Part shown: positions 1 through 64,000 of the stretch, one piece after another
Numbering within the stretch: the first letter of the stretch is position 1
How the letters are laid out: every line of letters starts with the position of its first letter
Assembly (NCBI GenBank): GCA_030604885.1
Contig: JAUVUZ010000010.1
Span: forward strand, 37,828 to 101,827
DNA length: 64,000 nucleotides
From: Alphaproteobacteria bacterium
GTDB lineage: Bacteria > Pseudomonadota > Alphaproteobacteria > Rhodospirillales > Rhodospirillaceae
Reading direction: 5' to 3'
Made by a program: the position numbers and the translations under genes
The notes under the pieces: generated by a model
Told to the model about the DNA's origin: nothing
What the model saw: the letters and a program-made list of their open reading frames with translations, nothing else
Database searches by the model: none

Positions 1-1679
1 TCGTCGCCGACCGCCGCCAGCTCTACGACAAGATCGTCGCCGCCGATCCCACCCGCCGCAACCCGGCGCGCATGGACCTGGCGCGCTTCTACCTCGCCCA
101 CGGCTACGACGCCGAGGCCCTCGGCGTGCTGCGCGCGATCGCCAACGACGACCCGAAGATCGCCGAGCAGCCGAGCTTCCTCGCGGTGCGCGGCGGCGCC
201 AGCTACCTCATCCACCGCCCCGAGGACGCGCTCGCCGACCTCGGCAGCGAAACCCTCGGCGCCTCCAACGAGGCGCAGTTCTGGCGGGCGCTCGCCACCC
301 TCGCGATCGTGCCGCCGCGCGACAAGGGCGACCTCGCCGACGCGGTGCTGCGGGTGCGGGCCGCCGCCCCGGTGCTGAAGGACTATCCGGCGCGGCTGCG
401 CGCCCGGCTGGCGCTGGACGCCGCCCAGGCTCTCGCCGACGCGGGCGACGACACCGGCGTGCGCAACTTCCTCGACCTCGCCAAGCGCGACGACGCCTCC
501 CTCTCCGAGCAGGCGGAGGCCGCCTACCTCACCGGCCGGATGCACGCGGGGCAGGGCGCCCTCGATTCCGCCATCGAGGATTACCGCCGCGCCGAGGAGA
601 TGATGGTGCGCCCGTTCCGCGCCCGCGCCGCCTACGACCGCATCGTGCTGATGCACCGCATGGGCAAGCTCTCCGACGCCGAGGCCATCGACGGCCTCGA
701 CCGCCTGCGCTTCGCCTGGCGGGGCGACGACTTCGAATACAAGCTGTTGAAGACCTTGGCCGAGTTCCAGCTTCAGGCGAAGCGCTACGGCGACGGCCTG
801 CGGGTGCTCAAGCAGATGGCCGGATACTTCCGCCAGACGCCGGGCCTCGCCGACGTCACCGAGCTGATGCGCACCACCTTCCGCGAGCTGTACCTCAACA
901 ACCGCGCCGACGACATGCCGCCGGTGCGCGCCATCGCGCTGTTCGAGGAATTCCGCGAGCTGACCCCCACCGGGCCGGATGGCGACGAGATGATCCGCAA
1001 GCTCGCCGACCGTCTGGTGGGCGTGGACCTGCTCGCCCAGGCGGCGCAGCTCCTCGACCACCAGGTGCAGACCCGCCTCCAGGGGGTGGACAAGGCCCGC
1101 GTCGGCGCGCGCCTCGCGCTGGTGCAGTTGCTCAACCAGCAGCCCGCCCTGGCGCTCGCCGCGATCAAGGGGTCGGAGGCGCCGGGCCTGCCCGCCGACC
1201 TCGCCCGCCAGCGCGAGCTGTTGCGCGCCCGCGCCCTGGCCGACCTCGGTCAGGCGGAGGCGGGCCTCAAGATGCTCGCCGCCGAAAACGGCGACGAGGC
1301 CAACCTGCTGAAGGCCGAGATCCAGTGGCGCCAGCAGAACTGGGCGGGTGCGGCGGAGGCCCTGTCGCGCGCCATCCACGTGCCCGACGAGGGCACGCAG
1401 ATGTCCGCGGCGATGCGCCAGCGGGTGCTGCAATGGGTCACCGCGCTCAGGCTCTCCGACCAGCGCCGCGACATCGCCCAGGTGCGCCGCGACTATCTGC
1501 CCTACATGAACGCGACGCCGGAATACGACGCCTTCAATCTTCTCACCAATCGTACCGCCGCCGGGTTGATCGACATGGCCGCGGTGGAGGAACAGATCAA
1601 GCAGGCGGAAAACTTCCGCTCGTTCCTCGGCGAGTACAAGACTCGCATGCAGCAGTCGGGACTTTCGGCGATCAACTGA
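1..1679 (+). CDS. TPR-repeat-type protein, 5' end outside window
   Basis: The frame stays open from position 3 (VADRRQLYDKIVAADPTRRNPARMDLARFYLAHG...) to the stop at 1679. Ala/Leu-rich helical repeats resemble TPR. Confidence 0.7.
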   Translation, partial: VADRRQLYDKIVAADPTRRNPARMDLARFYLAHGYDAEALGVLRAIANDDPKIAEQPSFLAVRGGASYLIHRPEDALADLGSETLGASNEAQFWRALATLAIVPPRDKGDLADAVLRVRAAAPVLKDYPARLRARLALDAAQALADAGDDTGVRNFLDLAKRDDASLSEQAEAAYLTGRMHAGQGALDSAIEDYRRAEEMMVRPFRARAAYDRIVLMHRMGKLSDAEAIDGLDRLRFAWRGDDFEYKLLKTLAEFQLQAKRYGDGLRVLKQMAGYFRQTPGLADVTELMRTTFRELYLNNRADDMPPVRAIALFEEFRELTPTGPDGDEMIRKLADRLVGVDLLAQAAQLLDHQVQTRLQGVDKARVGARLALVQLLNQQPALALAAIKGSEAPGLPADLARQRELLRARALADLGQAEAGLKMLAAENGDEANLLKAEIQWRQQNWAGAAEALSRAIHVPDEGTQMSAAMRQRVLQWVTALRLSDQRRDIAQVRRDYLPYMNATPEYDAFNLLTNRTAAGLIDMAAVEEQIKQAENFRSFLGEYKTRMQQSGLSAIN

Positions 1680-1831
1680 CGCCGGACGCTTCCACGGATG
1701 GATGCCGCACCCCATGTATACGCCATGCATGGGGGCGGTTCGATTTTTCTTGCATTCCCGACCCCCATGGCCCAAAACACGCGTTCCAGAAAAAACGTTC
1801 TGGTCCATCTGCTGGTTAGGAGTGGGGAATC

Positions 1832-2341
1832 ATGAAAAATGTTTCTCTGGCCACCCAACTGGGGATGAACTCGGAAAAGGATCTGAGAGACTCCCAAAAC
1901 GGTACGGTTGGTGCGCCCGTGGTGCGATCCGCGGGGGCTCGCTTGTGGCCTGTTGTCGACAACGGCAACGACTATTTCGTCGAGCGCGACGGCGTCAAGT
2001 TCGCCGGGACGCATCTCATCATCGACCTTTGGGGGGCGACCAATCTCGATCGCCTCGAGATCGTCGAACAAACGCTGACCGCTGCGGCCGAGGAGGCCGG
2101 GGCGACGATCCTGCACACGCATCTTCACCATTTCACGCCCAACGGCGGGATCTCGGGGGTGCTGGTGCTGGCGGAAAGCCACATCTCGATCCACACCTGG
2201 CCGGAGCGCAACTACGCCGCGCTCGACGTGTTCATGTGCGGGACGTGCGATCCCTACAAGTGTATCCCCAAGCTCCGGGAAGCCTTCCACCCGGCGCACA
2301 TCACCTTGAACGAGCACAAGCGCGGAATGACGACGTGGTGA
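1832..2341 (+). CDS. speD: S-adenosylmethionine decarboxylase proenzyme
   Basis: GTHLIIDLWGA...HTHLHHFTPNGGISGVLVLAESHISIHTWPE...CGTCDPYK is typical of prokaryotic AdoMetDC, including the ESHISIHTWPE processing motif. Confidence 0.93.
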   Translation: MKNVSLATQLGMNSEKDLRDSQNGTVGAPVVRSAGARLWPVVDNGNDYFVERDGVKFAGTHLIIDLWGATNLDRLEIVEQTLTAAAEEAGATILHTHLHHFTPNGGISGVLVLAESHISIHTWPERNYAALDVFMCGTCDPYKCIPKLREAFHPAHITLNEHKRGMTTW

Positions 2342-3183
2342 CACGCTTCGTCGAGGCGCTCTATCCCGACTGGCAGCAGGCGTTCGAAGGCGTGCGCCTG
2401 CTGCACCGGGAAACCACGCCGTATCAGGAGCTTGCCGTCTACGAGACGCCGGGCTTCGGCACCCTGCTCGCCCTCGACGGCGTGGTGCAGACCACCACCG
2501 CCGACGAGTTCGTCTATCACGAGATGATCGTGCATCCGGCGCTCGTCGCCCACGGCGCCGCCAAGGCGGTGCTGGTGGTGGGCGGCGGCGACGGCGGCTG
2601 CCTGCGCGAAATCCTCAAGCACCCGGTGGAGCGGGTGGTCCTCGCCGAGATCGACGAACGCGTCGTCGCGGTGTCGAAGGCGTTCCTGCCCGGCCTTGCG
2701 GCGGGCGCGTTCGACGACCCGCGGGTCGAGGTGCGGATCGGCGACGGCCTCGCGTTCGTCGCCGAAACTCAGGAAACGTTCGACGTCATCGTCGTCGATT
2801 CCACCGATCCGGAAGGGCCGGGCGAGGCGCTGTTCACCGAAAAATTCTACGCCGACTGCGCGCGCATCCTCAATCCGCGCGGCGTCGTCGTCACCCAGTC
2901 GGGCGTGCCGTTCCGCCAGCCGCGCGGCCTCGGTCTCTCCTACCGCCGCCTCGCCTCGGCGTTCGCCGACGTCACCTTCGCCACCTGCGCGGTGCCCACC
3001 TACGTCGGCGGCCTGATGACCCTCGGCTGGGCGTCGCAGGACCCCTCGCTGCGCCGCCTCGGCGTCGAGAGCCTGCGCGCGGTGGCCGAGGCGCGCGGCC
3101 TCGCCACGCGCTATTACACGCCGGAGGTTCATCTGGCGGCGTTCGCATTGCCGCGGTACATTCAAGAGCTTTTGGTGCCCTGA
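2338..3183 (+). CDS. speE: Spermidine synthase (polyamine aminopropyltransferase)
   Basis: VLVVGGGDGGCLREILKHP...VVDSTDPEGPGEALFTEKFY. A GTG start at 2338 overlaps the speD stop (GTGA). Confidence 0.92.
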   Translation: MTRFVEALYPDWQQAFEGVRLLHRETTPYQELAVYETPGFGTLLALDGVVQTTTADEFVYHEMIVHPALVAHGAAKAVLVVGGGDGGCLREILKHPVERVVLAEIDERVVAVSKAFLPGLAAGAFDDPRVEVRIGDGLAFVAETQETFDVIVVDSTDPEGPGEALFTEKFYADCARILNPRGVVVTQSGVPFRQPRGLGLSYRRLASAFADVTFATCAVPTYVGGLMTLGWASQDPSLRRLGVESLRAVAEARGLATRYYTPEVHLAAFALPRYIQELLVP

Positions 3184-3260
3184 AACCGCGCGCGAGACGC
3201 GGGCAGGAAGGGAGGCTTGGTTCCCGACTCCACCACCACGTCACTCCAAGGAGAATTCGG

Positions 3261-4358
3261 ATGCGCAAGTCCATTGTGGGCGGTCTCGCCCTGACCGCCG
3301 CCGCGCTCGGCGCGACGCCCGCTCTCGCCGATACCGCGGTCGCCATCGCCGGGCCGATGACCGGCCAATACGCCTCCGCCGGCGACCAGATCCGCCAGGG
3401 CGCCGAGCTGGCGATCGCCGACATCAACGCCCGCGGCGGCGTGCTGGGCGAAAAGCTCAAGCTGGTGGTGGGCGACGACGCCTGCGACCCGAAGCAGGCG
3501 GTGGCGGTGGCCAACAAGATGGTCACCGACGGCATCGCCTTCATGCACGGGCACTGGTGCTCGTCCTCCACCATTCCCGCCTCGGATATCTACAACGAGG
3601 CGCAGATTCCGATGGCGACGGTCTCCACCAATCCCCAGGTCACCGAGCGCGGCCTCAAGAACATCTTCCGCATCATGGGGCGCGACGACCAGCAGGGCCT
3701 GGTGGCGGGCGACTACATCGCCGCCAGGTTCGGCCAGGCCAAGGTGGCGGTGATCGACGACAAGTCCGCCTACGGCAAGGGCCTCGCCACCGAAATGGCG
3801 AAGGCGATGAAGGCCAAGGGACTGAAGCCGGCGGTCGAGGAATCCATCACCGCCGGGGAGCGCGACTATTCGTCGCTGGTCACCAAGCTCAAGGCCGCCG
3901 GGGTTTCGGTGGTGGCCTACGGCGGCTACCACACCGAGGTCGGCCTGATCGTGCGCCAGGCCAAGGAGGCGGGCCTCGACCTGGTGGTGATGTCGGGCGA
4001 CACCATGACCAACTCGGAGCTGCCCTCGATCGCGGGCGCGGCGGCCGACAACGTGATGTTCACCTTCTCCCCCGATCCGCGCGAGATTCCCGCCGCCGCC
4101 CCGGTGGTCGCGGAATTCCGCAAGAAGAACATCGACCCCGAGGGCTACGTGCTCTACGCCTACGCCGCGATGCAGCTGTTCGAGCAGGCCGCCAAGCAGG
4201 CGAAAAGCGTGAAGTATCAGCCGTTGCGCGACGCCATGGCGGCGGGCAGCTTCCCCACCGTGATCGGCGACCTGTCGTTCGACGCCAAGGGCGACCTCAA
4301 GGTTCCGGCGTTCGTGGTCTACCAGTGGAAGGGCGGCAAGTACGCCGCGGTGAAGTAG
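3261..4358 (+). CDS. Branched-chain amino-acid-type ABC transporter substrate-binding protein
   Basis: Signal peptide followed by AVAIAGPMTGQYASAGDQIRQGAELAIADINARGG, a periplasmic binding protein type I (LivJ/LivK) fold. Confidence 0.9.
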   Translation: MRKSIVGGLALTAAALGATPALADTAVAIAGPMTGQYASAGDQIRQGAELAIADINARGGVLGEKLKLVVGDDACDPKQAVAVANKMVTDGIAFMHGHWCSSSTIPASDIYNEAQIPMATVSTNPQVTERGLKNIFRIMGRDDQQGLVAGDYIAARFGQAKVAVIDDKSAYGKGLATEMAKAMKAKGLKPAVEESITAGERDYSSLVTKLKAAGVSVVAYGGYHTEVGLIVRQAKEAGLDLVVMSGDTMTNSELPSIAGAAADNVMFTFSPDPREIPAAAPVVAEFRKKNIDPEGYVLYAYAAMQLFEQAAKQAKSVKYQPLRDAMAAGSFPTVIGDLSFDAKGDLKVPAFVVYQWKGGKYAAVK

Positions 4359-4380
4359 GGCCGGAGATCCGGCGCAACGG

Positions 4381-4411
4381 AAAAAGGCCGGGGTTCGCCC
4401 CGGCCTTTTTT
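4381..4411. terminator. Rho-independent terminator, probably bidirectional
   Basis: AAAAAGGCCGGGG-TTCG-CCCCGGCCTTTTTT: 8-bp GC stem, UUCG loop, T/A tracts on both sides, between convergent genes. Confidence 0.9.
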
Positions 4412-4423
4412 GCGTTGGGCGGC

Positions 4424-5386
4424 TCAGGCGCCCAGGAGTTCGCTGAACCGCTTCATGTCGACGTTGCCGCCCGAGAGGACGATGCCGACGCGCTTGCCCT
4501 TGAGGCGGTCCTTGATCTGCTTCGCGGCGGCGAGGCCGAGGCAGCCGGTGGGTTCGACGACGATCTTCATGCGGGTGGCGAAGAACCCCATCGCCTCCAC
4601 CAGTTCGGCGTCGGCGGCGGTGCGGATTTCCGCCAGCTCGCGCTTCATGATCGCGTAGGTGAGATCGCCGATGTGCTGGGTCTGGGCGCCGTCGGCGATG
4701 GTCTTGGGGGTGTCGATGTGGACGATCCGCCCCTCCGCCAGGGAGCGCTGGGCGTCGTTGCCCGCCTCCGGCTCGACGCCGATCACCCGGCAATCGGGCG
4801 AGAGGGCGCGGGCGGCGAGGGCGGAGCCGGAAATCAGCCCGCCGCCGCCCACCGGCGCGAACAGGTAGTCGAGCGGCCCGACCTCCTCGATCAGCTCCTT
4901 GACCGCCGTGCCCTGGCCCGCGATCACGTCGACGTGGTTGTAGGGCGGGATCAGCGCGAGGCCGCGCTCCGCCGAAAGCCGCGCGCCGATCGCCTCGCGG
5001 TCCTCGGTGTAGCGGTCGTAGAGCACCACCTCGGCGCCGTAGCCGCGGGTGGCCGCCACCTTGGCCGCCGGGGCGTCGTGCGGCATCACGATCACCGCCG
5101 GGGCGCCCAGCAGCTTGGCCGCCAGCGCCACCGCCTGGGCATGGTTGCCCGAGGAATAGGCCACCACGCCCGCCTTGCGCTGCGCGGGCGAGAGGCTCGC
5201 CACCGCGTTGTAGCCGCCGCGGAACTTGAAGGCGCCCATGCGCTGGAGGTTCTCGGCCTTGAAGAACAGCGAGGCGCCGAGGGCGTCGTCGGCGGTGCGG
5301 GAGGTGAGGACCGGGGTCTTGTGGGCGACGCCGGCGATGCGCGCCGCCGCTGCTTCGACGTCGGCGTAGGTGGGGAGGGTGACCAT
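4424..5386 (-). CDS. Threonine/serine dehydratase (PLP fold type II)
   Basis: FKAENLQRMGAFKFRGGYNA...SSGNHAQAVALAAK...VGGGGLISG. ATG start at 5386. Confidence 0.9.
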   Translation of the reverse strand: MVTLPTYADVEAAAARIAGVAHKTPVLTSRTADDALGASLFFKAENLQRMGAFKFRGGYNAVASLSPAQRKAGVVAYSSGNHAQAVALAAKLLGAPAVIVMPHDAPAAKVAATRGYGAEVVLYDRYTEDREAIGARLSAERGLALIPPYNHVDVIAGQGTAVKELIEEVGPLDYLFAPVGGGGLISGSALAARALSPDCRVIGVEPEAGNDAQRSLAEGRIVHIDTPKTIADGAQTQHIGDLTYAIMKRELAEIRTAADAELVEAMGFFATRMKIVVEPTGCLGLAAAKQIKDRLKGKRVGIVLSGGNVDMKRFSELLGA

Positions 5387-5412
5387 GGGGAAACTCGTGC
5401 GGTTTGAAGAAG

Positions 5413-6183
5413 CTAAGGTTGGAAGCTTTGCACAAGCGACCCGGCGATCAAGTACCAGCCGTCGATCAGCACGAAAAAGATCAGCTTGAAGGGCAGCGCC
5501 AGCATCACCGGCGGCAGCATCATCATGCCCATCGACATCAGCACCGAGGCCACCACCATGTCGATGATGATGAACGGCAGATAGAGCAGGAAGCCGATCT
5601 CGAAGGCGCGCCGCAGCTCGGAGATCATGAACGCCGGGATCAGCGCCTGATAGGGCAGGGCCTCGGGCGCCGTGCCCTCGGGCACCCGCGCCATGTCGAC
5701 GAACAGGGCGAGATCGCGCTCGTTGACGTTCTTCAGCATGAACTCGTGGAACGGCCGGGCGGCGCGCTCCAGCGCCTCGCCCTCGCTGATCTGCTCCTCG
5801 ATCAGCGGGCTGATGCCCTCGTTCCACGAGCGCTCGAAGGTGGGCGACATCACGAAGAAGGTGAGGAACATCGCCAGCGACAGGATCACCATGTTGGGCG
5901 GCGTGGTGTTGGTGCCCATCGCCTGGCGCAGCATCGACAGCACCACCGCGATGCGGGTGAACGAGGTGACCATCAACAGGATGCCCGGCGCCAGCGACAG
6001 CACCGTCATCAGCAGGAACAGCTGGATCACCCGCGCGGCGGTGGAGCCGCCGCCCGCGTCGCCGCCGAGGTCGATGTTCAGCGATTGCGCCAGCGCCGCC
6101 TCGGGGAGAAGCGCCGCCAGGGCGAACAGGGCGAACAGGGCGAACCAGCCGAGGGTGCGGGTCATCGCGGCTCCTTGTCCCAA
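5413..6183 (-). CDS. fliP: Flagellar export apparatus protein FliP
   Basis: LLMTVLSLAPGILLMVTSFTRIAVVLSMLRQAMGTNTTPPNMVILSLAMFLTFFVM. The start may be 6165. Confidence 0.95.
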   Translation of the reverse strand: MGQGAAMTRTLGWFALFALFALAALLPEAALAQSLNIDLGGDAGGGSTAARVIQLFLLMTVLSLAPGILLMVTSFTRIAVVLSMLRQAMGTNTTPPNMVILSLAMFLTFFVMSPTFERSWNEGISPLIEEQISEGEALERAARPFHEFMLKNVNERDLALFVDMARVPEGTAPEALPYQALIPAFMISELRRAFEIGFLLYLPFIIIDMVVASVLMSMGMMMLPPVMLALPFKLIFFVLIDGWYLIAGSLVQSFQP

Positions 6184-6557
6184 TCGTCGGCCTCTTCGTC
6201 GGCGCGCAGCACCGGGCGGTCGCCGCGCGGCTCGGCGAGGGCGTCGCGGAAGCGCGGCTCCGGCTCGGCCGCCGGGGGCGGCGCGATGCCGGTCTCGATC
6301 ACCGCGCTGCGGCCCGCGGCCAGCAGCAGCAGGTGTTCGACGCCGTCGCGCGACACCAGCGCCAGCTTGTGCTGCGGGTCGATGGGGCGGATTTCCACCA
6401 CCGCGAGGCGGCGCGAGCGCAGCGCCGCGCGCGGCAGACCGCCGCCGCCGAAGCGTTTGAACGCCCAGCCCGCCAGCAGGATCAGGCCGATCACCAGCCC
6501 GAGAATGGCGATCAGGCGTCCGAACATCACCCCGTCGAGCATCGAACCTCCGCTCAC
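6162..6557 (-). CDS. fliO: FliO-like flagellar biosynthesis protein
   Basis: Single N-terminal TM followed by RRLAVVEIRPIDPQHKLALVSRDGVEHLLL; positioned directly upstream of fliP. Confidence 0.75.
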   Translation of the reverse strand: MSGGSMLDGVMFGRLIAILGLVIGLILLAGWAFKRFGGGGLPRAALRSRRLAVVEIRPIDPQHKLALVSRDGVEHLLLLAAGRSAVIETGIAPPPAAEPEPRFRDALAEPRGDRPVLRADEEADDWDKEPR

Positions 6558-6835
6558 TCGCTGTCGGCCTCCGGTTGCGGCGGGAGGGCCTCCCGCGCGG
6601 TTGCGAGAACAGTTGTCACGGCGGCGATCTCGCCGTCAAGGCGTTCGAGCGCGGCGACCGCGCGCGGCCGTTCCTCCGGGCGCACCCGCTGGGCGAGGTC
6701 GCACAACGCCGCCACCTCCGCCTCGGCGCGGGTCAGATCGTGCGCCACGCCGCGGCCGAGGGCGGCGCGCGCGTCCTCGATGCGGCGGATCAGCGCGCCC
6801 GCCCGTTGCAGCAGGTCGTCGAGGGCGGCGCTCAA
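6554..6835 (-). CDS. Small helical flagellar-cluster protein of unknown function
   Basis: 93-aa ORF overlapping both neighbours by ATGA-type junctions inside the flagellar operon. Confidence 0.6.
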   Translation of the reverse strand: MSAALDDLLQRAGALIRRIEDARAALGRGVAHDLTRAEAEVAALCDLAQRVRPEERPRAVAALERLDGEIAAVTTVLATAREALPPQPEADSE

Positions 6836-7122
6836 GGTTCCAGGTCCCCGGGCCAGCGGCCGTTGGCGCGGTAGACGTAGGCGAGGATCTCCGCCACCGC
6901 GGCGAAGGCTTCGAGGGGAATCTCGGTGTCGACGTCGACGGCGGAGAGGATTTCCGCCAGGTCCGCGTCCTCGCGCACCCGCACGCCGTTGGCGAAGGCG
7001 AGGGCGAGAATCTGTTCGGCCACCGCGCCGCGGCCCGACGCCACCACCTTGGGCGCCGCGGCCGAGCCGTCGTAGCCGAGCGCCACCGCGATCGGGCGCT
7101 TGTCGGGGGCGTCGTCGGACAT
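6832..7122 (-). CDS. FhlB-like protein (FlhB C-terminal-domain homologue)
   Basis: PIAVALGYDGSAAAPKVVASGRGAVAEQILALAFANGVRVREDADLAEILSAVDVDTEIPLEAFAAVAEILAYVYR. Confidence 0.85.
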   Translation of the reverse strand: MSDDAPDKRPIAVALGYDGSAAAPKVVASGRGAVAEQILALAFANGVRVREDADLAEILSAVDVDTEIPLEAFAAVAEILAYVYRANGRWPGDLEP

Positions 7123-7267
7123 CGGGTCTCCTCCGTCGGGGATCCTAGCCCAGGCCCCTCAACAAACCCTTAATCGCAGGGTTCGGCGCCGGGGTTTACC
7201 GAATGTTAAAACGCCGGGGCGATACTGGCCGCGACCGAAACCGCGCCGACGCGCCGGGAGAGTGCCG

Positions 7268-7684
7268 ATGGACCTTCAAAAGCTGAGTTTTTTCCAGATC
7301 GCGCAGGAGCGCATGGATTGGCTGGCGCAGCGCCAGAAGGTGGTGTCGCAGAATTTGGCGAACGCCAATACCCCCGGCTACGAGGCGCGCGACGTCAAGG
7401 AACTCGATTTCAAGAGCGCGCTCTCGCGCACCCTGGCGCGGGAGACCCAGTCGATTCCCGCCACCCGCACCGACCCGGCGCACCTCACCGGCTCGCTGCC
7501 GCAGGCCGGGCCGTATCGCGTCGAGACCGTCCGCCGCCCGTTCGAATACACCCTCGACAAGAACGGCGTGGACGTGGAGGAGCAGATGGAAAAGGCCGCG
7601 TCCAACCGCTCGGCCTACGAGCTCGCCTCCAACCTGGTGCTCAAGAACCTCAGCATGATCCGCACCGCGATCGGCCGCACGTGA
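7268..7684 (+). CDS. flgB: Flagellar basal-body rod protein FlgB
   Basis: RMDWLAQRQKVVSQNLANANTPGYEARDV. ATG at 7268. Confidence 0.92.
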   Translation: MDLQKLSFFQIAQERMDWLAQRQKVVSQNLANANTPGYEARDVKELDFKSALSRTLARETQSIPATRTDPAHLTGSLPQAGPYRVETVRRPFEYTLDKNGVDVEEQMEKAASNRSAYELASNLVLKNLSMIRTAIGRT

Positions 7685-7695
7685 GGAGTTAGGGT

Positions 7696-8106
7696 ATGGA
7701 CGATCTCCAGATCAGCACCCGCGTCTCCACCTCGGGCATGAAGGCCCAGGCCACCCGCCTGCGCGTGGTGTCGGAGAACATCGCCAACGCCGACTCGGTG
7801 GGCACCAAGCCCGGCGAGGCGCCCTACCGCCGCAAGACCGTGTCGTTCAAGGAGGAGGTCGACAAGGCCACCGCCTCCAAGCAGGTGCGGGTGAAGAAGA
7901 TCGGCGTCGACCGCTCCGACTTCGAAAAACGCTACGACCCCAACCATCCGGCCGCCGACGCCGACGGCTACGTCCAACTCCCCAACGTCAACCCGTTGAT
8001 GGAGGTGATGGACATGCGCGAGGCTCAGCGCGGCTACGAGGCCAACCTCAACGCCATGCAGATCAGCCGCCAGATGATCTCCAAAACCGTCGACATGCTG
8101 AAGTGA
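7696..8106 (+). CDS. flgC: Flagellar basal-body rod protein FlgC
   Basis: GMKAQATRLRVVSENIANADSVGTKPGEAPYRRKTV...NVNPLMEVMDMREAQRGYEANLNAM. Confidence 0.95.
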   Translation: MDDLQISTRVSTSGMKAQATRLRVVSENIANADSVGTKPGEAPYRRKTVSFKEEVDKATASKQVRVKKIGVDRSDFEKRYDPNHPAADADGYVQLPNVNPLMEVMDMREAQRGYEANLNAMQISRQMISKTVDMLK

Positions 8107-8116
8107 CGAGGCTCCG

Positions 8117-8449
8117 ATGACCTATCCGATCAGTTCCGCCGTCAACGCCTACCGCAACGCCGCGGGCGGCTTCGCCAGCGTCGGCGAGAGCCGCGACGGC
8201 CTCTCCCCCCAGGCCGCGGCGGTGCAGCCGGGCCAGAGCTTCACCGACCTGGTCAAGGACAACCTCAAGGAAGCGGTTGACGCCGGGCGGCAAAGCGAGA
8301 AGATGAGCCTCCTCGCGCTGCAGGGCAAAGCCGACCTGCGCGAGGTGGTGAACGCGGTGGCCAACGCCGAAACCGCGTTGCAGACGGTGGTGGCGGTGCG
8401 CGACAAGGTGCTGAACGCGTACCAGGACATCCTCAAGATGTCGATCTGA
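8117..8449 (+). CDS. fliE: Flagellar hook-basal body complex protein FliE
   Basis: SFTDLVKDNLKEAVDAGRQSEKMSLLALQGKADLREVVNAVANAETALQTVVAVRDKVLNAYQDILKMSI. Confidence 0.92.
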   Translation: MTYPISSAVNAYRNAAGGFASVGESRDGLSPQAAAVQPGQSFTDLVKDNLKEAVDAGRQSEKMSLLALQGKADLREVVNAVANAETALQTVVAVRDKVLNAYQDILKMSI

Positions 8450-8462
8450 TCGCGGAGTTGCG

Positions 8463-8729
8463 ATGAACGAGGCGCAGGTTCTGGAGGTCGCGCGCGAGGC
8501 GGTGTGGACGCTGGTGATGGTGGCCGCGCCGGTGCTGCTGGTCGGCATGACCATCGGTCTCGCGATCTCGCTGTTCCAGACCCTCACCCAGATTCAGGAA
8601 ATGACGCTCACCTTCGTGCCGAAGCTCCTGATCGTGTTCGGCTCGCTGATCCTGCTGCTGCCGTTCATGTTCCACGAAATCCGCCTGTTCGCGGAGCACA
8701 TGTTCGACCTCATCATCGCGCCGCGGTGA
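8463..8729 (+). CDS. fliQ: Flagellar export apparatus protein FliQ
   Basis: 88-aa two-TM protein with LVGMTIGLAISLFQTLTQIQEMTLTFVPKL. Confidence 0.95.
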   Translation: MNEAQVLEVAREAVWTLVMVAAPVLLVGMTIGLAISLFQTLTQIQEMTLTFVPKLLIVFGSLILLLPFMFHEIRLFAEHMFDLIIAPR

Positions 8730-8733
8730 GCCG

Positions 8734-9498
8734 ATGCTGCAACAGCTCCTCGCGCTCGACGTCTTCCATCTCGGGTTGGTGTTCGCGCGCATGAGCGGCG
8801 CGTTCCTGGCGCTGCCGGGCTTCGCCGCCACCCAGGTGCCGGTGCGGGTGCGGGTGTTCATCGCCCTCGGCGTCAGCATGGCGCTGCTGCCCCTGGTGCT
8901 CGACACCCTGCCGCCGATGCCCGCCACCGCGGGCGGCATCGTCCGCCTGCTGGCGTTCGAGATCACCGTCGGCGCGTTCATCGGCCTGGTGGCGCAAACC
9001 CTGCTGTCGTCGCTGCACTTCGCCGGGGCGACCATCGGCATGACCTCGGGCCTCGCCAACGCGATGGTGTTCGACCCGGTCACCGAAAGCCAGAGCGCGC
9101 TCGTCACCGGCTTCCTCAACCTGCTGGCGATGACCGTGATCTTCGTCACCGGCACCCACATCCTGATGCTCGAGGCGGTGGGCGAGAGCTATACCCTGTT
9201 CGCCCCCGGCGCCGCCCTGCCGGTGGGCGACATGGCGGATTATCTCGGCCGCACCCTGGCGCAGAGCTTCGTCATCGGCCTGCGGCTGGCCTCGCCGTTC
9301 ATCGTCTTCTCCCTGGTGTTCCAAACCGCGATGGGCGTGACCGCGCGCCTGATGCCGCAGATGAACGTGTTCTTCGTGGCGCTGCCCGCGCAGATCCTGC
9401 TGGCCCTGGCGCTGCTGATGCTGGTGCTCCCGGCGATGATGCTGTGGGCGATCAACCACTACGAGAACGGCCTGCGCAACTTCATCGCCGGCGGGTGA
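8734..9498 (+). CDS. fliR: Flagellar export apparatus protein FliR
   Basis: Multi-TM protein with GFAATQVPVRVRVFIALGVSMALLP...GMTSGLANAMVFDPVTESQS. Confidence 0.93.
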   Translation: MLQQLLALDVFHLGLVFARMSGAFLALPGFAATQVPVRVRVFIALGVSMALLPLVLDTLPPMPATAGGIVRLLAFEITVGAFIGLVAQTLLSSLHFAGATIGMTSGLANAMVFDPVTESQSALVTGFLNLLAMTVIFVTGTHILMLEAVGESYTLFAPGAALPVGDMADYLGRTLAQSFVIGLRLASPFIVFSLVFQTAMGVTARLMPQMNVFFVALPAQILLALALLMLVLPAMMLWAINHYENGLRNFIAGG

Positions 9499-9507
9499 GG
9501 AGGAGAG

Positions 9508-10575
9508 ATGTCGGAAGAAGACGACGCCTCGAAAACCGAAGAACCCACCGGCAAACGCCTCGAAAAGGCGCGGGAGGAAGGCAACGTCCCCATATCCCAG
9601 GAGATCAAGAGTCTCCTGATGCTGGTGGGCGGGCTCACCGCGGTGGGGATGTTCGCGCCCCAGGTGGCGGGCGACATCCGCGACACCCTGGTGCCGTTCA
9701 TCGCCCACCCCCACGACATGCCCACCGATTTCCAGAGCCTGCGCCTGTTGGTGAGCGGCACCCTGGTCGACGTCGGCCTCGCGCTGCTGTTCCCGATCTC
9801 GATCCTGGTGGGGCTGGCGGTGCTCTCGGTGTATCTTCAGGTGGGCTTCGTCTATTCGCCCAAGCGGATCAAGCCGTCGCTCAACAAGCTCAACATCATC
9901 AAGGGATTGCAGCAGTTCTTCTCGCCCAAGCGGCTGGTCGAGCTGCTCAAGAGCCTCGCCAAGCTCGGGCTGATCGGCGCGGCGCTGTGGGTGGTGGTGT
10001 GGCCGCGGCTCGACTGGCTGCTCCAGCTCCCCGGCATGGAAACCGCGGCGATGCTGCTGAAGACCCGCACCCTCATCCTCATCCTCGTCGCCACGGTGAT
10101 CGGCGTGATGCTCGCGGTTTCCCTCGCCGACATGCTGTGGGTGCGCTACCAGAACCACAAGAAGCTCAAGATGACCAAGCAGGAGGTCAAGGACGAGCAC
10201 AAGCAGTCGGAAGGCGATCCGCAGGTGAAGTCGCGCATCCGCGCCATCCGCATGGAGCGGGTGCGCAAGCGGATGATGGCGGCGGTGCCCACCGCCGACG
10301 TGGTGATCACCAACCCCACCCACTTCGCCGTGGCGCTGAGCTACAAGATGGACGAGATGGCCGCGCCCAAGGTGGTGGCCAAGGGCGCCGACCTGATCGC
10401 CAAGAAGATCCGCGAGATCGCCGAGGAGAACAAGGTGCCGCTGGTGGAGAACCCGCCGCTGGCGCGCGCCCTCTACGCGGCGGTGGAGGTGGACCAGTTC
10501 ATCCCGCCGGAGCACTACAAACCGGTCGCGGAAGTGATCAGCTACGTCATGAAGCTCAAGAAGAAAACGCGCTGA
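9508..10575 (+). CDS. flhB: Flagellar export apparatus protein FlhB
   Basis: DASKTEEPTGKRLEKAREEGNVPISQEI...ADVVITNPTHFAVALSYK, including the NPTH autocleavage motif. Confidence 0.96.
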   Translation: MSEEDDASKTEEPTGKRLEKAREEGNVPISQEIKSLLMLVGGLTAVGMFAPQVAGDIRDTLVPFIAHPHDMPTDFQSLRLLVSGTLVDVGLALLFPISILVGLAVLSVYLQVGFVYSPKRIKPSLNKLNIIKGLQQFFSPKRLVELLKSLAKLGLIGAALWVVVWPRLDWLLQLPGMETAAMLLKTRTLILILVATVIGVMLAVSLADMLWVRYQNHKKLKMTKQEVKDEHKQSEGDPQVKSRIRAIRMERVRKRMMAAVPTADVVITNPTHFAVALSYKMDEMAAPKVVAKGADLIAKKIREIAEENKVPLVENPPLARALYAAVEVDQFIPPEHYKPVAEVISYVMKLKKKTR

Positions 10576-10615
10576 CGTCGCGCAGGCCGCCCGAGAGCCT
10601 CGGGCCGAGGGAGGA

Positions 10616-13093
10616 GTGACGCCGATGATCAAGGGGTTCAGCACCTGGGGCGCGCTGATCGTGCTGCTGGGCTTCGGCCTGGTGATCGGCGGCGCGTCGC
10701 AGACCGGGGTGTCGGCGGCGCTGATGGCGGGCGGCGCGGGCCTCGGGCTGATCGGCGGGGTGCTGGTGCTGCGCGAGGCCACCCACGGCCAGGGCGCGCT
10801 CGCCCGCGCCGAGGCGCTCGATGCCGCCTTCGGCCGCGACCGCCGGGCGCTGCGCATCGTCGACGCCCAGGGCCGCACCCTCGCCGCCAACGCCGAGGGC
10901 CGCCGCTTCTGGGGCGGCGCCGACCCGCTCGCGGTGCTGGGCGCGCGCCGCGGCGAGGCCGAGACCGAGGCCGACCACGAGGCGTTCGAACGGCTGGAGG
11001 CCGCCTATCGCGCGGGCCTGGACGCCACCCAGGAGGTGGCGCTGACCGGCGCGAGCGGCACCGCGCGGGACTGGGTGCGGGTGGAGATCCGCGCCCTCGA
11101 CCGGCCGAAGGGCGCGCGCCTGCTGGCGGCGGCCGACGTTTCGGCGCGCCGCGCGGTGGAAAACGTGCTGAAGGGCGAGCGCGAATACCTCGGCGACTTT
11201 CTCGATTTCCTGCCGGTGGGGGTCTACGCCCTCGATTCCGAACAGTGCTTCCGCTACGTCAACCGCACCTTCGCCGATTGGCTCGGCCAGGCGCCCGACA
11301 AGCTCCTCGGCCAGCCGCTCGCGGCGGTGCTGGCCGACGGCTCCACCCGCCCCGAGATCGACGGCGCGTGGCGCGGCCTGGTGCGCCTGCGCGGCCCGCG
11401 CGGCGGCGGCTTCACCGCGCTCCTCACCCACACCCTCTACGAGGACAACGGCGAAACCCTCACCCGCGCCGCCCTGGTGCGCGACGTCGACGCCGACGGC
11501 GGCGAGGGCAGCGTGGCGGGGGGCAGCGCGCTCACCCGCCGGGTGTTCGACGAATCCCCGGTGGGCATCGCGGTGGTGGACGTGGGCGGCCTGCCGTACC
11601 CCATGCTCGCCGAGGCCAACGACACCCTCGCCGGCATGCTCGGCCGCCAGCGCGACGACCTGATCGGCCTCTCCCTCGAGGAGATCGTCGACCCGGCGAT
11701 GCGCGCCGAGGTCGCCCAGGTGTTCCGCCGCGCCGCCGCCGGGGTGCCGGTGGCGCCCCTCGAGGTGCGGCTCGACAACGCCCGCGACGTCACCGCCATG
11801 CTCCACATCCGGCCGCTGCCCGCCGACGACGCCGACGACGGCGAAACCCCGCCGCGCCAGATCATCCACGTGATCGACACCACCGACCGCCGCGCCCTGC
11901 AGATGCAGACCGCCCAGGCGCAGAAGATGCAGGCGATGGGCCAGCTGGCGGGCGGCGTCGCGCACGACTTCAACAACCTGCTCACCGCGATGATCGGCTT
12001 CTGCGACCTGCTGCTGCAACGCCACGGCCCCGGCAGCGCGTCGTTCACCGACATCATGCAGATCAAGCAGAACGCCAACCGCGCCGCCAACCTGGTGCGC
12101 CAGCTCCTCGCGTTCTCGCGCCGCCAGCCGCTGCTGCCGCGCTTCGTGCGGGTGCCCGACGCGCTCGCCGAGCTGTCGCACCTGCTGCGCCGCCTGCTGG
12201 GCGAGACCATCGCGCTGGAGCTGATCCACGGCCGCGATGTCGGCTACGTGCGCGTCGATCCCGGGCAGTTCGACCAGGTGATCATCAACCTCGCCGTCAA
12301 CGCCCGCGACGCCATGGTCGGCGGCGGCACCCTCGCCATCCGCACCGGCGCCATCAACCTGCCCGAGCCGCTCAAGGTCGGCACCGAAACCGTCGCCCCG
12401 GGGCATTACGTCACCATCGAGGTGGCCGACACCGGCACCGGCATCGCCAAGGAAGACTTGGCTCGCATCTTCGAGCCGTTCTTCACCACCAAGGCGGGCA
12501 CCGCCGCGGCGGGCACCGGTCTCGGGCTTTCGACCGTCTACGGCATCGTCCGCCAGACCGAGGGCACGGTGACGGTGGAAAGCCGCCCCGGCAACGGCGC
12601 CACCTTCACCATCTACCTGCCGCGCTTCGACGACGCCCAGGTGCGCGCCCGCGCGGGCGCCCCCGCCCACGGTCTCGCCGACCCGCCCGAGCCGCGCGGC
12701 AAGGCGCTGCCCCCGGCGGAGGGCAAGGTGGTGCTGATCGTCGAGGACGAGGACGCGGTGCGGGTGTTCGGTTCCCGCGCGCTCAAGGCCAAGGGTTATT
12801 CGGTGCTGGAGGCGAGCGACGGCGAGCGCGCCATCGCCCTGCTCGCCGACCATCCGGAGGTGGACGTGCTGGTCTCCGACATGGTGATGCCGGGCATGGA
12901 CGGCGCCACCCTGGCGCGGCTGGTGCGGCAGACCTATCCCAGCATCCGGGTGGTGCTGATGTCCGGCTATTCGGAGGAAATCGCCTCCGACGACCTCGCG
13001 GATTCGCCCGACATCCTGTTCCTCGCCAAGCCGTTCTCCCTCGACGCGCTGGGGGCGAAAGTGGCGGAAGCCCTCGACCGCCGCGACTCCTGA
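10616..13093 (+). CDS. cckA: PAS-containing hybrid histidine kinase, CckA-type
   Basis: Two N-terminal TMs, PAS regions, GQLAGGVAHDFNNLLTAMIGFCDLLL H-box, HATPase_c, C-terminal receiver (VLIVEDEDAVRVF...LVSDMVMPGMDG). The start could be ATG 10625. Confidence 0.85.
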   Translation: MTPMIKGFSTWGALIVLLGFGLVIGGASQTGVSAALMAGGAGLGLIGGVLVLREATHGQGALARAEALDAAFGRDRRALRIVDAQGRTLAANAEGRRFWGGADPLAVLGARRGEAETEADHEAFERLEAAYRAGLDATQEVALTGASGTARDWVRVEIRALDRPKGARLLAAADVSARRAVENVLKGEREYLGDFLDFLPVGVYALDSEQCFRYVNRTFADWLGQAPDKLLGQPLAAVLADGSTRPEIDGAWRGLVRLRGPRGGGFTALLTHTLYEDNGETLTRAALVRDVDADGGEGSVAGGSALTRRVFDESPVGIAVVDVGGLPYPMLAEANDTLAGMLGRQRDDLIGLSLEEIVDPAMRAEVAQVFRRAAAGVPVAPLEVRLDNARDVTAMLHIRPLPADDADDGETPPRQIIHVIDTTDRRALQMQTAQAQKMQAMGQLAGGVAHDFNNLLTAMIGFCDLLLQRHGPGSASFTDIMQIKQNANRAANLVRQLLAFSRRQPLLPRFVRVPDALAELSHLLRRLLGETIALELIHGRDVGYVRVDPGQFDQVIINLAVNARDAMVGGGTLAIRTGAINLPEPLKVGTETVAPGHYVTIEVADTGTGIAKEDLARIFEPFFTTKAGTAAAGTGLGLSTVYGIVRQTEGTVTVESRPGNGATFTIYLPRFDDAQVRARAGAPAHGLADPPEPRGKALPPAEGKVVLIVEDEDAVRVFGSRALKAKGYSVLEASDGERAIALLADHPEVDVLVSDMVMPGMDGATLARLVRQTYPSIRVVLMSGYSEEIASDDLADSPDILFLAKPFSLDALGAKVAEALDRRDS

Positions 13094-13100
13094 GTCGGAA

Positions 13101-13115
13101 GTTCCGCGTTTGTTC
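13101..13115 (+). promoter_or_regulatory. LexA (SOS) box upstream of recA
   Basis: GTTC-CGCGTTT-GTTC is an exact match to the alphaproteobacterial GTTC-N7-GTTC motif. Confidence 0.85.
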
Positions 13116-13244
13116 TTTTTCCTGGACAAGCGGAACGAACCGTGACCAAATCAGCCTCGGGGTTCACGCCCGAGGGGATTCGTGGGATAAACGAGGCTCG
13201 CCATGACGCAAACCGTTCTTCGCCTGGTGGATAAGGAAACCATG

Positions 13245-14273
<1,029 letters not shown>

Positions 14274-14303
14274 GACCGAAGCCGCGGACGAAGGGAACAG
14301 AGG

Positions 14304-14687
14304 ATGCGCCTAGGATATACGATACTTTACGTGCCCGACGTTCCCGCCGCGGCGGCGTTCTACGAAAACGCGTTCGGGCTGGCCGCGCGCTTCGTCCATG
14401 AAAGCGGCCAGTTCGCGGAAATGGAAACCGGCACCACCGCGCTTGCCTTCGCCGCCGAGGACCTGGTGCGGGCGGATCTGGAGTTTCGTCCGTTGCGCGC
14501 CGATGCGCCGCCGCCCGGCGTCGAGATCGCGCTGGTGATGGACGACGTCGCCGCCGCCGTCGCCCGCGCCGTCGCGGCGGGCGCGGTTGCGGTCCGGCCG
14601 CCGGAGCGCAAACCCTGGGGGCAGACCGTGGCCTACGTCCGCGATCCCCACGGTTTCCTGGTCGAACTCTGCACCGAGGTGGGGTGA
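14304..14687 (+). CDS. VOC (glyoxalase/bleomycin resistance) family protein
   Basis: LGYTILYVPDVPAAAAFYENAFGL...YVRDPHGFLVELCTEV. Confidence 0.88.
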   Translation: MRLGYTILYVPDVPAAAAFYENAFGLAARFVHESGQFAEMETGTTALAFAAEDLVRADLEFRPLRADAPPPGVEIALVMDDVAAAVARAVAAGAVAVRPPERKPWGQTVAYVRDPHGFLVELCTEVG

Positions 14688-14719
14688 GGTCGCGGCCTTT
14701 CCCGCCGAGGCACTTGTTT

Positions 14720-14746
14720 TTGACTTCGCGCCCACCGCGCTATACA
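14720..14746 (+). promoter_or_regulatory. Candidate sigma70 promoter of alaS
   Basis: TTGACT (14720) - 15 nt - TATACA (14741), upstream of the alaS start. The spacer is slightly short. Confidence 0.45.
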
Positions 14747-14826
14747 TAAATCCCTTCGGTCCGGCGGGCGGGCGCACCTGCGCGCGCGGCGGGCGGACGT
14801 TCATCTGGCAGCGGCGGTGACACTTC

Positions 14827-17471
<2,645 letters not shown>

Positions 17472-17472
<1 letters not shown>

Positions 17473-17792
17473 TGGCCGCGCCCGGAGTCTCGGACGCGTT
17501 CCAGGCGTTTCTGACCGAGGCTCCGGACCATGCCCGGGCGTGGCTCGGAGGCGTGCAGGGGTTGGAGGGCGCCTCGGCCCTCGACCCCAAGACCGCCGCG
17601 CTCGCCTATCTCGCGGTGCTGGCGGCGCTCGGCCTCACCGGCGGCGTGCCGTTCCACGCCCGCGAGGCGAAGCGCGCCGGAGCGAGCCGCGACGAGGTGA
17701 AAAGCGCGGTGCTGCTCGGCCTGCCCGCCACCGGCATGCGGGCGATCCAGGCCCTGCCCGAGGCCCTCGCCGCCTTCGACGCCGCCGACTGA
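17472..17792 (+). CDS. Carboxymuconolactone decarboxylase (AhpD-like) family protein
   Basis: ALDPKTAALAYLAVLAALGLTGGVPFHAREAKRAGASRDEVKSAVLLGLPATGM resembles the CMD fold. Confidence 0.7.
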
Positions 17793-17856
17793 CGGGCGTT
17801 TTTCCGCCGACCGAGGGGCAGGCCACGGCCTGCCCTTTTGCGTTTGCGGTTTCCGC

Positions 17857-17887
17857 TTGACCTGGAGCGCGCTCCAGGGTGTAGCGA
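17857..17887 (+). promoter_or_regulatory. MerR-type promoter/operator
   Basis: TTGACC-N19-TAGCGA, with the 18-bp perfect palindrome CCTGGAGCGCGCTCCAGG (17861-17878) in the spacer. Confidence 0.75.
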
Positions 17888-17914
17888 AGAGGGCGTCGTG
17901 ACGGAGAAGCAACG

Positions 17915-18343
17915 ATGAAAATCGGCGAACTCGCCCAGCGCACCGGGCTTTCGGTGGACACCCTGCGGTATTACGAGCGCATCGGCCTGCTGCCGCGGGC
18001 GGCGCGCGCCGCCTCGGGGCACCGGGAGTACGACGCCTCGGTGCTGGCGTGGATCGACTTCCTCGGGCGCCTCAAGACCACCGGCATGCCGATCGCGGGC
18101 ATGCTGCGGTATGCGCGCCTGCGGGAGGGCGGACCCGCGACGGCGGACGAGCGCCGCCGTCTGTTGGAAACGCACCGGGACGCGGTGCGCGCCCATGTGG
18201 CCGAGCTTCACGCCTGCCTCGCCGTTCTCGACGCCAAGATCGCCGGATACGCCGGCGACGCTCAGGTGGAGACGAACGATGACCACGAACACCCAAGCCC
18301 CGACGCGCTACGAAACCGGGTTGCGCGTCCTCTCGGAGGTTGA
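17915..18343 (+). CDS. MerR family transcriptional regulator
   Basis: MKIGELAQRTGLSVDTLRYYERIGLLP. Confidence 0.93.
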   Translation: MKIGELAQRTGLSVDTLRYYERIGLLPRAARAASGHREYDASVLAWIDFLGRLKTTGMPIAGMLRYARLREGGPATADERRRLLETHRDAVRAHVAELHACLAVLDAKIAGYAGDAQVETNDDHEHPSPDALRNRVARPLGG

Positions 18344-18677
18344 CGGCGCGGCCGGGGAGGCGGTGGTGGCGAGCCTCGCCGCGATCGCCCCGGATTTCGC
18401 CCGCTATGTGATCGAATTCCCGTTCGGCGACATCTACGCCCGCCCCGGCCTCGGCCTGCGCGAGCGGGAGATCGCGACGATCGCGGCGCTGGCGGCGATG
18501 GGCAACGCCCGGCCGCAGCTCGAGGTCCACATCCAGGCGGGGCTGAACGTCGGCCTGACGCGGGAGGAGATCGTCGAGGTGCTGATGCAGATGGCGGTCT
18601 ACGCCGGGTTCCCGGCGGCCCTCAACGGCCTGTTCGCCGCCCAGGCGGCGTTCGCCGAGACGGAGGCGGGGCAATGA
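18279..18677 (+). CDS. Carboxymuconolactone decarboxylase family protein
   Basis: PGLGLREREIATIAALAAMGNARPQLEVHIQAGLNVGLTREEIVEVLMQMAVYAGFPAALNGL. ATG at 18279 overlaps the merR-like gene by 65 nt. Confidence 0.88.
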   Translation: MTTNTQAPTRYETGLRVLSEVDGAAGEAVVASLAAIAPDFARYVIEFPFGDIYARPGLGLREREIATIAALAAMGNARPQLEVHIQAGLNVGLTREEIVEVLMQMAVYAGFPAALNGLFAAQAAFAETEAGQ

Positions 18678-19453
18678 GGCCCGCGCTCGGCATCCTCGCG
18701 GCGGTCTGCCTCGCCGCCGCGCCCGCCGCGGCGGAGCCGCTGTGGGAGGGGTTCGCCGCGCCGGTGGGCATGGCGTTCGACGCGGCGGGCAACCTCTACG
18801 TGGCCGAGTGGAGCGCCGGGCGGGTCAGCCGCGTCGCCCCCGACGGCGGGCGCACCGTCGCCGCCGAGGTGCCCAGTCCCTCGGGCCTGGCGATCGCGCC
18901 GGACGGGGCGGTTCACGTCGCCTCGTATTCCAGCGACGCGGTCTACCGCTTCCTGCCCGGGGCGCGGCCCGAGGTGCGGGTGCGCGGCCTCGGCACCCCG
19001 GCCGGGCTGGCGTTCGACCGCGCCGGGCGGTTGCTGATCGCCAACCGCCGCAGCAACGAAATCCTCGCGGCGGGGGCCGACGGCGTCGCCCGGCCGCTGC
19101 TCGGCGGCTTCGCCACGCCGGTGGGGGTGGTGGAAACCGCCGACGGCGGCCACGTCGTCGCCGAAATCGCGGGCGGGGTGACGGTGGTGCGGCCCGACGG
19201 CGGCCGCGTGGCGGCGGGGCAGGGGTTCGCCGCGCCCGGCGCGGGGGTGGCGCAGACCCGCGACGGCCGCGTCTTCGCCGTCGATTACGGCGGCACCACG
19301 GTGCGGGAAATCCGCCGCGACGGCGGCAACCGCGTGGTCGCCGACGGCTTGCGCAGCCCGGTGGGGCTGGCGGTTTCGCCCGACGGGGCGTCGCTGCTGG
19401 TGGGCACCTGGGGCGACGGCGCGATCCACCGCATCGCCGTTCCCGCCCCCTGA
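18674..19453 (+). CDS. Secreted NHL/SMP-30-type beta-propeller protein
   Basis: Signal peptide and repeated P-G-aliphatic-F/V-D-G-N-L-Y/R-V blades (GMAFDAAGNLYVAEWSAGRVSRVAPDG...). Confidence 0.75.
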   Translation: MRPALGILAAVCLAAAPAAAEPLWEGFAAPVGMAFDAAGNLYVAEWSAGRVSRVAPDGGRTVAAEVPSPSGLAIAPDGAVHVASYSSDAVYRFLPGARPEVRVRGLGTPAGLAFDRAGRLLIANRRSNEILAAGADGVARPLLGGFATPVGVVETADGGHVVAEIAGGVTVVRPDGGRVAAGQGFAAPGAGVAQTRDGRVFAVDYGGTTVREIRRDGGNRVVADGLRSPVGLAVSPDGASLLVGTWGDGAIHRIAVPAP

Positions 19454-19460
19454 AACGCAC

Positions 19461-19487
19461 GACGGCCGGGCATTTCGCCCGGCCGTC
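19461..19487. terminator. Inverted repeat between convergent genes, probable terminator
   Basis: GACGGCCGGGC-atttc-GCCCGGCCGTC, 11-bp perfect stem; no T-tract. Confidence 0.5.
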
Positions 19488-19517
19488 GCATCGCCTCGTG
19501 TCGTCGTGGCGCGGGCG

Positions 19518-20732
19518 TCAGCCCATCGCCGCCTTCAGGCCCTCGTCGAGCTTTTCGAGGAACTGGGTGGTGGTGAGCCAGGGCTGGTCGGGGCCGATCA
19601 GGATCGCGAGATCCTTGGTCATGAAGCCCGCCTCGACGGTCGCGACGCACACCTTCTCGAGGGTGTCGGCGAAGCGCACCACCTCGGGCGTGCCGTCGAA
19701 CTCGCCGCGGAACTTGAGGCCGCGGGTCCAGGCGAAGATCGAGGCGATCGGGTTGGTGGAGGTTTCCTTGCCCTGCTGGTGCAGGCGATAGTGGCGGGTG
19801 ACGGTGCCGTGGGCGGCCTCGGATTCCACGGTCTTGCCGTTGGGGGTCATCAGCACCGAGGTCATCAGGCCGAGGGAGCCGAAGCCCTGGGCGACGGTGT
19901 CCGACTGCACGTCGCCGTCGTAGTTCTTGCAGGCCCACACGTAGCCGCCCGACCACTTCATGCAGCAGGCCACCATGTCGTCGATCAGGCGGTGCTCGTA
20001 GGTCAGCCCGGCCTTGTCGAAGGCGGCCTTGAACTCGGTGTCGAAGGTCTCCTGGAACAGGTCCTTGAAGCGGCCGTCGTAGGCCTTGAGGATGGTGTTC
20101 TTGGTGGAGAGGTAGAGCGGCCAGCCGCGCCCGAGGGCGTAGTTCATGCAGGCGCGGGCGAAGCCCCGGATCGATTCGTCGACGTTGTACATTCCCATCG
20201 CCACGCCCGCGCCGGGGAAGTCGTAGACCTCGCGGGTTTCGGGCTTGCCGCCGTCGGCCGGGGTGAAGGTGACGGTGAGCTTGCCCGGGCCGGGCACCAC
20301 GAAATCGGTGGCCTTGTACTGGTCGCCGAAGGCGTGGCGGCCGATCACCACCGGCTGGGTCCACGACGGCACCAGGCGCGGCACGTTCTTGCAGATGATC
20401 GGCTCGCGGAACACCGTGCCGTCGAGAATGTTGCGGATCGTGCCGTTGGGCGACTTCCACATCTTCTTGAGGCCGAACTCCTTCACCCGGTCCTCGTCGG
20501 GGGTGATGGTGGCGCACTTCACGCCGACGCGGTGCTTTTTGATCGCCTCGGCGGCCTCGACGGTGACCTTGTCGTCGGTGGCGTCGCGGTTCTCGATGCC
20601 GAGGTCGTAGTAGAGCAGCTCCACGTCGAGATACGGGAGGATCAGCTTTTCCTTGATGAACGACCAGAGGATGCGCGTCATTTCGTCGCCGTCGAGTTCG
20701 ACGATCGGATTGGCGACCTTGATTTTCTGCAT
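19518..20732 (-). CDS. icd: Isocitrate dehydrogenase (NADP+)
   Basis: [57 protein letters not shown]...[12 protein letters not shown]. Confidence 0.96.
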
Positions 20733-20976
20733 GACGATGGTTTCCCGATGGATGGTGGTGCGGATCAGGGAATCTGCCCCCGCCGGGGTGCGCCCCGGGC
20801 ATTTCGACACAAAGTCTTTGGGGTGAACATAGAAGCGCGCCGCCACGGTTTCAATGCGGCCCGTCCGAGACGCGCTATCCCGTTGCGCATCAAGCGGTTC
20901 GGACGTAGGGTGGCGGGAAACGCCGGGCGCGCCGAAAGGCCGCGCGGGCGGCGCAAACGAAGGATCGGGGCCGACG

Positions 20977-21921
20977 GTGAAACGGGCTGTTCTCTACGGA
21001 ATTCTGCTGTTGGGCGTGCTGTGCGTGGGCGCGGCGCTGTGGCTGCTGCGCGACCACGAGGACGCGGCGCCCCAACCCGCGACGGAAACCCCGGCGGCGC
21101 AGCCCGCCCCGGCGGTGACGCCCAGCTTCGACATCGTCCGCATCAGCCCCGAGGGCGACACCGTGATCGCCGGGCGCGCCGCGCCGGGGGCGACGGTGGT
21201 GATCTACGACGGCGAGACCGAACTCGGCCGCGCCAAGGCCGACGAGCGCGGCGAATGGGTGTTCCTGCCCGAAAAGCCGCTGCCGCCCGGCACCCGCAAG
21301 CTCAACCTCGCGGTGTTCCCGCCCGAGGCGAACGCGGCGCCGCTGCGCTCCGACGGCGACGTGGTGCTGGTGGTGCCGGAGGGCGGCAAGGGTCCGGTGG
21401 TGGCTGTGCAGATGCCGAAATCCGGCGGCGTCTCGCGGGTGTTGCAGCGGCCGGGCGAGGCGTCGGTGGGGCTGAGCATCGCCGCCATCGACTTCGACGA
21501 GCAGGGCCGCGTCGGGATTTCCGGCAACGCCCAGGCGGGCGCGCCGGTGATCGTCTACCTCGACAACGCCGAGTTGGGCCGCGCCCAGGCGGGGGCGGGC
21601 GGCGAGTGGCGGGTGCTCGGCACCCGCAAGCTCGGCGACGGCACCCACACCGCGCGGGTCGACCAACTGGACGACGCGCGCCAGGTGGTGCGCCGGGCCG
21701 AGGTGGAGTTCCGCGTCGACGGGGCGCTGATGGCGGGGGCGGGGGAGATCGTGGTGGTGGTCCAGCCCGGCAACAGCCTGTGGCGGATCGCGCGCCGGAT
21801 TTACGGCGAGGGCATGGCCTACACCCAGATTTTCGAGGCCAACCGCGTGCAGATTCGCGATCCGGACCGCATCTATCCGGGCCAGTCGATCGTTGTGCCG
21901 AAGGGCAAGGGCAAACCGTAA
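20977..21921 (+). CDS. Membrane-anchored Ig-like/LysM domain protein
   Basis: N-terminal TM, Ig-like repeats, C-terminal LysM ([50 protein letters not shown]). GTG start. Confidence 0.82.
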
Positions 21922-21928
21922 CGGCGGC

Positions 21929-22420
21929 TCAGGCCGCCGCGTGGTCGCGGATCAGGCGCAGCAGCGGCTTGTGCCAGGCGAGCACCTGGGTGACGCCGAC
22001 CATCAGCCGCTCGGCCGAAACCGGCGTCGGCAGCGGCGCCTCGGCGCGGAAGCGGATGGCGCCGTCCGCCTCCACCGAAAGGCCGGGACCCACGTCCTCC
22101 TGGACGATGTCGACGAGGGCGAGCACGCGGTTGCGCCGCGCCTTGTCCGACGCGTCGGGCAGGCGGGCGATCTCGCCCTCCACCTTGAGGCGGGCGGCCT
22201 TGCCGATTTCGAGGTAGCTGGCGCGGAAATCCGTGTCGAGATAGCGGAACGCGAACGCCACCGGGCCGCGGTAGGTCATCGGCGGCTGGGGCGGCACCAC
22301 CACCACCTCGCCGTCGGCGACGCCGACCGATTGCAGGCGCAGCGGCAGCACCTGTTCGCCGATTTTGACCAGACGTGTCACGATGGCTGCGGACTCCTCG
22401 ACCGATATGGGGGCCACCAT
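21929..22420 (-). CDS. Hypothetical protein
   Basis: 163-aa ORF with coding-like composition; family not recognised. Confidence 0.55.
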   Translation of the reverse strand: MVAPISVEESAAIVTRLVKIGEQVLPLRLQSVGVADGEVVVVPPQPPMTYRGPVAFAFRYLDTDFRASYLEIGKAARLKVEGEIARLPDASDKARRNRVLALVDIVQEDVGPGLSVEADGAIRFRAEAPLPTPVSAERLMVGVTQVLAWHKPLLRLIRDHAAA

Positions 22421-22509
22421 AGCATGGGGCGGAACCCCGCGCCAAGGCGGTTGCCCCGGCCCCGGGTTCCGGAATACTGTGTCGCCTTCACGAACAGCGG
22501 ATACGCGGA

Positions 22510-23238
22510 ATGAGCAAAGTCGATCTGTCCTGCCGGCGCTACGTGGCGCCGCCGATCCACCCCGAAGGCTACAAGTTCATCGCGATCTTCGCGGCGTTCA
22601 CGGTGGCCCTCGGCCTGCTGTGGGAGCCGCTCTGGGTGGTGGGCGGGGCGCTCACGGTGTGGTGCTTCTATTTCTTCCGCAACCCGGAACGCGTCTCCCC
22701 GGTGGGCGAGCACTGGGTGATCTCCCCGGCCGACGGCGTGGTGCAGTCGGTGGTGTCGGTGGTGCCGCCGCCCGAGCTCGAGCTGGGCGAGGGCATGCGC
22801 ACCCGCGTCAGCGTGTTCATGAGCGTGTTCGACGTCCACGTGAACCGCGCCCCCACCCTCGGCACCGTCGGCGTGATCGCCTATTCGGCGGGCAAGTTCG
22901 TCAACGCCACCCTCGACAAGGCGAGCGTCGACAACGAGCGCAACGGCCTGCGCATCGATCTGCCGGAGCGCGAGGGGATGGTGGGCGGCAGCCTCGGCGT
23001 GGTGCAGATCGCCGGGCTGGTGGCGCGCCGCATCGTCTGCTTCGTCAAGGTCGGCGACCGGGTGGACGGCGGCGAGCGCTTCGGCCTGATCCGCTTCGGC
23101 AGCCGGTTGGACGTCTACCTGCCGCCCGGCGTCGCGCCGATGGTGGCGGAAGGGCAGAAGGCGATCGCGGGCGAAACCGTGCTGGCGGACCTGCGCCTCT
23201 CCGCCGACCCGCTGCCGCGCGTGGGGGAGACCCGCTGA
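22510..23238 (+). CDS. psd: Phosphatidylserine decarboxylase proenzyme
   Basis: [27 protein letters not shown]...[17 protein letters not shown]...[14 protein letters not shown] (Ser processing site). Confidence 0.94.
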
Positions 23239-24047
23239 TGCCGATCATGCCCGAGCGCCGCCGCCGCATCCGCAGCCTGCCGTTCAACGTCATCATCCCC
23301 AACATCATCACCCTGTTCGCGCTTTCGGCCGGGGTGACGGCGATCCGCTTCGGGATCGAGGGGCGCTGGCAGCATTCGGTGATCGCGCTGCTGATCGCGG
23401 CGGTGCTCGACGGCCTCGACGGCCGCATCGCGCGCCTGCTGCGCGGCACCTCCAAGTTCGGCGCGGAACTCGATTCGCTCTCCGACATCATCTGCTTCGG
23501 CGTCGCCCCGGCGCTGATCCTCTACCTCTTCGCGATGCACGACCGCGCGGGCGTGGGCTGGGCGCTGTGCCTGCTCTACGCCGTGTGCTGCGCGCTGCGC
23601 CTCGCGCGCTTCAACACCATGATCGGCGATCCGGATCAGCCGGTGTGGGCCTACAACTACTTCACCGGCGTGCCCGCCCCGGCGGCGGCGCTGCTGGTGC
23701 TGATCCCGCTGATGCTGTCGATCCACTTCGAGGCCGAGGCGTTCGCCAGCTCGGCGATGGCCGGGGTGTTCCTGGTCGGGGTGTCGGCGCTGATGGTCAG
23801 CCGGATTCCCACCTTCTCGTTCAAGAAGGGGCGGGTGCCGGTCAACGGCGTGCTGCCGCTGATGCTGCTGATCGGCGTGTTCGCCGCGTTCCTGGTGTCG
23901 CAGCCGTGGCTCACCCTCTCGGGCGTCGGGCTGGTCTACCTCGGCTCGATTCCGGTGAGCTACACCCTCTACAAGCGCCGCGCCGCCGCCGAGGCGGAAA
24001 GCCGCGCCGCCGCGCCGCCCGACGACGATTTCGACGCCGGCTTGTGA
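23238..24047 (+). CDS. pssA: CDP-diacylglycerol--serine O-phosphatidyltransferase
   Basis: CDP-alcohol phosphotransferase motif DGLDGRIARLLRGTSKFGAELDSLSDIICFGVAPA. Confidence 0.94.
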   Translation: MPIMPERRRRIRSLPFNVIIPNIITLFALSAGVTAIRFGIEGRWQHSVIALLIAAVLDGLDGRIARLLRGTSKFGAELDSLSDIICFGVAPALILYLFAMHDRAGVGWALCLLYAVCCALRLARFNTMIGDPDQPVWAYNYFTGVPAPAAALLVLIPLMLSIHFEAEAFASSAMAGVFLVGVSALMVSRIPTFSFKKGRVPVNGVLPLMLLIGVFAAFLVSQPWLTLSGVGLVYLGSIPVSYTLYKRRAAAEAESRAAAPPDDDFDAGL

Positions 24048-24084
24048 ACCCGCGCCGACCGGCCTATAGTGACGGCCGGTCGGC
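24042..24084 (+). promoter_or_regulatory. Candidate promoter with its -10 inside an 11-bp inverted repeat
   Basis: TTGTGA (24042)-N17-TATAGT (24065). GCCGACCGGCC-tatagtgac-GGCCGGTCGGC at 24054-24084. Confidence 0.5.
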
Positions 24085-24244
24085 AGTTCACCCAGGCGTC
24101 GTCGCCCCGCGAGGGGAGCTAAACCTGCCAGCCCGTTTTCCGAGTTCGCGCCCGACACCCCTTGTCCCCGCGCCGCACCGGCAAGCCGACGACCCCCGAC
24201 TCCGATCCTCACCGGACCTCTGCGGCGCAGTGCGAGGATGAGCG

Positions 24245-24805
24245 ATGTCCCGGACTCTTCTGCCGTTTCACACCGACGATCTTTCCACCTTCGCCAAGGC
24301 CCTGGGCGGCGAGCTGCGCGCCCTCGACCGGGCGCCCGGCCATGTGGAACTCCTCAACATGCTCGCCCGCGCGGGCGGCTGCCGCAACCTCCAGCACCTG
24401 CGCGCCCAGGCGGCGGCGCGGGCGGCGCTCGATGCGGCGCCCGAGCCGGAACCGGCGGTGGACTACGTCCGCCTGCGGCGAACCCTGCGGCTGTTCGACG
24501 CCGAGGGGCGCCTCACCCGCTGGCCGCCCAAGCTGCGGGAGCGGGAGCTGGCGCTGTGGGTGCTGTGGGCGGCGTTTCCGCCCCGCGCCGCGCTGGCCGA
24601 GAGGGCGGTGAACGCCTGGCTCGCCCGCCTGCACGATTTCGAGGACCCGGCGCTGCTGCGGCGCTGGCTGGTGGACGTGGGCCTCGTCACCCGCAACCCG
24701 GACGGCAGCGCCTATCGCCGCGTCGAACGTCGCCCGCCGCCCGAGGCGCGGGCGCTGATCGCCACCCTCGGCCGCCGCTCAGGCGCGGCGGAGGCGGGCG
24801 CTTAA
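24245..24805 (+). CDS. DUF2087-domain protein
   Basis: LFDAEGRLTRWPPKLRERELALWVLWAAFPPRAALAERAVNAWLARLHDFEDPALLRRWLVDVGLVTRNPDGSAYRR. Confidence 0.8.
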   Translation: MSRTLLPFHTDDLSTFAKALGGELRALDRAPGHVELLNMLARAGGCRNLQHLRAQAAARAALDAAPEPEPAVDYVRLRRTLRLFDAEGRLTRWPPKLRERELALWVLWAAFPPRAALAERAVNAWLARLHDFEDPALLRRWLVDVGLVTRNPDGSAYRRVERRPPPEARALIATLGRRSGAAEAGA

Positions 24806-27800
24806 GGACCGGAAGCGGGTGGCGAGGCGGCCCTTCAGCATCAGCGCGCAGGGGGTCACCACCAGGGTCAGCAGGGTGGCGAAGCCGAGGCCGAAGACGA
24901 TGCCGGTGGAAAGCTGCGTCCACCACTGCATCGACGGCGCGCCGACGCTGACGTCGCGGGCGACGAAGTCGATGTTGACCATGAACATCATCGGCAGCAG
25001 GCCGAGGATGGTGGTGCCGGTGGTGAGCATCACCGGGCGCAGGCGCTGCGCCCCGGTGCGCAGGATCGCCTCGCGGGCGTCGGGAATCTCCTTCGCCAGA
25101 CGGTCGAAGGTGTCGATCAGCACGATGTTGTTGTTGACGACGATGCCCGCGAGCGACACCACGCCGATGCCGCTCATGATCACCCCGAACGGCTGGTGGG
25201 TGACCAGCAGGCCGATCATCACGCCGAGGGTGGACATCACCACCGCCAGCAGCACCAGCGCCGCCGAATAGAAGCTGTTGAACTGCGTCACCAGGATCAT
25301 CGCGATCAGGAACAGCGCGATGAGGAAGGCGCGGCCGAGGAAGGCGCGGCTTTTCGCCTGCTCCTCGTCCTGGCCCTTGTAGGTGGTCTCGACGCCGGGA
25401 GGCAGGGGGTTGTCGGCCAGCCACGCGCGCAGGCGCGTCACCTGGTCGTCCACCAGCAGGCCCGGCTCCACGTCGGCGCGCACCGTCATCACCCGCTTGG
25501 CGTCCACCCGGTTGAGTTCGCCGGTGCGCGGGCGCGGCGCCACCTCGACGAACCCGGCGATCGGTACGCTGCCCTCGGCGGTTTCGATGCGCAGGCGGCC
25601 GAGCTGCTCGACGGTGCGGTTGCCGGGCGGGTAGCGCACCACGATGTCCACCTCGTCGTCGGCGTCGTCGGGGCGGTAGTCGGTGAGCTTGAGGCCCTTG
25701 GTGACGAGCTGCACCATGTCGCCCACCGCCGTCACGTCGACGCCGAACTTGGCGGCCTGGCCCCGGTCCACCGTCACCTCCCACTGGATGCCGGGCGGCG
25801 GGCGGTCGTCCTCCATGTCGATGAAGCCGCCGAGTTCCGCCATGCCGCGCCGCACCGCCGCCGCCGCCGGGGGCAGCAGGGCGGGGTCGCGGCTGGCGAG
25901 CTGCAGCCGCACCGGCTTGCCCACCGGCGGGCCTTCCTCCTTCTTGCGGATCTCCACGGCGATGCCGGGCAGGTCGGCGGTGGCGGCGCGAATGTCGGCG
26001 AACACCGCCGATGCCTTGCGCCGCAGTTGCCAATCCTTGAATTCGAGGGAAATCGCGCCGATCACGTCTTCCGCCGCCTCGCGGTCGGCCACCTGCCCGG
26101 CGCGGGCGTAGACGGTGTCGAAGGCGTCGCCGTAGCGCGCCACCCGGCGCTCCACCTCGCGCACGATGCGGTCCCGCTCCGCCACCGCCATGTTGCCGCG
26201 CGCATGCACGTAGACCACCGCCTGCTCCGGCTCGATGTCGGGGAAGAACTCGACGCCCCGGCCGAACGCGCCGTAGGCCGCCCAGCTCGCCACCAGCAGG
26301 GCGAAGCCGCCCGCCAGCACCCAGCCCGCGTGGTCCAGCGCGCGGGAGAGCAGGCGGGTGTAGCGCCCGGTCCAGCCGCCGAGGGCGGTGAGGTCGCCGG
26401 TTTCCGAGATCGACAGCGCCTTCAGCGTCTCCGGGTCCGCCTCGCCCGGGCGGCCGAACACCGCCCCCAGGGTGGGCACGAACACCAGCGCCATCAGCAG
26501 CGACGCGCACAGGGTGACGGACAGGGTGATCGGCAGGTATTTCATGAACTCGCCGACGATGCCGGTCCAGAACACCATCGGCAGGAACGCCGCCACGGTG
26601 GTGGCGGTGGAGGCGATCACCGGCCACGCCATGCGCAGCGCGGCGAGGCGGTAGGCGTCCTTGCGGTCCACCCCCTCGGCCATCTTGCGGTCGGCGTATT
26701 CGACGACGATGATCGCGCCGTCCACCAGCATGCCGGTGGCGAGGATCAGGCTGAACAGCACCACCAGGTTCATGCTCATGCCCATGGCGAACAGCACCAG
26801 GATGCCCGCCAGGAACGAGCCGGGAATCGCCACCCCCACCAGCAGGCCCGAGCGCACCCCGAGCGCCGCCACCACCACCACCATCACCAGCACGATCGCG
26901 GCGATGACGTTGTTCTGCAAATCCGAGAGCATCGCGCGGATGGTGTTGGACTGGTCCTGCGAGAACGAGGCGCGGACGTTGGCGGGCCAGAACGCCTGCT
27001 CGGCCTCCACCGCCGCGCGCACCCGGTCGATGGTGTCGATGATGTTCTCGCCGGTGCGCTTCGAGACTTCGAGGGTCACCGACGGGCGGCCGTTGACGCG
27101 GGCGACGCTGGTGGGGTCCTTGAACGCCTTGCGCACCGAGGCGATGTCGGAGAGGCGCACCACGCCGTCGCCCGAGGCCTTGACCGGCAGGGTCATGATC
27201 TCCTGCACCGTCTCGATCACCCCCGGCACCTTGACCGCGAAGCGGCCGCGCCCGGTGTCGATCGCCCCGGCGGCGACCAGGGTGTTGGAGCGGGAGAGGA
27301 AGCCGGTGATGTCCTGCGCGACGAGGTTGTAGCTCTCCACCTTCGCCGGGTCGACGACGATCTCCACCTGCTCCTCGCGGTCGCCGCCGATGTTGACCTC
27401 GAGCACCGCCGGGATCGCCTCGATCTCGTCCTTGAGGTCGCGGGCGAGGCGCACCAGGGTGCGCTCCGGCGCGTCGCCCGAGAGGGTCACCAGCAGCACC
27501 GGGAACAGGCTGACGTTGACCTCGTGGATCGACGGCTCCTCGGTCTCGGCGGGCAGGTCGGACTTGGCGATGTCCACCTTGGCGCGCACGTCGGCGAGCG
27601 CCCGGTCGGCGTCGAAGCCCGCGTCGAATTCGAGGATCACGTTGGCGCCGCCCTCGTAGGCGGTGGCGCGCATCTCCTTGATCCCCTCGATGCTGCGCAG
27701 TTCCCGCTCCATCGGCCGGATCAGCATCCGCTCCGCGTCCTCGGGCGAGATGCCCTGGTGGGTGAGCAGCACGTACATGATCGGGATGTTGACGTCGGGC

Positions 27801-27913
27801 GAGGATTCCTTCGGGATCGTCGCGTAGGCGTACAGCCCGGCGATCAGCGTCAGCGCCAGGGTGAGGAGAACGGTGCGGGTGCGGCCGAGGCAGGCCTCGA
27901 TGAGCGCGTTCAT
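24779..27913 (-). CDS. RND efflux transporter permease (AcrB/HAE1-like)
   Basis: MNALIEACLGRTRTVLLTLALTLIAGLYAYATIPKESSPDVNIPIMYV... with the duplicated 12-TM RND architecture. Confidence 0.94.
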   Translation of the reverse strand: MNALIEACLGRTRTVLLTLALTLIAGLYAYATIPKESSPDVNIPIMYVLLTHQGISPEDAERMLIRPMERELRSIEGIKEMRATAYEGGANVILEFDAGFDADRALADVRAKVDIAKSDLPAETEEPSIHEVNVSLFPVLLVTLSGDAPERTLVRLARDLKDEIEAIPAVLEVNIGGDREEQVEIVVDPAKVESYNLVAQDITGFLSRSNTLVAAGAIDTGRGRFAVKVPGVIETVQEIMTLPVKASGDGVVRLSDIASVRKAFKDPTSVARVNGRPSVTLEVSKRTGENIIDTIDRVRAAVEAEQAFWPANVRASFSQDQSNTIRAMLSDLQNNVIAAIVLVMVVVVAALGVRSGLLVGVAIPGSFLAGILVLFAMGMSMNLVVLFSLILATGMLVDGAIIVVEYADRKMAEGVDRKDAYRLAALRMAWPVIASTATTVAAFLPMVFWTGIVGEFMKYLPITLSVTLCASLLMALVFVPTLGAVFGRPGEADPETLKALSISETGDLTALGGWTGRYTRLLSRALDHAGWVLAGGFALLVASWAAYGAFGRGVEFFPDIEPEQAVVYVHARGNMAVAERDRIVREVERRVARYGDAFDTVYARAGQVADREAAEDVIGAISLEFKDWQLRRKASAVFADIRAATADLPGIAVEIRKKEEGPPVGKPVRLQLASRDPALLPPAAAAVRRGMAELGGFIDMEDDRPPPGIQWEVTVDRGQAAKFGVDVTAVGDMVQLVTKGLKLTDYRPDDADDEVDIVVRYPPGNRTVEQLGRLRIETAEGSVPIAGFVEVAPRPRTGELNRVDAKRVMTVRADVEPGLLVDDQVTRLRAWLADNPLPPGVETTYKGQDEEQAKSRAFLGRAFLIALFLIAMILVTQFNSFYSAALVLLAVVMSTLGVMIGLLVTHQPFGVIMSGIGVVSLAGIVVNNNIVLIDTFDRLAKEIPDAREAILRTGAQRLRPVMLTTGTTILGLLPMMFMVNIDFVARDVSVGAPSMQWWTQLSTGIVFGLGFATLLTLVVTPCALMLKGRLATRFRSLSARLRRA

Positions 27914-29001
27914 CCCGGCCCCTGCGCGGGCGGCGCCAGCAGGGTGTCGGGGGCGGCCTCGACGCGCTGCCCGGCGGAGACGAAATCCTGGCCGACGGTG
28001 ATCAGGCGCAGGGCGTCGGGCAGGCCGCCGAGCCACAGGCCCTCGGCGTCCTCGCGCACCGGCTGCGCGGGGTGGAAGACCACGGTGCCCGCGTCGTCCA
28101 CCGCCTTGACGCCCAGCTCGCCCGCGTCGGAGAGGGTCAGCACCGCCGGGGAGACCGGGTGGGCGCGGGTGTCGCCCAGGGGCAGCGAGACCTCGGCGGT
28201 CATGCCCGCGGCGATGCGGCGCTCCGGGTTCGGCACCGCGATCTCGACGCGGAAGGTGCGGGTGGCCGGGGCGGCGACGCGGCCGACGTAGGTGACCGTC
28301 CCTTCCCCCATCGCGCCGCCGGGCAGGCGCACCGCCGCCGCCGCGCCGGGCGACACCCGGCCGATGGCGGTTTCCGACACCTCCACCGCCACGAGGATCG
28401 GGTTCAGCTCCACCAGGGTCGCCACCGCGTCGTCCACCGCCACCACCGCGCCCAGTTCCACCGGCCGCGCGTCCAGCACCCCGGCGAACGGCGCGGCGAT
28501 GGTGGCGCGGGCGGTGTCGAGGCGGGCGGAGGCCAGCTCGGCGGCGGCGGCCTCGCGCTCGGCGCGGGTGGTGGCGACGCGCACGCGGCTGGCGTAGTCC
28601 TTGTCGGCGAGGCGGCTGGCGGCCTGGAACTCGATGTCGCGCTGGGCGAACAGCGCCTCGGCGCGGGCGAGGCGGGCGGCGCGGTCGTCGGGGGCGAGAC
28701 GGAGGATCGGCGCCCCGGCGGCGAGCGCCGCGCCCTTCTCCGCCAGCACCTCGGCCACCCGGCCGCGGGTTTCGGCGCGCACCTCGACGGTGCGGTTGGG
28801 GCGGGTGGTGCCGGTGAGGTCGAGCCGCGCCGTCACCGCGCGGGCGCGGGATTCCACCACGCCCACCCGCACCGGGGCGTCGGCGCGGACGGCGGGCGCA
28901 GGCGGCGGCTGGCGGGCGCCGCCCACCATCCCCGAGCCGATCCAGACGACGCAGGCGACCATAATCGCCGCCGCGGCCACCCATGAGCCTCGCACGCGCA
29001 T
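27910..29001 (-). CDS. RND efflux periplasmic adaptor (membrane fusion) subunit
   Basis: N-terminal TM; RTVEVRAETRGRVAEVLAEKGAALAAGAPILRLAPDD...ATIAAPFAGVLDARPVELGAVV. ATG at 29001 inside the longer ORF. Confidence 0.9.
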   Translation of the reverse strand: MRVRGSWVAAAAIMVACVVWIGSGMVGGARQPPPAPAVRADAPVRVGVVESRARAVTARLDLTGTTRPNRTVEVRAETRGRVAEVLAEKGAALAAGAPILRLAPDDRAARLARAEALFAQRDIEFQAASRLADKDYASRVRVATTRAEREAAAAELASARLDTARATIAAPFAGVLDARPVELGAVVAVDDAVATLVELNPILVAVEVSETAIGRVSPGAAAAVRLPGGAMGEGTVTYVGRVAAPATRTFRVEIAVPNPERRIAAGMTAEVSLPLGDTRAHPVSPAVLTLSDAGELGVKAVDDAGTVVFHPAQPVREDAEGLWLGGLPDALRLITVGQDFVSAGQRVEAAPDTLLAPPAQGPG

Positions 29002-29132
29002 GACACCCCCGAGCGAACAGTCGGCCGCCAGAATACCGCAACCCGCGCCGCGCTTTGAGGAAAATCGCGCGGCCGATGCGGGAACGGTTGACCAAACGCG
29101 GAGGCTCCGTAACAGTGGGTGCGTCCCCGAAC

Positions 29133-29346
29133 GCCGCAGCGGGAGAGAGCGGGCGCAACCCCGCCGCCGAAGGAGCAACCGCCCCCGGAAACTCTCAGGC
29201 ACCCGAACCGCCGCCGGTCAGGGGGACCTCTGGAAAGCAGGCGCGCTTGAAAAGGCGCCAGCCTCACCGAAGATGTAAGCCAGTGCGTGGTGTGAAAGCC
29301 CTCGTCCCGGCGAATCTTTCAGGTTCCGAAGACAGAGGGGGGCCAA
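29133..29346 (+). ncRNA. Tandem glycine riboswitch
   Basis: Two aptamer-like halves (gggagagagc...gccgaaggagcaa...ggaaactctcaggca; ggacctctggaaagc...caccgaagatgtaag...gaatctttcaggttc..gacagaggggg) directly upstream of gcvT. Confidence 0.92.
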
Positions 29347-29410
29347 AGGACCGATGTTTCGGTCCGTGGCCGATTCGCGGCCGCCGCACGGCGGGCGCGG
29401 ACGTCTCTGG

Positions 29411-30544
29411 ATGAGGGAACCGATGGGCGACACCACCTCCGAACCGCTGCTCACCACGCCGCTCGACGCGCTGCACCGCGAACTCGGCGCGCGCATGGTG
29501 CCGTTCGCCGGCTACGCGATGCCGGTGCAGTACCAGGGCATCCTCCACGAGCACGCCCAGACCCGCGAGCGGGCGGCGCTGTTCGACGTCTCCCATATGG
29601 GGCAGGCGGAGATCCGCCACCCCGAGGGCGTCGCCGCCGCCGCCGCCGCGTTCGAGGCGCTGGTGCCGGGCGACGTGCGGGGCCTGGCGGAGGGGCGGAT
29701 CCGCTACACCCTGTTCACCGACGCCCACGGCGGCATCCTCGACGACCTGATGGTCACCAACGCCGGGGACCGGCTCTACGTGGTGGTCAACGCCGCCTGC
29801 AAGCACCAGGATTTCGCCCACATGGGCCGCCACCTGGCGGGCTGCGAGGTGAAGACCCTGCCCGACCGGGCGCTGCTGGCGCTCCAGGGGCCGGAGGCGG
29901 CGAAGGTGCTCGCCCGCTTCGCGCCCGAGGCGGCGGCGATGCCGTTCATGAGCGCCCGCGCCCTCGACGTCGGCGGCATCGCGGTGTGGGCGTCGCGCTC
30001 GGGCTACACCGGCGAGGACGGCTACGAGATTTCCGTGGCGGCGGACGACGCGGAGGCGCTGGCGCGCCGCCTGCTGGCCGAGCCGGAGGTGGAGGCCGCG
30101 GGCCTCGGCGCCCGCGACAGCCTGCGGCTCGAGGCCGGGCTGTGCCTCTACGGCGCCGACATCGACGCCACCACCTCGCCGATCGAGGCGGGCCTCGCCT
30201 GGGTGATCGGCAAGCGCCGCCGCGAGGAGGGGGGCTTCCCCGGCGCGGAGGCGATCCTCAAGCAGCTCGCCGAGGGTCCGTCGCGGCGTCGCGTCGGCCT
30301 GCGGATCGAGGGGCGCCAGCCGGTGCGCGCCCATGCGGAAATTCGCGACGCCGGGGGCGCGCGCATCGGCGAGGTCACTTCGGGGGGCTTCGGCCCCACC
30401 GTCGCGGCGCCGGTCGCGATGGGATACGTGGACGCCGCCCATGCCGCACCCGGCACCGCGGTGGCATGCGACGTGCGCGGCAAGGCGCTCGCCGCGCAGG
30501 TGGTGCCGATGCCGTTCGCGCCGCATCGGTATTTCAAGGGTTGA
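29411..30544 (+). CDS. gcvT: Aminomethyltransferase (glycine cleavage T protein)
   Basis: TTPLDALHRELGARMVPFAGYAMPVQYQGILHEHAQTRERAALFDVSHMGQ. The start could be 29423. Confidence 0.95.
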   Translation: MREPMGDTTSEPLLTTPLDALHRELGARMVPFAGYAMPVQYQGILHEHAQTRERAALFDVSHMGQAEIRHPEGVAAAAAAFEALVPGDVRGLAEGRIRYTLFTDAHGGILDDLMVTNAGDRLYVVVNAACKHQDFAHMGRHLAGCEVKTLPDRALLALQGPEAAKVLARFAPEAAAMPFMSARALDVGGIAVWASRSGYTGEDGYEISVAADDAEALARRLLAEPEVEAAGLGARDSLRLEAGLCLYGADIDATTSPIEAGLAWVIGKRRREEGGFPGAEAILKQLAEGPSRRRVGLRIEGRQPVRAHAEIRDAGGARIGEVTSGGFGPTVAAPVAMGYVDAAHAAPGTAVACDVRGKALAAQVVPMPFAPHRYFKG

Positions 30545-30565
30545 AAGCCAGAGGGGATTGAAAAC

Positions 30566-30943
30566 ATGGCGAAGATCTACTTTTCCGAAGAGCACGAATG
30601 GATCTCGGTGGAGGGCGGCGTCGGCACCGTCGGCATCACCGAATACGCCCAGACCCAGCTGGGCGACGTGGTGTTCGTCGAACTGCCGGAAGTCGGCGCG
30701 AGCATCGACAAGGGCGACGACGTGGCGGTGGTGGAGTCGGTGAAGGCGGCGAGCGAGGTCTACTCGCCGGTGTCCGGCGAGATCGTCGAGATCAACGAGG
30801 AGCTGGCCGACGCGCCCGGCCTCGTCAACCAGAACGCCGAGGGCGACGGCTGGTTCTTCAAGATCACCCTCGCGGACGACAGCGAGCTGGACGACCTGAT
30901 GAACCGCGAGGATTACGACGCGTTCGTCGAGGGCCTGGAATAA
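30566..30943 (+). CDS. gcvH: Glycine cleavage H protein
   Basis: [39 protein letters not shown]...[22 protein letters not shown] lipoyl motif. Confidence 0.97.
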
Positions 30944-32289
30944 TGCGCTACCTGCCGCTGAGCGCCGACGATCGCGCCGAGATGCTGCGCGCGATCGGCG
31001 CCCCCTCGGTCGAGGACCTGTTCGTGGACGTGCCCGAGGCGGTGCGCGCGGGCGCGGTCTTCGACCTGCCCGACCACCAGGGCGAGATCGCCATCGAGCG
31101 CGCCTTCACCGCGCACGCGATGAAGAACCTCTCGCCCGGCTGCGCGCCGAGCTTCCTCGGCGCGGGGGCCTATCGCCACCACGGCCCGGCGGCGGTGGAC
31201 GCGCTGGTCCAGCGCGGCGAGTTCCTCACCAGCTACACCCCCTACCAGCCGGAAATCTCGCAGGGCACCCTCCAGGCGCTGTTCGAGTTCCAGACCCAGG
31301 TGTGCATGCTCACCGGCATGGAGGTGGCCAACGCCTCGATGTACGACGGCGCCACCGCCTGCGCCGAGGCGGCGCTGATGGCGGCGCGGGTGACGCGGCG
31401 CAAATCGGTGCTGGTGTCCGGCTCGGTGCACCCGCACTACGCCGAGGTCACCGAGACGCAGCTGCGCTTCACCGACGTCGCGTGCGAGCGCCTCGCCCCC
31501 GATCCGGTCGGGGTCGAGGACCTGATCGGCCGCGTCGGCCCCGATCTCGCCTGCGTGATCGTGCAGACGCCGAGCGTGTTCGGCCGCCTCTCCGACTATT
31601 CGGCCCTCGCCGCCGCCTGCCACGCCGCGGGCGCGCTGCTGGTGGTGGCGGTGGCGGAGCCGGTGTCCCTGGGCGCGCTGATGCCGCCGGGCGAGATGGG
31701 CGCCGACATCGTGGTGGTGGACGGGTCCTCCCTCGGCATGCCGCTGAGCTTCGGCGGGCCGGGCGTCGGCCTGTTCGCGACGCGCGAGAAATACCTCCGC
31801 AACATGCCCGGCCGCCTCGTCGGCCAGACCGTCGACGTGGACGGCCGCCGCGGCTGGGTGCTCACCCTGTCCACCCGCGAGCAGCACATCCGCCGCGAGA
31901 AGGCCACCTCCAACATCTGCACCAACTCGGGCCTGTGCGCGCTGGCGTTCTCGATCCACGTGGCGATGCTGGGGGAGGCGGGGTTCGCCAAGCTCGCCGC
32001 CGTCAACCACGCCACCGCGGTGAAGCTGGCGCAGGGCGTCGCCACGGTTCCCGGGGTGAAGGTGACGACGCCCGCGTTCTTCAACGAGTTCGCGGCGATG
32101 CTGCCGAAGCCCGCCGCCGAGGTGGTGGAGGCGCTGGCGGCGCGCGGCATCTTGGGCGGCGTGCCCGCCGCGCGGCTGTTCCCGAGCTATCCGGAACTCG
32201 ACAACCTGCTGCTGCTGGCGGCGACCGAAACCAACACCGAGCAGGACATCGACGCCCTCGTCGCCGCGCTCGCGGAGGTGCTGCGATGA
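30943..32289 (+). CDS. gcvPA: Glycine dehydrogenase (decarboxylating) subunit 1
   Basis: [31 protein letters not shown]...[40 protein letters not shown]. Confidence 0.96.
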
Positions 32290-33803
32290 ACGACCTGCCG
32301 ATTCCCGCCTCCGCCGCCCCCGGCACCGTCACCGGCAACCGCGGCCTCACCGTCGAGGAACCGCTGATCTTCGAACAGGGATCGGCGGGCAACTCGGGCG
32401 TCGACCTGCCCGAGCCGTTCGACGTGCCGAGCCGCCTCGGCGGCCTCGCCCGCAAGGGGCCGATCGGCCTGCCCGGCCTTTCCGAGCCGCAGGTGGTGCG
32501 CCACTACACCCGCCTGTCGCAGAAGAACTATTCCATCGACGCGGGCTTCTATCCCCTCGGCTCGTGCACGATGAAGTACAACCCGCGCCTCAACGAGAAG
32601 GTGGCGCGCACCCCGGGCCTCGGCGACCTGCATCCGATGCAGCCGGTCTCCACCGTGCAGGGCGCGCTGGCGGTGGTCCACGCCCTGGCGGGCTGGCTCA
32701 CCGAGCTGACCGGCATGGCCGGGGTGGCGATGTCGCCCGCCGCGGGCGCGCACGGCGAGCTGTGCGGAGTGATGGCGATCCGCGCCGCGCAGGAGGCCAA
32801 GGGCGACGCCCGCAAGGTGATCCTGGTGCCCGAAAGCGCCCACGGCACCAACCCGGCCACCGCCGCCCTGTGCGGCTACGCGGTGGTGGGCATTCCCGCC
32901 GACGCCGAGGGCCGGGTGGACATCGCCGCGCTCGCCGCCCGCCTGGGGCCGGACGTGGCCGGGCTGATGCTCACCAACCCCAACACCTGCGGCCTGTTCG
33001 AGCGCGAGGTGCGCGAGATCGCCGATCTCGTCCACCGCGCCGGGGCGTTCTTCTACATGGACGGCGCCAACTTCAACGCCATCGTCGGGCGGGTGAAGAT
33101 CGCCGACCTCGGCGTCGACGCCATGCACATCAACCTGCACAAGACCTTCTCGACGCCCCACGGCGGCGGCGGGCCGGGCGCGGGGCCGACGGTGCTCTCG
33201 GAGGCGCTGGCGAAGTTCGCGCCGCTGCCGTTCGTGCGCAAGACGGGCGACGGCTACGAGCTGGTGGAAACCGCCGCCGAGGCGGGGCCGGAGCGGTCGC
33301 CGTTCGGGCGGATGAAGGGCTTCCACGGCCAGTTCGGGGTGATGATCCGCGCCCTCGCCTACGCCATGGCGCTGGGCAAGGACGGCCTACGCCAGGCCTC
33401 GGGCGACGCGGTGCTGAACGCCAACTATCTGCTGGCGCGGCTCAAGGATACCCTCACCGCGCCGTTCCCCGGGCCGTGCATGCACGAGGCGCTGTTCGAC
33501 GACGGCTTCCTCAAGGACACCGGGGTGACCACCCTCGATTTCGCCAAGGCGCTGATCGACGAGGGCTTCCACCCGATGACCATGTACTTCCCGCTGGTGG
33601 TCCACGGCGCGTTGCTGATGGAACCCACCGAGACCGAAAGCAAGCAGACCCTCGACCTGTTCGCCGACACCGTGCTCGCCCTCGCCGCCAAGGCCAAGGC
33701 GGGGGAGGCGGAGTTCTTCCACGCCGCGCCGCGGCTCACGCCGCGCCGCCGACTCGACGAAACCCTCGCCGCCCGCAAGCCGGTGCTGCGCTGGGTTCCT
33801 TGA
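32286..33803 (+). CDS. gcvPB: Glycine dehydrogenase (decarboxylating) subunit 2
   Basis: [33 protein letters not shown]...[40 protein letters not shown]. Confidence 0.96.
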
Positions 33804-33821
33804 GGGTCCGACCCGCAACGC

Positions 33822-33854
33822 AGGCGCGCCGGAGCGGTTTCGGCGCGCCTTTTT
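33822..33854 (+). terminator. Rho-independent terminator of the gcv operon
   Basis: AGGCGCGCCG-gagcggttt-CGGCGCGCCT followed by TTTT. Confidence 0.88.
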
Positions 33855-34019
33855 CGTGCGCTGGGTGCATACACGGAAGAGAATTGGGGTCATTTCGAAT
33901 TTATGATTGGGCGACGTTTCGATAAATGTGGTAGCTGAGCACCATGTGTCGCGGCGCGGGGGCGCCGGGGTGGGGACCCCCGCTGGGGATGGCGGCGACG
34001 TGGGGAAGGGTTTCAGGGG

Positions 34020-35159
34020 ATGCAGGATCTCGGCAGCGCGCCGCCCGGGAAGGGGATCGGCGACCTTCAGCAGAGCCTGGCGCAGCAGTTGCGTCTCACC
34101 GACTTCGAGCGGTTGCGGCGGCGCGAGCTGTTCGGCCTGGGCGAGGCGGAGGCGGCGGAGCTGCGCGCTTGCCGCCCCTACATGCAGCCGCGCCTGGGCG
34201 AGATCGTCGAGGCGTTCTACCGGGTCCAGACGCAAATCCCCGAGATCGCCAAGATCATCGGCGACAGCGACACCCTGCGCCGCCTCCACGAGACCCTCAA
34301 CGGCTACGTCGGCGCGCTGTTCCAGGGCGAATTCGACGCCGCCTATTGCGACTCGCGGCTGCGCGTCGGCGTCGTCCACAGCCGCATCGGCGTGCCGCTC
34401 AAGCTCTACGCCGCATCGGTGCTGGCGCTGGAGGAGACGTTGCGGCCGCACGTCGCCGCCGCCTGCGCCACCGACCCGGGGCCGCGCCTCGACGCGCTGC
34501 GCCGGGCGATGCTGTTCGACCTGCACCTGGTGATGGAAACCTATCTGCTGGCGGTGTCGATCGAGGTGGAGGCGGCGAAATACAACCTCCAACGCTACGC
34601 CGACAGCCTGGAGAAGGTGATCGACGAGCGCACCCGGCAACTGCACGAGCAATCCCGCCGCGACGCGCTCACCCACCTCGGCAACTACCGCGCCTTCCAC
34701 GAGGACCTGCGGCGCGAGCTGGCCCGCGCCGAGCGCGAAACCCTGCCGCTCACCCTGGTGTTCCTCGACCTCAACCGCTTCAAGCAGCTCAACGACACCC
34801 ACGGCCACCAGGCGGGCGACGCCGCCCTGTGCGAGGTGGCGGCCTGCCTCAACCGCGCCTGCCGCGCCTCCGACCTCGCCTACCGCCTGGGCGGCGACGA
34901 GTTCTGCATCATCCTGCCGTCCACCGAGCTATCGGAAGGGCGCGCCTTCCTCGATCGCCTCGCCACCTGCTGGATGCGGCGCGACGCGGGCGGCATTCCC
35001 CTCACCGTCAGCATCGGCCTGGCGCAGGCGGCGGCGGGGCACGCGGTGCATCCGGAGGCGCTGATCCGCGTCGCCGACAAGTCGATGTATCGCGCCAAGG
35101 CGCGCGCCCGCGCCAGCGGCGACCACGGCGTCGACCCGGGGGATGTGGTGGGAGGCTAG
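34020..35159 (+). CDS. Globin-coupled diguanylate cyclase
   Basis: Protoglobin-like region (LRVGVVHSRIGVPLKLYAASVLALEE) plus GGDEF domain (RLGGDEFCIIL). Confidence 0.82.
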   Translation: MQDLGSAPPGKGIGDLQQSLAQQLRLTDFERLRRRELFGLGEAEAAELRACRPYMQPRLGEIVEAFYRVQTQIPEIAKIIGDSDTLRRLHETLNGYVGALFQGEFDAAYCDSRLRVGVVHSRIGVPLKLYAASVLALEETLRPHVAAACATDPGPRLDALRRAMLFDLHLVMETYLLAVSIEVEAAKYNLQRYADSLEKVIDERTRQLHEQSRRDALTHLGNYRAFHEDLRRELARAERETLPLTLVFLDLNRFKQLNDTHGHQAGDAALCEVAACLNRACRASDLAYRLGGDEFCIILPSTELSEGRAFLDRLATCWMRRDAGGIPLTVSIGLAQAAAGHAVHPEALIRVADKSMYRAKARARASGDHGVDPGDVVGG

Positions 35160-35362
35160 GGTTTTTCCTCGACCCGGCCGAAGCACAGGGTGAGGATCCC
35201 GACCATGCAGGCGGCGGTGAGCGCCAGGGCGAGATAGATCACGAACGAAAGCTGGAACAGCACGGTGCCGATCACCGCGGCGAGGGCGACCACCGCCAGA
35301 ACCAGAAATCCCAGGACCTGCAAGGCAACGCGCACGACCGCTCTCCTCCCGCTTTCGCTCAT
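35156..35362 (-). CDS. Small two-TM hypothetical membrane protein
   Basis: 68-aa ORF with VALQVLGFLVLAVVALAAVIGTVLFQLSFVIYLALALTAACMVGILTLCF. Confidence 0.55.
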   Translation of the reverse strand: MSESGRRAVVRVALQVLGFLVLAVVALAAVIGTVLFQLSFVIYLALALTAACMVGILTLCFGRVEEKP

Positions 35363-35421
35363 CCCAAGATAGGCCTTTCCGCCCCGCGAAAAAAGCCCCC
35401 GGGCACCCCCGCGTCATGATT

Positions 35422-36438
35422 CTAGACGCGAAAGTGGTCGCGATACCACTCGACGAAGCGCGCCACCCCCACCGACACCGGGGTCGAGGGTGCGTAGCCC
35501 ACCGCCCGCTTGAGCGCCGAGGTATCCGCCGCGGTGGCGGGCACGTCGCCCGGCTGCATCGGCAGCAGGTTGAGCCGGGCGGTGCGGCCGAGGCAGGATT
35601 CGAGGGTGCGGATGTACTCCATCAACGGCACCGGCGCGCCGCCGCCGATGTTGTAGATGCGGTAGGGGGCGATGCCGCTGGCCGAGGGGTCGGGGGTGTC
35701 GGCGTCGGCCCGCCACTCCGGGTCCGGCGCGGCGGGCTGGGCGGCGACCCGCACCACGCCCTCGACGATGTCGTCGACGTAGGTGAAGTCCCGCGTCATT
35801 TCGCCGCGGTTGAACACGTCGATGGGTTCGTCGGCGAGGATCGCCTTGGTGAATTTGAACAGCGCCATGTCGGGCCGTCCCCACGGGCCGTAGACGGTGA
35901 AGAACCGCAGGCCGGTGGTGGGCAGGCCGAACAGGTGGCTGTAGGAATGCGCCATCACCTCGTTGGACTTCTTGGTGGCGGCATAGAGGCTCATGGGGTG
36001 GGCGGTGCCCTGGGTCTCGGTGAACGGCATCGCCGCGTTGGCGCCGAACACCGAACTGGTGGAGGCGTAGACCAAGTGCGCCACCCGGGCGGCGCGGCAG
36101 CACTCCAGCAGGTTGGCGAAGCCCACCAGGTTGCTCGACACGTAGGCCGCCGGGTTCTCGACCGAATAGCGCACCCCCGCCTGGGCGGCGAGGTTGATCA
36201 CGGTGTCGGGGGCGTGGGCGGCGAACACCGCGTCGAGGGCCGCCTTGTCGGCGAGGTCGCCCACCACGTGGGTGTAGCCGGGGAACTGCTTCAGCAGCTG
36301 CGCCCGCGCCTCCTTGAGGGAGGGATCGTAGTAGGGGTTGTGGTTGTCGAAGCCGACCACGGTCTTCCCCTCGCGCAGCAGGCGCGCGGCGGTGTGGAAG
36401 CCGATGAATCCGGCGGATCCGGTGACGAGAACGGTCAT
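35422..36438 (-). CDS. NAD-dependent sugar epimerase (UDP-glucuronate 4-epimerase-like)
   Basis: MTVLVTGSAGFIGFHTAARLL...YASTSSVFGAN...SLYAATKKSNEVMAHSYSHLFGLPTTGLRFFTVYGPWGRPDMALFKF. Confidence 0.92.
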   Translation of the reverse strand: MTVLVTGSAGFIGFHTAARLLREGKTVVGFDNHNPYYDPSLKEARAQLLKQFPGYTHVVGDLADKAALDAVFAAHAPDTVINLAAQAGVRYSVENPAAYVSSNLVGFANLLECCRAARVAHLVYASTSSVFGANAAMPFTETQGTAHPMSLYAATKKSNEVMAHSYSHLFGLPTTGLRFFTVYGPWGRPDMALFKFTKAILADEPIDVFNRGEMTRDFTYVDDIVEGVVRVAAQPAAPDPEWRADADTPDPSASGIAPYRIYNIGGGAPVPLMEYIRTLESCLGRTARLNLLPMQPGDVPATAADTSALKRAVGYAPSTPVSVGVARFVEWYRDHFRV

Positions 36439-36639
36439 GGGGCGATCCGATGACGAGAGGAACGATGCGGTCAGGGTTAGCACAAAGGTGTGGGCGCGGG
36501 CAAAAAATGCAATGCGCCGAAGCCCGAAGCGCGGATTTCCGGAAGCCGTGGAAAACGCGAAAAAAGGCTACACATGCGCGGGCGACCATGCTATACAGCC
36601 GCCCTCACGAGGTTGCGCCCGCAACCGCCGTGCCCCTGG

Positions 36640-36713
36640 TGGGGGATAGTTTAACGGTAGAACTACGGACTCTGACTCCGTCAGTCTAGGTTCGAATCCT
36701 AGTCCCCCAGCCA
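36640..36713 (+). tRNA. tRNA-Gln(CTG)
   Basis: TGGGGGA/TCCCCCA acceptor stem, ACGGA-CTCTGAC-TCCGT anticodon arm, GTTCGAATC T-loop, encoded CCA. Confidence 0.96.
36670..36713 (+). repeat. att-like direct repeat, copy 1 (3' end of tRNA-Gln)
   Basis: ctctgactccgtcagtctaggttcgaatcctagtcccccagcca; matches 39034-39076 with one mismatch and one deletion. Confidence 0.9.
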
Positions 36714-36728
36714 ATTGATTTTAAATGG

Positions 36729-36756
36729 AAAAGCCCCGCTTTGCGGGGTTTTTTTC
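36729..36756 (+). terminator. Rho-independent terminator downstream of tRNA-Gln
   Basis: aaaaGCCCCGC-ttt-GCGGGGttttttt. Confidence 0.92.
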
Positions 36757-36893
36757 TGCCGATTTTGCAATTCAGGCTTCGGTGTTTTTGCGGGAGATGG
36801 CTTCGGGGTAGCTTTTGCTCCCTCCCCTTCGCCCGAGAGGGTAAAGCTATTGGCCGACTTAAAGTGGGCATGATACGCAAAAACATATCTTTT

Positions 36894-36925
36894 TATCGTA
36901 ACGATATATAAAACTAGATTATATC
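36894..36925. promoter_or_regulatory. Candidate HipB operators
   Basis: TATCGT-A-ACGATA (36894-36906) and GATATA-N11-TATATC (36903-36925), upstream of the hipB-like gene. Confidence 0.45.
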
Positions 36926-36998
36926 TGGAAAAGCGGTTCTGGGTGTTATATGCTAATGTGTATTAAGAGTGGGGATTTGATCTAGAATAGGGCTTCAG

Positions 36999-37655
36999 AT
37001 GAGCTACGTTCTTGAACACATGGCAGAAACCTTGCGCTCCGCCCGTGAAGCGAGGGGTATGAGTCAACGTGATCTGAGCGCTAAGTCAGGCGTGCCCCAA
37101 AGCCACATCTCGAAAATTGAGAGTGGGGCGGTTGATCTTAGGCTTTCTAGCCTCGTCGAGCTTGCACGCGTCCTCGATCTAGAGGTCGCGATTGTTCCCC
37201 GTAAAACGCTTCCTGCGCTCCAGGCGATTGTGCGCAGTAGTGGTGGGGCTGATGAAGGTGACGTGCAGCGGCGAGCAAATCGCGAACTGAGTCAGCTACA
37301 GAATTTTGTTAGTAAATTGCCGGAACAGGTGATATCTCGCAACGAGGCTGAGAATTATGTCCGTATTTTTCGGGATCTGAAGGATTTCAGGCTATCGAAT
37401 TCTGAATTGAAAAAAATTCGAAATTCAGCATTATCTATAAAAAACATCAAGCCGTATTTATCTGGAACAGGTAATGTGAAAATTTATTCGCATAAAGATG
37501 CGGAATTTAGTCTTGATAAAAAATCAATGATTGAGTTTTTCGGCGGATTGAAAGAGATAAAGAATATCAGAAATTCTATTGTGCATGGAGTGGGTGCTGA
37601 TAGGCGAGAAACTGTGCGCCCCGCCTACAGCCTGGATGAGGATGATGATGGCTAA
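36999..37655 (+). CDS. HipB-like XRE antitoxin with a long C-terminal extension
   Basis: LRSAREARGMSQRDLSAKSGVPQSHISKIESGAVDLRLSSLVELARVLDLEVAIVPRK, followed by about 140 extra residues ending ...KNIRNSIVHGVG... Confidence 0.85.
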   Translation: MSYVLEHMAETLRSAREARGMSQRDLSAKSGVPQSHISKIESGAVDLRLSSLVELARVLDLEVAIVPRKTLPALQAIVRSSGGADEGDVQRRANRELSQLQNFVSKLPEQVISRNEAENYVRIFRDLKDFRLSNSELKKIRNSALSIKNIKPYLSGTGNVKIYSHKDAEFSLDKKSMIEFFGGLKEIKNIRNSIVHGVGADRRETVRPAYSLDEDDDG

Positions 37656-38883
37656 TGTATCAGTCCTCGATGTCCTGATTTATGGCGAACCTATCGGCAC
37701 GCTAACTCGCGTCGAAGGGGATCGGATTTTATTTGCCTTTAAAGACGCTTATATCGCTGACGATAACCGGCCAGTCCTTAGCCTTGGATTTAAGGATCAG
37801 TTCGGCGGACTGATCACCGATTTCAAGCCAACGCAGAAGCAGGTTATACCCTTCTTCGCAAATCTGCTCCCCGAAGGGCACATGCGCACCTATCTCGCGG
37901 AGCGGGCGGGGGTAGACTCGGAGCGTGACTTTTTCGTGCTTTGGGCCCTGGGACGTGATCTGCCTGGGGCGGTTACGATCAGGCCCGCTGATGGTGAAGC
38001 GTGGCCCGAAGGTGTCGCAGATAGCGATCATGATGGTGGCGAGGGCCAGGATGATCGGCGTGAAAATGCCCTTCATTTCTCGTTGGCTGGTGTGCAGCTT
38101 AAGTTTTCCGCGATCAACGAAGCGCGTGGAGGCCTAACAATTCCAGCCAAGGGGGTGGGTGGATCGTGGATCGTCAAATTGCCGTCCCGAGAGTTTGAGG
38201 GGGTGCCTGAGAACGAATTTTCGATGATGACGCTTGCCCGGCTTGTAGGCATCAACGTACCAGCATTTCATCTGGCCGATTTAGAGGAAATAAGAAATCT
38301 TCCAGACGGTATCGGGGCGCTGAACGGGCGGGCGTTCGTGGTCGAGCGTTTTGACCGTTCGCCGGATGGCGAGGCTATCCATATCGAGGATTTTGCCCAG
38401 GTATTCGGCGTTTATCCGAGAGATAAATATAAACGCGCTAGCGCACGGAATATCGCTGCCGTCATAGGGGCAGAAGGCCGCGAGGCCGATATCGTAGAAT
38501 TTGTGCGCCGCCTGACCTTCAATACGCTTATCGGCAACGCCGACATGCACCTCAAAAATTGGTCGTTGATCTACCCGGATCGGCGGCATGCCGCCTTGGC
38601 TCCGGCCTATGATTTTGTCTCGACAATTTCGTATATCTCGGATGACGGTGCGGCATTAAATTTTAGCCGTACGAGGCGATTCGACGGATACTCTGAGGAT
38701 GAACTATCTCATCTTGCCGCCAAGGCGCATTTGCCGGATCGGCTGGTGCTCGACGCTGCACGCGAGACGGTCGAGCGGTTCCGCGAGCAGTGGGGTAAAG
38801 AGAAGGCTAATCTGCCTCTTAGCGCAGGCGTCATTGATGCGATTGAGGGGCAGATGCAGATCGTGCCAATTGCACAAGGGTAG
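37648..38883 (+). CDS. HipA-like serine/threonine kinase toxin
   Basis: LANLLPEGHMRTYLAERAGV (read as FFANLLPEG...), HFSLAGVQLKFSAI, GSWIVKLPS, TLIGNADMHLKNWSLIYPD, LAPAYDFVST. ATG overlaps the hipB-like stop. Confidence 0.92.
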   Translation: MANVSVLDVLIYGEPIGTLTRVEGDRILFAFKDAYIADDNRPVLSLGFKDQFGGLITDFKPTQKQVIPFFANLLPEGHMRTYLAERAGVDSERDFFVLWALGRDLPGAVTIRPADGEAWPEGVADSDHDGGEGQDDRRENALHFSLAGVQLKFSAINEARGGLTIPAKGVGGSWIVKLPSREFEGVPENEFSMMTLARLVGINVPAFHLADLEEIRNLPDGIGALNGRAFVVERFDRSPDGEAIHIEDFAQVFGVYPRDKYKRASARNIAAVIGAEGREADIVEFVRRLTFNTLIGNADMHLKNWSLIYPDRRHAALAPAYDFVSTISYISDDGAALNFSRTRRFDGYSEDELSHLAAKAHLPDRLVLDAARETVERFREQWGKEKANLPLSAGVIDAIEGQMQIVPIAQG

Positions 38884-39033
38884 AATTTTCGACGAGGACA
38901 GGGCTTCGAGGGGGCTTCCCGGTTGGTGAGGGCATCAGAAAGTTATGCAAATTCAGTTTAACTCATTGATTCTTCGGAGGCAGTTTTGCAATTTTTCTGT
39001 GCAATATATTGAGACATAAGAGATAAAAACCGC

Positions 39034-39076
39034 CTCTGATTCCGTCAGTCTAGGTCGAATCCTAGTCCCCCAGCCA
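39034..39076 (+). repeat. att-like direct repeat, copy 2 (degenerate tRNA-Gln 3' end)
   Basis: ctctgattccgtcagtctaggtcgaatcctagtcccccagcca. Confidence 0.9.
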
Positions 39077-39137
39077 CTTCGAGAGATCGGCAAAACCGCC
39101 GGAAAGCCTCCGCTTTCCGGCGGTTCCGCGTTCGGCG

Positions 39138-40388
39138 TCAGCGGGCGCCCGCCGCGGCGAGGGCCGGGGCGGGGGCGAGGGCGGCGACGGCGCGGGCGAT
39201 GCGGCGCAGCGCCTCGGTCACGGTCGCGGCGTCGGCGGCGAAGGAGATGCGGAAGTAGGGCGAAAGGCCGAACGCCGCGCCCGGCATCGCCGCCACGCCC
39301 GCGTCTTCCAGCAGGTATTCGGTGAAGTCGGCATCGCTGGCGATGATCCTGCCGTCGGGCCGCAGCGTGCCGATCAGCGCGGCGCAGCCGGGGAAGGCGA
39401 AGAACGCCCCGGCGGGTGCGGCGAGGGTGAGGCCGGGGATCGCCGCGATCCCCTCCACCACCAGCTTGCGGCGTTCGGCGTAGGCGGCGAGCGCCTCGGC
39501 GACGAAATCCTGCGGGCCGGTGAGGGCGGCGAGGCCGGCGGCCTGCGCCACCGTCGAGACCCCGGCGGTGAACTGCGACTGCACCACCGCCATCGCCCGG
39601 ATCAGCGCCTCCGGCCCGGCGGCATAGCCCAGCCGCCAGCCGGTCATGGCGTAGGTTTTCGAGGCGGCGTTGACGGCGAGCACGCGGTGGCGCAAATCCG
39701 GCGCCACCCGCAGCAGGTGCGGCGGCGCCGCGCCGTAGCGGATGCGGTCGTAGACTTCGTCCAGCAGCACCAGCGCGCCCGGGTGGCGGCGCAGCACCGC
39801 CGCGATCGCCGCCAACTCGGCCGCGTCGTAATCCGCGCCGCTGGGGTTGGCCGGGGCGTTCAGCACCAACCAGCGGGTGCGGGGTCCGAGGGCGGCGTCG
39901 AGGGCGGCGGGGTCGAGCTTGAAGCCGCGCGCCTCGGCGGTGGGGAGGATCACCGTGCGCCCGCCGGTGTAGGCCACCGCGTCGGGGAACGACGGCCAAT
40001 AGGGCGCCGGGACGACGATCTCGTCGCCCGCGTCGACGGTGGCGGAAAAGGCGTTGGCGATCAGCTGCTTGGCGCCGTTGCCGACGAGCACCTCGGCGGG
40101 TGCGTAGGCGAGGCCGGTGTCGGCCGAGAATCTCGCCGCCACCGCCGCGCGCAGCGCCGGGGTGCCCTCGGTGGGCGGATATTTGGTGTCGCCGTGGGCG
40201 AGGGCGGCGAGCGCCGCGGCCTTGATGTGGGGCGGCGTGTCGAAATCCGGCTCGCCGATGGTGAGGTTGACGATGTCGCGCCCGGCCTCGCGCAGCGCCT
40301 TGGCGCGGGCGTTGGCGGCGGCGTTGGGGGAGATGCGCACCCGGGCGACGCGCGCCGACGGGCGGAATTCGGAAACCGGGTGGATCAT
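39138..40388 (-). CDS. Class I/II aminotransferase (aspartate aminotransferase-like)
   Basis: IVNLTIGEPDFDTPPHIKAAALAALAHGDTKYPPTEGTPALR...NAASKTYAMTGWRLGYAAGP. Confidence 0.93.
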   Translation of the reverse strand: MIHPVSEFRPSARVARVRISPNAAANARAKALREAGRDIVNLTIGEPDFDTPPHIKAAALAALAHGDTKYPPTEGTPALRAAVAARFSADTGLAYAPAEVLVGNGAKQLIANAFSATVDAGDEIVVPAPYWPSFPDAVAYTGGRTVILPTAEARGFKLDPAALDAALGPRTRWLVLNAPANPSGADYDAAELAAIAAVLRRHPGALVLLDEVYDRIRYGAAPPHLLRVAPDLRHRVLAVNAASKTYAMTGWRLGYAAGPEALIRAMAVVQSQFTAGVSTVAQAAGLAALTGPQDFVAEALAAYAERRKLVVEGIAAIPGLTLAAPAGAFFAFPGCAALIGTLRPDGRIIASDADFTEYLLEDAGVAAMPGAAFGLSPYFRISFAADAATVTEALRRIARAVAALAPAPALAAAGAR

Positions 40389-41833
40389 GGCGCGAGCACC
40401 TTTCCGGGGTTGAGGAGGCCGTTCGGGTCGAGCGCCGCCTTGATCCGGCGCATCAGCGCCAGTTCCAGCGGCGGCTTGGAGTCGGGCAGGGCGTGGACCT
40501 TGAGCTGGCCGACGCCGTGCTCGGCGCAGATCGAGCCGCCCCGCGCCGTGACCGCGCGGTGGACCAGGGCGCGCAGCGGCCGTTCGTGGGCGTCCCAGTA
40601 GTCGGGGCCGGTGCCCTCGGGGCGGGCGACGTGGTAGTGGAGGTTGCCGTCGCCCGCGTGGCCGTGGACGAACACCCGCACGCCGGGGAATTCCCGCCGC
40701 AGCGCCGCGCCGGTGTCGGCGACGAAATCCGGGATGCGCGAGATCGGCAGCGAGACGTCGTGCTTGGCGTTCCAGCCGTCGCGCTTCTGCGCCTCGCCCA
40801 GGCCGTGCTCCCGCACCGCCCAGAACGCCTCGCGCTGCGCCAGGCTTTCGGCCACCACCGCATCGTCGGCGAGTTCGGCTTCGAGCGCGGCGCCGATCAC
40901 CGCTTCCAGGCGTTCGCGGCCGTGGGCTTCGCTCTCCTCGTCGGCGATCTCGATCAGCACGTACCAGAGATCGTCGCCGTCCTCGGGGGCGAACGGCAGG
41001 CGGTACTCGGGGGCCTTCGCCGCGACCAGCCGCCAGGTCGCGGCCGAGACGATCTCGAAGCCGGTGAGCGCCGCGCCGAAGCCCCGGCGGGCGTGGCGCA
41101 GCAGCGCGATCACCGTGGCGATGCCGGAAACCTTGAGAAGCGCGGTCTGCTGCGCGGCGGGCAGGGGAAAGAGCTTGATCGTCGCGGCGGTGACGATGCC
41201 GAGGGTGCCCTCGCTGCCGATGTAGAGATCGCGCAGGTCGTAGCCCGCGTTGTCCTTCCGCAATCCCCGCAGCCCGTTCCAGATTTCCCCTTCCGCCGTC
41301 ACCACCTCGATGCCGAGGGTCAGCGCCCGGGTGTTGCCGAAGCGCACCACCTGGGTGCCGCCCGCGTTGGTGGCGAGGTTGCCGCCGATCGTGCAACTGC
41401 CGCCCGAGGGGAGGCTCAAGGGAAACCACCGGCCTTTCGCGTGCGCCGCCTCGCGCACGGTGTCGAGGATCGCGCCCGCCTCGACGGTGACGGTGTCGTT
41501 GTCGAGGTCGATCTCGCGGATGCGGTCGAGACGGGAGAGCGACAGCACCACCGCGGTGCCGCTGGCGTCCGGCGTGCCGCCGCCCGCGAGGCCGGTGTGG
41601 CCGCCCTGGGGCACGATCGGCACCCGCTCCGCCGCCAGCAGCCGCACCACCGTCGCCACCTCCTCCGCGTTCGCCGGGCGCACCACCGCGCGGGCGCGGC
41701 CGGTGTGGCGTTGCAGGATGTCCACCAGCGCGCCGGGGGCGTCCTCGCCCGGCACGGCGTGGGCGGGGCCGACGATGGCGCGCAGGGCGTCGAGCAGCGG
41801 ATCGGCGGGGCGGGGGTGGGCGGCGGTGCGCAT
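40385..41833 (-). CDS. FAD-linked oxidoreductase (D-lactate/2-hydroxyglutarate dehydrogenase-like)
   Basis: VPIVPQGGHTGLAGGGTPDASGTAVVLSLSRLDRIREID...GNLATNAGGTQVVRFGNTRALTLGIEVV...SICAEHGVGQLK. Confidence 0.9.
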   Translation of the reverse strand: MRTAAHPRPADPLLDALRAIVGPAHAVPGEDAPGALVDILQRHTGRARAVVRPANAEEVATVVRLLAAERVPIVPQGGHTGLAGGGTPDASGTAVVLSLSRLDRIREIDLDNDTVTVEAGAILDTVREAAHAKGRWFPLSLPSGGSCTIGGNLATNAGGTQVVRFGNTRALTLGIEVVTAEGEIWNGLRGLRKDNAGYDLRDLYIGSEGTLGIVTAATIKLFPLPAAQQTALLKVSGIATVIALLRHARRGFGAALTGFEIVSAATWRLVAAKAPEYRLPFAPEDGDDLWYVLIEIADEESEAHGRERLEAVIGAALEAELADDAVVAESLAQREAFWAVREHGLGEAQKRDGWNAKHDVSLPISRIPDFVADTGAALRREFPGVRVFVHGHAGDGNLHYHVARPEGTGPDYWDAHERPLRALVHRAVTARGGSICAEHGVGQLKVHALPDSKPPLELALMRRIKAALDPNGLLNPGKVLAP

Positions 41834-42248
41834 GGTCGGCCTCGTGCGATGGGAGACTCCTGCTTACCATCGCCGCCGCAGAAAATACACATGGATTCGT
41901 GAGATTCGGATAAATCACATCAAAAATGACAGAATGCGCCGAGGTCCCGGCGGCCACCACCCAGGATCCCACGGTGGGAGTCCATGGAAATATAGATTAT
42001 TTTCATATAGTTAAATATCATGACGAAAATTAACGCACAAAAAATGTATATCATCAAGAATCACTTGACGTTCCGTTCGGCGTGGGGCTGAATGGGCGTC
42101 CGTTCCCTGAAGGAGGCTGCCATGCGGCGGATCGAGGCAACCGGGCGATGTCGTCGCCCCTTGAGCACCGGGTTCTGACTGCGCGCGTTCGGGAGCCTCC
42201 GCACCGTCCGGCGTCGCACCATCGTCGGCGGAGGATCGGAGCGAACAG

Positions 42249-43052
42249 ATGTTGAAGACTTTCGGACGGATTTTCGCGGTCGCGGCGCTGCTGACGGCGG
42301 GCGCGGCCCAGGCGGCGGAGCCGGTGCACCTCAAGGTGGGCATCCGCGGCGGCATCGGCGAGGACATCTGGGCGGTGGCCGCCAAGGTCGGCGAGCGGTA
42401 CGGCCTCAAGATCGAGCCGGTGGTATTCGCGGGCACGCTCAGCCCCAACGAGGCGGTCAACACCGGCGAAATCCACGCCAACGCCTTCCAGCACGTGCCG
42501 TTCTATCGCGACCAGGTGAAGCAGCGCGGCTACAAGCTCGCCGTCGTCGGCACCACCTACCTCTCGCCGGTCGCGTTCTACTCCAAGAAATACAAATCGC
42601 TGAAGGACCTGCCGGTGGGCGCCAAGGTCGGCGTGCCGGACGACCCGAGCAACGAGAGCCGCGCCCTGATCATCCTGCGCGACGAGGGGCTGATCACCCT
42701 GCGCGACGGCGTCGACACCTACAACGAGACCGTCGGCCTCAAGGACATCAAGGACAACCCGCGCAAGATCGAGATCGTCGAGGCGAAGTCGGTGGTGCTG
42801 GCGCGCTCCTACCAGGATGTCGACGCGGCGGCGGTGATCTCCTCGTTCGGCTCCCAGGTGGGGCTGAACGCCGCGCGCGACGGCATCGCCCAGGAGAAGT
42901 TCGAGAACAACCCCAACGTCAACATCATCGTCGTCCGCGAGCAGGACAAGGACGCGCCGTGGGTGAAGCCGCTGGTGCAGTCGTTCCAGTCGCCCGAGGT
43001 GCGGCAGTACATCGAAACCCACCTCCAGGGCGTGCTGATCCCGGTGTTCTGA
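42249..43052 (+). CDS. metQ: MetQ/NlpA-family ABC transporter substrate-binding protein
   Basis: [80 protein letters not shown]. Confidence 0.9.
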
Positions 43053-43074
43053 GGTGAGCCGCGAGGAGGCCGAG

Positions 43075-44169
43075 ATGATCCGCAAATCCGCAGCCGTTCC
43101 CGCCGCCTTCGACGAAACCCCCGAGGCCGCCCCGGCCGAGGCGCACATCGTCTTCGAAGGCATCGGCAAGACCTACGCCGGAGGCGTGCGGGCGCTGAAC
43201 GGCGTGTCCTTCGAAATCCGCCGGGGCGGGGTGTTCGGCATCATCGGCCGCTCCGGCGCGGGGAAATCCACCCTGCTGCGCGCCATCAACATGCTGGAGC
43301 GCCCCACCGAGGGCCGGGTGCGGGTGGACGGCGTCGACGTCGCCGCCCTCTCCGAGGCCGAGCTGATGCGGCTGCGCCGCCGCATCGGCATGATCTTCCA
43401 GCACTTCAACCTGCTGGCGGCGAAGACGGTGCGCGAGAACGTCGGCCTGCCGCTCGAGGTGGCCGGGGTTCCCGCCGCCGAGGTGCGCCGCCGGGTGGAC
43501 GCGCTGCTGGATCTGGTCGGCCTTTCCGACAAGGCGGAGGTCTACCCCGCCAAGCTCTCGGGCGGGCAGAAGCAGCGCGTCGGCATCGCCCGGGCGCTGG
43601 TGCACGACCCGGAAATCCTGCTGTGCGACGAGGCGACCTCGGCCCTCGACCCCGAGACCACCGCCTCGATCCTCGACCTTTTGCGCGACATCAACGCCAA
43701 GCTCGGCCTCACGGTGGTGCTGATCACCCACGACATGGCGGTGATCCGCGCGATCTGCGACGAGGTGCTGGTGCTGGACGGCGGCGACATCGTCGAACAG
43801 GGGCCGGTGTGGAAGGTGTTCGGCGATCCCAAGGGCGACGCCACCCGCGCGCTGCTCTCGCCGCTGCGCCACGGCCTGCCCGCCGACCTCGCCGCCCGCC
43901 TGCGCCCCGAGCCGCCGCCCCACGGCGGGCACGCGGTGCTGGCGTTGCGCTTCACCGGCGAGAGCCACCCCGAGGGCGTCTCCCTCGCCGCCCTGCTGGC
44001 GCTGGCGCCGGATGCCAAGCTGTTGCACGGCGGCGTCGACCGCATCCAGGGCCACGCCCAGGGCGACCTGATCGTCTCGGTGCCGGTGGCGGCGATGCGT
44101 TCCGCCGTCGGCGCCCGGTTTTCCCCCGATTCCCTGAAGGTGCTCGGCTATGTCGCCCACGATGTTTGA
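43075..44169 (+). CDS. metN: Methionine-type ABC transporter ATP-binding protein with NIL domain
   Basis: [25 protein letters not shown]...[16 protein letters not shown]-terminal NIL-like region. SD precedes ATG 43075. Confidence 0.92.
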
Positions 44170-44806
44170 CCGCTACCTCCGCGCCTTTTCCGAGACCCTG
44201 ACGATGGTCTCGATCTCGGTGGCGATCTCGATCTTCGTCGGCCTGGTGCTGGCCGTCACCCTGGTCGCCACCGCGCCGGGCGGGCTTTATCCGCGCCCCC
44301 GCTTCAACAAGGCGGTGTCGGTGGTGGTGAACGTGTTCCGCGCGATTCCCTTCATCATCCTGCTGGTGGCGCTGCTGCCCTTCACCCGCCTGATCGTCGG
44401 CACCACCCTCGGCACCTGGGCGGCGATCGTGCCGTTGAGCATCCACCTGATCGCCTTCTACACCCGCATCGCCCAGGTCAGCCTCAACGAGGTCGACCAC
44501 GGCCTGATCGAGGCGGCCCACGCCATGGGCTTCCGCCGCTGGCACATCGTCCGCCACGTGATGCTGCCCGAGGCGCTGCCCGGCATCGTCGGCGGCATGA
44601 CGGTGTGCGTGATCGCGATGATCAACTCCTCGGCGATGGCCGGCGCGGTGGGGGCGGGCGGCCTCGGCGACCTCGCGATCCGCTACGGCTACGAGCGCTA
44701 CGAGACCGAGGTGCTGTTCCAGATCATCGTCATCCTCGTCGCCCTGGTCACCACCGTGCAGTTCGGCGGCGAGTGGCTGTCGCGCCGCGTCGACCACCGC
44801 CGCTGA
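44150..44806 (+). CDS. metI: Methionine-type ABC transporter permease
   Basis: [66 protein letters not shown]. Confidence 0.93.
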
Positions 44807-44820
44807 ACCCGGAGAACCCG

Positions 44821-45780
44821 ATGTCCCGCACCGTATCCATCGACGCCGCCCGCTACTTCGGCCTCGCCGCGCCCGAACGGGTGCGCGCCGCCCTCGCCAT
44901 CGACGTGACGCCCAAGAGCTTCCCGCCCTATCTCGACGACCTCGCCGCCGACTGGGTGGCGAGCGTCGCGCTGCCCGCGTTCAAGCTGGTGAAGCGGCGG
45001 CGCGGCGAAACCCGGGGCTTCTGCTCGATCGGCACCGGCACCGGCCTCGACGCCCTCGGCGCGATCGAGGTGTTCGCGCCCGAGCTGGTGGGGGTGACCG
45101 ACGTCCACGACGAGATCGTCTCCTCGGCGCGCGCCAACATCCTCGGCAATCTCAAGGACGCCGGGGGCGTCCGCCTGCTCTCCGGCGTCGGCGACCTGCT
45201 GTCGCCGCTCGCCGACGTGGCGCCGCTGTTCGACGTGATCTACGAAAACCTCCCCAACGTGCCGACCAACGCCAGCGTCGCGCTGGCGGGGGAGCGGGCG
45301 AGTTCGAGCTTCTTCGGCCCACGTCCCGAGGCTGTGCCCGCCGAGGTGCAGGCGGCGCTGCTGACGCTGCACTATCTGGCGCTGGTGCAGGCGAAGGGCT
45401 ACCTCGCGCCGGGCGGGGTGGTGCTGTCGATGCTGGGGGCGCGGGTGCCGCTGCAAAGCTTCCTCGACATGTCGGCGCGGGCGGGCTACCGGCCGTCGTT
45501 CCTCACCTACGGCTGGAAGATCCAGGCCGAGGCGGTGGAAATGCTCAATGGCCATGCCGAATGGCAGCGGCGCGGCATGGGGCCGTTCCATTTCTACCGC
45601 ATCGAAGACCTGGAGGCGGCCTTCGCCGGGCTTGATCCGGAGGCGGCCGCGCCGCGCGCCCTCGAGATCGAGGCATCCCTCGCGCCGCGCGCTCTCGACG
45701 CCGACGCCGCCCTGGCGCTGCATCGCGCGGGCACCCGCATCGGCCACACCTACGCGGTGCTGCATTCGGAGCGGCCGTGA
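44821..45780 (+). CDS. SAM-dependent methyltransferase-like protein
   Basis: FCSIGTGTGLDALGAIEVFAPELVGVTDVHDEIVSSARANI...FDVIYENLPNVP resembles a class I MTase Rossmann core. Confidence 0.75.
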   Translation: MSRTVSIDAARYFGLAAPERVRAALAIDVTPKSFPPYLDDLAADWVASVALPAFKLVKRRRGETRGFCSIGTGTGLDALGAIEVFAPELVGVTDVHDEIVSSARANILGNLKDAGGVRLLSGVGDLLSPLADVAPLFDVIYENLPNVPTNASVALAGERASSSFFGPRPEAVPAEVQAALLTLHYLALVQAKGYLAPGGVVLSMLGARVPLQSFLDMSARAGYRPSFLTYGWKIQAEAVEMLNGHAEWQRRGMGPFHFYRIEDLEAAFAGLDPEAAAPRALEIEASLAPRALDADAALALHRAGTRIGHTYAVLHSERP

Positions 45781-46376
45781 CGACGGAAAACCCCCTCGAC
45801 CCCCTGCTGGCGCTGATGCGCGCTCACTTCGCCACGGCCGCAACCGCAGCGGCCTCGGCGGAAAGCGCGCGGGTGCTGGCGGCGCTGCCCGGCCCCGGCG
45901 CGTCGCTCGCGGTGCCGTTGACGGACAGCGCGCACCCGCTGCTGGCCGAGGTGCCGGAGGCCGCCCGGGCGGCGGGCGCGGGTTGGGCGGCGGAGCTGCC
46001 GCCGCTCGCGGCGCGGCTGCCGTGGCGCTATTCCTACGCACCGCGCCCGGACGCGCCCGGCCTCGAGACCCGCATGGCGTGGGCGGAACTGGTCGGCCCC
46101 GCCGCGCCGATCCGTTCGGACGCCGTCGGCTTCGGCCTCACCTTCATCACCCGGGGAACGTTCTACCCGTTGCACCGCCACCCGGCGGTGGAGCTTTACG
46201 CGGTGGTGGCCGGGGAGTCCGAATGGACCCTGGAGGGCGAGACCCGCCTGCGCCGCCCCGGGGATTTCATCCTCCACCCCTCCGGCGCGCTGCACGCGAT
46301 GCGCGCCTTTGCCGCGCCGCTGCTGGCGATCTACTCCTGGAGCGGCGACATCGTCTCGCCCACCGCGTACGTCTGA
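45777..46376 (+). CDS. DMSP-lyase-like cupin (DddQ/DddL-type fold)
   Basis: RGTFYPLHRHPAVELYAVVAGESEWTLEGETRLRRPGDFILHPSGALHAMRAFAAPLLAIYSWSGDI; HxH...E...H cupin metal ligands. Confidence 0.72.
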   Translation: MTTENPLDPLLALMRAHFATAATAAASAESARVLAALPGPGASLAVPLTDSAHPLLAEVPEAARAAGAGWAAELPPLAARLPWRYSYAPRPDAPGLETRMAWAELVGPAAPIRSDAVGFGLTFITRGTFYPLHRHPAVELYAVVAGESEWTLEGETRLRRPGDFILHPSGALHAMRAFAAPLLAIYSWSGDIVSPTAYV

Positions 46377-46386
46377 GGCGAGGGGA

Positions 46387-46680
46387 TCAGCCCTTCTGCG
46401 CCGCCTCGTGGTGGCGGATCACCTCGCGGATCACGAAGTTGAGGAACTTCTCGGCGAACTCCGGGTCGAGATCGGCATCGTGGGCGAGGGTGCGCAGGCG
46501 CGCGATCTGCTCCTTCTCCCGGCCCGGGTCCGAGGCCGGCAGGGCGTGCTCGGCCTTGAGCACGCCGACCCGCTTGGTGCACTTGAAGCGTTCGGAGAGC
46601 AGGTAGATCAGCGCCGCGTCGATGTTGTCGATGCTGGCGCGCAACTGCTTGAGTTCGGGGAGAATCTGCGCGTCGGTCAT
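46387..46680 (-). CDS. Chorismate mutase (AroQ type)
   Basis: LKQLRASIDNIDAALIYLLSERFKCTKRVGVLKAEHALPASDPGREKEQIARLR. Confidence 0.88.
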   Translation of the reverse strand: MTDAQILPELKQLRASIDNIDAALIYLLSERFKCTKRVGVLKAEHALPASDPGREKEQIARLRTLAHDADLDPEFAEKFLNFVIREVIRHHEAAQKG

Positions 46681-46749
46681 GTCGTTCGGGTTTCCGGTCG
46701 GCGGTGGGGCGGCGCCTCGATCAAGGGATTGGGCGGGCGGCTCGGGCGT

Positions 46750-47583
46750 TCACAGGCGCCAGCAGGGGGGCAGCACCACGTCGTCGTAGTCGGCCACGTT
46801 GCGCACGTCGAGGGGGTGGGGGAACGGCCCGGCGCGCCCGGCGGAGACGTGGCGGTCGCGGCGGTGGAAGGTGAATTCCATGATGTCGGGCACCTCGTGC
46901 ACGCCGAAGCGCGCCACCCGGCCGATGTTGTTGGGGTGGATGTGGACCACCGCGAAATGCCGCAGCAGGCGCCCGAACAGATGGCGGAAGAAGCGGATGC
47001 CGTCGCTGTCCATCATCGCGCCGAGGCCGTGGAACTCGATGGCGAGGATGCGGAAGCGCCGCAGCACCTCGTCCGGCGTGTCGAGCAGCACCGGATACTC
47101 GGCGCCCTCGATGTCCATTTGCAGGATCATCTCGGTTTCCGCCGGGTCGGCCTTGGCGGAGACCCAGTCGGCGAGGCGCATGTGGGTGGCGTCGGTGGCG
47201 TCGCCCAGGAACCGTTTCTCGAAGTCGAATAGCGGGTTGGCCTCGGCCGGGCCGTCCACCGAGGCGTCGGCGAGGAACGAGCGGATGCCCCGGCGCGCCA
47301 GCTCGGATTCGAAATCCGAGCAATCCGACACCCCGGGCGAGAAGCACGAGGTGACGCCCTCCAGGTCGTCGGGCACGAGATAGCCGCCGTCGCCGTTTCC
47401 GCCGATGCGGATCAGCGGGCGGCTGCCCGCCTCGGGCCGCAGTTGCGCGATCAGCGCGCCGATCTCCCCGGGCGGGGCGAACCACGCGGTGCGGATGCCG
47501 ATCGCCTCCAGCGACAGGTCGATCTCGGCCAGTTGGTCGAAGGCGCGGGCGCGGCGGGCGAGGGTGTCTTCGTCGGGGCGCAT
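46750..47583 (-). CDS. FkbM-like methyltransferase family protein
   Basis: LIRIGGNGDGGYLVPDDLEGVTSCFSPGVSDCSDFESELARRG...ILQMDIEGAEYPVL. Confidence 0.65.
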   Translation of the reverse strand: MRPDEDTLARRARAFDQLAEIDLSLEAIGIRTAWFAPPGEIGALIAQLRPEAGSRPLIRIGGNGDGGYLVPDDLEGVTSCFSPGVSDCSDFESELARRGIRSFLADASVDGPAEANPLFDFEKRFLGDATDATHMRLADWVSAKADPAETEMILQMDIEGAEYPVLLDTPDEVLRRFRILAIEFHGLGAMMDSDGIRFFRHLFGRLLRHFAVVHIHPNNIGRVARFGVHEVPDIMEFTFHRRDRHVSAGRAGPFPHPLDVRNVADYDDVVLPPCWRL

Positions 47584-47593
47584 GGGCGGGTCC

Positions 47594-48238
47594 TCAGGGG
47601 TGAAGGGGGTTGCCGCCCGAGGACGCGAGCAGCGACATGAACTCCTTGCGGGTGTCCGAATTGCTGCGGAACACCCCGAGCATGTGGCTGGTGATCATCG
47701 ACACCCCGGGCTTGTGGACGCCGCGGGTGGTCATGCACTGGTGGCTCGCCTCGATCACCACCGCGACGCCGGACGGCTCCAGCACCTTGTTGATGGTGTC
47801 GGCGATCTGCACCGTGAGCTTTTCCTGAATCTGCAGGCGCTTGGCGTAGGCCTCGACGACGCGGGCGAGCTTGCTGATGCCGACCACGCGCTTTTTCGGC
47901 ATGTAGGCCACGTGCGCCCGGCCGATGATCGGCACCATGTGGTGCTCGCAGTAGCTCTCGACGCGGATGTCGCGCAGCATCACCATCTCGTCGTAGCCCT
48001 CCACCTCCTCGAAGGTGCGGCGGAGGTATTCGTCCGGGTCGACGGCGTAGCCCGCGAAAAACTCCTCGTAGGCGCGCGCCACCCGGGCGGGGGTGTCGAT
48101 CAGCCCCTCGCGGGTCGGGTCGTCGCCCGCCCAGCGCAGCAGGGTGCGGATCGCGTCCTCCGCTTCCTCGCGGGTCGGCCGCGCTGCCGCCGGATGGGCG
48201 GCGATCTCGGGTTTGGCGGTTTTGGAAACCGTGTTCAC
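47594..48238 (-). CDS. folE: GTP cyclohydrolase I
   Basis: [57 protein letters not shown]...[10 protein letters not shown]. Confidence 0.97.
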
Positions 48239-48325
48239 GATACCTTGCTCCTCGGTCGGCGGGCGCGGGCGGACCCCCGCGCCAGCCCCTCATGTTGGCG
48301 GATCGGCGTGCGGTTGCAAGCCGAT

Positions 48326-49519
48326 TCAGCCGTCCAGCGCCTGCCCCAGGTCGGCGATCAGGTCCTTCGCGCTTTCGAGGCCGATGGACAGGCGCACCAG
48401 ATCGGGGGTGATGCCGCATTCCAGGCGCTCCGCCTCCGGGCGGCTCTGGTGGGTCGAGGTGCAGGGGTGGGCGATCAGGCTCTTGGCGTCGCCGAGGTTG
48501 TTGGAAATGTCGATCAGCCCCAGGCGGTTCATCATCGCGAACGCCGCCGCCTTGCCGCCCTTCAGGGCGAAGCTCAGCATCGGCCCGCCCGAGCCGTTCA
48601 TCTGCCGCATCGCCAGCGCGTGCTGCGGGTGGGACTTCAAGCCCGGGTAGAGCACGCGCGCCACCTCGGGCCGGGAGTCCAGGAACTCGGCCACCGCCTG
48701 GGCGGTGGCGCACGCCCGCTCCACCCGCAGCTCCAGGGTTTCGAGGCCCTTCAGCAGGGTCCAGGCGTTGAAGGGGGAGAGCGTCGGGCCGGTGTGGCGC
48801 AGGAACACGCCGTAGGTCTGCTCCGCCCACTCCGGATCGTTGCAGAGGATCGCGCCGCCGAGACATCGCCCCTGGCCGTCGATGTGCTTGGTGGCGGAAT
48901 AGACCACCAGATCGGCGCCCAGCTCGAACGGGTGCTGCAGCAGCGGCGTCGCGAACACGTTGTCGACGACCACCTTGGCCCCGGCGGCGTGGGCGAGGGC
49001 GGCGACCGCGGCGATGTCGATCACCTCCATCGTCGGGTTGGTGGGGCTTTCCAGCAGCACCAGGGTGGCCGGGCGGGCGAGCGCCGCCTCCCACGCGGAG
49101 AGGTCGACGGCGTCGACGAACTCCACCGTCACGCCGAAGCGCGGCAGGAAATCGCTGAGGATCCAGCGGCACGAGGTGAACAGCGCGCGGCCGGAGACGA
49201 TCCGGTCCCCCGCCTTCACCAGCCCGGTGAGCGCCGCCTGCACCGCCGCCATGCCCGAGGCGGTGGCGTGGCAGATCCTCGCGCCCTCGGCGGCGGCGAG
49301 GCGGTCCTCGAACATCTTCACCGTGGGCGAGCCGACGCGGGAGTAGACGAACCGGGGCGCGCTGCCGTCGAAGGCGGCCTCCGCCTCCTCGGCGCTGTCG
49401 TAGACGTAGCCCGAGTTCATGTAGATCGCCTCGGCGGTCTCCTTGTGGGGGCTGCGCACCTGACCGGCGCGGATCAGGCGGGTGGAGAGGTCGAGGGTCT
49501 CGGGATCGGGGGTCGTCAT
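48326..49519 (-). CDS. metZ: O-succinylhomoserine sulfhydrylase (Cys/Met metabolism PLP enzyme)
   Basis: STRLIRAGQVRSPHKETAEAIYMNSGYVYDSAEEAEAAFDG...VYSATKHIDGQGRCLGGAIL...LGDAKSLIAHPCTSTHQ. Confidence 0.92.
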   Translation of the reverse strand: MTTPDPETLDLSTRLIRAGQVRSPHKETAEAIYMNSGYVYDSAEEAEAAFDGSAPRFVYSRVGSPTVKMFEDRLAAAEGARICHATASGMAAVQAALTGLVKAGDRIVSGRALFTSCRWILSDFLPRFGVTVEFVDAVDLSAWEAALARPATLVLLESPTNPTMEVIDIAAVAALAHAAGAKVVVDNVFATPLLQHPFELGADLVVYSATKHIDGQGRCLGGAILCNDPEWAEQTYGVFLRHTGPTLSPFNAWTLLKGLETLELRVERACATAQAVAEFLDSRPEVARVLYPGLKSHPQHALAMRQMNGSGGPMLSFALKGGKAAAFAMMNRLGLIDISNNLGDAKSLIAHPCTSTHQSRPEAERLECGITPDLVRLSIGLESAKDLIADLGQALDG

Positions 49520-49537
49520 GGGTGCGCTCCGAATAAC

Positions 49538-49566
49538 GAAAAAGCCCCGCCAACGAGGTCGGGGCC
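49538..49566 (-). terminator. Rho-independent terminator between the SAM-II aptamer and metZ
   Basis: Minus strand: GCCCCG-acctcgttgg-CGGGGC-TTTTTC. Confidence 0.75.
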
Positions 49567-49582
49567 GCCGGATGCGCGCCTT

Positions 49583-49640
49583 CGACCGTTTAGCGGAATG
49601 TTTAACGTGGCCGCAAGCTGGTCGCCAAATCGCCACCCCC
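49583..49640 (-). ncRNA. SAM-II (metA-type) riboswitch
   Basis: Minus strand: GTGGCGATTTGGCGACCAGCTTGCGGCCACGTTAAACATTCCGCTAAACGGTCG. P1 GTGGC/GCCAC, pseudoknot CGACC/GGTCG, conserved GCTTGC..GCCACGTTAAACA..CGCTAAA. Confidence 0.93.
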
Positions 49641-49748
49641 ACATGCTGCCCCACCCGACACCCCCGGTCAAGCCCCCAAAACCCCCCTTGCCAGGACTTC
49701 CGCCCTGCCCTAAACTCCGCGCCTCCACACCGCCCCAAGGGGCCGTGC

Positions 49749-49822
49749 GCGGGTGTAGCTCAATGGTAGAGCAGAAGCTTCCCAAGCTTACGACGAGGGT
49801 TCGATTCCCTTCACCCGCTCCA
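49749..49822 (+). tRNA. tRNA-Gly(CCC)
   Basis: GCGGGTG/CACCCGC acceptor, GAAGC-TTCCCAA-GCTTA anticodon arm, GGTTCGATTCC T-arm, encoded CCA. Confidence 0.96.
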
Positions 49823-49948
49823 AGAATTTCAATGCCTTAGATGAAGCTTAGATGAAGTCGGTGCCCCGCTTCGGCGATCTTAGCGGAAAAAATGCGGAAA
49901 AATTGTTGGCGAATTTCCGCGGTCGGCTGCGAACGAATCGCTGGCAAG

Positions 49949-50277
49949 GGCATGTTCCTCTTCCGCTCGGAGCGCCCCACCTCTCGCCCAATGTCGGAAA
50001 AGACCATCAACGCGGCCTTAAGGCGCCTCGGCTTCTCCAGGAGGAGATGACTGGCCACGGCTTCCGCTCGATGGCCTCGACGCTACTAAACGAGCAAGGA
50101 TGGAATCGCGACGCCATCGAACGCCAACTCGCCCATACCGAACGCAACAGCGTCCGCGCTTCGTGCGACTTCGCTGAGTTTCTTCCCGAACGCCGCAAAG
50201 TGATGCAGGCATGGTCGGACTACCTTGACGCGCTGCGAACACGCAGCACGACAAAAAGTAAAAACACCCAGTCATAA
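49949..50277 (+). pseudogene. Tyrosine-recombinase integrase remnant 1 (5'-truncated, frameshifted)
   Basis: GMFLFRSERPTSRPMSEKTINAALRRLGFS / (frameshift near 50038) / EEMTGHGFRSMASTLLNEQGWNRDAIERQLAHTERNSVRASCDFAEFLPERRKVMQAWSDYLDALR. Tyr expected in RAxY is Cys. Confidence 0.85.
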
Positions 50278-50300
50278 CGCCGGTTGGAACCCTCGAGAAC

Positions 50301-50456
50301 AGGCCCCACTTTTCGCGATCAGGCGCCGAACAAGCGAGCCATCCGTCAGAGATTGCTGAGATGGCTCTTGCCCATGCCATCGGAAGTAAGGCGGAGGCAG
50401 TTTATCTCCGGAGTGATTATTCGAGAAACGTTAGGAGGCCTTGCCTAAATACGTAA
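50301..50456 (+). pseudogene. Tyrosine-recombinase integrase remnant 2 (C-terminal fragment)
   Basis: GPHFSRSGAEQASHPSEIAEMALAHAIGSKAEAVYLRSDYSRNVRRPCLNT* resembles ...FRDWAxExTxHPxEvAEmALAHxIGdKvEaAYRRgD... Not in the ORF track. Confidence 0.7.
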
Positions 50457-50562
50457 GACCTAGCGCGAGCAACTCTTGCGCGAAGATTAAACTGATGACA
50501 GTGATATCGTAAACGGGATTACATATCGAAACACTTGAAAAAATGTGTTTGCGGAACAACGC

Positions 50563-51618
50563 CTACCCTTCCCACCGTTTCTTTGCATTAACGGCTTTTT
50601 TTAGTCTATAATCCTGCCTGTCTCCATTCTTTGCCGAAAATCGGGTTGGCAAATCCAATATAGGTTGCGATGGGGAAACTCCCGTCCCTTCCAGGAATTT
50701 GATAATTTTACCCGTGCAAAAAAGTATAAATTCCCTGCATGACTCACTGTATACGCCGTTCATTTTCTTTGCTTTTGAAGGGTCTGTCTCGTTCTTTAAC
50801 AAGCTAAATGTGGCCGATAGCCCCTTAATTAAATGATCCAGAAGAGAATCTCCTTTTGGCCCTCCCTCATCAAAATATGACGACAATATATCAATAGACA
50901 ACCTAGCCAACCTGATGCTCTCGTAGAACTCTATGAATGACAACCCAAGAACATTTTCCATATGGTCTAGGAGTAATTCGTATGCAATGTTTTCGGATTC
51001 TTCCTTTGCGTCATCGATTATGCCCCCACCCCTTACATAATCAATCTCTGACACTATGCCTTCCTTGCAGATAGAGGTCGCCCACATTTGGATTTTTTCA
51101 TTCATCCGCGCATCAATAGGTGAAGCGTAACGTGAATCATCCGGAGACATGTCGATCTTTGATGACGAAACGCCGTAAAATCCATCATATCTAAACAAAT
51201 TGCTGTATTTGAATCTAAACGCGTGGTGTACGTCTTTTTTGCAAATCCTTTTGTCAAATTCCACTCTACTGCTAATTTTTACGGCTTCTGATTTAAGTAG
51301 TTCCACAGGTGCGTGATCAACTATGCTTATGAGGAGGGCGTCCATATTATTAGCAATACCACGTATTCTATCCTTAATCAGATTTGAGATATTGATTTTT
51401 TTGTGCCTATAGAAACTAGAAAGATAGTGTTGGCAATCGAACTCAATTCTAGAAATCAGATTTTTCTTAATTTCTTGGGTCAGGGCGTTGTCGGGGCTCA
51501 GCTTTAGTATATGGCAAATTTTCCTGAATTCATCATCATGAACTGTAAATGATTTATCGTAGTACAAAATAGTATCGTATGCAGGGTCTGACATGATTTC
51601 CTCCGGCTTATTGGGCAA
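50563..51618 (-). CDS. AT-rich orphan hypothetical protein
   Basis: 351-aa ORF with Lys/Ile/Asn-rich composition unlike the host; no family recognised. Confidence 0.75.
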   Translation of the reverse strand: MPNKPEEIMSDPAYDTILYYDKSFTVHDDEFRKICHILKLSPDNALTQEIKKNLISRIEFDCQHYLSSFYRHKKINISNLIKDRIRGIANNMDALLISIVDHAPVELLKSEAVKISSRVEFDKRICKKDVHHAFRFKYSNLFRYDGFYGVSSSKIDMSPDDSRYASPIDARMNEKIQMWATSICKEGIVSEIDYVRGGGIIDDAKEESENIAYELLLDHMENVLGLSFIEFYESIRLARLSIDILSSYFDEGGPKGDSLLDHLIKGLSATFSLLKNETDPSKAKKMNGVYSESCREFILFCTGKIIKFLEGTGVSPSQPILDLPTRFSAKNGDRQDYRLKKAVNAKKRWEG

Positions 51619-51895
51619 TCAACCGATCAATTAGCGCGTGATGTTAAGCAATTTAATCAGGAAATTATCAATTTCTTGTTGGCATGAAGCGCGGATGACC
51701 CCTGTTTTCTATCTTCTGTCCGGGGCGCAACTTCAACTCTCGTTGCTAGGGAAGAGGAATCGCACCTAGTGCGGGCGAAGATAGCCCCGGGTTTTCCGCT
51801 TACGCCTGATCCGAAGCTTGGAGAGTTATTACCAATTTTCCCCGATTGAAAACGGCCTATCAAGAGGCTGGTTAAACCTCAAACGGGAGAAGCAA

Positions 51896-52105
51896 ATGCT
51901 CCAAGGTTCAAACACGCAGGTCGCCCCGAAAGCTATCACCGTAGCCGAGGCTGTACGCATTCTATCAATCGGCCGCACCACGCTCTATGGCCTCATCAAG
52001 GATGGGGAAATCCGGGCGACGAAGCTCGGCCGCAAAACGCTCTTCCTCGCGAAGGACATCGATGCCTTTCTCGACCGCCTGCAGCAGGGCGGAGGTGCGC
52101 GATGA
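51896..52105 (+). CDS. AlpA/excisionase-type HTH DNA-binding protein
   Basis: AITVAEAVRILSIGRTTLYGLIKDGEIRATKLGRKTLFLAKDIDAFLDRL. Confidence 0.85.
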   Translation: MLQGSNTQVAPKAITVAEAVRILSIGRTTLYGLIKDGEIRATKLGRKTLFLAKDIDAFLDRLQQGGGAR

Positions 52106-52377
52106 GCGAGGACCAGAAGATGAATCCGCACGAGATCGCTGATGATCACGTGGAAATCCTGCTGCCCGCCCGGTCGCCCGCCGTCTCAATGAAGGTCGCC
52201 CCACCGCCCGACATAGGTCCGGCATTAGCCAATCTGCGGGATCACCTTACAGAGGTGCTGGCAATTCCCTCGGCAGCGTGGCCGACGGGGCGCGAGGTCG
52301 AGTTGCGGCTTTCGTTCGCCCTCGTTCCGACCGAGGTGGTGGCGGTCGTCAAAAGCGTTCCCTCGGTGGGCGTGTAG
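52102..52377 (+). CDS. Small hypothetical protein
   Basis: 91-aa ORF coupled (ATGA overlap) to the AlpA-like gene. Confidence 0.55.
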   Translation: MSEDQKMNPHEIADDHVEILLPARSPAVSMKVAPPPDIGPALANLRDHLTEVLAIPSAAWPTGREVELRLSFALVPTEVVAVVKSVPSVGV

Positions 52378-52448
52378 TCGAAAGGCAATGGATGGAGCCT
52401 CTCCGTCGGAGAGGTCTCCGTCCATCCCTCAAGAGAAAGAATGTTAGA

Positions 52449-54311
52449 ATGAGTAAATTCCAGGAATTAATTACCTCTGCGCTTCAGTCTGAGGGCTCAA
52501 TTACCATTGTAAATGCCGCCCCGGCACCTCATGCGGACGCACCGATCTATATGGTGCCAATATCCCCGGCGGGGATATCTAACCAGACCGTCCCGCCCTC
52601 TGTTCCTTCTGCGTTCGTCGAGAATGAGGAGCCTCTCTCCTCGAAAACACCACCCGTACTCCGTACTTGCGAGACTGATCAGGAAAAACGGCCCGTCGAG
52701 ATGCTGATGCCTCAGGTCGATCCCATTTCCTGTCTGAAAGCGGAGACGGCGCGGAACAACGCCTTGAGTGGGCACATCGAAGCCCAGAAACGCTTGCGCC
52801 GCCATCAAGTCGAGTTCAGCGACGAGCAGGCATTCCAGGTGCTGCGGAACGACCTATCGGTGCAGCCTCTGTTGAATCTTCGGGACTCCATATCGAGCGC
52901 AGCAATCCCCCCTGTGGATCGTCTCCCGTCGGAGGTGGCGAGGCTTGCGCGGCAGATTGCTGGGGGCGATCTCGGCCGTCTCCAGGTTGCCTGCGCGGGG
53001 CTTATAGGAATAGCCATGGCTGGCGCTCGCGGGAACTGGTGCCTCCGCGATGCGCGTGGCCTCCAGCAGATGCTGACCGACTACCTGATCATTTCCGCTC
53101 CCTCGGGGTGGGGAAAATCGACGATGTTGGGCTTCCTGACGAAGCCCTTTACGGAGTTTGAGTTCCGTTTGCAGCAAGAGGAAATGCTGTCGCGCAAAAG
53201 CACTAGCCCCGAGGCATCTCGTCTCGCCCTCAAGGCTGTGAAGCAGGCGGTGATGACGCAGATCCGGAAGTCCTATCGAAAAATCGGAAATCCGGAGGCG
53301 GTGATGGAAGCGTTTGAGTCCCAGCTCGCCGAGGTGGCGTGCCTGGAATCTCGCCTGGAGGCAGCAATCCAACCCGTTCCGCGACTGCTATTGGATCGGG
53401 TGACCATGGAGCAGTTACCGCACGAGATGGCGGTGCAGGGCGGTGTGGCCACGATCTTCGGCGACGAAGGAGGAATTCTTCGGCAGATCCGGCCGAGCAA
53501 CTCGGATATTTTCGTGAAAGGCGCGACGGGTGAAGCCTTTTCAACATCCACTCGGGGAAGCGGTATCGTGGCCATCCCGCACCCTTGCCTAGCAGTCCTG
53601 TTGCTGGTTCAGCCATCGAAGCTCGATCTCCTTTTTGGAAACGAAGAGCTCGTTGACCAGGGCGTTGCCGCACGGTTCTTGCCAGTTCTGCCGTCCATCG
53701 ACCCCGGCGGTTTTGCTAAGCCCGGGCAGGAAGTGGATGGGACGTGGCTCCGGCACAAGGTCCACTCCCTATTGGGCAAAGGTGAACGCATTCGGATCGG
53801 GGAGGAGGCGCGTCCGCGCCACACGCTGGAGTTCGGGTCAGAGGCAACCAGTGCTGTCGACGAGTTCTCGCGCCGGCTAAAGGGAGAGGATGGCATCGCG
53901 AAGGGAATGCGCCACTTCCTTGATCGCCTGCCGTGGCACGCCAAAAATCTTGCCGGCGCGCTACATCTTCTCAAACATCGGGACCCCGAGGAACGTGCCA
54001 TCGATCTCGGAACGATGCTGGACGGCATCGCCTTCGCCGAGTTCTTTCGGCAGCACGCCGAGGCCGTGTATGATCCAGGCGCTCGTGACGGAGTAATCTT
54101 CGCGCCCAAGATCCTGAGATGGATCAAGCGGGACCGCCCGAAGCGCTTTACCGATCGAGATGCGCACCGTGGCGTCGGCAGTGGACGCTGCGCTGCGGCT
54201 CAGATCCGTGCCGGTCTCGACGAACTTGAGCGAGCGAATTATGTCCGGCACCACCTTACCGGAAGCGGGAGGATGCTTTACCTAGTCCACCCTGCCACAT
54301 ACTTGATGTAG
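52449..54311 (+). CDS. DUF3987 (YfjI-like) protein, mobile-element replication type
   Basis: DYLIISAPSGWGKSTMLGFLTKPFTEFE...GGVATIFGDEGGILRQI...GSGIVAIPHPCLAVLLLVQPSKLDLLFGNEELVDQGVAARFLPV. Confidence 0.82.
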   Translation: MSKFQELITSALQSEGSITIVNAAPAPHADAPIYMVPISPAGISNQTVPPSVPSAFVENEEPLSSKTPPVLRTCETDQEKRPVEMLMPQVDPISCLKAETARNNALSGHIEAQKRLRRHQVEFSDEQAFQVLRNDLSVQPLLNLRDSISSAAIPPVDRLPSEVARLARQIAGGDLGRLQVACAGLIGIAMAGARGNWCLRDARGLQQMLTDYLIISAPSGWGKSTMLGFLTKPFTEFEFRLQQEEMLSRKSTSPEASRLALKAVKQAVMTQIRKSYRKIGNPEAVMEAFESQLAEVACLESRLEAAIQPVPRLLLDRVTMEQLPHEMAVQGGVATIFGDEGGILRQIRPSNSDIFVKGATGEAFSTSTRGSGIVAIPHPCLAVLLLVQPSKLDLLFGNEELVDQGVAARFLPVLPSIDPGGFAKPGQEVDGTWLRHKVHSLLGKGERIRIGEEARPRHTLEFGSEATSAVDEFSRRLKGEDGIAKGMRHFLDRLPWHAKNLAGALHLLKHRDPEERAIDLGTMLDGIAFAEFFRQHAEAVYDPGARDGVIFAPKILRWIKRDRPKRFTDRDAHRGVGSGRCAAAQIRAGLDELERANYVRHHLTGSGRMLYLVHPATYLM

Positions 54312-54402
54312 GGATCACGGAGCCCAACCAATCGTGCTGTGGCGGTGACCGGGTCGCTTTACCGGTCACCGCCTTCGTTAGTTGATCTGAGCTGGGGGAA
54401 CG

Positions 54403-54777
54403 CTACTTGCAGGGGTAGGACAACACCACCGCATTTGCCGCCACGGTGGTGATGCTCAAGTCCGGTGATGCCGGCCGCCCCTGTCGCCCGGGGTTCGCCA
54501 GCAACTTGTTGGTGAGTTCCATCAGGCGGGTTGCGGAGAGGGGGCGATCTTCGGTGGTGCAATAAAGCGGCGGCTTTCCGGCCCCGGCAAGTGCGGAATT
54601 TGCCGACCACATCGCGTCGGCAGCACCTTGGAGGTACGGCACCAGGATCGATAGGTCCCGTGCCTCTTTGAGCTCGACGTACTCTTCAACGGTGATGGCG
54701 TCGGCGGCGTACGCGTTGGGTGTGGCCAGCCCGAAGCCGGCAGCAAAGGCGAGGGGGATAAACCCACGGACTCGCAT
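54403..54777 (-). CDS. Secreted Rap1a/Tai-like protein
   Basis: Signal peptide ending AYA-A; VPYLQGAADAMWSANSAL...PPLYCTTEDRPLSATRLMELTNKLLANPG...TTVAANAVVLSYPCK. Confidence 0.6.
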   Translation of the reverse strand: MRVRGFIPLAFAAGFGLATPNAYAADAITVEEYVELKEARDLSILVPYLQGAADAMWSANSALAGAGKPPLYCTTEDRPLSATRLMELTNKLLANPGRQGRPASPDLSITTVAANAVVLSYPCK

Positions 54778-54824
54778 GATTGGTTCTCCCTGGTTAGGCA
54801 GAGGTCGATGACATCGGGCGATCG

Positions 54825-55172
54825 TCACCAGCTGAGGACATAGCCACCGCGGTTGGTTGAGATCGAGAGCTCGATCACCTCGCACGTGACCAGCGTCACG
54901 TGCGTGTACTTCTGCCCAAAACCGATCGTAATGGGCAGCTTGGTGGGTTTTGACAGACTCACGGGTTTCGGCCACGACTTGCAGTTCCCCCGGTTCACCT
55001 CCACCGCTCTGATCTCGATCGGGTCGTCCCCCTTGTTCATGATCTCGATAAACTGCGCCTGCCCGTCGATCGCATTGACGTTGTATTTCGACGCACTCAA
55101 TTTCACCTCGCCGGCTATCGCGGGTGCGCTCGCGAGCGCCAGCAACACCCCAATCAGTCCGAGCCTCTTCAT
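54825..55172 (-). CDS. Small secreted hypothetical protein
   Basis: Signal peptide MKRLGLIGVLLALASAPAIAGE; beta-rich body with two Cys. Confidence 0.65.
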   Translation of the reverse strand: MKRLGLIGVLLALASAPAIAGEVKLSASKYNVNAIDGQAQFIEIMNKGDDPIEIRAVEVNRGNCKSWPKPVSLSKPTKLPITIGFGQKYTHVTLVTCEVIELSISTNRGGYVLSW

Positions 55173-55201
55173 CCTGTTTCCCCTTGTCCGCTATCCAACC
55201 G

Positions 55202-55309
55202 CTAATCTTCCCGGCGGCTAATCCGGCGTCGCTGTATGACTCCAGCCGCAACCGAGGCGATGACAATGCCGAGCAGTTGCATCAGTGGGTTGGGTCGGTA
55301 GATGAGCAT
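55202..55309 (-). CDS. 35-aa single-TM small protein
   Basis: MLIYRPNPLMQLLGIVIASVAAGVIQRRRISRRED*; SD GGGGAGA upstream of ATG (cAGGGGAGAcatccATG), directly after the stop of the 55326-56705 gene. Not in the ORF track. Confidence 0.6.
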   Translation of the reverse strand: MLIYRPNPLMQLLGIVIASVAAGVIQRRRISRRED

Positions 55310-55325
55310 GGATGTCTCCCCTGAA

Positions 55326-56705
55326 TTATCCTGGCAGCCGTTCGGCCCGAGCCTCGAGCTCGGGCAAGCGAGCGACCAGGTCCTCGAGTTCCGCGATCTC
55401 CCTGGCCTCGACCTCCGACCAGAGCTTCAAATGCCGGTCCAGCATGGCCCATTTCAGCGCGTGGAAGCCGTTCCAGACCAGGCCCAGCCACGCGGCGTAG
55501 TTGGCGTTGAGGATGTTGCCGGTGACGTAGACCTTGCCCGCGTTGACCGTGCCGAAGGTGCCGTAGGCCATCGCCAAGATCATCCGGAACCGCGCGTTCA
55601 GTCGTCCCGGCATGGTGTCCATCAGGCTCTCGCCGAACGGTGCGTCGTGCAGCTTCACCTGCTTGCCGACGTAGAAGGCCCGCAGCAGCACCTCCATGAT
55701 CGTCGTCGGAATCGCGGCCGTGACGAACTGGCGGAAGTCGTAACCGTTCATGAACATCCACTCGACCTGCTTGTCGAACGTCGAACCCCCGACGGGAATA
55801 CCATCGAACATCCGCAACAGCCCCATGAACGGGGCGGGCAGGCCCATGCCGCGGTTGCCGTTGGCAGAGGGCGCGTTCACGTCGGAGAGCAGGTGCCCGA
55901 GCATCCGGCCGAGAAGCTGGAAGACGTTACCGTCCACCGATGGCTTGGTGCTCGGAAGGCTAAGGATCCGCCCATCGACCACCGTGGTGCAGGTGCCACG
56001 CATCATGTCGAGCACGCCGAAAATGAAGCCGAGCAGCGGATCGTGCGCCAGAGAGCGCAGGCGATGGTTGGTGGGATTGAGCGCTTTCGCGGGAGCACCG
56101 ATGAGATCGGTCACCACCGAAGTATCGGGTGCGCCAATCGGGTACCCCTTGCTCAGAGCGTGACTGAGGTCAGGCGGCAGCAGCTTGTTGAATGCCTCCT
56201 GAACGGTTCTGTTGAAAATGCCGTTTACCTTCGTGGCGAAAGCGACGGTAGGCTTCGGCGGAGCCTTGACGCAGAGGACGTCGAGCATCGCCGCGAACAG
56301 GCCGCATCCGCCGGCGATCGCGTAGTCCCAGGCGTCGAGCCCGTAGCGCCGATCGAAGTCCCGGACGTGGGCCTCAATCCGGTGATCGATACGCCGAAAG
56401 TCGTCGACAGACAGGATGTCGGTCAGGCCGAGCGGTGAGGCGTAGCGAGTCTCGGCTTCGGCGTAGATGTCGGCCAGCGGCACCTCGGCTAGTGGAGTCC
56501 GGGCTGCTTCTTGCTCCTCGGCGAGCACAGGTGCTTTTTCCGTCTGATAGGCGGGGCTGCTGAGGATTTCCGCAGAACCCTCCAGTGCGGCGAGCTGTGC
56601 TTTGATGTCGCGAAGGCTGGTCCCGAGTTCCCCATGGGCTGTTTCGATGGCGGCACCCCGCTCCTGAAGCAGTTTGATGCCCTTGACCTCTCGAGAATAG
56701 GGCAT
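55326..56705 (-). CDS. Uncharacterised 459-aa membrane-associated protein
   Basis: Hydrophobic segments DYAIAGGCGLFAAMLDVLCV, FVTAAIPTTIMEVLLRAFYV, MILAMAYGTFGTVNAGKV; coiled-coil-like C-terminus. Confidence 0.75.
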   Translation of the reverse strand: MPYSREVKGIKLLQERGAAIETAHGELGTSLRDIKAQLAALEGSAEILSSPAYQTEKAPVLAEEQEAARTPLAEVPLADIYAEAETRYASPLGLTDILSVDDFRRIDHRIEAHVRDFDRRYGLDAWDYAIAGGCGLFAAMLDVLCVKAPPKPTVAFATKVNGIFNRTVQEAFNKLLPPDLSHALSKGYPIGAPDTSVVTDLIGAPAKALNPTNHRLRSLAHDPLLGFIFGVLDMMRGTCTTVVDGRILSLPSTKPSVDGNVFQLLGRMLGHLLSDVNAPSANGNRGMGLPAPFMGLLRMFDGIPVGGSTFDKQVEWMFMNGYDFRQFVTAAIPTTIMEVLLRAFYVGKQVKLHDAPFGESLMDTMPGRLNARFRMILAMAYGTFGTVNAGKVYVTGNILNANYAAWLGLVWNGFHALKWAMLDRHLKLWSEVEAREIAELEDLVARLPELEARAERLPG

Positions 56706-56708
56706 GGC

Positions 56709-57191
56709 TCATGCCGGCTTCTTGCTTGAGAGCATCTCGATGGCGACCTTGATGCCTGCGATTTCCTCCCGGAAGTACTCGGCGTTGGCCAGCAGACGCT
56801 CCTGGATGGCGTAGAGCTTACGGATGGCTTCGCCCAGGGCGGCGGCAAGTTTTGCGTTTTTGTAGTGTTTGGCGACTGCGTAACCCGCGACACCCAAGAC
56901 CGCGACCGGAGCGGCCAATACGCCGATGCCCGCAACCATGCCCCCTCCGACTACGGCTCCGGCCGCAGCGAGTCCCGAGGTGATACCGGCAGCGGAAAGC
57001 CCGGAGACACCGAGCGTTGAAAGCGCAACAAGGGAACCGGCGCCGCCCGCGCTGGCTCCGAGCGCCGTCGCCATCCCCTCGGTGATGCCGGGGTAGTCCT
57101 TCTCGATCCGGAGGACGATAGCTCTGGTTTCCTCCGTCGCTTCATTTTTGATGCGCCGGATTTCATCGGCGTCGAACGCACTGTCTTCCAT
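56709..57191 (-). CDS. Glycine-zipper membrane protein
   Basis: GASAGGAGSLVALSTLGVSGLSAAGITSGLAAAGAVVGGGMVAGIGVLAAPVAVLGVAGYAVAKHYKNAKLAAALG. Confidence 0.75.
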   Translation of the reverse strand: MEDSAFDADEIRRIKNEATEETRAIVLRIEKDYPGITEGMATALGASAGGAGSLVALSTLGVSGLSAAGITSGLAAAGAVVGGGMVAGIGVLAAPVAVLGVAGYAVAKHYKNAKLAAALGEAIRKLYAIQERLLANAEYFREEIAGIKVAIEMLSSKKPA

Positions 57192-57371
57192 AACCGCTCC
57201 CCCTTTGCCTCTCACAACAGATCTAGCCCGACACTCCGGTCGTGGACTCAGCGGATCAGAGTTCCGGTCTCACGCGCAGCCCGCAAAACCTAACGGATAT
57301 GTCGTCATCGGTGAGTGTTTACGAAGTTCGCTTCATGGTCAATCGCCTTTCCTCAATTCAGAGTTCGAGGC

Positions 57372-57731
57372 ATGGCGACCGACATGAAGCACAGCCTGGG
57401 TCTGCGGATCCGGACGTTCCGGCTGGCCCGGAAGATGACCCAGGAACAGGTGGCGGAAGCCATCAACCGGACACCTGAAGCCGTGTCCAACATTGAGCGC
57501 GGCCAGAGCCTGCCCTCCCTGGATACCCTTGAGCGCCTGGCTCTCTCCCTTGAGGTGCCGCTCGCGGAGTTCTTCGAGAAAGACGGGGGCGCCACCCGTC
57601 AGCGCATCGAGCTAGAGGCGCGCCTTCGGGTGCTGGCGAGGACGATGAGCGACGAGGATCTCGAGGTCTCTGTCGGGCAGGCCGAGGTGCTCTTTCAGGT
57701 CAGATCCCGGGGCACGGTCGACAGAGCCTGA
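57372..57731 (+). CDS. XRE-family transcriptional regulator
   Basis: LGLRIRTFRLARKMTQEQVAEAINRTPEAVSNIERGQSLPSLDTLERLALSLEVPLAEFFE. Confidence 0.9.
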   Translation: MATDMKHSLGLRIRTFRLARKMTQEQVAEAINRTPEAVSNIERGQSLPSLDTLERLALSLEVPLAEFFEKDGGATRQRIELEARLRVLARTMSDEDLEVSVGQAEVLFQVRSRGTVDRA

Positions 57732-57856
57732 GGTCGGGAGCGATCGCCGGAGGAAGCGCAGAGTGTGGAGGCTGGCCCCTCGGTCCTGAAACGTCGCGCT
57801 TCGGGCGATGATACGGCACCACTTCGATGATGTTGGGCGCCTATGCCACCCTGGAG

Positions 57857-57893
57857 GGTGTTGACAGCGGTGACTGTCAACGCTGTCAACACC
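57857..57893. repeat. 13-bp perfect inverted repeat with a nested direct repeat
   Basis: GGTGTTGACAGCG-gtgactgtcaa-CGCTGTCAACACC; an extra CTGTCAA in the loop. Confidence 0.85.
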
Positions 57894-57915
57894 GTCAGCA
57901 CCGTTTGGTTGAAGC

Positions 57916-58314
57916 TTATTCGGCGCCGCGGTCAGCACCGTAGCGCTGTATGTCCAGGACCTGGACCGATGCTTTTTCGATGCGGAACAGGATGCGCAAG
58001 GCGAGCTCGCTGAGCACCAGTTCACGAAGCTCGATCCCGAACAGCCGGCTCTCGGGCGCAACCTGATGGTCGCCGCCGGCCAATCCGGCGATTTTGTCCC
58101 GCATGGTGCGAAGCCAGAGATCTGCGGCAGGCCGATTTTCTGTCGATGCGATCAGATATGCGGCACGCAGTCGATCCTGCGCATGCGGGGTCAGGGTGGC
58201 GGGCGCTTGGGCAGAAGGCGCTACCGGACACCGCTCCGGAGTGCGGCGGATCGTCCGCTTGCGGCAAACCTCCATCACCACTTGGTGGATAGGCAGGCGG
58301 GGATGGCGGCTCAT
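57916..58314 (-). CDS. RelE/ParE-superfamily toxin-like protein
   Basis: LTPHAQDRLRAAYLIASTENRPAADLWLRTMRDKIAGLA...SRLFGIELRELVLSELALRILFRIEKASVQVLDIQRYG. The true start may be internal. Confidence 0.7.
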   Translation of the reverse strand: MSRHPRLPIHQVVMEVCRKRTIRRTPERCPVAPSAQAPATLTPHAQDRLRAAYLIASTENRPAADLWLRTMRDKIAGLAGGDHQVAPESRLFGIELRELVLSELALRILFRIEKASVQVLDIQRYGADRGAE

Positions 58315-58589
58315 TTTGGATTGCGATCAATCGCATCGAAAAAGGTGCGAGCATCGGATGTCTCGCCGGCGAGTGCCTGGTCCAGACTGCGCCGGAGCCC
58401 GAGCAACGTCTCCAGACGTTCGATGTGATCCTGCGTTTGCTGCCAGGCCTGAGCATCCAGCACCACAAGAGATGCGACGCCGTTAACGGTTAGGACCATC
58501 GGGCGCCCAGTTGCTTGGAGGCGTTCTGAGACCTCCTTGGAGTGCCGTTTGAAGTCGGTAAGTGGGATGATGTCGTTGGGGATATCCAT
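58311..58589 (-). CDS. Phd/YefM-family antitoxin
   Basis: IIPLTDFKRHSKEVSERLQATGRPMVLTVNGVASLVVLDAQAWQQTQDHIERLETLLGLRRSLDQALAGE. Confidence 0.88.
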   Translation of the reverse strand: MDIPNDIIPLTDFKRHSKEVSERLQATGRPMVLTVNGVASLVVLDAQAWQQTQDHIERLETLLGLRRSLDQALAGETSDARTFFDAIDRNPK

Positions 58590-58664
58590 GTCCGAGCATT
58601 CTGCGCATTGAATTCGATGCTAAGTATGGAGCCTCAACCCCTTCGGATCAAGATCCCCATCTGC

Positions 58665-59294
58665 TCAGCATCCCTGGGAGTAGCCGTACTCGCGAACCCG
58701 ATACGGAGCGTTCCCTTTGCTGAAGGCCTTTGCGAGGTACGTCATTCGCCGGAGGACGTCGCGGTAGGCCATGTCGAACTGCCACACCTGTGCTTCCAAC
58801 GCTGGCCCCTGTTGCGCTGAGGACGGACGAACGAGCATGAGGTGCCCGAGACCCCCATCCTGGCAGCAGAAATGAACCAAGCCCGGCTGAACCACGCCGA
58901 TAACGCCCTGCCAGATGCAATCGATGGAATGAAGAATGCCGTGAGGGTTCTGGATCTTCGAGCCGTCGATGAAGAGGATGACGTGATAATGTGGGACAGG
59001 GCTGCTCACCTGCTCGCGCACCCAAACGTAGTGGACGTCGACATCATCAGAGAAACCGGAGCGGTATCCCTTCATCCGCTTCAACAGTTCGGAGACCTCT
59101 CGGTTTCTTCCGTCGTGGAGGTAGTCAACGGGAAAGCGAACATCGAACCGAACGACGAGGACTTTGCAATGCTGGTTGATCATGTAGTTGAGACGGTTCA
59201 GCATGCTGGTGTGGATGTCTTCACGATAGATCTGGGTGTCGAGGGCTGGTGATAGGCTGGTGAGATGGGACTGAAACTGGTGGGTGGATGCCAT
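58665..59294 (-). CDS. YagK/YfjJ-domain (inovirus Gp2-like) protein
   Basis: VLVVRFDVRFPVDYLHDGRNREVSELLKRMKGYR...VHYVWVREQVSSPVPHYHVILFIDGSKIQNP...MTYLAKAFSKG. Confidence 0.75.
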   Translation of the reverse strand: MASTHQFQSHLTSLSPALDTQIYREDIHTSMLNRLNYMINQHCKVLVVRFDVRFPVDYLHDGRNREVSELLKRMKGYRSGFSDDVDVHYVWVREQVSSPVPHYHVILFIDGSKIQNPHGILHSIDCIWQGVIGVVQPGLVHFCCQDGGLGHLMLVRPSSAQQGPALEAQVWQFDMAYRDVLRRMTYLAKAFSKGNAPYRVREYGYSQGC

Positions 59295-59562
59295 GGCATT
59301 ATCCTAATAAATTTGATACATAATATGTCTGTATGATTTGTTTTAATTTATGTTATTCTGTTGTGATTATATTATATAATACCATATACCCAGAAATGAC
59401 TGCTGACGTATCAGTGGGATACGTTGATTATTAACTTCCATCACGCCAGTGAATGCGGGCGTTTGACATAATGAAAGTTAACTTGAGATTTCGATTGGAA
59501 AGAGGCTCGCTTTCCGATTGCCCCCTCCATGAGCTGAGGAACCCCAGTAGACAGAGCTAGGC

Positions 59563-60576
59563 TCAGGGCGAGAGGCTTCCGGACCGGAAGCTTCGGAGTT
59601 GCCGCAGCATTTCGTCTTGAAGTTCGATTGGCGCCAAAACCTCGATGGCACCACCCCAGGTGAACAGGTGCCAGCACATCTCTCGAAGACCACCCGCGCG
59701 GAAGCGCACGATCAGCGAACCATCCGGTTGCTCCTCGGTCGTCTGGGTAGGATGGAACAGCCACGCTCGCGCTTCCGCCGCAGCCTCGGGCCTGATGTGC
59801 CAAACCACATCGTATTCGGGTTCCTGGTAGGCGCCAAACGACCGAGAAACATACGCGTCGAGCGAGAACGTCTCGTCCCGCACGAAGCTATCTCGCTCCA
59901 TCTCCACTTCGGATATCTCTGCGAGCGAAAACAGACGGAATCCTGGTGAAGTGGCATCTGCCGTCTTGGCGAGAAGATAGGGTCGGACGCCGTAAATGAA
60001 CCCGTAGGGTTCGACCGTCCGTTGCGTTACGTCGCCCTTGATCCGGCTATCGTACCTGAAGGAAACCATCCGGCTGGCCAGGATTGCGTTGCGCAAGATC
60101 CCGACTAGGCCGTCCGCGATCTTCGGGCGCGGACCAGGGCGTTGGATCAGCATCTCCGACAAAGCCAGAAGTTCATGGTCCGGTTCGATGCGGCGGAGCG
60201 CCGAGCCCGGCAGCGCCGCGCGGATCTTGATCGCGGTGTCGTTCAGAGCCCTGGCGGCGTCGCTGCTCCCATGCCGTTCCATCATCGTGGCGGCGAACTC
60301 GATCGCGGCGACTTCATGGGCTTGGAACGGGTCACCGTTGCCCGTGTGGCTGGCGGGAATCCGCCAGCGCTTGCGCCCATCATCGTCCCAGCTTTCCACG
60401 CAGTCAGGGTAGATTTGCTGAATCGCCTTGAGCATCCGCTCGGCAGTTCGTCGACCCACCTCGAAACGCTCGCAGATCTCGGCAATTCCCCAACCGCAAT
60501 AGGAACCTTGCAGTAGGCGCGCGAGACGTAACAATTCGACGGCCTTCCCAAGGCGCGGGACGTCCTGGTCTTTCAT
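59563..60576 (-). CDS. WYL-domain transcriptional regulator
   Basis: N-terminal HTH (GIAEICERFEVGRRTAERMLKAIQQIYP) and WYL-type core (VSFRYDSRIKGDVTQRTVEPYGFIYGVRPYLLAKTADATSPGFRLFSLAEISEVEM). Confidence 0.88.
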   Translation of the reverse strand: MKDQDVPRLGKAVELLRLARLLQGSYCGWGIAEICERFEVGRRTAERMLKAIQQIYPDCVESWDDDGRKRWRIPASHTGNGDPFQAHEVAAIEFAATMMERHGSSDAARALNDTAIKIRAALPGSALRRIEPDHELLALSEMLIQRPGPRPKIADGLVGILRNAILASRMVSFRYDSRIKGDVTQRTVEPYGFIYGVRPYLLAKTADATSPGFRLFSLAEISEVEMERDSFVRDETFSLDAYVSRSFGAYQEPEYDVVWHIRPEAAAEARAWLFHPTQTTEEQPDGSLIVRFRAGGLREMCWHLFTWGGAIEVLAPIELQDEMLRQLRSFRSGSLSP

Positions 60577-60633
60577 AGGAGGACTCCGGGAGCAGGTGGA
60601 CGTGGAAACTGCATCACGCACCGAGGTCCCAGG

Positions 60634-61095
60634 TCAAGCACATGAACGCATTCGGGTGTCGGGCAGAGTGGAAATTGCCAGTCGAGTTCGAGAGGTTCGC
60701 GGGGCCGCGCAATGCTCTTTCGACACCTCATCCAGAAGCGAGGCCAGGTCGTCGCAGATAGCCTGTGCAGCGACCCGCCGGTCTCGGTGCCTGATGCGTC
60801 GCGCGCATTCGAGGGCAGTGTTCAGCAGTAGCCAGGCGAACGCCGTGGCATTCGCCGTATGAGCGGCTCGGGCAAGGCAATCAAGCACCACGACCTGATC
60901 GGCAAGACGGAGGCTGCGTCGTTCGCGCTGGGCGATTTCCAGGCACCGCGCCATCCGTGGTCCGTCCTCTTGCCGGGCGGCATCGAGCGCAATCCGAGCA
61001 AAGGCCTGCGCCCGTTCACGAGCATTCCCCTGCCGAGCGTTCAATTCCGCAAGATCAAGGCCTTTGAGGGATGTCACTCCGTGGCGGCTTCGCAT
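60634..61095 (-). CDS. Helical hypothetical protein
   Basis: 153-aa ORF, Ala/Arg-rich; immediately downstream of nothing recognised; same strand as the WYL gene. Confidence 0.4.
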   Translation of the reverse strand: MRSRHGVTSLKGLDLAELNARQGNARERAQAFARIALDAARQEDGPRMARCLEIAQRERRSLRLADQVVVLDCLARAAHTANATAFAWLLLNTALECARRIRHRDRRVAAQAICDDLASLLDEVSKEHCAAPRTSRTRLAISTLPDTRMRSCA

Positions 61096-61320
61096 GTCAG
61101 TCTCCTCTTCTGTTGGTTAGGTCCCCTTTTAAGGCGCCCATCCGTCAGAATCGGGCGTAGAGGTATGTGGCCTTGGAGGAGGGCGAACTGCCCTTCAAAT
61201 CGACGTTTAGGTGATCTTGGCGCCAAGTTCGAGTTGTGCGCACAGAGCCAATAAGGATGATATTGTTGCAAAAATAGATATGTAATAAGTAAATATATGT
61301 ATAAACCTTGATAAGTGTTA

Positions 61321-61335
61321 CTGCATTAAATGCAG
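61321..61335. promoter_or_regulatory. Perfect interrupted palindrome, candidate operator
   Basis: CTGCATT-A-AATGCAG in an AT-rich region upstream of the 61545 gene. Confidence 0.35.
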
Positions 61336-61544
61336 CATTACTGAGAATGTTTTGCCTGCATGCGCCTGTATGTAGTGACGCGGTTTTCGGGGCTGTAAGC
61401 GTCTTTCTGGGGGATATTTTCCTCCTTTTCCTGGTTTTTCCGCTTTTCGCCTCGCCGATCAAACTCAATCGTTCGACTGTCACGACTTCCACGTAATCTC
61501 TGCGTGCGGGCACTTGGCCCGACAACCAATGGAGGTTACGAACG

Positions 61545-62336
61545 ATGAGTGAGAGTCTTCTCCCTTTTCTCGATGCGATTGAAGCGAACTACGGCCCCAA
61601 GATCGAACTGGGCCGCTACTGGCTCTGGATCGCCGAATCGGCGCGACAGGTGGGGATATCCTGGCACATGGGCCGATCCTTCGACCGGCTGGTGGAGGTG
61701 AACGCGCACAACCAGGATTCCTGGGCTCCGCTGGCGCCGATCTACGACCCCGCATTCTCCGACATTCCGGAGGAGGACTGCATCTACCTCGAAGGGCAAT
61801 ACGGCGGCGAGCCGGTGGTGACGATGGCGCTCCGCCGCTTCGACTGGTCGCACACCAGCCTGCGCGACGAGTGGGAATCCGGCCGCCTCGCCTACCGCGA
61901 CCCGGCCAGCATGATGCAGCCCGGCGAGCAGTGGATCGCCGCCGCACCGATGGCCGAAAAAATCACCGGCCGGGTGGTGGATTCCGGCGGTCTGTGGTGC
62001 CACCCGAAGTTCCGCAGCCGCCGGGTGCCGGTTCTCACGATGGCGCTGATGCGGAGCGTCACCCTGGCGATGTGGAACCCGGATTTCCTCACCGGCCAAG
62101 TCGAAACCGGCGCGCGAGCGCGGGCGCTGCTCACGCTATACGGCCACCCGATGTCGCAGCCGGGGATGCGGATCGTCGGCAGTTGGCGCAGCTTCGACTG
62201 CATCCTGATTTGGGAATCCCGCGACTACATCACCGGCCGGGTGGCCGAACGCGGCTCCTCAACAGGGGCTAACCAGCCGGAGGCGGGGCACGGACGTTAT
62301 GAATACGTCCGAGCCGCGGGTGCGCCAGGGGAGTAG
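61545..62336 (+). CDS. GNAT-like acyltransferase-fold hypothetical protein
   Basis: Possible GNAT core ITGRVVDSGGLWCHPKFRSRRVPVLTMALMRSVTLAMWNPDFLTG. Function unknown. Confidence 0.6.
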   Translation: MSESLLPFLDAIEANYGPKIELGRYWLWIAESARQVGISWHMGRSFDRLVEVNAHNQDSWAPLAPIYDPAFSDIPEEDCIYLEGQYGGEPVVTMALRRFDWSHTSLRDEWESGRLAYRDPASMMQPGEQWIAAAPMAEKITGRVVDSGGLWCHPKFRSRRVPVLTMALMRSVTLAMWNPDFLTGQVETGARARALLTLYGHPMSQPGMRIVGSWRSFDCILIWESRDYITGRVAERGSSTGANQPEAGHGRYEYVRAAGAPGE

Positions 62337-63098
62337 CAGGCGCTCGTAGCGACCCCAGTACCTGGAACCGTTTTCGAGGGTGAGAACCGCCTCGACGAGT
62401 TCCAGGTTCGGGGCTTGCTGGTGCGCCGTGGTGAAGTACGAGCGGGTCGTCGGCATCAGATATTTGGAATCGGGAAGATCCCGGATATCCGCGCCGTGAA
62501 ACCGCTCGTATCCACTCTTGTCGTACCGCCCATAGGTCTTCGGCCACGCTTCGATCACGCAGCGCTCCCGATTGGGGAGCCAAGCCAGCGCGCCACCGCC
62601 GAACACAGGGTTGTCGGCAACCTTTTGAACGTCTTCGGTCGAAATGTAGCCCTGCGCCGCCTTCCAAGCCTCAAACGCCGCCCGCAACCCTGATCGCCGC
62701 CCCTGCGTGAGACGCCCGAGCGAGAGCTTCATGATATTGGGGGAAAGAGGATCCTCCGGCGTCGACAACTGGAAATGCCGAAGGCGCGCAAACACGTCGT
62801 CGAGATTCATGACGACTTCAAGCGGGGTATGCAACCGCCCCACCTGCTCGATCACCACGCGGTGCGGCTCGTAGCGCAGCAGCAACTCGAGCACCCGCTC
62901 GAAGCATGGCATCGGGAACAATGAGGGTTTGACCAAGACCCGCGTGTATCGCGGGCAAAAGGATAAACCAGAAAACCCTAAATTGCGGAGTGCGTAATTT
63001 ACGACATTCGCATCTCGCCCGTAATAGCCGAGATAACGCACGAAATCATAGCTGTAGGGATTCCAGACCCTTCCGTCTGGACCGATAAGCATATTCAT
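62259..63098 (-). CDS. Hypothetical protein convergent with and overlapping the 61545 gene
   Basis: MNMLIGPDGRVWNPYSYDFVRYLGYYGRDANVVNYALRNLGFSGLSFCPRYTRVLVKP...; 279-aa uninterrupted ORF. Confidence 0.65.
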   Translation of the reverse strand: MNMLIGPDGRVWNPYSYDFVRYLGYYGRDANVVNYALRNLGFSGLSFCPRYTRVLVKPSLFPMPCFERVLELLLRYEPHRVVIEQVGRLHTPLEVVMNLDDVFARLRHFQLSTPEDPLSPNIMKLSLGRLTQGRRSGLRAAFEAWKAAQGYISTEDVQKVADNPVFGGGALAWLPNRERCVIEAWPKTYGRYDKSGYERFHGADIRDLPDSKYLMPTTRSYFTTAHQQAPNLELVEAVLTLENGSRYWGRYERLLLPWRTRGSDVFITSVPRLRLVSPC

Positions 63099-63325
63099 TG
63101 CCTCGTCCCCCACGCGCAACCGCGACAGCTGTTTTCATCGCGGTATGGCTAGGGTTCAGACTAGGAAAAATCCCGCCGTCCTTCAAGCATTCGGGGACAC
63201 CTAACTTGTGCCTCTTCGGCAAGGCCTACTCACGCAGCGGCCTACGCCAAAGGTATGTGACCAAAATCACAGAGCCACCGTCTTGCCATAGTTACCTTGC
63301 CCCCGCCGCAATCCAGAAAGGAAAG

Positions 63326-64000
63326 ATGGTGGGTATGCGCTTGAAGGGTGCGGCGTGCGCCGTGGGTATGGTGTGCGCGGCAAGCGGGGCCTGGGGGCAG
63401 TCGGCGCCGGGTCCGGCGGATCTCGATGCGATTCAGCGTCAGCAGCAGCAGATTCTCCGCGATCAGGAGGAGCGCCAGCGGCTCCTGGAAGAGGAGCGGC
63501 GGTCGCGCACCCGCAAGCCGCCGCAGGCGCTTCCCGCGGTGCCGCAGCCGGGCGGCGAGGGTGCCGACGCGCGCTGCTTCGACGTGGCCCGGATCGTCCT
63601 CGACGGCGTTGTCGAGACCTCCCTCGGCGACGTTTCCGACCTCCTCGCCGCCAACAGCGGCCGCTACCTCGGCCTTGCCGAGATCGACGCGCTGGTGCGG
63701 GCGCTCACCAACCGCTATGTCGAGCTGGGCTACAGCACCACCCGGGTCTACATCCCGCAGCAGGATCTCGGCTCCGGCGTGTTGCGGCTGATCGTTCAGG
63801 AAGGCCGGGTCGAGACGCTGAAGCTCGACGAACCCGGGCCGCCCGGCGGCCGCCTCGCCACCGCGTTTCCGGGGGTCGAGGGCGGTGTGCTGAACCTCCG
63901 CGACATCGAGCAGGGCCTGGACCAGATCAACCGCCTGCGCGCCAACGACGCGAAGATGGAGATCACCCCCGGCACCGGCCCCGGCGGCTCGGCGGTGACG
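63326..64000 (+). CDS. ShlB/FhaC/HecB-family two-partner secretion transporter (TpsB), 3' end outside window
   Basis: Signal peptide, DLDAIQRQQQQILRDQEERQRLLEEERR helix, then POTRA-like CFDVARIVLDGVVETSLGDVSDLLAANSGRYLGLAEIDALVRALTNRYVELGYSTTRVYIPQQDLGSGVLRLIVQEGRVE. The start may be 63335. Confidence 0.85.
   Translation, partial: MVGMRLKGAACAVGMVCAASGAWGQSAPGPADLDAIQRQQQQILRDQEERQRLLEEERRSRTRKPPQALPAVPQPGGEGADARCFDVARIVLDGVVETSLGDVSDLLAANSGRYLGLAEIDALVRALTNRYVELGYSTTRVYIPQQDLGSGVLRLIVQEGRVETLKLDEPGPPGGRLATAFPGVEGGVLNLRDIEQGLDQINRLRANDAKMEITPGTGPGGSAVT

Follow-up and report, generated by a model that had tools for sequence, protein, structure and literature searches.

Bunzi is an anti-phage system in which bnzA lies directly upstream of bnzB. 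A TerB domain has been reported in the N-terminal half of full-length BnzA (PMC10952713), a survey has located Bunzi on Salmonella IncHI1 plasmids (PMC11305592), and the mechanism of the system is given as unknown (PMC12926258); a literature search for a mechanism of BnzA/BnzB retrieved none. Pfam TerB was not found at E ≤ 1 in BnzA of the canonical Lactococcus pair (locus L009) or in the partial BnzA of the proteobacterial locus L049, so that the TerB assignment rests on the literature. The window, i.e., the whole 64,000-nt stretch of alphaproteobacterial DNA analyzed here, contains two adjacent genes coding for a glycine-zipper protein and a BnzB homolog. With a probability of about 0.6, we regard them as a Bunzi-related two-gene phage-defense cassette with abortive-type membrane action, carried as cargo of a CP4-57-like island. 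Homology to BnzA and BnzB, the strict pairing of the genes, defense-type neighborhoods, and invariant Asp/His residues are what the sequences themselves show.

The pair heads a series of five minus-strand ORFs faced by a divergent XRE gene, all of them on the strands and at the places given in the preliminary description, including the spacing of about 180 nt. The zipper protein of 160 aa (56709..57191, minus strand) is short and BnzA-like, its counterpart being the zipper region of BnzA; the best start of its gene is the ATG at 57191, whereas the listed start at 57215 is a GTG. The start codon of the BnzB homolog (459 aa; 55326..56705, minus strand) is located 3 nt past the zipper stop codon. 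Downstream follow a 35-aa ORF with one hydrophobic segment, which appears in the ORF list only (55202..55309, minus strand), and the genes of a 115-aa signal-peptide protein (54825..55172, minus strand) and of a weakly Rap1a-immunity-like signal-peptide protein of 124 aa (54403..54777, minus strand). The short gaps within the operon (3, 16, 29, and 47 nt) are consistent with a single transcript. The gene of the 119-aa XRE/Cro-type regulator (57372..57731, plus strand; HTH_3, E = 1.7e-14) is divergent, its start codon lying about 180 nt from that of the zipper gene. The region in between (57192..57371), presumed to hold promoters and operator, contained a weak 8-nt inverted repeat only, no sigma-70 consensus, and nothing beyond chance.

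The 459-aa protein matched the PADLOC BnzB profile PDLC03834 with E = 7.6e-52 over residues 94–425; for calibration, the canonical Lactococcus pair and the partial proteobacterial pair of L049 score 1e-121 to 1e-201 with the PADLOC profiles. Five residues, D142, H214, H221, H271, and D275, are invariant in 22 of 22 aligned sequences and may thus form a catalytic or metal site. The AlphaFold2 (AF2) model was of moderate quality (pLDDT 73); Foldseek searches with it against the PDB and viral structures yielded no fold match, and a PDB sequence search with the BnzB profile gave no match either. Hydropathy analysis indicated few clear transmembrane segments, making membrane insertion uncertain. 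BnzB might be a YdjM-type (PF04307) hydrolase, metal-dependent and located in the membrane, for example a phospholipase, that is released by the zipper protein; the order of its motifs, D...HRxxxxxHD...GHxxSD...GLPxP, resembles PDxD / HRxxTH / SHxxxD of YdjM. However, profile-profile comparison by hhalign lacked significance and did not surpass the reversed control, and BnzB has neither a Pfam nor a structural match, so we consider a YdjM-type hydrolase unlikely. Since the profile comparison was unsupportive and a fold match was lacking, abortive-type membrane defense is favored irrespective of the chemistry of BnzB.

The zipper protein matched the PADLOC BnzA profile with E = 5e-8, covering only positions 303–398 of 544. 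Conversely, a profile of the short zippers matched the zipper region within the long BnzA of L049 (E = 4.6e-10), and direct BLASTP against this protein scored 28.1 bits, whereas 200 shuffles gave at most 23.1, indicating that the BnzA match is not a mere effect of composition; the similarity to BnzA of L009 was not significant in BLASTP. The conserved core, GLSAAGITSGLAAAGAxVGGGMVAGxxVLAAPVA, is flanked by helical ends and comprises 25 invariant columns over Proteobacteria and Bacillota-type sequences, with 44–60% identity to the window protein, whereas BnzB identity over the same phylogenetic distance is only about 25%. Such unusual conservation is in keeping with a tightly constrained element that acts on the membrane. 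The AF2 model of the zipper protein (pLDDT 55) was too poor for use, and a PDB sequence search with the zipper profile returned chance-level matches only. Pfam and NCBIfam gave nothing useful for either the zipper or the 459-aa protein, which is why neither was recognized at first reading. The initial view of the locus as an undescribed system does not hold for the core, because PADLOC recognizes the pair and Bunzi has been published from Salmonella IncHI1 plasmids (PMC11305592); the Bunzi system of that survey is probably the same pair as the plasmid type described below.

A tblastn search with BnzB retrieved 493 plasmids at about 55% identity, mostly from Enterobacter, Salmonella, Klebsiella, Escherichia, and Citrobacter; 437 of the 493 are conjugative. 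The zipper was present in 471 plasmids by tblastn, and in most of the plasmid entries compared it ends just ahead of BnzB, a few having an extra intervening stretch. The closest relative is encoded on a plasmid of Methylomagnum ishizawai (L055), where it adjoins type I-U CRISPR-Cas genes; its zipper and the C-terminal piece of its BnzB, which is interrupted by a transposase, share 73% and 71% identity, respectively, with the window proteins. The pair also occurs in a gammaproteobacterial MAG (L002), and relatives are present on numerous contigs of Bacillota-type phages or mobile elements. On one IMG/VR contig (L026:2911-5374), the zipper is fused to a Sel1-repeat N-terminus with a lipoprotein-like signal. 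The BnzB that follows this fusion likewise has a lipoprotein-like N-terminus; these signals hint at a location in the envelope. Chromosomes rarely carry the pair: BnzB was found in 2 of 399 genomes of the phylum, and the plasmid-type pair in 16 of 5426 E. coli genomes, on plasmids in 15 of the 16.

In nearly all intact BnzB loci, a short zipper lies upstream at a distance of up to about 1.3 kb. Exceptions are L009, with its long BnzA; L010, L013, and L047, in which a 369-aa zipper protein is encoded downstream; the truncated loci L003, L007, and L011; and L033, an apparently solitary BnzB for which no zipper was found. A zipper without BnzB occurred neither in these loci, which were collected by BnzB only, nor in 190 genomes of the class, among which the zipper profile, despite the simple composition of the zipper, matched the source genome only. 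Conservation across phyla argues that both ORFs are more than chance, and as judged from these comparisons zipper and BnzB are a genuine two-gene unit. Defense-type neighbors comprise, besides the CRISPR type I-U genes of L055, Lamassu LmuA/LmuB (L011), PDC-S28 (L010), and HipAB with ter genes (L005). In L011 (970-9062), a Klebsiella IncHI2A plasmid, the truncated BnzB near LmuA/LmuB is cut by an integrase.

Almost all relatives reside on conjugative plasmids (the 437 of 493 mentioned above), mobile elements, or phages, as would also be expected of a factor for exclusion or inter-element competition, used by conjugative plasmids, ICEs, and phages, that would hinder the entry or establishment of competing mobile elements at the membrane and not act on phages generally. 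Such a role has, in our estimate, a low probability, since Bunzi, to which the pair is homologous, is described as anti-phage, since CRISPR-Cas and Lamassu are among the neighbors of the pair, and since defense systems also reside on mobile elements.

The other genes of the operon do not travel with the pair. Around zipper and BnzB in L002, L005, L006, L025, L026, and L055, none of the 35-, 115-, and 124-aa genes and no XRE gene was present; having been seen in no related locus examined, they probably are island-specific cargo. The recurrence of the components in other genomes thus was borne out for zipper and BnzB, not for the XRE gene, the 35-aa ORF, and the two secreted proteins, and the proposed unit of five genes plus XRE shrinks to two genes. 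The 35-aa ORF, supported by nothing beyond being open, is possibly no gene. The 115- and 124-aa proteins, the N-termini of which look signal-peptide-like by inspection, are best read as products of island cargo on a shared transcript. The 115-aa protein matches phrog_36014 (E = 5e-5) and has one detectable plasmid relative, with 27% identity over 111 aa, in a CP4-57-like island of Plesiomonas that encodes AlpA, an inovirus-Gp2-type protein, a GTPase, a WYL protein, CbtA, and RadC, with no BnzB nearby. An assignment as YfjT was discarded for lack of similarity, though one relative adjoins a YfjT-like gene. In the 124-aa protein, the pattern sought for Rap1a/Tai immunity proteins can be made out (a putative signal peptide, Y..GxADA, an inner Cys, and a C-terminal PC motif); its match to PF18602 (E = 0.13, 13.2 bits) did not reach the cut-off of 27.7, and a locally built Rap1a profile gave a weak, collinear match of 8.5 bits (reversed control, –1.0). 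Its sole foreign match (L052) proved to be a spurious frame. Relatives of the 115- and 124-aa proteins were absent from the viral contigs searched.

These data also bear on the idea that the five genes and the XRE gene form one system, with zipper/BnzB as toxin, the Rap1a-like and the 115-aa protein as periplasmic immunity proteins, and XRE as repressor. The intergenic gaps of 3–47 nt and the weak Rap1a-likeness of the last gene product would suit it, as would a different, membrane-tailed XRE protein encoded ahead of the zipper in the Bacillota-type loci L012 and L030, which indicates that association with XRE proteins may have evolved repeatedly. However, the three downstream genes occur in no other zipper/BnzB locus, the island of the 115-aa relative is devoid of BnzB, and the closest relatives of the pair lack XRE, so that a single six-gene system appears quite improbable.

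The host island starts at a tRNA-Gly(ccc) gene (49749..49822, plus strand; ARAGORN), followed by a tyrosine integrase remnant (49852..50277, plus strand) that matches Phage_integrase with E = 1e-5, just below the cut-off and in its C-terminal part only. The N-terminus is missing, and the continuation in the middle part is in a different frame; with such a frame-shifted, C-terminal remnant the island probably is no longer self-mobile. A low-GC ORF of 351 aa (50563-51618; GC3 0.43) had no significant match in Pfam, PHROG, or PADLOC. Next come an AlpA-like regulator (51818..52105, plus strand; HTH_17, E = 1e-13; excisionase PHROGs) and a YfjI-like DUF3987 protein (52278..54311, plus strand; PF13148, E = 4e-42); the pair is followed by a Phd-type antitoxin gene, a YfjJ-like gene (58665..59294, minus strand; PF11726 YagK_YfjJ_C, E = 8e-14), and a WYL gene. 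The antitoxin gene (58311-58589) overlaps a 132-aa ORF (region 57916-58589), which looks like a toxin partner and matched no Pfam family. The WYL-domain regulator (59563-60621) is encoded toward the right of the island; similar ones occur near defense genes. The GC content is about 60–63% in the cargo, as compared to about 70% in the sequence leftward. A direct repeat of the tRNA-Gly 3' end (att) was not found within the 64,000-nt window. With AlpA, DUF3987, and YfjJ at a tRNA gene, albeit without an intact integrase and a flanking repeat, the gene content identifies the island as CP4-57-like.

Given the fragmentary integrase and the missing N-terminal half of BnzA, the pair could be decayed, inactive cargo, i.e., a truncated BnzA remnant in a dying island. 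We deem this highly improbable: the short form is 57–73% identical across different elements, and the window genes are intact, arguing for an established design rather than a local truncation.

In the favored reading, a Bunzi-related defense cassette, the zipper protein would most likely act on the membrane, and BnzB, associated with the membrane, would be its partner or an enzyme. Upon infection, both would jointly damage or depolarize the membrane, so that the infected cell stops ahead of phage release; XRE probably limits expression. The original suggestion of an abortive-infection-like membrane module thus pointed in the right direction insofar as the pair is homologous to the Bunzi proteins, while the anti-phage action of the window copy, its membrane site and abortive mode, the identity of the effector, and regulation by XRE are what we infer. 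Because the N-terminal half of BnzA is absent, the window pair may have a different mode of sensing or may not be a complete system. The variable neighbors of related pairs (protease, Sel1 repeats, ADP-ribosylglycohydrolase, membrane-tailed XRE) may suggest interchangeable triggers. It is conceivable, if doubtful, that zipper and BnzB are a general membrane-attack core common to Bunzi, PDC-M09, and the short pairs, BnzB representing a novel kind of metal enzyme in the membrane; the element-specific sensors or triggers would then, just as tentatively, be the long BnzA N-terminus, the trypsin-like protease, the Sel1 repeats of L026, the ADP-ribosylglycohydrolase of L044, and the membrane XRE proteins.

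Bearers of the pair include soil bacteria at one end and hospital plasmids and gut phages at the other. With the system reduced to zipper and BnzB, the two-gene form reveals the indispensable parts of Bunzi; the invariant residues of BnzB are specific targets for mutagenesis, and since about 470 plasmids of enterobacteria, including many clinical ones, carry the pair, convenient copies for laboratory tests exist. The compact variant and its wide distribution should make the mechanism of Bunzi easier to test.

Compared with known systems, the island shares AlpA, DUF3987 (YfjI), YfjJ, a WYL-type regulator (YfjR), and anti-phage cargo with CP4-57, the cryptic prophage of E. coli K-12. It differs in gene order, in its tRNA-Gly site, and in carrying Bunzi-type cargo, whereas abpAB/rnlAB are the anti-phage cargo of CP4-57. 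The IncHI2-type plasmid pair resembles the window pair in order and spacing, with 59% (zipper) and 55% (BnzB) identity over the full length, but is preceded by a trypsin-like protease and followed by HipAB, without XRE and secreted genes. The protease gene lies directly upstream of zipper and BnzB in L005 (6638-7285), L006 (6403-7059), and L025 (849-1505). The protease contains the motifs TAAH, DSA, and GCSGGP, its triad being apparently complete, and by analogy with gasdermin systems it could be a proteolytic trigger. In the PADLOC candidate PDC-M09, the BnzB homolog of L013 is followed by PDC-M09A, which has a glycine-rich, zipper-like stretch; here the zipper gene is downstream, its product has 369 aa, and the zipper proteins cannot be aligned confidently. 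The same arrangement of a BnzB homolog and a 369-aa zipper protein occupies L013:3294-5847 and L010:5836-8389. As the 369-aa protein of L013 is PDC-M09A, the PDC-M09 candidate is linked to Bunzi. With Bunzi itself, the locus shares the BnzB homolog, the zipper region of BnzA, and the adjacent gene order, bnzA being directly upstream of bnzB here as in L002, L005, L006, L025, L009, and L049. In contrast, BnzA has about 545 aa as compared to 160 aa here, where the N-terminal half is absent, and the window BnzB is only about 26% identical to that of Lactococcus. Lacking a full-length BnzA, the pair should not be classed with canonical Bunzi; at the level of sequence, it is a compact, TerB-less relative of this anti-phage system.
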